Of a DNA stretch of 27,203 nucleotides, positions 1 to 27,203 are shown in pieces (the stretch's first letter is position 1; each line of letters starts with the position of its first letter). The notes under the pieces are model-generated. The model saw only the letters and a list, made by a program, of their open reading frames with translations, ran no database searches and was not told where the DNA came from. Source of the DNA: a virus; the IMG/VR virus record IMGVR_UViG_3300037010_000548, positions 1 to 27,203 of that record. The stretch is one strand, 5' to 3'. The position numbers were made by a program, and so were the translations under genes.

Positions 1-343
1 TGCGCATCATATCCGATGGATCGAATGCTGACTCTCCTGATACATATTGGGCACGCGCTTCGTCGTACCATTTATAGAATACGTTCCAGTCCGTACACGA
101 CGGCTGTTGTTTGGTGGATGTATAAAACGTTCCTGCCTGTGTGGCACTTGACGTACCGCCGCGCTCATCTAAGCGACGTAGCATTTCACATTTCAGGGCG
201 TGCTGTTGCTCTTTAAGAGCACCGTCTGCCTTATCCACTCGGCGCTTTAATTCTGATCGCGCCTCTCTGATACGGATAAACTCTGCTACTAGCACGTCAT
301 CCGCCCCGTGCAGTACGGGGTTATCAATTACGGTTGTGTCCAT
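1..343 (-). CDS. Partial conserved phage protein (helical N-terminus)
   Basis: The ATG at 343 opens a frame that stays open for 114 codons and runs off the left edge, so the C-terminus is missing. A likely Shine-Dalgarno site (AGAGGA) lies about 7 nt upstream, and a consensus promoter lies about 40 nt before the start. Residues 14-60 are a charged helical stretch (EFIRIREARSELKRR). They are followed by GTFYTSTKQQ and TDWNVFYKW around 71-92. This helix, then A-G-T-x-Y-x-S, then D-W-x-x-F order resembles a widespread small phage protein family of unknown function found near replication genes. I recognise the family pattern but know no function. It is the first gene of a leftward unit after the helicase. 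Confidence 0.75.
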   Translation of the reverse strand, partial: MDTTVIDNPVLHGADDVLVAEFIRIREARSELKRRVDKADGALKEQQHALKCEMLRRLDERGGTSSATQAGTFYTSTKQQPSCTDWNVFYKWYDEARAQYVSGESAFDPSDMMR

Positions 344-384
344 GTTGCTGTCCTCTGTTGTTAGTTAACTCGATTTATGTGTAT

Positions 385-413
385 ATTATAACACAAGTAT
401 TTGCGTTTGTCAA
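385..413 (-). promoter_or_regulatory. Consensus sigma-70-like promoter, leftward
   Basis: Read on the minus strand, TTGACA (413-408) and TATAAT (390-385) are separated by exactly 17 bp. The -35 box overlaps the stop codon of the helicase gene, so a new transcript starts right at the end of the replication block. It should drive the partial gene that starts at 343. Confidence 0.85.
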
Positions 414-1978
414 ATACTTATCACTTCCTTCAGCGCTTCCGAGTACATCGCTAATAGATCGTCTTGCTTAACACGTTTGTCATGCACTGCTGAGTACCAT
501 TGTTTCTCTAGTGCGGTTGCGTATAGGCTATAGATGGTGACATTGTTCTTCTGCCCCGGTCTATCCGCCCTGTTGTTGGCTTGTATGTAGTGGTCAGCCG
601 ATACAGTAGGGGCAAACCATATGACCGTATCTGCGGCTGTTAGGGTTAACCCGTGTGATGTGGTGGCTGGGTGTGCAACCAGAACCTTAGCGCCGTTAGG
701 CTGCATGAAGTCATGGAATATATCCCTGCGTTTACCAGCAGACACGTCACCGTTAACCATAGATACAGTTAGCCCATGCTTATCGACCAGCGCACCCACG
801 AGGGTGTGCATAAGCATCTTGAATGGTACGAACACGATAACTTTGTTGTTCGTGCGCTCCACCAGGTCAGCTACTACATCGATGCGCTGCTCGGTACCTA
901 CGTCTTGGAACGTGTGGTCGTCGTCATATACACCACCGGCCGATACCTGTAGCAGCTTCAGCATTTTCACCGCTGCATTAACGGCAGTGATCGTGGTGCC
1001 GTCATCATTGCGCATCAGCATGGACGACTGGATTTTCTTGTACACCTCCGTTTGTTTAGCAGTCATGGGCACCTTGATATCGACGTACGTAACAGGCGGT
1101 AGGTCTAAACAGTCGGACTTCTTGTAACGGATAGCCGGCGTTAGGAACTCGAATGCTGTCTTGTTCGCATCTGCTTTAGGTACCCACTTGTATGTGGATA
1201 TCTGATCCATAACCATGCGCTGAAACGCCTTAAAGTATGGCGGTGTCTTGGGGTTTACCAGCCTAGCCAGTGCCCACGCATCAGTCGGTGCCTTGGGTAT
1301 AGGTGTAGCGGTGAACAACCACAACCGTTTAGCCTTACGCCCAAGCCTATCCAGTGACTTGTACCGTGACGCACTCGCCGTACGGAACATACTAGCCTCA
1401 TCAATGATGATTAGGTCTGGGTTAAGGGTGGCAATCTCTGCCTCCATAAACTTCAGCGCATCATGGTTGACAACGTGGATGGTTGCCCCTGACTGTAACA
1501 GCTTGTCCTTCTTCTCGCGCCCACCGGTCACTACTGTGCATGTTATGTGCGGAGTTACCTTGAACACTTCATCACCCCACACAGACTCAAGAGTGGACAG
1601 TGGGGCAGCGATAAGTACAGACTTAACCTCACCTACTTTGATTAGGTAATCGATAGCGTATAGGGACGCCGCCGTCTTACCAGTACCCATGTCGTTAAGA
1701 CACAGGCACTTGTTGTGCAACGTTAGGAAAGACGCTGTATCCTTCTGGTGCTCATAGGGTTGGAACACACCAGAAAACTTCTCCTGTAACGCTACCGGCG
1801 ACATCACGGGATACCCTAAGTTACGCAGTACCTTAGACTCCTGTAACCCATGGGGTACAACGAGCAGGTTATGCCCGTTGTACTCCCGCTGCTCTGCATG
1901 TGATAGTATCGCTGCTGCCTCCGGCGTGTGCCGAATGATCACCGTACCGTCACGGGTTATGAAATTAACTAGCGCCAT
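410..1978 (-). CDS. SNF2/DEAD-like DNA helicase
   Basis: A 522-residue superfamily 2 helicase. Motifs seen in order: a Q-like element FQPYEHQ near 72-78, Walker A DMGTGKT at 96-102, Walker B-type DEAS at 193-196, motif III TATP at 223-226, and motif VI NNRADRPGQ ending near 476. The helicase C lobe carries VIVFVPFK. The R-A-D-R-P-G-Q form of motif VI is typical of SNF2/Rad54-like phage helicases. Members use ATP to translocate on duplex DNA or remodel DNA-protein complexes during replication or recombination. The start overlaps the end of the VRR-NUC gene by 14 nt. The two genes commonly sit together in phages and probably act together. The family call is strong; the substrate is inference. 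Confidence 0.92.
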   Translation of the reverse strand: MALVNFITRDGTVIIRHTPEAAAILSHAEQREYNGHNLLVVPHGLQESKVLRNLGYPVMSPVALQEKFSGVFQPYEHQKDTASFLTLHNKCLCLNDMGTGKTAASLYAIDYLIKVGEVKSVLIAAPLSTLESVWGDEVFKVTPHITCTVVTGGREKKDKLLQSGATIHVVNHDALKFMEAEIATLNPDLIIIDEASMFRTASASRYKSLDRLGRKAKRLWLFTATPIPKAPTDAWALARLVNPKTPPYFKAFQRMVMDQISTYKWVPKADANKTAFEFLTPAIRYKKSDCLDLPPVTYVDIKVPMTAKQTEVYKKIQSSMLMRNDDGTTITAVNAAVKMLKLLQVSAGGVYDDDHTFQDVGTEQRIDVVADLVERTNNKVIVFVPFKMLMHTLVGALVDKHGLTVSMVNGDVSAGKRRDIFHDFMQPNGAKVLVAHPATTSHGLTLTAADTVIWFAPTVSADHYIQANNRADRPGQKNNVTIYSLYATALEKQWYSAVHDKRVKQDDLLAMYSEALKEVISI

Positions 1979-2324
1979 TTATCATCTGCTCTACCACTAC
2001 AGGTAGGCGCTCCCGTGCTTCGTCAACGGAACGAATAATGATGGCGACCGACCCTGTAGCTCGTAGCGCAGCTATCACCGCCATCTGTAGATCGGTAGGT
2101 TCCTTCTTCACACTAGCCTTGGTCTCTATGTACAATGACTTGCCGCGTACACTACACACAAAGTCAGGTATACCGTGGGTACCCATGCCGTTAGATACAG
2201 GCATGTAGTACGCCCCATTATCAAGACATGTAACTCTGGTAGGTCTGCTTAGAGATCGCACGCCCAGCGCCTCCAACGTAGCCTTAACCGCGTCCTTTAC
2301 TTTACCTTCCGGTGTGCTAGCCAT
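1965..2324 (-). CDS. VRR-NUC domain nuclease
   Basis: A 119-residue protein with the PD-(D/E)XK-type core of the VRR-NUC family. GIPDF gives Asp54, ETKA gives Glu67 and Lys69, and Gln80 lies in the following helix. These are the expected metal-binding and catalytic positions. The N-terminal 25 residues form a helix (EGKVKDAVKATLEALG) usual for stand-alone phage VRR-NUC proteins. Stand-alone members cut structured DNA, such as Holliday-like junctions, in vitro. The ATG has an upstream GGTGG and overlaps the preceding small gene by 8 nt, and the helicase gene overlaps its end. Translational coupling with the helicase suggests a joint role in replication-fork or recombination processing. Confidence 0.9.
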   Translation of the reverse strand: MASTPEGKVKDAVKATLEALGVRSLSRPTRVTCLDNGAYYMPVSNGMGTHGIPDFVCSVRGKSLYIETKASVKKEPTDLQMAVIAALRATGSVAIIIRSVDEARERLPVVVEQMINGAS

Positions 2325-2502
2325 TTGTCACCACCTTATATCCTAGGGCTTTGATCGCTTCCGCTACCGACCCGTAGGTGGCAACGGCAATGCTCGCGTT
2401 AATTGGGATAACGATGTCCTCATAGCACACCGTTATTTCTTCTGGTTTGACAGACACGATGTCTAGCTCAAACCCTGATGCATCCGATTTAATTGTTGTC
2501 AC
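2317..2502 (-). CDS. Small hypothetical protein, GTG start
   Basis: A 61-residue protein of unknown function. The GTG at 2502 overlaps the TGA of the upstream nuclease gene (GTGA), and GGGAG sits 8 nt before it, which supports a GTG start. The sequence looks like a compact alpha/beta fold: a beta-rich first half (FELDIVSVKPEEITVCYED) and a terminal helix (VAEAIKALGY). It lies between two nucleases in a tightly coupled operon. I do not recognise a family. Confidence 0.7.
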   Translation of the reverse strand: MTTIKSDASGFELDIVSVKPEEITVCYEDIVIPINASIAVATYGSVAEAIKALGYKVVTNG

Positions 2503-3176
2503 TTAGGTTTCTCCCAATACTGGCACGACTTAACTGGGCACCACCCACGGCACAGCCCGCTTTTCTTTGGTGGGTATAACCCTACCTCGTTAGCCCGCTC
2601 GACCTCAGCCATACGGGCACCGTACTCAGACTGCAGGATGCCTAGGTGGTTGCGGTGGATAACTTGGCTAGTCATCTTGCCGTGCTTCAGCCATATGAAC
2701 GCCGTTAAGATGGTGTTGATGTGTGGGTTGTTAACGAATACCAGCGCAGCCATCAACCGTAACTGGTCTGAGTCCTCTTTTACCTTGCCTGTCTTGTAGT
2801 CGATGGCGATGGCGGTAGCACCAGACACCATCAACAGGTCGGCCTTACCACGAACCCACGCGTCCTTGTTACGGTAGCTGTATGCAGTAGGCTTCCAGTC
2901 ACGGGTAGCTGCTACCTCCTGCTCTGGGCGAAGCTCGCACTTGTGTTTAGTAATGGCTGCCATGATTGGAGCGAAGTGCGCGAACTCCGACGGCAGTGCT
3001 TCACCCTTAGCGATGAAGTTCTCCAACGCTGTGTGCGCTCTGTTGCCCTCTTTGATCGCCTCCGTCTCCTCGAACGGTACATCCTTCAGTACATACTTGT
3101 GTTTATACTGTAGCGGGCATGTCTCGAACGTGCTTAGAGCGGTGAAGCTCCAAGCAGTTGGTCTCTTTATAGTCAT
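2499..3176 (-). CDS. Cas4/RecB-like PD-(D/E)XK exonuclease with Fe-S cysteines
   Basis: A 225-residue nuclease of the Cas4/AddB-C/RecB type (PDDEXK_1). It shows the early motif SFTALSTFETCP (Cys20), His48 in NRAHTALE, GKADLL (Asp113) and AIDYKTGK (Asp126, Lys128), the usual catalytic set. C-terminal cysteines at 209, 213 and 218, together with Cys20, match the four-cysteine arrangement that binds a 4Fe-4S cluster in this family. Such proteins degrade or resect single-stranded DNA ends, and phage members work in replication and recombination. The ATG overlaps the polymerase stop (ATGA), so translation is coupled to the polymerase gene. The absence of a helicase domain makes it Cas4-like rather than AddB-like. 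Confidence 0.88.
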   Translation of the reverse strand: MTIKRPTAWSFTALSTFETCPLQYKHKYVLKDVPFEETEAIKEGNRAHTALENFIAKGEALPSEFAHFAPIMAAITKHKCELRPEQEVAATRDWKPTAYSYRNKDAWVRGKADLLMVSGATAIAIDYKTGKVKEDSDQLRLMAALVFVNNPHINTILTAFIWLKHGKMTSQVIHRNHLGILQSEYGARMAEVERANEVGLYPPKKSGLCRGWCPVKSCQYWEKPK

Positions 3177-5086
3177 TTCGCATCTCCATACGAGCGGGCA
3201 TAGCTGCCCTCTGAGTTAAGTGGTATGTCCGTCCACCACTTCGGGGAGGTACGCATCTGGCGTTCCGCTATCTCTAGCATCCAGTGAGCTTTATCCTCGT
3301 CCACAACCCACAACCCTTCATCATGCACCATGTGGCAGTAAGGTACGCCTGACTCGTCAACGGCATCCATGATCTGGTCTACCACGATGATGCGGGCTAG
3401 TGCTTGCACCACGTTCTCAATGACCTTACCCCCATAGGTGTTGACTGGGGTGGTGCCTTCTAGGTACGCGAACCCATCAGCGGTGCGGTGTAGCTTAGGG
3501 AACTGGATACGGATACCGTTAGGTAAAAGGATACCGTCCTGCGTGAACACGAGCCCACCGAACGAACTGTGCTTACCGATTACACCTATCCCGCCGGCTA
3601 CAACAGCAGTCAGCGCTATCTCCGCTTCCTTCCACAAAGCAATAACTTCTTTATGGGAGTTGCGGTACGCGTCGACAACTACCTTCGATTCGGATTGGGT
3701 AATCTTCCGCCCAGCCATAGTGCGCACAGCGTCAACGAACTTGGCACTACCCATGGCATACCCTAGCCCGAGCTTGGCTACCTTACCCATCTGGCGTTCC
3801 GAAGGGTGATCCTTCTTATTCACGGGGTACCCGTAGATACTCTGCGCTACTACGCAGTACACATCAGGACCTGTGCCGTTGTCCGCATTGCGGTACACTT
3901 CTAACGCATCAGCTTTACCAGCCAGTGCATCAAGTACACGCGCCTCAATGTTGGACGAGTCACATACTACTACAACTTTACCCCTCGGCGCTACAATACT
4001 CTGACGCATAGTGCCGCCTCGCGGTAGGTTCTGGAAGTTCATCTTGTCCCCGCCGGACATACGCCCTGTCTGCTGCGCCCCATAATATTTAAGGTAGATA
4101 GGCAGCCCGCCACGCATACCCATAACCGCCATACGTGTGGCGCGGGACTGCTCGATGGTGGACTTAACCTTCAGCCTTGTCTGTACCAGTAGTGATACAG
4201 CGTAGTTCTCATGCTCTAGTAGTGCGGTGAACGCCTCATCTGTCTTGGCGAACGCGTACGTCTCTTTACCTGTAGTCGGGCTAACCTTCATTGGCGGATC
4301 AATGCCTAGTCTGGTTAGTGCGGTAGCGAATTTAATGGAGCTACTAAGTTCGGCTACGTCCTCAAGCCCTGCTAACTTCACCGCTTCTGCGATCATCTCC
4401 TCACGCTTGGCATCCAGCTTTGCTAGGTATGCGCTAAGCATAACCCAGTCGGATAACAACTTCGGTTCTGTCCATATACGGATTAGCGAATCGATAATGC
4501 GTAGCTCCCGCTGCGGGAATCCTCCGATCATAGCATCGAATATGCCCTTGGTTAAGTCGACGTCGTTGATGCAATACTCAGCCATAGCCTTGTACTGGTT
4601 CTCGTCTAGGTCGACAACACCTTTGGCATTAACGTCCATAACGCCTAGCATCTTTCGACCTACGCCAAGCGCATTGGCTACGCTGTCTAGTGAATGACTC
4701 CGTACGCTCTTACCTAGTACCGCACGTGCCATTGACAGTGTGTCAAGCCACATACCGGGGCGAACCCCGTAGTGCTGCTCCAATATCATGCCGTCGAAGT
4801 GGGTATGGTGGCATAGGATAGCAACGTTGGGGGCATTGAGCTTAGGGCATATGAGTTTGAACTCCTCGTGTGTAACCACACGGGTAGGGGTATCCCCCAC
4901 CTTAACACCCACCATATGCACCTTGAACCGTGGGTCAGCGATGTACTCTGACGTCTGTAGTTTAGTAAGCGTGAACTCCGTAGAATAGAATGTCTCGAAG
5001 TCGATCGTTACCAGATGCATACCGGCTGGCATACCGAACTCGCTACCGTATGCCGCATAGACATCGGACATAAAGTTATTACTCAT
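3173..5086 (-). CDS. Family A DNA polymerase with 3'-5' exonuclease
   Basis: A 637-residue phage polymerase I without a 5' nuclease domain. Exonuclease motifs: DFET (Asp29, Glu31), HFDG (Asp98) and YCIND (Asp175). Polymerase motifs: A, CDSSNIEAR (Asp376); B, RQMGKVAKLGLGYAMG (Arg431, Lys435, Tyr443); C, HDE at 588-590. All catalytic residues are present, so it should be an active proofreading replicase. At the position of E. coli Phe762 it has Leu (Leu439). I chose the ATG at 5086 because AGGAG lies 8 nt upstream. A GTG at 5092 would leave only about 2 nt. It sits between nrdB and the Cas4-like nuclease in the replication block. Confidence 0.95.
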   Translation of the reverse strand: MSNNFMSDVYAAYGSEFGMPAGMHLVTIDFETFYSTEFTLTKLQTSEYIADPRFKVHMVGVKVGDTPTRVVTHEEFKLICPKLNAPNVAILCHHTHFDGMILEQHYGVRPGMWLDTLSMARAVLGKSVRSHSLDSVANALGVGRKMLGVMDVNAKGVVDLDENQYKAMAEYCINDVDLTKGIFDAMIGGFPQRELRIIDSLIRIWTEPKLLSDWVMLSAYLAKLDAKREEMIAEAVKLAGLEDVAELSSSIKFATALTRLGIDPPMKVSPTTGKETYAFAKTDEAFTALLEHENYAVSLLVQTRLKVKSTIEQSRATRMAVMGMRGGLPIYLKYYGAQQTGRMSGGDKMNFQNLPRGGTMRQSIVAPRGKVVVVCDSSNIEARVLDALAGKADALEVYRNADNGTGPDVYCVVAQSIYGYPVNKKDHPSERQMGKVAKLGLGYAMGSAKFVDAVRTMAGRKITQSESKVVVDAYRNSHKEVIALWKEAEIALTAVVAGGIGVIGKHSSFGGLVFTQDGILLPNGIRIQFPKLHRTADGFAYLEGTTPVNTYGGKVIENVVQALARIIVVDQIMDAVDESGVPYCHMVHDEGLWVVDEDKAHWMLEIAERQMRTSPKWWTDIPLNSEGSYARSYGDAK

Positions 5087-5100
5087 CTCCACTACTCCTG

Positions 5101-6195
5101 TTATAGCGAAAAGCCAGATAGGGCATCATCACTGATGTTCATATCAATGGCGCCAGATACGTAGGAAGTTATCTCACTTTCTTGTGGGGCTACCTGTACG
5201 TTGTCGCTGACTAAATAGCTTCGCATCCACGGTAACGGGTCTTTTGTGGTCGGGTAACGATGATCAAAGCCTAATGCCTTGATGCGCACGTTGGCGATGT
5301 ACTCGATGTAGCTGCCAAGAATCTCGGGGTTAAGCCCTAGAACACTACCATCCTTGAACAGATAGTTAGCCCAATTCTTCTCCTGCTCCACCGCGTCATC
5401 GAATAGTTTGAACAGATCATCAATGCACTCTGCTGCCGTCTGTTGCCATACGTCTCCTTCGTCGCCGTACATTAGGGCTTGCAACATAAGCTGCGTACCA
5501 GACAGGTGAAGGGCTTCATCGCGGGCAATCAACTTGATGATCTTGGCATTGCCCTCCATTAACGCACGCTCTGCGAAGCCGAACGAACAGGCGAAGGACA
5601 CGTAGAACCGCACTGCTTCTAGTACGTTGACCGATGCCAGCGTCTTAAAGATTTGCTTGCGGTGCTCCGCAGGGTTTTGTGGTTTATCTAGTGACCTAAT
5701 AGCATTACGAATAATTAGGCTGTCATACTCTGCTGTCACCGCTGAGGCACGCTCAAGAATCTCTGGCGTCATGGTGATACTATCAAGCACTTCTGTCGGG
5801 TTCGGGTACACGTTGCGCAGGATGTGGGTGTAGCTGCGAGAGTGGATGGTCTCGGAAAAAGCCCACGTCTGTAACCATGTCTCCAGTTCTGGTAGCGAAC
5901 AGATCGCTCCGAAAGCTAGGGTAGGTGCTCGCCCCTGTACTGAGTCCAGTAAGGTCTGGTACTTCAGGTTACTCGTGAACACATGACGCTCGTTGTCGGT
6001 CATACGTTCTTTGAAGTCGATCGCATCCTTTGATAGGTCGATCTCCTGTGGAACCCAGAAGAATCCGAGCTGCCGTTCGGTCAGCTTATCAATCCACGGG
6101 TACTTTACTGTATCGTATCGTGCTACGGCTACGCCTTCCCCTAAGAACATAGGCTGCTCTAAGTGGGATACCTTTGTCGGTTTGAAAATACTCAT
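5101..6195 (-). CDS. nrdB: Ribonucleotide reductase class Ia small subunit (NrdB)
   Basis: A 364-residue R2 subunit very close in sequence to Escherichia coli NrdB. Its N-terminal half keeps the E. coli numbering: Asp84, Glu115 and His118 as iron ligands and Tyr122 as the radical tyrosine (SETIHSRSYTHI). The later ligands appear as Glu193, Glu227 and His230, about 11 residues earlier than in E. coli. The C-terminus DDALSGFSL resembles the E. coli tail that docks on NrdA. The protein makes the di-iron tyrosyl radical needed to reduce ribonucleotides to deoxyribonucleotides. The start follows the stop of the upstream gene directly and has AGGGA upstream. No nrdA lies in this window. It may be beyond the left edge, or the protein may pair with host NrdA. 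Confidence 0.96.
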   Translation of the reverse strand: MSIFKPTKVSHLEQPMFLGEGVAVARYDTVKYPWIDKLTERQLGFFWVPQEIDLSKDAIDFKERMTDNERHVFTSNLKYQTLLDSVQGRAPTLAFGAICSLPELETWLQTWAFSETIHSRSYTHILRNVYPNPTEVLDSITMTPEILERASAVTAEYDSLIIRNAIRSLDKPQNPAEHRKQIFKTLASVNVLEAVRFYVSFACSFGFAERALMEGNAKIIKLIARDEALHLSGTQLMLQALMYGDEGDVWQQTAAECIDDLFKLFDDAVEQEKNWANYLFKDGSVLGLNPEILGSYIEYIANVRIKALGFDHRYPTTKDPLPWMRSYLVSDNVQVAPQESEITSYVSGAIDMNISDDALSGFSL

Positions 6196-6483
6196 TTATT
6201 TATCCCTCGTATGCGGGTTGTACATTAGTAAACGAGTTGCCACATTACGTACCCACTCGTTCTTTGTTAGGTGATACCCAGTAGACCCGTCGAAGTCTTT
6301 GAACAGGTCGTCGAAGAATCCGATAGGCTCTGGGTGCTCTCGCTGCAGTGCGACCAACTCATTAGCCCACGCCTGCCATCTGTCGTCCGTAACCATCGTG
6401 GTGTTTAGTTCGTAGTACAGATAGGAATGAACCATGAGTTGAGTGCGTCTGCGCCTTATAATACTTTCTTGATGGTTCCCCAT
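6196..6483 (-). CDS. DNA ligase LigA-related small protein
   Basis: A 95-residue protein. Residues 14-50 (QLMVHSYLYYELN, then WANELVALQREHPE) resemble the N-terminal Ia domain of NAD-dependent DNA ligase, whose pattern is Y-x-Y-Y-x-L-D...D-x-x-Y-D-x-L-x-x-E-L-x-x-L-E-x-x-H-P. Nothing here resembles the adenylation, OB-fold or BRCT domains, so it cannot be a complete ligase. Stand-alone LigA-related proteins like this recur in phage genomes, and their function is not known to me. The second half (FDDLFKDFDGSTGYHL) may bind DNA or a partner. It sits directly before nrdB with no gap and only a weak ribosome-binding site (TAGG). Confidence 0.7.
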   Translation of the reverse strand: MGNHQESIIRRRRTQLMVHSYLYYELNTTMVTDDRWQAWANELVALQREHPEPIGFFDDLFKDFDGSTGYHLTKNEWVRNVATRLLMYNPHTRDK

Positions 6484-6490
6484 ACGTAAC

Positions 6491-6871
6491 CTAGTGCCCC
6501 CACTGGTCGTTGCGTTCCTCTCGTTCGGCGTAATCAGATGGTACTAACTCCATTACAAACATTAGACTGGTCGCTGCATGGGCTAGGTGGGATAGTCCAG
6601 ACTCTGGGTCGCGGCGTTCACCCTTACGCCACGCGTTGATATGGCGTAACGCCGCTGCCAAGTAACGGGCTTCTGGGTTGTCAACCTTGCGCCAGTTATC
6701 TGGGGCGTACTTACGTGCGCCATACTCAAGCACCTCAGCAATCTTTAGTTCAGCTACGGCTGGCATCAGGTCGAAGCGGGGTTTGCCCGCATCGTCCTTA
6801 CGTCCTATTGTTGCGCTGTTTTGGCTGTATTGTGTGCCAGCCAAATAATCTATCGGTTCTAACGTGCTCAT
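6491..6871 (-). CDS. dATP/dGTP diphosphohydrolase-like protein
   Basis: A 126-residue protein with the pattern of the phage dATP/dGTP diphosphohydrolase N-terminal family: KDDAGKPRFDLMP (25-37), YGARKYAPDNWRK (50-62), RYLAAALRHINAW (69-81) and SHLAHAATSLMFVME (94-108). In this all-alpha family the acidic residues and the R-H, H-x-x-H pattern coordinate metal and nucleotide. It should trim particular dNTPs to monophosphates and so shape the nucleotide pool. It follows thyX and a tiny membrane protein by ATGA overlap and precedes nrdB, which fits a pool-control role. Substrate preference cannot be read from the sequence. Confidence 0.82.
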   Translation of the reverse strand: MSTLEPIDYLAGTQYSQNSATIGRKDDAGKPRFDLMPAVAELKIAEVLEYGARKYAPDNWRKVDNPEARYLAAALRHINAWRKGERRDPESGLSHLAHAATSLMFVMELVPSDYAEREERNDQWGH

Positions 6872-7020
6872 TTCAATACTCCCATTAGTGTTAACGCCAC
6901 AATAGACACGACCAGCATTAATAGCATCGCTGTGTCCCTACGGGCGAGGTCTTTGCGCATCCTTTCGTTTTCCTCTCTCAAGTTGTTGTACCGCCTGCGG
7001 TACATGTCCAACATGCTCAT
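6868..7020 (-). CDS. Small membrane protein with C-terminal anchor
   Basis: About 50 residues from the ATG at 7020, which overlaps the thyX stop (ATGA) and has AGGAGG a few bases upstream. An in-frame upstream extension to 7053 lies inside thyX and lacks such a site. The N-terminal 25 residues are charged and helical (YRRRYNNLREENERMRKDL, probably a short coiled coil). They are followed by a single hydrophobic segment (AMLLMLVVSIVALTLMGVL) at the C-terminus, so the charged part should face the cytoplasm. It has no known function. It is coupled on both sides to nucleotide-metabolism genes. Confidence 0.75.
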   Translation of the reverse strand: MSMLDMYRRRYNNLREENERMRKDLARRDTAMLLMLVVSIVALTLMGVLK

Positions 7021-7703
7021 GCTTCCTCCTTGGTACCTACTAACGCTGCCCATGACACAGGGAACAGCGGTCTGATAATTTCATCCCAGTGGTGTGCCAG
7101 GTGTTGGCTCTCTAGCTGGCTGTGTGTGTCGCTTCGCAGCTTATATGCACGAGCGAACGCCATGAGTGACCCAGTCACATAGTAGCTGGTCATCATTGAC
7201 TGCGGCAGTACCATACGCGCCATCTCTGGTGCTACATTGGCGTCCAGCATAGCGCGGTATAGGTCTCCTGCGTGTGCGTATAGGTAAGCAACCGCTGAGT
7301 CTATGTTACGTACTAGCCCGTAATGCTGAGGTAGGGTAGTAACCGAGTTTGATCCGCTGCCTTGCTTAACACTGCCCTCTGGACGTTCGCGCCACTCATC
7401 AGGGAGGAAGAACTCTGGTGTGCTGTCTACATATCGTCGGCTAATCTCGTTGTAGGTAAAACCTACTGTATGTTTAAACCTCTGCCGTGCCACAAAGATA
7501 GGTACCGTCTCACGCAACGTGATACTGCAATGGGTGAATGGTGTGAAGTGGTCGTGCTTAGCTAGGTACTTGATTAGCTTTGCGTCTCCCTCTGGGTCGC
7601 TACCATCGCTCTGCTTGTCGAAGCTAACACGCGCGGCATCTACCACCCGTGTGTCGCTGCCCATACGTTCTATAAACTCTGCTTTAATCTGGTTAAGCCC
7701 CAT
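7017..7703 (-). CDS. thyX: Flavin-dependent thymidylate synthase ThyX
   Basis: A 228-residue ThyX, which methylates dUMP to dTMP using FAD and methylene-tetrahydrofolate. The signature region at residues 72-93 (ARQRFKHTVGFTYNEISRRY) aligns with the family's R-Q-x-x-R-H-R...S-x-R-Y segment. Ser88 is the active-site serine and NEISRRYVD is fully conserved. The usual RHRX7S appears here as KHT with one extra residue before the serine, a form I also associate with other phage ThyX proteins. ARMVLPQSM (162-170) and the LRSDTHSQLESQ segment near 189-200 are further family features. AGGAG lies 7 nt before the ATG, and the start overlaps the upstream gene. Confidence 0.94.
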   Translation of the reverse strand: MGLNQIKAEFIERMGSDTRVVDAARVSFDKQSDGSDPEGDAKLIKYLAKHDHFTPFTHCSITLRETVPIFVARQRFKHTVGFTYNEISRRYVDSTPEFFLPDEWRERPEGSVKQGSGSNSVTTLPQHYGLVRNIDSAVAYLYAHAGDLYRAMLDANVAPEMARMVLPQSMMTSYYVTGSLMAFARAYKLRSDTHSQLESQHLAHHWDEIIRPLFPVSWAALVGTKEEA

Positions 7704-7971
7704 GCAGTTTCTCCTGAATACGTTTAGTAGCCTCGGCTGCGAGGCGCATGTTATCTGTTACTGCGCTTACCACCGCCTCGGCTTCTTCGACACTGTTGAA
7801 CCAGCCGACCCAAGGGTCGCGTTCTTCTGACACTTGGATCGCTAGAAGTACGGATGATTCCAATATACCCCTAACTGAGATGTCGACGCGGGGGTATGGT
7901 CTACTGTCCACGGGCACTTCTACTGTGCATGTGGTGCGGAACCACGTCTTGACGGTATCTACTAAACTCAT
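7693..7971 (-). CDS. Hypothetical protein, 92 residues
   Basis: The function is not recognised. The first two thirds look beta-rich (RVDISVRGILESSVLLAIQVS), and the end is a helix (AVTDNMRLAAEATKRIQEKL). The ATG overlaps the stop of the upstream 44-residue membrane protein (ATGA) and its own stop lies inside the start region of thyX, so it is translationally coupled to both. No signal peptide or membrane segment is visible. Confidence 0.75.
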   Translation of the reverse strand: MSLVDTVKTWFRTTCTVEVPVDSRPYPRVDISVRGILESSVLLAIQVSEERDPWVGWFNSVEEAEAVVSAVTDNMRLAAEATKRIQEKLHGA

Positions 7972-8102
7972 ACCCCTAGCCCTCCTGCTAGTTTAACGCC
8001 TTTTGCAACCCAATACCCCACCCACATAAGCGGGATAACCAATAACGCCATAGCCACCACCACTGACGCTGTAAATAGGATGATGCTTTCTAGTTGACTC
8101 AT
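7968..8102 (-). CDS. 44-residue single-pass membrane protein
   Basis: A short gene with ATG at 8102 and TGA at 7970-7968. It overlaps the stop of the gene before it and the start of the gene after it, each by an ATGA junction. It encodes an N-terminal MSQLES, then a long hydrophobic segment (IILFTASVVVAMALLVIPL, MWVGYWV) and a lysine-containing tail (AKGVKLAGG). The two exact overlaps in a co-directional operon are the main evidence that it is real. The function is unknown. Confidence 0.7.
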   Translation of the reverse strand: MSQLESIILFTASVVVAMALLVIPLMWVGYWVAKGVKLAGGLGV

Positions 8103-8605
8103 ACTAAATGCCCCAAGCGCGGTGCGTGGTATGTGTCTGGTTTGATCACCTTACCATACTGGTTTTTCTGCACAGTTCCATCTGCGTTGATCTTGGTCAT
8201 GTTGCTACGCATTACCTCGTTATACCCGCCTACCACATCCATATTTAGTGCTTCGCCAAACGCCTTTAGGGTAACCATGCCGTCCGCAATGCCATCTAAG
8301 ATTCGGATACGTATCGCATCCTTCGCTACAATATCGTCGGTATGTGCGATTGCCTTCAGTTCATCAAATGCAGTGAACAACTCGTTGACCACTTCCTCTT
8401 CGATCAACTCGCGGTATAGTAGGGCTGTCTGCCAGTCGCCTGGTAATTGGTTAGCTGCCTCCATGAATCGGCGCAGCGATTTCATATTGATGCTGTCTCT
8501 GCCATACATCAACTCGTCCTGCATCCGCTTGTTGTCTGCTAACACGGCGACCATCCGTGCCTTGAGGCTCGCCATGTCCTCGGTCATTTTCTCTGTTGAG
8601 TCCAT
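8099..8605 (-). CDS. MazG/PRA-PH-like NTP pyrophosphohydrolase
   Basis: About 168 residues. The start is taken as the ATG at 8605, because AAGGA lies 6 nt upstream. A TTG two codons earlier would touch the ribosome-binding site. The pattern REL-IEEEVVNEL (about 66-77), then DGIADGMVTLKAFGEALNMD (about 104-123), then EVMRSNMTKI and KVIKPDTYHAP near the end is that of phosphoribosyl-ATP pyrophosphohydrolase-like, all-alpha NTP pyrophosphatases. E-E-x-x-E and the D-x-x-x-D helix bind magnesium. Phage members hydrolyse selected (d)NTPs, and their targets vary. The role here is inferred from family and from neighbouring thyX and nrdB. Confidence 0.83.
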   Translation of the reverse strand: MDSTEKMTEDMASLKARMVAVLADNKRMQDELMYGRDSINMKSLRRFMEAANQLPGDWQTALLYRELIEEEVVNELFTAFDELKAIAHTDDIVAKDAIRIRILDGIADGMVTLKAFGEALNMDVVGGYNEVMRSNMTKINADGTVQKNQYGKVIKPDTYHAPRLGHLV

Positions 8606-8607
8606 AA

Positions 8608-8838
8608 TCAATCCTTCTTCATATCGTCAATAGTTATCGGTCCTGCATACACACATCTGTACTTGTGTGTATAGGTTCTGTCCCATATGTATCCGCCATT
8701 CTCGCAGGCGGCATTAACTGATGCCAGTGTGTTCTTGGCTAGTCTGCACTTGCCTACTTCGGATAGAAGGGCAAGTGTTGATATCAGTAACACCGCAGAT
8801 ATAGCAATGGACACACGGAGCGTTGTGTCACTGCTCAT
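8608..8838 (-). CDS. Small protein with N-terminal membrane segment and cysteine pair
   Basis: A 76-residue protein. Residues 8-26 (RVSIAISAVLLISTLALLS) form a signal anchor or uncleaved signal peptide. The rest carries Cys31, then a C-x-N-G-G-Y-I-W ... Y-R-C block, a spacing often seen in small phage envelope proteins that may form a disulfide outside the cytoplasm. The ATG lies inside the end of the upstream gene (11-nt overlap). The function is unknown. Confidence 0.72.
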   Translation of the reverse strand: MSSDTTLRVSIAISAVLLISTLALLSEVGKCRLAKNTLASVNAACENGGYIWDRTYTHKYRCVYAGPITIDDMKKD

Positions 8839-9079
8839 TCGTTGCCTCGGTTGTGGGGTAGTGGTATGCGAATGCCATGGCGAAGTGGTACGCTGCCATG
8901 TCCTCGGAGTCTAGGCATTCCGCCTGTGCTGGTGTGATTGTGAGCAGTGCGGGTAACCGCTGCTCTAGTGATGCCCATCGACGGGTCAAGAAGGATTTCA
9001 TCTCGCGCATCTCCCCTACTAGGGCGATGTCGAATGCAGTTAGCGCCTTGAATTGCGCCGTGTCTAGTCTAGTTTCCAT
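8828..9079 (-). CDS. Hypothetical protein, first gene of the replication operon
   Basis: An 83-residue, mostly helical protein (AFDIALVGEMREMKSFLTRRW). It starts at an ATG preceded by AGGA about 8 nt upstream and follows a promoter at 9116-9144. It is the first protein of the leftward unit that includes thyX, nrdB and the DNA polymerase. No family is recognised. The C-terminal part is rich in Ala, Tyr and His (AAYHFAMAFAYHYP). Confidence 0.75.
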   Translation of the reverse strand: METRLDTAQFKALTAFDIALVGEMREMKSFLTRRWASLEQRLPALLTITPAQAECLDSEDMAAYHFAMAFAYHYPTTEATNEQ

Positions 9080-9115
9080 ATGGATTCCTGTTTGTGTTGA
9101 TGTTTAGTGTGTATA

Positions 9116-9144
9116 ATTATACATATACTGTTGTCCACTCGCAA
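9116..9144 (-). promoter_or_regulatory. Probable leftward promoter for the replication block
   Basis: On the minus strand a TATAAT (9121-9116) lies 17 bp after TTGCGA (9144-9139), a 4-of-6 match to the -35 consensus. The -10 box is inside the palindrome GTATAATTATAC (9111-9122) and overlaps the stop codon of the preceding 347-residue gene. The short leader and first gene follow at 9079. Confidence 0.65.
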
Positions 9145-10160
9145 GGCATAAGCATAAGCTTGGTGTCTGTTGCTATGTACTCCCGCATACTGTATGGTAG
9201 CCCGTCTCCCTCTAGCGGTGTGTACACCACGATGTGCGCCTGCTTGTGGGTTATCTGTAGGTTGCGAAGTAAACCAAGTGCCGCTTGCTTTATTATGCCG
9301 CGATATAATGATGCGCTGTCGTGCTGCTTGGTATTCATTAGGGTACATATCACGTGGTCGATAAATGCGGACTGGGACGTGGAGGCATCTGTAAGTGAGT
9401 AGCTCTTGCTCCGCTCGTGCGCTTCTCTCTGTGCGCCGATACTGTATATAGCGGTTATTGCTGCGCACACCGTGTCTACGAACTCTGGTATTGGTATGCT
9501 GATGCCTTGTTCTATGTCTCGAAACATAACATCCGCTTGGTTGTACCCCCACATAGCGAACTGCGCTCTACGCCCACTGCTATGGCTAGGTGTCACTGCT
9601 ACTACCCCGCCGGTCTTAAAGTGATACTCGATTGTATCTCCAGCGAACCTACTGCCACACGATCTACTAGACTTACCCTTACCCATGTATGAGTATATGT
9701 GTACTCTGTGTCCGTCGTTCCGTGTTGGGTACCCTACGTTATTAGTTCTCTTATGCCCGCTACTGTTGTAGCGGGCATACTCCATGCGGAGGTATAGCTG
9801 GTCTCCCATACCGAGCGTTTTCATCAGGCGTGCTATGCGGACTCGGTTACCCTTATCGAATACATAGGGACTGAACACGATCTTGGTCGGGGTCACGGTT
9901 ATTGTGCAGTATTTGTCGAGTGCCTTGTGGGTAAACACGATACTATTACCTGTACTACCTATCGTGCTCCACCCATCAACATGGGGGATCATACCCTTGG
10001 TAGGCTTCGATAGAGTAAGGCTGCTGTGGTATATCGGGTCACCACCCGCTCGTGTTACGTACTGGGTGTACGTGCTTACCTGTGGCTTACCATTCAGTAC
10101 CGCCATGATGTTGTTGTGTATCTCTTTAGCGACTGCATACGCTATGAACCTAGGCTTCAT
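9117..10160 (-). CDS. Unrecognised 347-residue protein, end of the MoxR cassette
   Basis: A soluble protein of unknown function, with no membrane segment. The N-terminal third contains short beta-rich stretches (YCTITVTPTKIVFSPYVF). The middle is rich in Gly, Ser and Arg (GHKRTNNVGYPT, MGKGKSSRSCGSRFAG). The C-terminal third is helical. The start overlaps the stop of the 248-residue gene (ATGA). It is the last of six genes behind the MoxR ATPase and may belong to the same complex. It shares a general style with the 248-, 306- and 369-residue neighbours (basic, beta-rich N-half, helical C-half), but I see no convincing alignment by eye. Confidence 0.75.
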   Translation of the reverse strand: MKPRFIAYAVAKEIHNNIMAVLNGKPQVSTYTQYVTRAGGDPIYHSSLTLSKPTKGMIPHVDGWSTIGSTGNSIVFTHKALDKYCTITVTPTKIVFSPYVFDKGNRVRIARLMKTLGMGDQLYLRMEYARYNSSGHKRTNNVGYPTRNDGHRVHIYSYMGKGKSSRSCGSRFAGDTIEYHFKTGGVVAVTPSHSSGRRAQFAMWGYNQADVMFRDIEQGISIPIPEFVDTVCAAITAIYSIGAQREAHERSKSYSLTDASTSQSAFIDHVICTLMNTKQHDSASLYRGIIKQAALGLLRNLQITHKQAHIVVYTPLEGDGLPYSMREYIATDTKLMLMPCEWTTVYV

Positions 10161-10903
10161 GCTATCGCCTCCTTAATCACACATAACCGTTCAGTTGCGT
10201 ACGCAACGGGGCTGTTCATGTTCTCGAACAGCATCCCTACGTATGCTCTGGTAACAACCCTAACTGCCTCGTTAAGCTGGGCACCAGTGGCGTTGAGTAC
10301 CGAGTTGAGTACCTCTGGTTGGACAGACGTTATGTCGTCCCCAGATATGAGTACGCTACGCATGAAGTCCCGCAGCAGCCACGGTTGGACGACTCTTTCG
10401 TCCCTCTCGTGCATGTACGCCATAGACTTGCGCAGCGCATATACCTCGCCCAGCTTGTGCTTGTTGATGTACCTCACCGCCGCGTTGTCTGCCACCTGTT
10501 TGGTATGCGGCTCGAAGTTGATAGGGCGGTTATTCGCGGGGTCTCTGGCTACACGACCGTCATCCCGTATTGCACACCACCCCCTACTAGGTACGACCCA
10601 CCCTTCTATATTGGGTACTCCGCCCCTAGTCGACACTCTGGCTGGGGTACAATCCGCTAACGTACTCATCGTTGTCCTCGTCACCCACCCGCATAGGTTT
10701 ATCTCCCACCCAGTTGTGCGACTGTGCCTGGCGATCGTGTTTCCGTGCAGCGATAGCTCTACACACTCGTCCTCCTGGTCGCTGTTATATAGCGACCAGG
10801 TACGAGAGCCGTTGAAGTTCCGGGACTGTTTGGTGCGCCCCGCTTTAATGAAGTCCACAATCTTGAAGTGGGTGCCGCTGTATGCTCTTGAATCTGTTGC
10901 CAT
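10157..10903 (-). CDS. Protein with an LHGN-x-IA...GW motif
   Basis: A 248-residue protein. Around 50-80 it has ELSLHGNTIARH, then GWEINLCGWVTRTTMSTL. An L-H-G-N/T-x-I/V segment followed by a short strand and G-W-x-T-x-T-T is a pattern I recognise from many uncharacterised phage and metagenomic proteins. Its function is unknown to me. The later part is helical (LRKSMAYMHERDERVVQ). The start has a weak GGCGGA about 7 nt upstream and lies 12 nt after the previous gene. The stop overlaps the next start. It is encoded with the MoxR ATPase and metallopeptidase-VWA protein, so it is a candidate substrate or partner. Confidence 0.75.
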   Translation of the reverse strand: MATDSRAYSGTHFKIVDFIKAGRTKQSRNFNGSRTWSLYNSDQEDECVELSLHGNTIARHSRTTGWEINLCGWVTRTTMSTLADCTPARVSTRGGVPNIEGWVVPSRGWCAIRDDGRVARDPANNRPINFEPHTKQVADNAAVRYINKHKLGEVYALRKSMAYMHERDERVVQPWLLRDFMRSVLISGDDITSVQPEVLNSVLNATGAQLNEAVRVVTRAYVGMLFENMNSPVAYATERLCVIKEAIA

Positions 10904-10915
10904 TTTATGTTCCGC

Positions 10916-11836
10916 CTATTTGTTTAAGTTATGTATCACTCGTACAAAGTACGATAGCTGTGCTGTGGTGGGGACGAGTACCGCTGAGTCGTTAGACGCT
11001 ATACCTTTACGCAGTTCTGTGACAAGTACCTCCTGTAGTTCGTCTATAGTCATACCGCATTTCACATTGCCGCTCATGTGCCGCGCTACGTCATATCGGT
11101 TCCATGTACCACGCACCACTTTGCTGCACTTCGGCTCCATCAGTACGATGGTTTCTACTACTGGGGTGAGTAGCGCGAGTGCCTCCTTAACTATTTTGCT
11201 AGTCCCTTTGGTTGGACGCGTGGCTGGTAGTAGACCGCCGCTAGCTACACCAATCTGCAGCTCACCATCTACTATGTCACAGTTTACGGTCAGCCACTTG
11301 GTGCATGTGTTGTTTCCTATGCTCAGTTCACGGTATGACACCAACTTATCGAGTTTGTATTTGGCAGGCGCTCGGTTCAACCCACATAAGTCCCACAGGG
11401 TGTCTGATACCGCCCGTGACTGTGTGCTGCACCTGTACGTGTCTTCAACTGATATGGTATATGTTGTGCTGTATTTGGTTAATCGAACATTAACTCCGCA
11501 TATATTGGTGAGTAGTGTGTACCCTGGCTCTGTAATTTGTAGTACACACCGGTACCCTGATATACAGCCGATAAGGGCTGACCCTCCCACTGCACTGGTA
11601 AGTTTGGTGTATGCGCTTCTAGCTGTCTGCTCATGCTTTGTACGGATGATTTCCCGATACAACAATGCTTCCACCAGCAAGTCGGGGTTACCGAATATGT
11701 GCCCCCTAGCTACACTATCGCGCCACGTGCGGGAGGTCGCACCTTTACTCGTTACAGCCATGTATGGCGCGAGTTTAAGATTAGCCCTAACAGCCTTATT
11801 GGTTGTTAGCTTCTCGTCCCAGGCTGGTATGTTCAT
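10916..11836 (-). CDS. Unrecognised 306-residue protein
   Basis: A soluble basic protein of unknown function. The segment NPDLLVEALLYREIIRTKHEQ (about 50-70) is a clear helix. The middle is beta-rich with many threonines and cysteines (YTLLTNICGVNVRLTKYSTTYTIS). The last 80 residues are again helical. The start overlaps the stop of the 122-residue gene (ATGA). It is part of the MoxR/metallopeptidase-VWA gene set, and nothing in the sequence points to catalysis. Confidence 0.75.
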   Translation of the reverse strand: MNIPAWDEKLTTNKAVRANLKLAPYMAVTSKGATSRTWRDSVARGHIFGNPDLLVEALLYREIIRTKHEQTARSAYTKLTSAVGGSALIGCISGYRCVLQITEPGYTLLTNICGVNVRLTKYSTTYTISVEDTYRCSTQSRAVSDTLWDLCGLNRAPAKYKLDKLVSYRELSIGNNTCTKWLTVNCDIVDGELQIGVASGGLLPATRPTKGTSKIVKEALALLTPVVETIVLMEPKCSKVVRGTWNRYDVARHMSGNVKCGMTIDELQEVLVTELRKGIASNDSAVLVPTTAQLSYFVRVIHNLNK

Positions 11837-12201
11837 GCATCCTCCCCGTCGATTGTGAATGTTATCCGCGTACCTAGGTGATACGACGATTTATTTGAGA
11901 ATAAGTATTCTCTGTGATCCTCCTCGGACACCGAGATCAACTCCCACGATAGGAATGGGATGTCTATTAGCTCGTCACCTAACACCGTCATAAGCGCATC
12001 TACATGCGACCCATACCACTTCAGTCCACTATGTGCGAAGATGTCCACCTCAAAGTCCTTACTAACTTCTAACCCTGCCCCTATAATCAAGTCTACTATC
12101 CGTGCCTTGTTAATCACCATCCACGCTTTGTACGCGTTTGTAACTTCTTCATCTGCCTGTGCAGGATACACGTATAATGCAACGTCGCTATATGTTCCCA
12201 T
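11833..12201 (-). CDS. Conserved phage hypothetical protein (KWY motif)
   Basis: About 122 residues from the ATG at 12201, which has GGAG 7 nt upstream formed by the last codons of the metallopeptidase-VWA gene. A longer frame to 12237 would start inside that gene without a site. It begins with a strand (VALYVYP). It then has GLKWYGSHVDAL near 59-70 and WELISVSEEDHREY near 85-98. A K-W-Y followed by W-x-x-x-x-V-x-E-D resembles a recurrent phage protein family of unknown role. It is translationally coupled to its neighbours. Confidence 0.75.
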   Translation of the reverse strand: MGTYSDVALYVYPAQADEEVTNAYKAWMVINKARIVDLIIGAGLEVSKDFEVDIFAHSGLKWYGSHVDALMTVLGDELIDIPFLSWELISVSEEDHREYLFSNKSSYHLGTRITFTIDGEDA

Positions 12202-12202
12202 G

Positions 12203-13312
12203 CTACATCTCCAATACTTTGCCAGTGGTAATTGCATTTGCTGTCCCGCCCTCGATTAACAACCATACGGTGTTGACTGGGAAGTCTTTCGCACTGTCTT
12301 TATAAAAATACCCGTCCGTAAGGACGATGGTGAATGACTCGTCGCCCTGTATGTGCTCTATTAGGCATGACGGATCAGTACCACCACCGCCTTGGGGCTT
12401 GAGGATACTGGTCACTGAGCTATATGCCTCAGTAGGCACAGGCTGTACGTGCGCCTGTGTGTCCCACCAAATAACGTTCAGGCTCTCGGGTGGGCATGAG
12501 CTACACAGGTCGGCAACGGTCGCCGCTGCCTTACCGATAACATCTTGGCTGATACTGCCCGACGTGTCGATGCAGAAGTTCACATGTTTTGCAGCTACTG
12601 CCACAGACCCCGGCAGGTATATACCCATGGTTAGGTACACAGGGTTGACACGAGACCATGACTGGTCATCGCGCCCTGGTACTGTAGTATTCCACTCTGC
12701 CTGTAATAGCTCCCGCCAATTACGTTTGACTACTGACGCACTCTGAATGGCTCTCGCCTTGTTTGCTGGCGCACTTCCCGCACTCTGGCGGATAGCGATG
12801 TCCATCTCTGCTTGCTCCTCAGCGGGGGCGGGCTTGTCCATTATGTGCCCGTCCATACCGTTACCAAGCCCACGATATAGGCTAGGGTCAGCCATCAGGT
12901 GGCGGAACACGGTAGGCGTGTCCATACCAGCAAACTTTGGATCGTGCAGCCCGCCCTCAGGCATCGACACATCGAGGTCGCCTTTGTTCGCTAGGATTTC
13001 CCCGTTGATAACGTAATCCATCGCCATGTTGCACATCTGTGCATCGATGTTACGCAGCCCGACCCATGTACTCATGTGTCGATAGGCTTTGTGCATGTTC
13101 TCATGCAGTACCAAGAACCGAAGCTCTGCATCGTTCAATGTTTCTACGAAGTTCGGGTCATACATAACGTTTATGCCGTCAGTGGCGGCGGTTCCGATTG
13201 ATTCGACGGTCACGTTACCTGTCTTGATAATGCCACCCAAAAAACCCCAAGAGGTTGACCTCATGATGGCGATGTTAGCGCGAGTTATGCGCTGCTCAAC
13301 TGATATGTTCAT
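12203..13312 (-). CDS. Metallopeptidase-VWA protein (DUF2201/COG3864-like)
   Basis: A 369-residue protein with two recognisable parts. Residues 60-110 contain LRFLVLHENMHKAYRH, a zinc-peptidase HExxH motif (His70, Glu71, His74), followed by the helix MCNMAMDYVIN usual for the putative metallopeptidase domain of the DUF2201 family. Residues 243-365 are a von Willebrand factor A-like domain with a MIDAS: DTSGS at 249-253, the GGGGTD threonine at 312 and LTDG Asp333. Bacterial relatives sit beside MoxR-type AAA ATPases, as here, and are thought to act as ATPase-linked chaperone or protease complexes. AAGGA precedes the ATG. All metal-binding residues are intact, so activity is plausible. Confidence 0.88.
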   Translation of the reverse strand: MNISVEQRITRANIAIMRSTSWGFLGGIIKTGNVTVESIGTAATDGINVMYDPNFVETLNDAELRFLVLHENMHKAYRHMSTWVGLRNIDAQMCNMAMDYVINGEILANKGDLDVSMPEGGLHDPKFAGMDTPTVFRHLMADPSLYRGLGNGMDGHIMDKPAPAEEQAEMDIAIRQSAGSAPANKARAIQSASVVKRNWRELLQAEWNTTVPGRDDQSWSRVNPVYLTMGIYLPGSVAVAAKHVNFCIDTSGSISQDVIGKAAATVADLCSSCPPESLNVIWWDTQAHVQPVPTEAYSSVTSILKPQGGGGTDPSCLIEHIQGDESFTIVLTDGYFYKDSAKDFPVNTVWLLIEGGTANAITTGKVLEM

Positions 13313-13344
13313 GATTATTCCTTATGTTACTGTTTCTACTGGGC

Positions 13345-14454
13345 TCATGGTCTCCATACGCCCATTCTTCTACTTACATACCGTTTGGTATCCACCAGCT
13401 TAGGTACGAGCACCTCGTGGGTGACGCCTCTTACGGGCGGGTGGGTAGCCCACTCGATTATCTCATTAACCTCCTCCGTGATCTCCTCTGCCATGGTGTT
13501 GGAGATGTAAGGAGTTATCGGCGTTACGAGTGCAGCGATACGAGACCGCACATCCCCAGCATATTGCCTCCACTGACCCGGGGTAGGCTCATATCGCGCA
13601 ACACCCATGGTTACCATGGTGTCGAATATCTCCTGCAGTTGCGCCGACAATTTATCAGCCACCTCCTGCGTAGGTTTGTCCTTCTTATATTTCATCATAT
13701 CGTTCCGAGTGGCGTTACGCGCCCACTCTGGGTTTGGGACGTACCTTACAATCGTTCCAGACATCTGTGGCTCGTTGAAGTCCTCCCGAGATGGTATGTA
13801 GTAGAACGAGGGAAACCGAGGGAGTTCGCACCCAATCGGTACCCCTGTCTCTGCCCACATGAATGGGGTATGCAGTGAGCGTCGCTCGTTACCACCGTCA
13901 GCGGAGTATTTGGTTTTTCCTAGCGTGACCTCCATCAAGTTATACAATAGCTGGCTCATCGACCCGTCTACGTTTACCACTCGGTCAGACCGTACGGACA
14001 GTCTTATCACGTTCGACCCCGCCGTGTGTATTGATGTCAACGTAATACGGTTGAACCGTGCGGATACCCTTGCATCGTTATCTGCCAGTAGGCAGGTAAA
14101 GTCTACCCGACCTAACGACGCTTCTGCATTTATACCCCCACTGCACACAGCACCCCAATGAACCTGCGCGTGGGAAATAGGTATGCTCCCTTCTCGCAAC
14201 TTGATCGCCGTAGACACATGTTCACGGATTAGTATCGCCCACGCGAGCACGTGGGGGTGGTACATAAGCGGTGAAAAATGCCGTGTTTTAGTGCTCGCGC
14301 TAGATGCCAATAACCTTTTGAACACGTCCACCACGCCATCAGGCAGGTGTGCCCTTATTGCCTCTGGCATACGATCCATATAGTTGGATGCGCGGAGTGC
14401 GCTATCGAACTCCCACCCTGACACCGCGTCCGATATGCTTACTTCATTGCCCAT
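13345..14454 (-). CDS. Unrecognised 369-residue protein between MoxR and VWA genes
   Basis: I place the start at the ATG at 14454 because AGGAG lies 7 nt upstream. This overlaps the MoxR gene end by 16 nt. A longer frame to 14499 lacks such a site. The N-terminal half mixes helices with a beta-rich section (HTAGSNVIRLSVRSDRVVNVDG). The C-terminal half has a long helical segment (PTQEVADKLSAQLQEIFDTM, later EEITEEVNEIIEWA) and a basic end. I do not recognise the family. Its place between an ATPase and its usual VWA partner makes it a likely member of the same complex. Confidence 0.78.
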   Translation of the reverse strand: MGNEVSISDAVSGWEFDSALRASNYMDRMPEAIRAHLPDGVVDVFKRLLASSASTKTRHFSPLMYHPHVLAWAILIREHVSTAIKLREGSIPISHAQVHWGAVCSGGINAEASLGRVDFTCLLADNDARVSARFNRITLTSIHTAGSNVIRLSVRSDRVVNVDGSMSQLLYNLMEVTLGKTKYSADGGNERRSLHTPFMWAETGVPIGCELPRFPSFYYIPSREDFNEPQMSGTIVRYVPNPEWARNATRNDMMKYKKDKPTQEVADKLSAQLQEIFDTMVTMGVARYEPTPGQWRQYAGDVRSRIAALVTPITPYISNTMAEEITEEVNEIIEWATHPPVRGVTHEVLVPKLVDTKRYVSRRMGVWRP

Positions 14455-15491
14455 TGGTTGTCTCCTGCCCATTGTTGGAATTTTTTGTTCGTCGCGCACA
14501 TCACGTTGGCACGTAACATACCGATAAACGCAACCGCTGCTACCTCTAGGTGCATACGGTTACCGTAGGTGACCAGCGTTTCCACAATAGGTGCCAAATC
14601 TTTTGTCGGTACCCCGCGAACTTTATCGCTCATGCCGTAGGCTATCATTAGCTGTGCGGGAGTAGCAGTTGGCACCGTTGCCTTGTCTGGTGTAGCCATG
14701 ATGCTCTGCCATGAAGGTAGTTGGTCAGCTAGGTCGAGGTATGCGGACAGGTCAGCAGCAGCAGACGCCCCTAGGATACCCGCAACGGCTTTTGTTGTGC
14801 TGGAACGCCCAAGGGTACTACGCTTACTGATAACAACGCTGGCTTTAGATAAGGAGCGAGGGGACACGAATTTATCCGTGCGTGTCTTCGGGTCGAAAAC
14901 ATAGGGGTTTTGTGGAGACCCTGCTGGCTCCATTGTGTGTGGGAATTGGTTCACAAATGCGCGGACTACAGGGTCAATGCCGTTGTTCTCTGCCCATAGC
15001 AACCACTGTTCGGCAGTCGGCTTGGCGAGTGGCAGTGTACCGACTCGGTTGTTCATGTGTGCAGGGAATACATCCCCAACGCCGTCTTGTGTACGGTTGC
15101 CCGTCGCAAATACGATTGATCCCTCGGGCAACGTGTATGCGCCGATCACGTGATCTAACAGCAGGCGGGTGAATAACAAGCGAGTTACGTTACTAGACTT
15201 GGGTAATTCGTCCAACATGATGAGCTTTGGACGTGTATTGTCCCCGCCCCACATAGCGTTCGTGGCAAACCGAGACGTGCCCGCTTCCACGAATGGAAGC
15301 TGGATGTCAGGGATGTCCATCGTAGGGCAATCAACGTAGATGGGTTGGTAGGATGGGAGGGTAGAAGCTAGGCGTTTGAGCAGATCAGATTTGCCGATTC
15401 CCGGCTCGCCTGTGATGATGTATGTTACGTCAGTGCCTGTTGCGGCGATGGTGTTTACGACTTCGTCGTGTGTCATGTCAGTAGTGTACAT
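14439..15491 (-). CDS. MoxR-type AAA+ ATPase
   Basis: A 350-residue AAA+ ATPase starting at the ATG at 15491, which has GGAG 7 nt upstream. Motifs: Walker A GEPGIGKS (28-35), Walker B IMLDEL (91-96), sensor 1 ATGNR (129-133) and MNNRV near 146-150 in the position of the arginine finger. The G-E-P-G-I-G-K-S and A-T-G-N patterns place it with MoxR/AAA_5 ATPases. These form hexamers and usually act with a VWA protein to remodel or load metal or cofactors into targets, and the VWA partner is encoded two genes downstream. The gene follows a long structured leader. The target of the complex in this phage is unknown. Confidence 0.9.
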   Translation of the reverse strand: MYTTDMTHDEVVNTIAATGTDVTYIITGEPGIGKSDLLKRLASTLPSYQPIYVDCPTMDIPDIQLPFVEAGTSRFATNAMWGGDNTRPKLIMLDELPKSSNVTRLLFTRLLLDHVIGAYTLPEGSIVFATGNRTQDGVGDVFPAHMNNRVGTLPLAKPTAEQWLLWAENNGIDPVVRAFVNQFPHTMEPAGSPQNPYVFDPKTRTDKFVSPRSLSKASVVISKRSTLGRSSTTKAVAGILGASAAADLSAYLDLADQLPSWQSIMATPDKATVPTATPAQLMIAYGMSDKVRGVPTKDLAPIVETLVTYGNRMHLEVAAVAFIGMLRANVMCATNKKFQQWAGDNQWAMK

Positions 15492-15624
15492 GAGCGTTCT
15501 CCAGTTAATGTTTAAGTTAATGTTAATGTTGCCACCAACCCACATGACACTCGTAGGAATGCCTTGTGGGTTGGTAGGACTGGTTTGATACCCAGATGGA
15601 TGCCAAACCAGAACGTTTGGGTAC
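15492..15624 (-). promoter_or_regulatory. Structured leader between acb2 and the MoxR gene
   Basis: This gap holds overlapping stem-loops. CTGGTTTG (15580-15587) can pair with CAAACCAG (15604-15611). CCAAAC (15603-15608) can instead pair with GTTTGG (15615-15620). These two structures exclude each other. A third perfect 11-bp stem pairs 15534-15544 with 15565-15575 across a 20-nt loop. The last part contains three AACATTAA-type repeats before GGAG. No T-run follows any stem, so this is not a simple terminator. It looks like a regulatory leader for the MoxR cassette. Confidence 0.6.
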
Positions 15625-15849
15625 TTAGAAAGAAGTTGGTTTAGCTACGCTACGAACCATTGCCATAATACCAGTTTGGCAGTCCGTTCGTCCGATACTT
15701 ACCCAACGTTTATCCGTTGAGTCTACCGACAACAAACGCTGCGTTAGTGCATCGAGTGTTTGCCCGACTTGTTTAATATCGTTCATCAAGTCAATTTCTT
15801 CTTGACTTAGTTCGCGGTATCCTGTGATTAAACGATGTTGATTTTCCAT
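15625..15849 (-). CDS. acb2: Acb2-family anti-CBASS protein
   Basis: A 74-residue protein with the pattern I know from the Acb2 (Acb2/Tad1-type) family of phage cyclic-nucleotide sponges. It has HRLITGYRELSQEEIDLMN (5-23), a helical hairpin, DKRWVSIGRTDCQTGIM (46-62) and a VRSVAKPTSF end. Tyr11 and Lys26 occur at the positions I recall as cyclic-dinucleotide contacts in Acb2 of Pseudomonas phage PaMx33. Known members bind cyclic di- or trinucleotides made by CBASS and so stop effector activation. It is one base after the tad2-like gene in transcription order and about 130 nt before the MoxR gene. The ligand range here is not known. Confidence 0.88.
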   Translation of the reverse strand: MENQHRLITGYRELSQEEIDLMNDIKQVGQTLDALTQRLLSVDSTDKRWVSIGRTDCQTGIMAMVRSVAKPTSF

Positions 15850-16350
15850 TTAGTTCTCCTCTACCACGTACCAATCAGAACTTAGAAGGTCTGTCTGGCT
15901 CGCCAACCAAGGTACGTTTGCATTAATGTGCGAGATGGGCGCACTGTCACTTGCAGGGGTAGTCGGATACTGCATATACAGGTACGGCAACGTCATATCT
16001 GAGCCTTCCGTCGGTTGATGCACAGCGACTTTCAGACCTTTACCGTTCCAGCCGCGACGTGCGATACTGCGCCCTTGCTTCGCTAGCTCTAACGCTAGCC
16101 CGAAAGGTAAATTACCATGCAGGTCACGGTACGCGTCGGCGAACACTTGTTCTGGTGACCATGAGACGTACCCATCGTGACCTTTAACATTTGATTCCTC
16201 ACCTACACGAGGTTCATACTCGACTAGGTATCCTGCGTCATCGCCGCGTTCGTTTGCGGGTAGTGCCCACCCACGGTACTCATTATATGCTGCACGGGTC
16301 ATCGCGGTAGCCTTGATGCTCTTTAACCCAATGTGCGTTGTCTTGAACAT
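15850..16350 (-). CDS. Tad2-domain (DUF2829) protein, putative anti-Thoeris
   Basis: About 166 residues from the ATG at 16350, with AAGGAG 7 nt upstream. A longer frame runs into the tRNA and is rejected. Two parts are visible. Residues 3-78 (THIGLKSIKATAMTRAAYNE ... GHDGYVSWSPEQVF) match a domain often seen in phage proteins. Residues 83-165 match DUF2829/Tad2: FGLALELAKQGRSIARRGWN, GKGLKV and the signature VPWLASQTDLLSSDWYVVE. Tad2 proteins bind signalling molecules derived from NAD and so block the Thoeris defence. Fusion with the N-terminal domain is known but its role is unclear. It follows the tRNA and precedes the Acb2 gene, forming an anti-defence pair. Confidence 0.87.
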   Translation of the reverse strand: MFKTTHIGLKSIKATAMTRAAYNEYRGWALPANERGDDAGYLVEYEPRVGEESNVKGHDGYVSWSPEQVFADAYRDLHGNLPFGLALELAKQGRSIARRGWNGKGLKVAVHQPTEGSDMTLPYLYMQYPTTPASDSAPISHINANVPWLASQTDLLSSDWYVVEEN

Positions 16351-16376
16351 TATGAATCTCCTTTGTAGGATTTGTA

Positions 16377-16453
16377 TGGTAGGACTGGTTGGGCTTGAAC
16401 CAACGACCAATCGATTATGAGTCGACTGCTCTGACCAACTGAGCTACAGTCCC
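16377..16453 (-). tRNA. tRNA-Ile(CAT), probably lysidine-type
   Basis: A 77-nt cloverleaf. The 7-bp acceptor stem is GGGACTG/CAGTCCT with a terminal G-T, the D stem is GCTC/GAGC, the anticodon stem is GTCGA/TCGAT with loop CTCATAA, and the T stem is GTTGG/CCAAC with loop TTCAAGC. Then come A and an encoded CCA. The anticodon is CAT. The anticodon arm and following bases (CGACTCATAATCG, TTGGTCG) match bacterial minor tRNA-Ile, whose C34 becomes lysidine to read AUA, better than elongator tRNA-Met. It is the first product of block B and would help read AUA codons. Confidence 0.88.
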
Positions 16454-16460
16454 AAAGATT

Positions 16461-16494
16461 GTGAGAAACCGCCGTGTCGCAGGTAATTTCTCAC
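16461..16494 (-). promoter_or_regulatory. Hairpin in the tRNA operon leader
   Basis: GTGAGAAA and TTTCTCAC form a perfect 8-bp stem across an 18-nt loop, between the promoter and the tRNA. It includes part of a 32-nt element shared with the leader at 19677-19708, where a different hairpin forms. It could help tRNA 5' processing or control transcription. Confidence 0.5.
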
Positions 16495-16505
16495 TTTCTA
16501 GGTAT

Positions 16506-16534
16506 ATTATATCAAATACTTGACCAAAAGTCAA
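16506..16534 (-). promoter_or_regulatory. Sigma-70-like promoter for tRNA and anti-defence genes
   Basis: On the minus strand TTGACT (16534-16529) and TATAAT (16511-16506) are 17 bp apart. The -35 box lies inside the inverted repeat ACTTGAC-N5-GTCAAGT, a possible operator. The tRNA starts about 50 nt downstream. Confidence 0.82.
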
Positions 16535-16543
16535 GTTATCTAT

Positions 16544-17014
16544 TTATTTGGGCGGGTTAATGCCCAGCATAGCCTTGGCGTGCATGATAGCCGCCTGCAT
16601 ACCAATTTCTGTATCTGGGTAGCATAGTCGGTTACCGATAAGGTGCTCATTAGCGCGGTTATCGCAATAGTAAATACGCACACATAGGTCTGGGTGCGTC
16701 GGCGCAGGGATGTATGCGAACATTCTTGGAATAGGTTTGAAAGAGATGTCCAGAATCTCCACCCCGTTAAACAACCTGGTGGGTAGCGGTTTTGGGGGAG
16801 CCTCAATAGATACTTCACCCCAGAATAGGGACTGGCGTGGTAAGTCCACACGGTAGTACCCTTCTACTGTGAAACTACTAACAGAGTTATCGTGAGCAAA
16901 GCGTACAAATATTGGGTGCCTGTCGCTCGTATCTATACGCTCAATCACCCCCCACCCAAAAAGGGGTGAGAAAACCTTGTCGCATACTTTGGCGGTTTCA
17001 AATGTCGTGGTCAT
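16544..17014 (-). CDS. Hypothetical protein, KVFSPLFGWG motif
   Basis: About 156 residues from the ATG at 17014, which has AAGGA 8 nt upstream. A longer frame to 17062 begins inside an upstream hairpin. The start (KVCDKVFSPLFGWGVIERID, then PIFVRF) looks like a small beta-barrel module seen in other phage and bacterial hypothetical proteins. The rest is unassigned, ending with AAIMHAKAMLGINPP. It is the last gene of block A. The function is unknown. Confidence 0.72.
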   Translation of the reverse strand: MTTTFETAKVCDKVFSPLFGWGVIERIDTSDRHPIFVRFAHDNSVSSFTVEGYYRVDLPRQSLFWGEVSIEAPPKPLPTRLFNGVEILDISFKPIPRMFAYIPAPTHPDLCVRIYYCDNRANEHLIGNRLCYPDTEIGMQAAIMHAKAMLGINPPK

Positions 17015-17041
17015 AATTAAATTCCTTTTGTAGTTGATACA

Positions 17042-17065
17042 GGGGTGCCAGTTATTTGACACCCC
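17042..17065 (-). promoter_or_regulatory. Intergenic hairpin upstream of the 156-residue gene
   Basis: GGGGTGTC and GGCACCCC on the minus strand pair over 8 positions (one G-T) around an 8-nt loop. No T-run follows, so it is more likely an RNA stability or translation element than a terminator. It separates the 206- and 156-residue genes. Confidence 0.5.
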
Positions 17066-17093
17066 GTAGTTTGGTGCATTTTATCGGCTAGGT

Positions 17094-17714
17094 TTACGCC
17101 TCCACCTCCCATGAACGCCCTGTCTTCTGATAATCGTGCCCGTTGAGGTAGTATTCCTTAGCTTCTTCCTCGCTCAGAAGCAGCTCCTCAAGTTCCCACG
17201 TGTGCCCGAGCTTCGGTTTACACATCCACTCATGTACAACCTTTGTGACGGGTTTGGCGCGGTACTGGACATCTGTGTCCCAATCGGGGTTGGCTTGCTC
17301 TACCCAGGCTCCTAGGGCGTGTACGAATGCTTGAATCTTCGCACCAGCGTTGTGCGCTTGGATTAAGGTATCGTGAGGGTGAAGGCGGTATGTGATGCGC
17401 TCGTCCCACGATGGTTCAACCCATGCTCCATTGCTCACACAATCAGCATACGCGCCATACATGGCTGGTACTGTGCATTGCCATGCTTGCCCCTCGTGGT
17501 AGGCGTCAATCAAGGCTTGGTGGGTGTGCACTGGGGTGACTTCAGTCCAAACGTCTTTGTCGTACAGCTCCCATAAAACGCCCATACCGGTATCCCCAAA
17601 CCGAAACGGGTTGGCAAATCTTTCATCGTAGTAAACCACGCTGCCTGTGCTTAATCTGAAACGTTTACCCTCGATAAGGGCACGGGTCATGTGCGCTTTG
17701 CTATTAAATTTCAT
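17094..17714 (-). CDS. Repeat-containing hypothetical protein, paralogue of its neighbour
   Basis: A 206-residue protein in three parts. Residues 1-60 align closely with the neighbouring 78-residue protein (shared GKRFR, YD-x-RFAN-x-FRF, WTEV). Residues 65-110 (IDAYHEGQAWQCTVP ... WDERITYRLHP) and 117-155 (IQAHNAGAKIQAF ... WDTDVQYRAKP) are two copies of a repeat ending in Y-R-x-x-P. This repeat is common in uncharacterised phage proteins and probably mediates binding. The final 50 residues are acidic (ELEELLLSEEEAKEYY). The ATG lies inside the end of the paralogue. The function is unknown. Confidence 0.78.
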   Translation of the reverse strand: MKFNSKAHMTRALIEGKRFRLSTGSVVYYDERFANPFRFGDTGMGVLWELYDKDVWTEVTPVHTHQALIDAYHEGQAWQCTVPAMYGAYADCVSNGAWVEPSWDERITYRLHPHDTLIQAHNAGAKIQAFVHALGAWVEQANPDWDTDVQYRAKPVTKVVHEWMCKPKLGHTWELEELLLSEEEAKEYYLNGHDYQKTGRSWEVEA

Positions 17715-17940
17715 GATTGTCTCCTTCAGTTGTAAAAAGTGTTTCTGGTTCGGGGGTATGCCCGACTTCAGTCCAAATATCTTGGTCGAATAACTCGTAT
17801 AAGACCCCTATATCGGTGTGTTCAAACCGAAAAGCGTTAGCGAATCGTGGGTCATAGTGGATTACACCGCCTGTGCCTACTCTGAATCGTTTACCCGCAA
17901 GTAGCTCCGTAGTAATGTCGATTTTGTTAGCGAATCGCAT
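17704..17940 (-). CDS. Small paralogue of the 206-residue protein
   Basis: A 78-residue protein matching the first domain of the following gene: ITTELLAGKRFRVGTGGVIH, YDPRFANAFRFEHTDIGVLY and DIWTEV are shared with conservative changes. AAGGAG stands 6-8 nt before the ATG. It overlaps the next gene by 11 nt. Tandem duplication followed by loss or gain of the Y-R-x-x-P repeats explains the pair. The function is unknown. Confidence 0.78.
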   Translation of the reverse strand: MRFANKIDITTELLAGKRFRVGTGGVIHYDPRFANAFRFEHTDIGVLYELFDQDIWTEVGHTPEPETLFTTEGDNHEI

Positions 17941-17951
17941 ATCATTCTCCT

Positions 17952-18242
17952 TCAGTTGTAGGAGTGTGGTTGGTGCTTAGCTTCTTTACTGGCTGACTCG
18001 TGCACCGTGCTGATGGCAGCCTCAGCCATGCCGTATAGCTGATCATGTAAGGAACGTAAGGTGCTGCAAACATAGTCGTTGCTGTACCCATAGTAGGGGT
18101 CGCCCACAACGAAGGCGTCCCCGAAGCCTTCACGGTCGTTAAAGTCCGCCTCCATAGCCACGTCCCAATCGTTAGGCAGGTGTGGGCGGGTGTTAAACAC
18201 TATGTCCAATGCCTTTTCTTTAGACAGTTGTAATAAAGTCAT
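17952..18242 (-). CDS. Hypothetical protein, 96 residues
   Basis: An acidic soluble protein of unknown function (DWDVAMEADFNDREGFGDAF, then a helix SLHDQLYGMAEAAISTVHE). The ATG overlaps the previous stop (ATGA) and GGAG lies 8 nt upstream. Its own stop lies in the ribosome-binding site of the next gene, which indicates tight coupling. Confidence 0.72.
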   Translation of the reverse strand: MTLLQLSKEKALDIVFNTRPHLPNDWDVAMEADFNDREGFGDAFVVGDPYYGYSNDYVCSTLRSLHDQLYGMAEAAISTVHESASKEAKHQPHSYN

Positions 18243-18496
18243 CTTAAAAACTCCAAGGTTAGGAGGGGTTTGTGTCTGTATGTTATGCAGAACGTCCCTC
18301 GTGATGTGTGCATGTTGATACCACGGATATTGGTGAGTGCCACCTCAGTCGCGTGGTGTTTGGTATGGTCGTACAGTGATAGCGTGGCTATGTGTTTTTT
18401 GTACGACCGTATGGGTACGGGGGAATTGGTGCAATCAGCAACCAGCAGCCCCCCTGTACTGTTTAAGAACTCAGTCGCTGTTAGCCCAACGACCAC
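18239..18496 (-). CDS. Hypothetical protein, probable GTG start
   Basis: About 85 residues. I choose the GTG at 18496 because GGAG lies 7 nt upstream inside the end of the previous gene. A longer ATG frame to 18538 overlaps that gene more and has no site. The product is beta-rich and basic (ATLSLYDHTKHHATEVALTN, TFCITYRHKPLLTLEF), perhaps a small barrel. The function is not recognised. Confidence 0.6.
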   Translation of the reverse strand: MVVGLTATEFLNSTGGLLVADCTNSPVPIRSYKKHIATLSLYDHTKHHATEVALTNIRGINMHTSRGTFCITYRHKPLLTLEFLR

Positions 18497-18827
18497 TGGT
18501 GATCTCCTCGATTGACGGTGTGCGCAGGGATACGCCATGCCGTTCTAATAAAGCCCTGCCACCTGCCTGATCGCCAGACTCTGCGAACTCAGTAGCTTCC
18601 CGCAGGAATGCGCCGAACCATGTGCGCAATTCGCTTACAGTCCTTGCCTCCATGAGGAACCCCATGTATATGCGAGATATTACGTCTCGGATTTCTACGG
18701 CTCTAGCGGCAGTTTGGAGGGCTTCATCTCGCTCCATGCTTAATAGCGTGATGCGTTCGTTGGCGGTGCGCAATAGACGCTCTGCTTTGTCTATGCGGCG
18801 GCGTAGCTCTGGTACGTCTCTGCTCAT
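18471..18827 (-). CDS. Coiled-coil hypothetical protein
   Basis: About 118 residues from the ATG at 18827, which overlaps the stop of the helix-turn-helix gene (ATGA) and has AGGAGA 7 nt upstream. Residues 5-45 are a heptad-like coiled coil (VPELRRRIDKAERLLRTANE). The rest is helical with FGAFLREATEFAESGDQ. It probably oligomerises. No catalytic motif or family is recognised. Confidence 0.75.
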   Translation of the reverse strand: MSRDVPELRRRIDKAERLLRTANERITLLSMERDEALQTAARAVEIRDVISRIYMGFLMEARTVSELRTWFGAFLREATEFAESGDQAGGRALLERHGVSLRTPSIEEITSGRWANSD

Positions 18828-19132
18828 ATTTCTGTCTCCTTGATCACTTGGGCTTTGTGCGCACGGCAACGTGCCGTGTACTCGCTATGTACTGCTTTGG
18901 CGTAATACTGTTGCCATCCACCTCGAGCGTCACGAGCCTCATGGTTGGCAACGAGACGCTCAGGGTATTGGATGAACTGTATCGTTCGTCGTGATACGCC
19001 ATATTGTTTGGCTGTTGAGTGGATACTCGCAATGCCCTTTAGTTGGCGTATCTCCTCTTTTTGCTCCGCAGTGAGTCTGCGGCGTTTGTCTTCGATTGGA
19101 AGAAGGTTTAGTTGGTCAGAACGGGAAGCCAT
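18824..19132 (-). CDS. Helix-turn-helix phage protein
   Basis: A 102-residue basic protein. Residues 20-55 (LTAEQKEEIRQLKG, then STAKQYGVSRRTIQFIQYP) form a resolvase-like helix-turn-helix. The GGWQQYYAK and H-K-x-x-V tail is a pattern I associate with a common phage DNA-binding protein. It could regulate transcription or bind replication sites such as the motif-rich region at 19738-20320. The TAATG junction couples it to the upstream 44-residue membrane protein. Confidence 0.78.
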   Translation of the reverse strand: MASRSDQLNLLPIEDKRRRLTAEQKEEIRQLKGIASIHSTAKQYGVSRRTIQFIQYPERLVANHEARDARGGWQQYYAKAVHSEYTARCRAHKAQVIKETEI

Positions 19133-19266
19133 TAGTGCGCCACAACTGGGTCTAATAGGGCGACTACGATGAGTACGGCGGATACTACGAATAGGAACAC
19201 CATCCAGACGATGTCTGATGCGTCTGGTGGCTCGTTTGCTTCTTTGTGTGGGTCTGGGGTGATCAT
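19132..19266 (-). CDS. 44-residue single-pass membrane protein
   Basis: The ATG at 19266 overlaps the previous stop (ATGA) and its TAA overlaps the next start (TAATG). The first 18 residues are acidic and proline-rich (ITPDPHKEANEPPDASD), followed by one hydrophobic segment (IVWMVFLFVVSAVLIVVALL) and a short tail. The precise overlaps on both sides support a real gene. The function is unknown. Confidence 0.68.
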   Translation of the reverse strand: MITPDPHKEANEPPDASDIVWMVFLFVVSAVLIVVALLDPVVAH

Positions 19267-19616
19267 AGGTACGCTCCTATATTGCATTGAATTAAGCTGG
19301 CGGTGTGTTCTGTGTATGGGAACAGTTCTTCTGGGTTGGGGACGGCACTTGATAGATGCACCTGTGGTGTGTCGCCACGGAAGGCATAGACGATGGTGCG
19401 CCCTAACGCCATGAGGGGTAATAGTGCATCAAGTTTGAGCTTTAGGTCAACCCATGGTTTGATGTGTGTTTTTGATTTTGGCACTGGTCGATACTCACCG
19501 TTTTTGTGGTGAGGGGAATATACAGGCAAGGGAGCTTTTGGAAGCTCCTTTAAGATGAGGGGTTCGTAGTGGCGGCGATATGGTGCTGCCTTGCCTATGC
19601 GGGTGGCTACTATCAT
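19263..19616 (-). CDS. Hypothetical protein, first gene of block A
   Basis: A 117-residue basic protein (RIGKAAPYRRHYEPLILKEL, PVPKSKTHIKPWVDLKLKLD) of unknown function. It is the first gene behind the promoter at 19703-19731. Its ATG is preceded by GGAG, and 13 nt upstream ends a hairpin next to AACATTAAC, a leader arrangement also present before two rightward genes at 20723 and 21054. That shared leader suggests common regulation of these three genes. Confidence 0.72.
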   Translation of the reverse strand: MIVATRIGKAAPYRRHYEPLILKELPKAPLPVYSPHHKNGEYRPVPKSKTHIKPWVDLKLKLDALLPLMALGRTIVYAFRGDTPQVHLSSAVPNPEELFPYTEHTASLIQCNIGAYL

Positions 19617-19629
19617 GGGGTACTCCAGT

Positions 19630-19649
19630 GGTCATTGACCGTTAATGTT
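19630..19649 (-). promoter_or_regulatory. Leader element: AACATTAAC plus AAT-loop hairpin
   Basis: On the minus strand AACATTAAC (19649-19641) is followed directly by GGTCAATGACC (19640-19630), a 4-bp stem with an AAT loop. Exactly 13 nt then separate it from the ATG at 19616. Two rightward leaders have the same layout with a different stem sequence. Confidence 0.7.
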
Positions 19650-19676
19650 ACAGAAAGTAGGGTCATTACTTTGTTT

Positions 19677-19731
19677 CAGGTAATTTTTCACTTTCTAGGT
19701 ATATTATACCATAGGGAGGGTAAATTGTCAA
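19677..19731 (-). promoter_or_regulatory. Perfect-consensus leftward promoter with shared downstream element
   Basis: TTGACA (19731-19726) and TATAAT (19708-19703) on the minus strand are 17 bp apart. The 32-nt stretch 19677-19708, covering the -10 box and first transcribed bases, differs at one position from 16480-16511 at the other block promoter. AGAAAGT (19652-19658) and ACTTTCT (19690-19696) can pair in the leader. Confidence 0.87.
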
Positions 19732-20194
19732 GTAGTTGGCAATTTCCAGGCAAAACCCACGTAAGTCGTTGATTTTTTCATCTGGAAATGAATCTGGAAA
19801 TTGGGAAACCTTTGAAATCAACGAGTTGCGACGAATTTCCGCGTTTCCAGCCAAAAAAACATAATACAATATATTGAGCGCTAAATCTTTGTATAATTAT
19901 ACAGGTGTCTCTATATATATCTAGTTTATTTTATCGGAAACCTGGAAATTGATGTAAGTAACTAGATAAATATGGAGTTTTTTTTCCAGGTGGTTTCCAG
20001 ATTTGCAAGTATTTTACGCAAGTCCTTTACAGTCAAAGACTTGCATATGTCAAGTCCTTTAAATTTCCAGATTTGGAAATGTCAAGTCCTTTAAACTTCC
20101 AGGCAAGATGAGAATCGTTCGCAGATTCACCCCAAATTTCCAAATCTGGAAATTGCAAGTCCTTTCCAAAGCAATAAGCGTGCCAACTTTTTTA

Positions 20195-20226
20195 CTATTT
20201 TTCACGCGAAAATAGGTGAAAAATAG
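20195..20226. repeat. Perfect 11-bp inverted repeat
   Basis: CTATTTTTCAC (20195-20205) and GTGAAAAATAG (20216-20226) are exact reverse complements around a 10-nt spacer. Neither side is followed by a T-run on the transcript, so it is not an intrinsic terminator. It is more likely a protein-binding site or a single-strand initiation hairpin. Confidence 0.75.
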
Positions 20227-20239
20227 CTATTCTGCCCTC

Positions 20240-20285
20240 TTGACAGCAGGGGCTCAGAAAGTTATAATGACGCTAGTCATTATAA
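20240..20285 (+). promoter_or_regulatory. Rightward consensus promoter with palindromic operator
   Basis: TTGACA (20240-20245) and TATAAT (20263-20268) are 17 bp apart. The -10 box is the left arm of a perfect inverted repeat, TTATAATGAC-N4-GTCATTATAA (20262-20285), well placed for a repressor. The next gene starts more than 400 nt downstream, so the transcript may be a noncoding RNA or an origin primer. Confidence 0.78.
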
Positions 20286-20635
20286 AAACGAAAAATTTGA
20301 AATCTGGAAACGCGGAAATGTAAAGAACTTGCCTCCTCCCGCGTCAGTCTGCGTGCGTAGTATGTAATGCGTACCCTCCGCCTTGAAAACCTCGGGGGCT
20401 ACGCACCAGAAACTACGCAGATGTGTCAATTTTGACCGTTGCAGGATTTTTGGAATTGTCAATTTTGACACGGCGTGGTGTGCCAAGGGGAGGTGGCTGC
20501 AGCTCTCACATCAGTCGCTCCCGCATCAGTTTGTAGTACCCTATATGCACACGCGCGTACGTGGGCGAGTCAAAATTTTGACATGTGCAGGATTTTTGAG
20601 ATTGTCAAAAATAAATAAAATAGTTTAGAAAATAC
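20286..20635. other. Noncoding stretch with paired operator-like repeats
   Basis: Short open frames here have no ribosome-binding sites or family signals. Two composite repeats are seen. GTCAATTTTGAC (20425-20436) is followed after 4 nt by GCAGGATTTTTG. GTCAAAATTTTGAC (20569-20582) is followed after 4 nt by the same 12-mer. Each is then followed by ATTGTCAA after about 5 nt. A further GTCAATTTTGAC is at 20458-20469. These look like binding sites for a regulator upstream of the early promoter at 20636. Confidence 0.6.
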
Positions 20636-20709
20636 TTGACACGATATGCCTGCGCCCTTATAATAGGAAGCGTCAACAAGACAAACAGCAACATTAACGC
20701 CCAATGGGC
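20636..20709 (+). promoter_or_regulatory. Early promoter and leader, first copy
   Basis: TTGACA (20636-20641) and TATAAT (20659-20664) are 17 bp apart. The leader has GTCAACAAGACAAA (20672-20685), AACATTAAC (20690-20698) and the hairpin GCCCAATGGGC (20699-20709), then 13 nt with AAGGA to the ATG at 20723. Nearly the same unit precedes the next gene. Confidence 0.87.
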
Positions 20710-20722
20710 AGAAGGACTATAT

Positions 20723-20953
20723 ATGAACGATCTATTAGTAGCAGACAAAAGCATGATGGTGCAGGTGAAACGTGCGATTCGCATTATCGTGCGTGATTGT
20801 TTGGATTACTACCCTTTGAATGGGGAGTGGGCAACCGTTGGCGTAGGCGTATGGATTAACACGCCGCGCCGCAATAATGAATTTGTTTTAATGCTCGCAG
20901 ATAAAGAAGTCGGCACTGTCAATCTCGCATTATTGCACAATCGTAAAAAATAA
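20723..20953 (+). CDS. Small early protein of unknown function
   Basis: A 76-residue protein from the ATG at 20723, preceded by AAGGA 8 nt upstream. A longer frame to 20636 would translate the promoter and is rejected. It has a helical start (MMVQVKRAIRIIVRDCLDYY) and a beta-rich second half (TVGVGVWIN, EFVLMLADKEVGTVNLALL). It has its own consensus promoter and faces rightward beside the probable origin, so it is probably an early gene, perhaps host-directed. No family is recognised. Confidence 0.72.
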   Translation: MNDLLVADKSMMVQVKRAIRIIVRDCLDYYPLNGEWATVGVGVWINTPRRNNEFVLMLADKEVGTVNLALLHNRKK

Positions 20954-20965
20954 TTTGTAAAATAC

Positions 20966-21040
20966 TTGACACGGGGGAACTCGTGTCATATAATAGAACC
21001 GTCAACAAGACAAAACGTTTAACATTAACGCCCAATGGGC
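20966..21040 (+). promoter_or_regulatory. Early promoter and leader, second copy, with operator
   Basis: TTGACA (20966-20971) and TATAAT (20989-20994) are 17 bp apart. GACACG and CGTGTC form an inverted repeat around 8 nt from the -35 box into the spacer, a possible operator absent from the first copy. The leader repeats GTCAACAAGACAAA (21001), AACATTAAC (21021-21029) and GCCCAATGGGC (21030-21040), then 13 nt to the ATG at 21054. Confidence 0.87.
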
Positions 21041-21053
21041 AAAAGGAATCATC

Positions 21054-21608
21054 ATGAACACTTTAACAATCGCTACCCCTGTACTATCGTCACAAGACAT
21101 CCGCGCTGGTGAACTTGCCAGCGAACTTGCCGCAAAACTTATGGGCTTGGCTAAGGGCGCGTCTGCCCTTATGCTTGAGACCGCGCAAGCATGGGTTAAA
21201 ACGCTTGATAAAGCGCATCTAATAACCGCGCATGGTTTGGCAGTTATGCGCATCACAGAAGCCCACAAGGGCAGTGAGGCGGCACAACGTCGAGTGACTA
21301 GCACTATGCTTGGTCAGCTCAAGACGGTACTAACAGCCGTCGAAGATGGGCGTGCGAACAGCGATAAAGTGGCACGCGCTAAGAACTGGTCTACCTTGTT
21401 GACCTATTGCACGCCTAAGCGTGAAGCCGACGAGAGCGAGCCGCTCGACGTGATTAGTGACCGCCTTATTACCCTATGCCTATTTGCGATTAAAAACGAA
21501 ATGAGTTTGTCCGACCTTGAGGACGAGCTAACCAGCGCATGGGATACCGCGCAAGCCGAGATGAACCGTAAGGCGGCAAGCAAGAAAGAGACTGACGACG
21601 ACGAATAA
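21054..21608 (+). CDS. Early protein of unknown function, 184 residues
   Basis: An almost wholly helical soluble protein with AAGGAA before the ATG. It contains long alanine- and leucine-rich helices (GELASELAAKLMGLAKGASA, LITAHGLAVMRITEAHKGSE) and a basic middle (SDKVARAKNWSTLLTYCTPK). It ends in a highly charged tail (KKETDDDE). It has its own promoter and ends at tandem terminators, so it is transcribed separately. Its high helix content and charge would suit a DNA- or protein-binding early factor. I do not recognise a family. Confidence 0.78.
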   Translation: MNTLTIATPVLSSQDIRAGELASELAAKLMGLAKGASALMLETAQAWVKTLDKAHLITAHGLAVMRITEAHKGSEAAQRRVTSTMLGQLKTVLTAVEDGRANSDKVARAKNWSTLLTYCTPKREADESEPLDVISDRLITLCLFAIKNEMSLSDLEDELTSAWDTAQAEMNRKAASKKETDDDE

Positions 21609-21627
21609 CAACCCATAACAGCAGAGA

Positions 21628-21652
21628 AGCCCCCCATAATGGGGGCTTTTTT
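21628..21652 (+). terminator. Intrinsic terminator 1
   Basis: AGCCCCC and GGGGGCT form a 7-bp stem with a 6-nt loop, followed by TTTTT. It lies 20 nt after the stop of the 184-residue gene. Confidence 0.9.
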
Positions 21653-21671
21653 GTGTCTGAAATAATAATGA

Positions 21672-21695
21672 AGCCCGCTATATGTGGGCTTTTTT
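21672..21695 (+). terminator. Intrinsic terminator 2
   Basis: AGCCCGC and GTGGGCT pair (one G-T) around TATAT and are followed by a T-run. It stands in tandem with the first terminator, insulating the early gene from the packaging module. Confidence 0.88.
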
Positions 21696-21803
21696 GTGCC
21701 CAAACTCCCGCTGAGAGCAGAAAAATCGCGGCTCCGAAAACCCTCCTCCTCCTCCTCCTCGCAAGCTCGTCGTCGTCGTCGTCGGGTTTTCGTCGCGTCT
21801 ATA

Positions 21804-21866
21804 GGTGTTCGCAAGCTCACGCCCTATAGGCTCGCGGCGCGTCCAACGGTGTTCGCAAGCTCACGC
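21804..21866 (+). repeat. Pair of 19-bp direct repeats
   Basis: GGTGTTCGCAAGCTCACGC occurs at 21804-21822 and 21848-21866. Each copy sits in the loop or inner stem of a different imperfect inverted repeat. A shorter related sequence, CTCGCAAGCTCG, is at 21758-21769. Confidence 0.85.
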
Positions 21867-21949
21867 GTTATGGGGGGTGAGGGTACACCCCCCCGGCCCC
21901 CCGCCTACCTTCTACGTCTGCCCCTCATAGTTTTTTTAATTTTTCCCAT

Positions 21950-22007
21950 GTATAATTATACAAACGCGAAAAATTTTCGCCCCAAAAACTCAAAGGTATA
22001 ATTATAC
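21950..22007 (+). promoter_or_regulatory. Two GTATAATTATAC palindromes before the packaging module
   Basis: The 12-bp palindrome occurs at 21950-21961 and 21996-22007, 46 bp apart. It contains TATAAT on both strands and also occurs at 9111-9122 (a likely promoter) and 19891-19902. No good -35 box precedes either copy, so a phage activator or an altered polymerase may be needed. The second copy ends directly at the ATG at 22008. Confidence 0.55.
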
Positions 22008-22214
22008 ATGACAGCCCCAACACCAAAAACCAACGAGGACGTAGTGATCGAAGGGGTGGTAAGCTGCTACTGCTCAGACTGCGGCACCTATCGACCAGCA
22101 AACACATTCGGTAGCAATGCCCGCGCACGAAACGGACGGACTACGTATTGCAAGCACCACCACCGAATCCGCGTCTCTAAATCACGAGGACTAACAAGTG
22201 CCAAACCTAAGTGA
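22008..22214 (+). CDS. Small zinc-ribbon protein
   Basis: A 68-residue basic protein. Cysteines in CYCSDCG (20-26) and the later YCKHHH (47-52) make a probable zinc-binding knuckle, C-x2-C...C-x2-H, with a basic tail (RIRVSKSRG). Such zinc-ribbon proteins occur beside phage terminase genes and resemble the metal-binding part of HNH proteins, but the H-N-H catalytic core is not visible. The ATG directly follows a GTATAATTATAC element. Translation may be leaderless or use AAAGG 11 nt upstream. It overlaps the next gene by 17 nt. Confidence 0.7.
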   Translation: MTAPTPKTNEDVVIEGVVSCYCSDCGTYRPANTFGSNARARNGRTTYCKHHHRIRVSKSRGLTSAKPK

Positions 22215-22755
22215 CCTCAACATGGAGTTGGATGCACTACTCCCAATAGCCCCGCCCCCTCCAACGGAATTACCAACTGGAGCTCCCAGTAGCGGTGTTA
22301 CACTTTCACCGAAAGCCAAAACAACGCTGGCCCCTTCTGGTGTAGTAAATTACCCTGCAGCATTACCGGTAGAGTTGGCGTTAGGGGAAATCCCAGATGC
22401 CTTGATCGCAGAGACTTACGGGATGACACTCGAAGAACTCGACGAGTTAAAAGCAAACCCGTCGTTCGATGCGGCTGTAGTAGCTTGGCGTTCTAAGATT
22501 AAAGACGATGGGTTAGGGTTTAAGATCAAGGCCGCACTACTCGCAGAGCAAGCGTTACCGGTAGCGTGGACGCTTATCAATAGTGTGGACACACCGGCAG
22601 CGACACGCGCCGATCTCGTTAAGTGGTTGGCAGATGCCAGCGGGCAGTCGCAGAAAGGACGCGGTACTGGCGAGACAGGTCCCAAATTCGCACTACAAAT
22701 TAACATCGGTGGCACATCACACAACGTGGTTGTTGACGCAGAAATGGAGGACTAA
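22198..22755 (+). CDS. Putative terminase small subunit
   Basis: A 185-residue protein directly before the large terminase. I take the GTG at 22198 as start because GAGG lies 8 nt upstream. The next ATG is at 22221. The N-terminal 55 residues are proline-rich and probably disordered. Residues 60-125 (LALGEIPDALIAETYGMTLE, then NPSFDAAVVAWRSK and GLGFKIKAALLAEQAL) form the helix-turn-helix plus helical segment typical of small terminase or DNA-packaging proteins that recognise the packaging site. The C-terminal tail has a beta strand (FALQINIGG). The assignment rests on pattern and position. Confidence 0.78.
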   Translation: MPNLSDLNMELDALLPIAPPPPTELPTGAPSSGVTLSPKAKTTLAPSGVVNYPAALPVELALGEIPDALIAETYGMTLEELDELKANPSFDAAVVAWRSKIKDDGLGFKIKAALLAEQALPVAWTLINSVDTPAATRADLVKWLADASGQSQKGRGTGETGPKFALQINIGGTSHNVVVDAEMED

Positions 22756-24134
22756 TGCAAGTATATACCGCCCCCAAAACAGTAGCTGAGATGTTACAAG
22801 ATAATGGTAAGATGCGCGTCATCATGGGCCCAGTAGGTTCCGGTAAATCAACAGGGTGCATCATGGAGCTAGCCCTCCGTGCCGCTGCACAGTTACCGGG
22901 ACCAGATGGTATTCGCCGCACGCGATTCGCGGTTATCCGTAACACAATGCCAATGCTACGAGATACGACGATCAAGACATTCCTCGATTGGTTCCCACCA
23001 GGTGTCGCCGGTGAATGGCGTATGACGGACAAAGCGTTCATCATCAAGGCAGACGGTATCCACTGCGAAGTCTTGTTCCGTGCCCTCGATGAAGCGGACG
23101 ATGTGTCTAAGCTCCTGTCTTTAGAATTGACAGGCGCGTATATTAACGAGTGCCGAGAGATTAAGCAGGAGATCGTCGAGGGTCTCATGAAACGTATCGG
23201 CCGTTACCCATCGAAGAAGGATGGAGTCGGCTGTTCATGGTACGGTATCTGGGCAGATACTAACCCGCCAGAGTATGACTCTTGGTGGTATAAAATGATG
23301 GAGAAGATCGATGGTGAGAATGGGTGGCATGTATATAGGCAGCCTAGTGGACGGAGTCCTTTTGCGGAGAACATTGAAAATCTGCCAGATGACTATTATG
23401 TCACTACCGGACTGTCAGAGGAGTATGTTCGAGTCTACATTGATGGCGAATATGGGACGTCGCGCTCGGGTAAGCCGGTCTACGAGAACACCTTTAAGCG
23501 GTCGTACCACGTAGCAGAGCAGGAGATGCGTGCTGTTAAGACTGCGACGCTTGTTATTGGCCTAGATTTTGGGCGAACACCGTCCGCTGTGTTCGGGCAA
23601 CTCATGCCAAACGGTGTTATGTGCATATATGATGAGGTTTTAGGGGAGAATATCGGGCTCGAACGGTACCTTGAGACCATGCTCAAGCCTAAATTAGCGT
23701 CTCCAGAGTACGCAGGAATGCGGACTTTAGTCATCGGAGACCCCGCTGGCATAGCGAAACAGCAGGGGAATGACCTATCAATGTTCGATATTCTACGAAA
23801 AGCAGGGCTAGCAGCGTACCCAGCACCTAGTAATGACCCCGATGTTCGGGTTATGGCGGTCGAACATTACCTCAGTCAGCAGGTTTTGGGCAAGTCAGCC
23901 TTCCTCATTAACCCCAGATGTAAGGTTGTTATCCGAGGATTCGAGTATGGGTACCGGTTTAAGGAGAATAAAAACGGCACGTTGACTGGGCTGATCGATA
24001 AAAACGCGTTCTCGCACCCACACGATGCGCTACAATATCTAGCATTAGGGATTAAATCAAACTACATAGCGCGAGTCACACGCACCGCAGCTAACGTAGG
24101 TCGAACAACTATTGACGGCACAGGATGGACATGA
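22755..24134 (+). CDS. terL: Terminase large subunit
   Basis: A 459-residue packaging motor and nuclease. Walker A is GPVGSGKS (25-32). The Walker B-type region is LTGAYINECRE, with Glu132 as the likely catalytic base. The RNase H-like nuclease domain shows GLDFG (Asp271), VIGDPAG (Asp329) and HPHDAL (Asp424), the three metal-binding aspartates. The protein drives DNA into the prohead with ATP and cuts concatemers. The ATG overlaps the stop of the small subunit (TAATG), and its end overlaps the portal start. Its length is usual for the shorter terminases. Confidence 0.95.
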   Translation: MQVYTAPKTVAEMLQDNGKMRVIMGPVGSGKSTGCIMELALRAAAQLPGPDGIRRTRFAVIRNTMPMLRDTTIKTFLDWFPPGVAGEWRMTDKAFIIKADGIHCEVLFRALDEADDVSKLLSLELTGAYINECREIKQEIVEGLMKRIGRYPSKKDGVGCSWYGIWADTNPPEYDSWWYKMMEKIDGENGWHVYRQPSGRSPFAENIENLPDDYYVTTGLSEEYVRVYIDGEYGTSRSGKPVYENTFKRSYHVAEQEMRAVKTATLVIGLDFGRTPSAVFGQLMPNGVMCIYDEVLGENIGLERYLETMLKPKLASPEYAGMRTLVIGDPAGIAKQQGNDLSMFDILRKAGLAAYPAPSNDPDVRVMAVEHYLSQQVLGKSAFLINPRCKVVIRGFEYGYRFKENKNGTLTGLIDKNAFSHPHDALQYLALGIKSNYIARVTRTAANVGRTTIDGTGWT

Positions 24135-26230
24135 TGGGCGTACTACAGGTAGCGAGTTTACAGGATTTGGCAGCGCAGGATGCACAGGCATTGGCGATTG
24201 CACAGGCAGCAGCGGCTACGTCTGCGCCTGACATGCGTCAGTTGGCGGCACATGTCCGTACACTATGGGCAGATGCCAAGAACCACAAGCTGAAGGCTAT
24301 CAACGGTCGACTGATCGCGGCACTCGAAGCGAAGCAGGGGGTGTATGATTCGTCACGCCTAGCGAGTATCCGTAAATTCGGCGGGTCGGAAGCATACATA
24401 CGTATATCATCTAACAAGATGCGTACCGCGTCGGCGTGGATTCGTGATGTGTATACAGTTCCAGGTGAGCGACCATGGGGGTTTGACCTAACACCTCAGC
24501 CGGAACTACCAGAGGACGTTGAGTTGGCGATCGACTCACGTATCGCACAGATGGCACTCGCTGCCGCTGAAGCTGGTATGCCGCTGACTGCGGACGAGGT
24601 TGAGTTGATCCACCAAGGGCAGGTCGATGCTGCCAATAAAGTAATGCAGGACATCTTGCCAGAGGTCGAGTCACAGGTTGATGACGTTATGACCGAAGGC
24701 GGGTTCTATAAAGCGCTAGGCCAAGTTATTGAGGACTTGACTACGTACCCATGCGGGTTTATGCGCGGACCAACACTACGTATGCAGCCGGTCATCGAGT
24801 GGAAGCCAGGTATCACGGGTGCGGTTGAACCGACGGTAGAGCGTAAAGTTGTTAAGCAGTTCGATCGAGTGTCACCTTTTGACATCTACCCCGGCCCATA
24901 CAACACGGACTGTCATGACGGGTACATCATCCAGTTACACCGTGTCACGAGCCGTGACCTATTTGACTTGATCGGTGTCGAAGGGTATGACGAGAAGGCT
25001 ATCCGTGAAGTGCTCGAGAAGTTTGGGCGTGGGGGCGGGTCCGACTGGTTAGGGTTCACCGACCAGTCACAGCGTAACACACTCGAGAACAAACCAGCGG
25101 CTAACGGGGCTACGATGGCGAAGCGAGCCGTCATGGACGCGGTCGAGCTGTGGGGGTACGCGTCAGGTGCGCAGTTGAAAGAGTTCAATATCAGCGGTAT
25201 CGATGACGACCTGAAGGAGTACCCCGTGTCAGTGTGGATGGTAGAGGACATTGTTATTAAGGCAGTGCTGAACCCAGACCCGCTCGGACGAACACCATAC
25301 GCGAAAGCGAGTTATGAGGAAGTTGCCGGCTCATTCTGGGGTAACGGTATCTACGATTTGATGGCCGACCTGCAGGACGTAGCTAACGCCGCCGTCCGCA
25401 ACATGGTGAATAATATGGGCTTTTCTTCTGGTCCGATGATCGGGGTTAACTACGATCGACTGGCACCAGGTGAGAGTGTTGACACGTTACACCCGCTGAA
25501 AGTATTCAAGCTAGCGTCTAACGGCGGGTTCGGTATGGAGAGCGGTAAGCTGTTAGAGTTCTACCAGCCAGACAGCCATGTGCAGGAGCTAGCCTTTGTG
25601 TTGGACAACTTCACTAAGATGGCAGACGATGTTACCGGTATCCCACGATACATAGGCGGTAATGAGAAAGTAGGCGGGGCAGGTCGTACGGCTACAGGGC
25701 TATCGATGCTGATGCAGGCTGCGTCTAATACACTCAAGACGGTAATCAACAACATCGATGATGGTGTCATTGTTCCGATCCTAGAGCGTACGTATATGTA
25801 CATGCTGCAGCACGAGCCAACAATGGCAATGCGTCGTACTGATGCGAAGATCACGCCACGCGGTGCTAACAAACTGGCAGTTAAAGATGTCATGGCAGTG
25901 CGTCGTAACGAGTTCTTGGTATCGACAAATAACCCAGTCGACAACATGCTAGTCGGTAACGCGGTGCGTTATGAGATGCTGGCACAGCAGGCGAAAGAGT
26001 TAGGGTTTATTATGCCGACGGTGCGGGAGCGATTCATGCAGGGTATGGAGCCGGGAATGCCACAAGGCCCAGCCGCAGGAGCGCCAGCTAACCCGATGGC
26101 GCAGTACGGATCGGATGCAGGTGAGACAGGAGTACCCGATTTAGGGGGTAATCCGGGGAATCCTGAACCAGAAACGGGAAGCCAACTACTTAACGGGCAT
26201 CCAGTAGTTGACAATACGGGCGACATGTGA
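24131..26230 (+). CDS. Portal protein
   Basis: About 699 residues, a large podovirus-type portal. The frame has ATG codons at 24125, 24131 and 24134. I prefer 24131, which overlaps the terminase stop (ATGA) and has AGGA 5 nt upstream. Features are the AWIRDVYTVPGERPWGFDL region, FDRVSPFDIYPGP, YEEVAGSFWGNGIYDLM, then DVANAAVRNMVNNMGFSSGP and YIGGNEKVGGAGRTATGLSM, all familiar from long portal proteins. The last 60 residues are low-complexity (PQGPAAGAPANP). It forms the dodecameric ring at the head vertex through which DNA enters. Confidence 0.93.
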   Translation: MMGVLQVASLQDLAAQDAQALAIAQAAAATSAPDMRQLAAHVRTLWADAKNHKLKAINGRLIAALEAKQGVYDSSRLASIRKFGGSEAYIRISSNKMRTASAWIRDVYTVPGERPWGFDLTPQPELPEDVELAIDSRIAQMALAAAEAGMPLTADEVELIHQGQVDAANKVMQDILPEVESQVDDVMTEGGFYKALGQVIEDLTTYPCGFMRGPTLRMQPVIEWKPGITGAVEPTVERKVVKQFDRVSPFDIYPGPYNTDCHDGYIIQLHRVTSRDLFDLIGVEGYDEKAIREVLEKFGRGGGSDWLGFTDQSQRNTLENKPAANGATMAKRAVMDAVELWGYASGAQLKEFNISGIDDDLKEYPVSVWMVEDIVIKAVLNPDPLGRTPYAKASYEEVAGSFWGNGIYDLMADLQDVANAAVRNMVNNMGFSSGPMIGVNYDRLAPGESVDTLHPLKVFKLASNGGFGMESGKLLEFYQPDSHVQELAFVLDNFTKMADDVTGIPRYIGGNEKVGGAGRTATGLSMLMQAASNTLKTVINNIDDGVIVPILERTYMYMLQHEPTMAMRRTDAKITPRGANKLAVKDVMAVRRNEFLVSTNNPVDNMLVGNAVRYEMLAQQAKELGFIMPTVRERFMQGMEPGMPQGPAAGAPANPMAQYGSDAGETGVPDLGGNPGNPEPETGSQLLNGHPVVDNTGDM

Positions 26231-26287
26231 TTACATACGTAGTCGCAAGTACCATAATTTACAATACGAATACCACGGAGGCTCGTA

Positions 26288-26533
26288 ATGAAGCTAACAG
26301 AACAGCAGTTTGAGCGTTTAGTGCGCCTGAGTACCACCGCAGAGTGGCAAGATGTGCAGGAGATTATCTCGGGCATGATCGGCGAGCAACTCGTTGCAAC
26401 TATGTATATCGATAAAGCTGACGTAGATGCGGCACGATTTATGGCTAGAGGACTAACAACATTCCGCGATGAAGTGAATAATGCTGTTGGTAACCTAGAA
26501 GCAATCCGCAAAGCACAAGCAGGTGCTGCGTAA
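26288..26533 (+). CDS. Small head-module protein
   Basis: An 81-residue helical protein (TEQQFERLVRLSTTAEWQDV ... IRKAQAGAA) with GGAGG 6 nt before the ATG. It lies between portal and scaffold-like genes and shares a TAATG junction with the latter. Small helical proteins in this position are common in podovirus-like head modules. The exact role is unknown. Confidence 0.75.
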   Translation: MKLTEQQFERLVRLSTTAEWQDVQEIISGMIGEQLVATMYIDKADVDAARFMARGLTTFRDEVNNAVGNLEAIRKAQAGAA

Positions 26534-27203
26534 TGAGCGTAGTATCTAAAGCACAGGAGGCAGGTGCGGCAGCCGATGAATTAATTCGTCAGTTGTCAAC
26601 TGCCCAACAAGGTCTCCCACAGGAGCAAGCAGTGAGTGCCGCCGCAGATGACACGGCTACGCCGCCATCTGCCGGTACTGAAGAAGGATTTACACAACCC
26701 GTAGCGCAAACGGACACTGTAGTAGAACCAACGGACCCACCAGCGACGCCAGTAGATGACCAGTCATACCGCGCCAAGTATGAAGTATTGCAAGGCAAGT
26801 ATAACGCTGAGGTTCCCCGCCTACACGCACAGATCAAAGAGTTGAAGGGCACAATTGCAGATATGCAGATGTCCCTAAACAATGCGACAGCGCAGGCAGC
26901 ACCGGCAGCTAGTACCCCAAGCAGCTCGACTAGCGGGTTTGACCCTTTATCAGTTGTTGATAAGCAGGTTCTCGAGGACTACCCGCCTGAACTCTTACGT
27001 GCAGCGGCAAAGATGGCAGAAGCTATCGCCGATAACCGCATGGCGGAGACATCAAGTAAGATGGATGCCCGAGTTGACCAGCTTAAACAAGAACTAACGG
27101 TAGAGGAATTTGATCAAACATTGCGTTCCACTATCGGACGCTTTGATGAGATCAACCGCGATCAACAGTTTATTTCGTGGTTAGGGAATGTGGACCCACG
27201 CAG
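26533..27203 (+). CDS. Partial scaffold-like protein
   Basis: The frame opens at the ATG at 26533 (TAATG junction) and remains open for 223 codons to the right edge, so the C-terminus is missing. The first 75 residues are acidic, Ala/Pro/Thr-rich and probably disordered. Residues 79-115 (YRAKYEVLQGKYNAEVPRL, then helical QIKELKGTIADM) match a signature I associate with scaffold-type proteins of phages with similar portals. After a Ser/Pro linker come further helices (DARVDQLKQELTVEEF). Scaffold proteins guide coat assembly and then leave the head. The coat gene would be expected just outside the window. Confidence 0.8.
   Translation, partial: MSVVSKAQEAGAAADELIRQLSTAQQGLPQEQAVSAAADDTATPPSAGTEEGFTQPVAQTDTVVEPTDPPATPVDDQSYRAKYEVLQGKYNAEVPRLHAQIKELKGTIADMQMSLNNATAQAAPAASTPSSSTSGFDPLSVVDKQVLEDYPPELLRAAAKMAEAIADNRMAETSSKMDARVDQLKQELTVEEFDQTLRSTIGRFDEINRDQQFISWLGNVDPR

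Follow-up and report, generated by a model that had tools for sequence, protein, structure and literature searches.

Gene organization of the window

The window analyzed here, an IMG/VR virus record of 27,203 bases, is a fragment of an environmental phage. Its left part codes on the minus strand for an SNF2 helicase, a VRR-type nuclease, a PD-(D/E)XK nuclease and a family A DNA polymerase, along with a ribonucleotide reductase small chain, a dATP/dGTP diphosphohydrolase-type protein and ThyX. The right part codes on the plus strand for an SU10-type portal and a terminase with 41% identity to that of the Pseudomonas phage Rollin. On the early/replication side, opposite the terminase and portal, lies a cassette of seven coupled minus-strand genes running from 15491 to 9117 (Table 1), which encode, in order, an ATPase of 350 residues, P369, a metallopeptidase-VWA protein, P122, P306, P248 and P347 (the P numbers giving lengths in residues). 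This confirms, at the same place and on the minus strand, a run described in an initial annotation as a MoxR ATPase, a HExxH/MIDAS VWA protein and five further proteins of 369, 122, 306, 248 and 347 residues. The VWA protein is also 369 residues long and is distinct from P369. The ATPase and P369 genes overlap by 16 bp, P369 is separated from the VWA gene by 32 bp and the latter from P122 by a single bp; P122 and P306 overlap by 4 bp, 12 bp separate P306 from P248, and P248 and P347 again overlap by 4 bp. The lengths given earlier for P369 and P122 correspond to internal ATG starts (14454 and 12201), which are supported by GGAG-type ribosome sites ahead of both. Such a site also precedes the ATPase ATG at 15491, and the longer ORFs obtained mechanically (384, 134 and 368 residues) are without one. 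An antisense ORF of 610 residues (10026-11858, plus strand) overlaps P306, P248 and P347; it is ruled out as a real gene by Pfam matches on the opposite strand and by codon scores, which are +0.02 to +0.10 bits/codon in the minus-strand frames of all five partners and -0.19 in the antisense ORF. That the partners score below the DNA polymerase (0.26 bits/codon) is expected for fast-changing or recently acquired genes. There was no signal of paralogy among the five partners.

Table 1. Features of the cassette and of the region immediately upstream of it
Feature	Position	Strand	Basis
Predicted MoxR-clade AAA+ ATPase (350 aa; extended ORF begins at 15545)	14439..15491	-	phrog_1297, intact motifs
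P369, orphan between ATPase and VWA	13345..14454	-	no database match
Predicted metallopeptidase-VWA protein (369 aa), HExxH + MIDAS	12203..13312	-	PF13203, PF09967
P122, predicted member of the f133 'MGYRSEVA' family	11833..12201	-	f133 profile, 14.4 bits
P306, orphan	10916..11836	-	no match
P248, candidate X-family partner, Gp96-like N-terminal domain	10157..10903	-	phrog_554, PF23790, X profile
P347, orphan, final cassette gene	9117..10160	-	no match
Tad2-like protein (likely ATG 16350; TTG 16410 ORF overlaps tRNA)	15850..16350	-	PF11195, E=2.3e-17
Acb2/Tad1-hairpin protein	15625..15849	-	PF24729, E=3e-15
Sigma-70-like promoter TTGACT-17-TATAAT with TG	16506..16534	-	11/12 consensus positions

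The promoter listed in Table 1 precedes a tRNA-Met, the Tad2-like gene, the Acb2/Tad1-hairpin gene and then the cassette, with no strong terminator seen between it and the cassette. A consensus scan found a further promoter, matching at 12/12 positions, at 19731-19703 at the head of the leftward operon. As the total of promoter-like sites in the window is at the level of shuffled sequence, only the match quality of these sites speaks. The position of the cassette beside anti-defense genes was correctly noted earlier, but these neighbors are not conserved in relatives (one Tad2-like match in the 79 nearest loci), and their adjacency is therefore weak evidence for counter-defense.

The ATPase and metallopeptidase-VWA pair

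The ATPase has intact Walker A (GEPGIGKS) and Walker B (LIMLDE) motifs, a sensor N150 and arginines R167 and R230, and matches PHROG 1297 with E=1.8e-49. The best solved-structure matches of its profile are to Midasin, with CbbQ/NorQ also recovered, and by motifs and similarity it is predicted to be a member of the MoxR clade of AAA+ ATPases. The VWA protein, whose gene lies on the same strand with the single gene for P369 in between, shows intact HExxH (HENMHKAYRH) and MIDAS (DTSGS...T...D) motifs and matches DUF2201_N (E=2.1e-14) and DUF2201 (E=2.7e-8), both above the Pfam cut-off, as well as PHROG 1314 (E=2e-57); the N-terminal part of its profile resembles MJ1213. These features identify it as a predicted phage metallopeptidase-VWA co-factor, in which a HExxH domain is fused to a VWA domain with MIDAS. 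By tblastn we found relatives of this protein in 448 phage records, and both HExxH and DxSxS are kept in 182/182 aligned relatives from phages and plasmids (a nine-sequence profile was too diverse for scanning). This conservation indicates that proteolysis is under selection and that the protease is no relic.

The pair itself is already published, both as gp24/gp25 of N4 (PMC2784036) and as a MoxR/metallopeptidase-vWA pair in jumbo phages, for which a role in virion assembly was proposed (PMC7824862). To call the cassette an undescribed phage machine, as had been suggested, was thus an overstatement, and the novelty lies in the module around the pair. The pairs of N4, the group 2.2 jumbo phages (PMC7824862), PA5oct and S-TIM5 have homologous ATPases (phrog_1297) and HExxH-VWA proteins (phrog_1314), but in the loci examined no DUF3150 accompanies them, and they also lack the f133, X and Y families described below; in our tree the clade that includes the window branches separately from these pairs.

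A conserved engine with fast-changing partners

About 240 loci were recovered by scanning with profiles of the VWA protein, the polymerase and the ATPase. Among related IMG/VR contigs, about 130 have the pair together with DUF3150, the small protein f133 and two ~300-aa families, X and Y, usually just upstream of the DNA polymerase, and in dozens of contigs the downstream context is the series polymerase, PD-(D/E)XK nuclease, VRR-type nuclease and SNF2 helicase. The gene order of the polymerase lineage is ATPase, DUF3150 (~285 aa), VWA, a 226-aa gene, a ~300-aa gene and the polymerase. All 54 loci that hold both pair and polymerase carry DUF3150: it was called directly in 48, four more were collapsed duplicates or were resolved on individual check, and in two it lies a little beyond the edge of the locus, upstream on the same contig. 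In the window's nearest clade f133, DUF3150, ATPase, VWA, X and Y appear in varying orders, with DUF3150 in at least 70, X in at least 56, Y in at least 33 and f133 in at least 31 of the 79 nearest loci, these counts being lower bounds because contig ends often cut the loci. A tree of ATPase plus VWA, obtained by a quick search without bootstrap, places the window inside a clade of 15 rows (SH-aLRT 100), in which DUF3150 is present in 13 of the 14 other rows; the exception, L017, is cut off shortly upstream of its ATPase. We found no mention of DUF3150 in the literature searched. Its structure model is good (pLDDT 88.9), and a fold search with this model returned only generic helical-bundle matches and no Foldseek match below 0.001, an absence that proves nothing.

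Two of the five partners in the window can be placed in this module. None of 400 shuffles reached the score of P122 against the f133 profile, its best five matches among 12,485 proteins of related loci were all f133, and it shares the G2, S5, V7 and KWY that are invariant in that family. P122 is accordingly predicted to belong to f133, the small 'MGYRSEVA' protein family of the module. P248 scores 8.0 bits against the X profile (0/400 shuffles) and matches phrog_554 (E=4e-5) and, below the Pfam cut-off, PF23790 (E=6e-4); the same weak matches to a Gp96-like domain were found independently in the 248-aa gene of the sister phages L097-L099. We assign P248 to the X family with moderate confidence, as the outcome of merging X iteratively hinged on whether the 248-aa genes of L097 and L098 were included. 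The assignment also draws on the phrog_554 matches common to the 248-aa genes. The window is thus predicted to hold counterparts of f133 and, with moderate support, of X; Y has no profile match there, and Y itself falls to the level of shuffled sequence in comparisons between close relatives too.

The remaining three proteins are orphans. P369 found no match in Pfam, PHROGs, NCBIfam, phage tblastn (with its ORF), viral contigs or local profiles, and neither P306 nor P347 in Pfam, PHROGs, NCBIfam, viral contigs or related-locus profiles. For all three, nothing beyond shuffles came from phmmer against the 12,485 related-locus proteins or from HMM plus hhalign comparisons with the neighbor families, DUF3150, X and Y among them; a weak lead connecting P369 with c50 (0/300 shuffles) vanished with larger profiles. 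The earlier claim that the pair has dedicated partners is right, and the outcome for the refuting condition set with it, that the partner genes fail to co-occur with the pair in relatives, is mixed: P122 and P248 have relatives beside the pair, and for P369, P306 and P347, which only the operon ties to the pair, no relatives were found in any of these searches.

The DUF3150 profile has no match in any ORF of the window, and DUF3150 does not lie beside the pair, although the tree nests the window in a DUF3150-bearing clade. P369 lies between ATPase and VWA, which is one of the positions of DUF3150 in relatives; elsewhere DUF3150 precedes the ATPase or follows the VWA gene. The score of P369 against the DUF3150 profile is within shuffles, and we reject P369 as simply a diverged DUF3150 because DUF3150s of plasmids at a similar ATPase distance (26-29% identity to the window ATPase) score E<1e-75. 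The 27-kb fragment therefore lacks DUF3150, which was lost, moved or replaced and could sit outside it. A single-sequence structure model of P384, the longer P369 ORF, was useless (pLDDT 40).

The core of the module extends beyond phages. DUF3150 occurs in 42 plasmid records, and a comparison of coordinates shows the VWA gene adjoining it in 41 of them (the profile of these 42 sequences was too diverse for scanning). Three plasmids read in detail have the fixed order ATPase, DUF3150, VWA; on two of these the triad genes directly adjoin one another, with type IV secretion genes nearby, and on one PRTRC genes are annotated beside the triad. A bare triad is found on Burkholderiales plasmids such as pBVIE02 and pl2WSM5005, and in 46 of 65 bacterial genome contigs recovered with a DUF3150 profile the triad is present in that order, with X, Y and f133 in 0/65. 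The Burkholderiales plasmids likewise lack X, Y and f133. They resemble the window in the families of ATPase and VWA and in the order ATPase, third gene, VWA, but their third gene is DUF3150 and that of the window is the unrelated-looking P369.

To compare tempo we took 150 locus pairs with ATPase identities of 60-92% (median 70%) and aligned their proteins pairwise and globally. The median identity is 61% for VWA and 60% for DUF3150, against 37% for f133, 31% for X and 27% for Y, where shuffled X gives 26%. A version based on multiple alignments agrees: the polymerase, SNF2 and PD-(D/E)XK proteins are as conserved as the engine, at 60-76% where X and Y are at 24-29%. The module thus couples an ancient and conserved engine to phage-specific partners that change fast, and this rapid divergence explains why most partners in the window resemble nothing known. 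The pattern is consistent with partners that recognize changing host proteins; weak constraint can also produce it. Taken together, a known pair is combined with real dedicated partners in a newly outlined module, of which the window is a divergent member.

Proposed function and alternatives

We tentatively propose, with slightly less than even confidence, that the cassette encodes an early, intracellular, ATP-driven remodeling protease with the partners as its fast-changing recognition subunits. By analogy with NorQ/NorD, where a ring with a VWA plug provides a precedent (PMC9976466), the MoxR ATPase would form a hexameric ring binding the VWA protein, whose zinc-protease domain is probably active. 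DUF3150 would complete this engine in relatives, and P369, P306 or P347 may stand in for it in this phage. f133/P122, X/P248, Y and the orphans would be recognition or substrate-facing subunits that diverge fast because their contacts change, and the machine would act within the host cell during early infection. A bolder extension, which we regard as rather doubtful, is that phages and conjugative plasmids share a MoxR-DUF3150-VWA metalloprotease for establishing themselves in a new cell, to which phages added hypervariable arms-race subunits, the window having even replaced DUF3150.

A role in replication, in which the machine would load, unload or cleave proteins at the phage fork or at recombination intermediates and the partners would be adaptors linking it to phage replication proteins, is suggested by the usual placement of the module before the polymerase, both nucleases and SNF2, and by the PRTRC genes near a plasmid triad. 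We nonetheless consider it unlikely, as binders of replication proteins so much better conserved than X and Y should diverge less fast, and the plasmids lack this polymerase context. The initial annotation had offered counter-defense, host takeover and capsid remodeling. Counter-defense or host takeover is plausible as a role, but a machine dedicated to extracting or cleaving host immune proteins, with hypervariable partners recognizing changing defense proteins, appears improbable: the fast-diverging, phage-specific partners, the Tad2-like and Acb2-like genes just upstream on what is likely one transcript, and the triad on plasmids that face the same defenses all favor it, yet the anti-defense neighbors are not conserved among relatives, there is no known immune target, and the vWA-MoxR sets of the conflict literature are bacterial defense systems with other third components (PMC7159879).

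Equally improbable in our view is that the pair works alone, with P369, P306 and P347 as early genes carried along without relation to it. In its favor, none of the three has relatives beside any other pair, but P122 and P248 of the same coupled run belong, by profile comparison, to module families, and relatives as a rule show partners of this kind diverging fast. Capsid remodeling is disfavored by the position of the genes in an early/replication operon and by the triad on conjugative plasmids. For the same reasons we hold it very unlikely that the cassette is a chaperone-protease of virion assembly, even though this was proposed for jumbo phages (PMC7824862) and p618 of the Acidianus two-tailed virus binds both a VWA protein and virion proteins (PMC4124505): the cassette lies with early genes opposite the structural operon, and a function common to phages and to plasmids without virions cannot be virion assembly. 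Of the arguments against the published assembly proposal, as applied to this variant of the pair, the plasmid triad is the strongest; for the jumbo phages it is no test of that proposal. The p618/p892 pair of the Acidianus two-tailed virus is also a viral MoxR-VWA pair, but it differs in coming from an archaeal virus, in having no reported peptidase domain and in being tied to tail growth.

Our preferred reading of a remodeling protease draws on a working principle likely shared with NorQ/NorD, RavA/ViaA and CbbQ/CbbO, each a MoxR ring with a VWA co-factor. The targets of these systems are known enzymes, and to our knowledge their VWA proteins are without this HExxH domain. The vWA-MoxR ternary conflict systems (VMAP, iSTAND; PMC7159879) resemble the window in joining MoxR and VWA to variable third components, but the window set is phage-borne and has no effector domain fused to its VWA protein, in which the VWA domain extends to residue 368 of 369. 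No Pfam or NCBIfam match to a VMAP-C or inactive STAND partner was seen among the partners, a search that divergent members could escape.

Were this proposal true, a gene set very common in environmental phages would be an ATP-driven protease with swappable recognition parts, its protease core would be common to phages and conjugative plasmids, and DUF3150 would become a testable subunit of a defined machine. It would also yield a rule for target finding, that of a conserved engine with fast-changing partners. Such genes are at present mostly annotated as 'hypothetical' or wrongly as 'HNH endonuclease'. The latter is the public annotation of phrog_1314; it is without support, the domains being DUF2201_N and DUF2201.

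Putative regulatory regions

The divergent, low-GC region at 19500-21000 (41% GC) contains four perfect matches to sigma-70 promoters in a consensus scan (Table), and a stem, TGCCCATTGGGCG, is repeated with copies near 20710 and 21041; this region is likely to be an early control region. The inverted repeat at the cassette promoter is a possible operator.

Features around the cassette and in the putative control region
Feature	Position in window	Placement or direction
P170, small hypothetical protein	8099-8611	downstream of cassette
Acb2/Tad1-hairpin (PF24729) and Tad2-like (PF11195) genes	15625-16410	adjoining each other, upstream of cassette
Inverted repeat ACTTGAC...GTCAAGT	16518-16536	spans -35 of cassette promoter
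Sigma-70 promoter, perfect consensus match	19731	leftward
Three sigma-70 promoters, perfect consensus match	20240, 20636, 20966	rightward

Genes flanking the cassette

As the mechanically called TTG start of the Tad2-like ORF makes it overlap with the tRNA-Met gene, the ATG at 16350 is the likelier start. P170 has a counterpart (28%) in the sister phages L097-L099, that of L097 lying at 5315-5686.

Related families elsewhere

On Burkholderiales plasmids the MoxR-DUF3150-VWA triad has PRTRC genes and genes for type IV secretion in its vicinity (L182, L183, 42 plasmid records). DUF3150-like genes were also found on Planctomycetota and Deltaproteobacteria contigs (L312-L327), with no MoxR or VWA gene detected nearby. 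The metallopeptidase-VWA family, phrog_1314, is named 'HNH endonuclease' or 'homing endonuclease' by RefSeq and PHROG; this name is without support, and is now found across many phage records.

Follow-up and report, generated by a model that had tools for sequence, protein, structure and literature searches.

The 27,203 bases of the window make up an entire IMG/VR virus record. Portal and DNA polymerase comparisons, at 24-34% identity among the matches listed, place the virus as distant kin of HMO-2011-like podoviruses and Rhizobium phage RHph_TM3_14A. The leftward genes include those for an SNF2 helicase, a PD-(D/E)XK nuclease, a DNA polymerase, NrdB and ThyX, along with genes for a DUF2201 metallopeptidase/vWA-like protein and a MoxR-like ATPase, and the rightward genes include those for TerL and the portal. 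The leader element that is the subject of this study lies in and around the divergent region separating these two gene sets. The divergent region also carries iteron-like repeats at 19990-20170 (CAAGTCCTTT; TTTCCAGATTTGGAAA), which are possibly a replication or regulatory site. On the minus strand, a tRNA-Met gene (anticodon CAT) occupies 16377-16453 and has a promoter, TTGACT-17-TATAAT, with a palindrome over the -35 box. On the same strand, within 17094-17940, the adjacent genes 17714 and 17940 have the leader TACAACTGAAGGAG in common and look like tandem paralogs, the likeness of their proteins having been judged by eye.

Before the genes at 19616 on the minus strand and at 20723 and 21054 on the plus strand, AACATTAAC is followed directly by an 11-nt hairpin and then by exactly 13 nt to the ATG, a layout that had been predicted from the sequence and that a base-by-base check of all three leaders found to be correct to the base. 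In the leftward unit, all on the minus strand, a sigma-70 promoter with 12/12 consensus positions (TTGACA-17-TATAAT; 19703-19731) precedes the motif (19641-19649), the hairpin GGTC-AAT-GACC (19630-19640; -2.5 kcal/mol when folded alone, with pair probabilities of 0.97-0.99) and the 13-nt SD segment ACTGGAGTACCCC (19617-19629), which leads into the first leftward gene (19263-19616; 117 aa, assigned to no family by family scans). On the plus strand, gene 20723 (20723-20953; 76 aa, likewise without a family in these scans) is preceded by a 12/12 promoter at 20636-20664, the motif at 20690-20698, the hairpin GCCC-AAT-GGGC at 20699-20709 (-4.6 kcal/mol alone; pair probabilities 0.98-1.0) and the SD segment AGAAGGACTATAT at 20710-20722. 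Gene 21054 (21054-21608, plus strand; 184 aa, again without a family) follows a 12/12 promoter at 20966-20994 that contains the dyad GACACG-N8-CGTGTC at 20968-20987, the motif at 21021-21029, the same GCCC-AAT-GGGC hairpin at 21030-21040, which is also found in the related contig L004, and the SD segment AAAAGGAATCATC at 21041-21053; its product is 80% identical in another related contig, L005. Modelling gave low-confidence structures for the 76-aa and 184-aa products (mean pLDDT 64.2 and 47.0, respectively).

Between 15400 and 22300 there are four promoters matching TTGACA-17-TATAAT at 12/12 positions, and one of them precedes each of the three leaders. The fourth, within 20240-20285, has no gene directly downstream and carries a perfect 10-bp dyad, TTATAATGAC-GCTA-GTCATTATAA (20262-20285), over its -10 box. 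The 20723-21054 unit ends in two tandem terminator hairpins at 21630-21690.

The motif recurs before the gene for the MoxR-like AAA ATPase (PHROG 1297 by family scans; 14439-15491, minus strand), where it had been described as lacking the hairpin. The recurrence holds and no stable stem is predicted, but the hairpin register is occupied: AACATTAAC at 15524-15516 is followed by TTAA-ACA-TTAA (15505-15515) and then by 13 nt to the ATG at 15491, which reproduces the 9+11+13 geometry. This register was obtained by ungapped counting, as a MAFFT alignment introduces a gap into the MoxR copy. The TTAA-ACA-TTAA stem is predicted not to fold, at +3.3 kcal/mol and with pair probabilities of 0.05-0.09. 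Its sequence and predicted fold mark the MoxR leader as a fourth, degenerate copy that keeps the register and whose A-T stem is expected to be unstable. Further copies of the motif lie at 15522-15530 and 15504-15512 in this leader, and a strong hairpin (CTACCAACCCACA...TGTGGGTTGGTGG; 15530-15582, minus strand) stands directly before the repeated motifs.

Over both strands of the window there are seven exact AACATTAAC sites, namely those of the three hairpin leaders, the three MoxR copies and a plus-strand site at 11486 inside the leftward gene 10916-11836. The combination of a 4-bp Watson-Crick stem, an AAT loop, 13 nt and an ATG was found at the three known leaders and nowhere else in the window on either strand. 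Rfam covariance models gave no match at the leaders and four matches elsewhere in the window up to E 5. At starts without a hairpin, a AACATTAAC-like motif ends 13 nt (13312), 12 nt (the third copy at 15491), 16 nt (9079) or 18 nt (11836) before the ATG.

Departure from chance was assessed with 40 gene starts, hand-picked from the ORF list. A hairpin with a 4-bp stem and a 3-nt loop ends 5-25 nt upstream of five of these starts, and in four of the five (19616, 20723, 21054 and the MoxR start at 15491) it ends exactly 13 nt before the start. In 3000 dinucleotide shuffles of 39 starts, with the duplicate 21054 excluded and corrected positions used for starts 8611, 14436 and 16353 in the hairpin and offset tests, identical loop and spacing in at least two genes arose three times and identical hairpin spacing in at least three genes 15 times. 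Because none of the 3000 shuffles placed one 9-mer at a common offset before three or more of the 39 starts, the motif at its fixed offset is not explained by chance. A looser and less secure claim is that 7 of the 40 starts have a AACATTAAC-like 9-mer (at most one mismatch) in the 50 nt before them: when the choice of motif is allowed for, some 9-mer reaches 7/40 in 3 of 300 shuffles and at least 6 in 33 of 300. The trinucleotides most enriched upstream of the 40 starts are AAC, AAA, CAA and ACA, the last by 1.6-fold; both the ACA counts and the 7/40 count rest on a start list in which 8611, 14436 and 16353 are a few bases off.

Sequence comparison revealed that the leaders of 20723 and 21054 are one duplicated promoter-leader cassette, with promoter hexamers, the CGTCAACAAGACAAA stretch, motif, hairpin and AAGGA in common and with a 17-nt promoter spacer that is mostly different between the two. 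On this comparison, the two plus-strand copies are an old promoter-leader duplication and hence non-independent. The motif and hairpin are identical at 20/20 bases between the diverged cassettes, which argues for constraint on the element. The compensating stem changes of the original prediction are real, in that GGTC/GACC and GCCC/GGGC differ on both sides in two of four pairs while 12/12 cells remain paired. They amount to a single independent comparison, because the plus copies are duplicates, and with only three rows the covariation cannot be significant; it was matched by 60 of 500 shuffles.

The contig L004 differs from the window at 27 of 6494 positions and has no difference in its leader copy, an identity that says little because the two are so close. 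Nine of the 27 differences fall in the promoter region at window positions 20956-20988. Here, five of the eight centre bases of the dyad GACACG-N8-CGTGTC differ, with both arms and both promoter hexamers intact, a pattern of conservation suggesting that the dyad may be an operator. At 21630-21656, six further differences lie in or beside the first terminator, including the paired change C21634A/G21642T, and the L004 version of this terminator looks, by eye, like the second terminator flipped.

The spacing of the element bears on the level at which it would act. The motif always ends 24 nt before the ATG, whereas the gap between the -10 box and the motif is 25, 26 and 53 nt in the three leaders. 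A distance that is constant to the ATG and variable to the -10 box favors action in translation initiation over a DNA site tied to the promoter. The hairpins are predicted to form in the three putative transcripts, with pair probabilities of 0.97-1.0, and the predicted probability that the motif is unpaired is 0.92 for 19616, 0.84 for 21054, 0.89 for MoxR and 0.42 for 20723 in a 93-nt fold. Local fold energies of the leaders are ordinary (z of 0.50, -1.28, -0.73 and 0.38). Read on the opposite strand, both plus hairpins were listed as terminator-like, but the stem has five pairs and the tail TTAATGTTAA is broken; action as antisense intrinsic terminators appears unlikely. The proposal of a functional element near the ribosome-binding site is thus supported by the fixed 24 nt to the ATG and by the preservation of the element while the duplicated cassette diverged.

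Pattern searches of IMG/VR returned at least 119 stretches for AACATTAACNNNCAATGNNN, at least 119 for the promoter combined with AACATTAAC and at least 118 for the motif-hairpin-SD-ATG pattern. At loci other than L001-L003, four pairs were present in 8 of the 120 matches listed for the last pattern. Three of these eight (L004, L163 and L245) represent the same contig of this virus. Three matches with one common A-U/G-U stem placed 14 nt before the ATG (L338, L437 and L441) and two with weak stems (L328 and L342) were rejected as instances. A search with AACATTAACGNNCAATGNNC found 10 stretches, three of which have both free pairs able to pair; one (L163) is this virus, and the other two (L447 and L450) lie inside long ORFs and were therefore set aside as chance. 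A single match among GTDB contigs was also rejected; it falls within an ORF in a Bacteroidetes MAG, and its stem is imperfect. Among the matches listed, some unrelated phages have AACATTAAC immediately ahead of an SD but no hairpin; these were left uncounted, since such placements arise easily in A/T-rich leaders. DNA searches of phages and plasmids gave no usable match.

Near relatives were sought through TerL, the gene-21054 product and the portal, which identified L004, L005 and L006 only; other portal relatives are 32-38% identical among the matches listed, and a search with MoxR found no near relative. L004 begins at window position 20710, L005 one base before the ATG of 21054 and L006 inside terL. 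The L004 and L005 contigs thus begin at the repeated leader, as if the assembly had broken there. In 78 other loci (L247 and L251-L327, the latter mostly within 8 kb of the portal), the only 14-mers common at the same offset before SD-ATG starts lay inside coding-type tandem repeats of three loci (L268, L280 and L284). Before 936 SD-ATG starts of distant relatives, AACATTAAC was not enriched, with two matches and a rank of 241 among 756 permutations. The near-relative, GTDB and other-loci searches, and IMG/VR among the matches listed, found no element beyond this virus, the only other carrier being L004, a near-identical strain with an unchanged leader copy. The further examples in relatives on which the original prediction was to stand or fall were therefore not found outside this virus; the absence from near relatives tests little, because L004-L006 are fragments, none of which starts ahead of the leader.

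Overall, the sequence and its predicted folds describe a real, small and compact leader element that probably has a translational role, a function that we infer. The reading that we favor, with a probability of about 0.45, is that of a compact split ribosome-binding site, composed of an ACA-containing upstream contact motif, a looped-out hairpin and the SD. Transcripts would start at the consensus promoters upstream of the leaders, and AACATTAAC would serve as a single-stranded, ACA-containing contact motif (enhancer or standby) for the 30S subunit, touched by the ribosome perhaps via S1. The 4-bp hairpin between motif and SD would fold out as a spacer, a role proposed because looping out its 11 nt would shorten the single strand from motif to AUG from 24 nt to 13 nt, near the 12-18 nt that separate motif and ATG in hairpin-less genes of this genome. 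The element would thereby raise translation of the genes that open the two divergent units, or set its level. The transcript starts, the contact between AACATTAAC and the ribosome, the spacer role and the effect on translation are all what we infer. The order of single-stranded region, hairpin, SD and AUG is present in the sequence and predicted folds of the three leaders, apart from the partly paired motif of 20723, and is not predicted for MoxR; two, four and three ACA triplets lie between the predicted start and the SD in the three leaders.

Several observations weigh against a split ribosome-binding site. The MoxR leader keeps the geometry even though its stem is predicted not to form, the motif of 20723 is predicted to be only 42% unpaired in its 93-nt fold, and the predicted energies of whole-leader folds are unremarkable. 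By analogy, the ACA precedent of yifK would not predict a fixed spacing. Furthermore, some 9-mer attains the 7/40 starts in a few shuffles, and the starts of distant relatives show no enrichment of AACATTAAC.

Alternatively, motif and hairpin could be the operator of a phage or host RNA-binding regulator that controls the two divergent units jointly through translation of their first genes, a reading that we consider unlikely. The same element does stand on both units, and a stem that varies in sequence while pairing, AAT loop and spacing stay constant would suit a protein reading shape and loop; the operators of T4 gp43 and gp32 are similarly placed upstream of the start (PMC3014915). However, no RNA-regulator family was found in 10 proteins scanned with Pfam and PHROGs, 10 more scanned with Pfam and 10 more scanned with PHROGs, many of which belong to no family, and the structural operon in L004-L006 has no further copy of AACATTAAC. 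The MoxR copy, which lacks a stable hairpin, counts against this operator as well, and a version in which one phage-made or host protein switches MoxR together with the first genes of both units at once seems a shade less likely again; it would imply a translational regulon built from a 9-nt motif and an 11-nt hairpin. For the dedicated phage translation regulator that had been suggested, these analyses yielded no support, and its binding site is retained as a candidate reading. Unlikely to much the same degree as the RNA operator is that the element is a relic of promoter-leader cassette copying, with parts common by descent and a hairpin of little or no function. The 20723 and 21054 cassettes are clearly paralogous and the minus promoter is weakly similar too (80% over 20 nt), but a relic would hardly remain identical at 20/20 bases beside a diverged spacer, nor would the third, divergent copy be expected to keep its pairing through two double changes.

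A DNA site is improbable. Both stem variants can be read as perfect 5-1-5 palindromes, GCCCA-A-TGGGC and GGTCA-A-TGACC, bound by a dimeric protein downstream of the promoter, in which case the paired changes would reflect dyad symmetry; dyads also occur in two plus-strand promoters (20262-20285 and 20968-20987). The half-sites nevertheless differ (GCCCA versus GGTCA), the spacing from the promoter ranges over 28 nt against a constant spacing to the ATG, and no promoter-like site was found near the MoxR copy (15400-16500). Least probable by far is a role for an out-of-frame AUG upstream of the start, which the hairpin would conceal or exploit and which could open a short overlapping reading frame. 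Through CAATG, an ATG spans loop and stem in all three hairpins, yet it has no SD before it, the peptides predicted from it differ on inspection by eye, and it is absent from the MoxR copy.

If the element is a split ribosome-binding site, the phage would tune translation of its strongly promoted first genes with a very small module that can be reused and whose hairpin adjusts how far the motif lies from the SD. It would offer a compact natural test of upstream contacts and spacing in initiation, as well as a portable leader part. Its wider importance is modest, because the element so far comes from one virus species.

The closest parallel in order of parts is E. coli thrS, where contact region, hairpin, SD and AUG succeed one another and where ribosome binding requires 24 nt of single strand ahead of the hairpin, although thrS has large domains and a long hairpin (PMC3936740). 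The phage element, in contrast, consists of a 9-nt motif and an 11-nt hairpin with a fixed spacing common to several genes. Domain 2 of thrS also binds ThrRS. In yifK and dppA, ACA triplets just upstream of the SD increase translation (PMC3879156), and the phage leaders resemble these genes in having an ACA-containing single-stranded sequence upstream of the SD. The available part of that work concerns enterobacterial genes that are targets of the sRNA GcvB, does not require a strict position for the yifK motifs and describes no intervening hairpin (PMC3879156). Hairpins that cut an effective distance within a phage translation initiation region are known from T4 genes 38 and 25, where the hairpin lies between SD and AUG and shortens their spacing (PMC3014915), unlike that of the phage element, which lies between an upstream motif and the SD. 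In the T4/RB69 gp43 operator, too, a hairpin precedes the ribosome-binding site of a phage gene, and this operator differs in serving a single autoregulated gene, with a 16-18-base hairpin-loop, a UAAC loop and a known protein ligand (PMC3014915). The phage element stands before several genes and has an AAT loop. The T7 gene 10 enhancer differs from it in sequence. That enhancer resembles it as an upstream enhancer element adjoining the SD of a phage leader, with no intervening hairpin described in the portion available (PMC8748333). No literature on this element was found in open-licence PMC.
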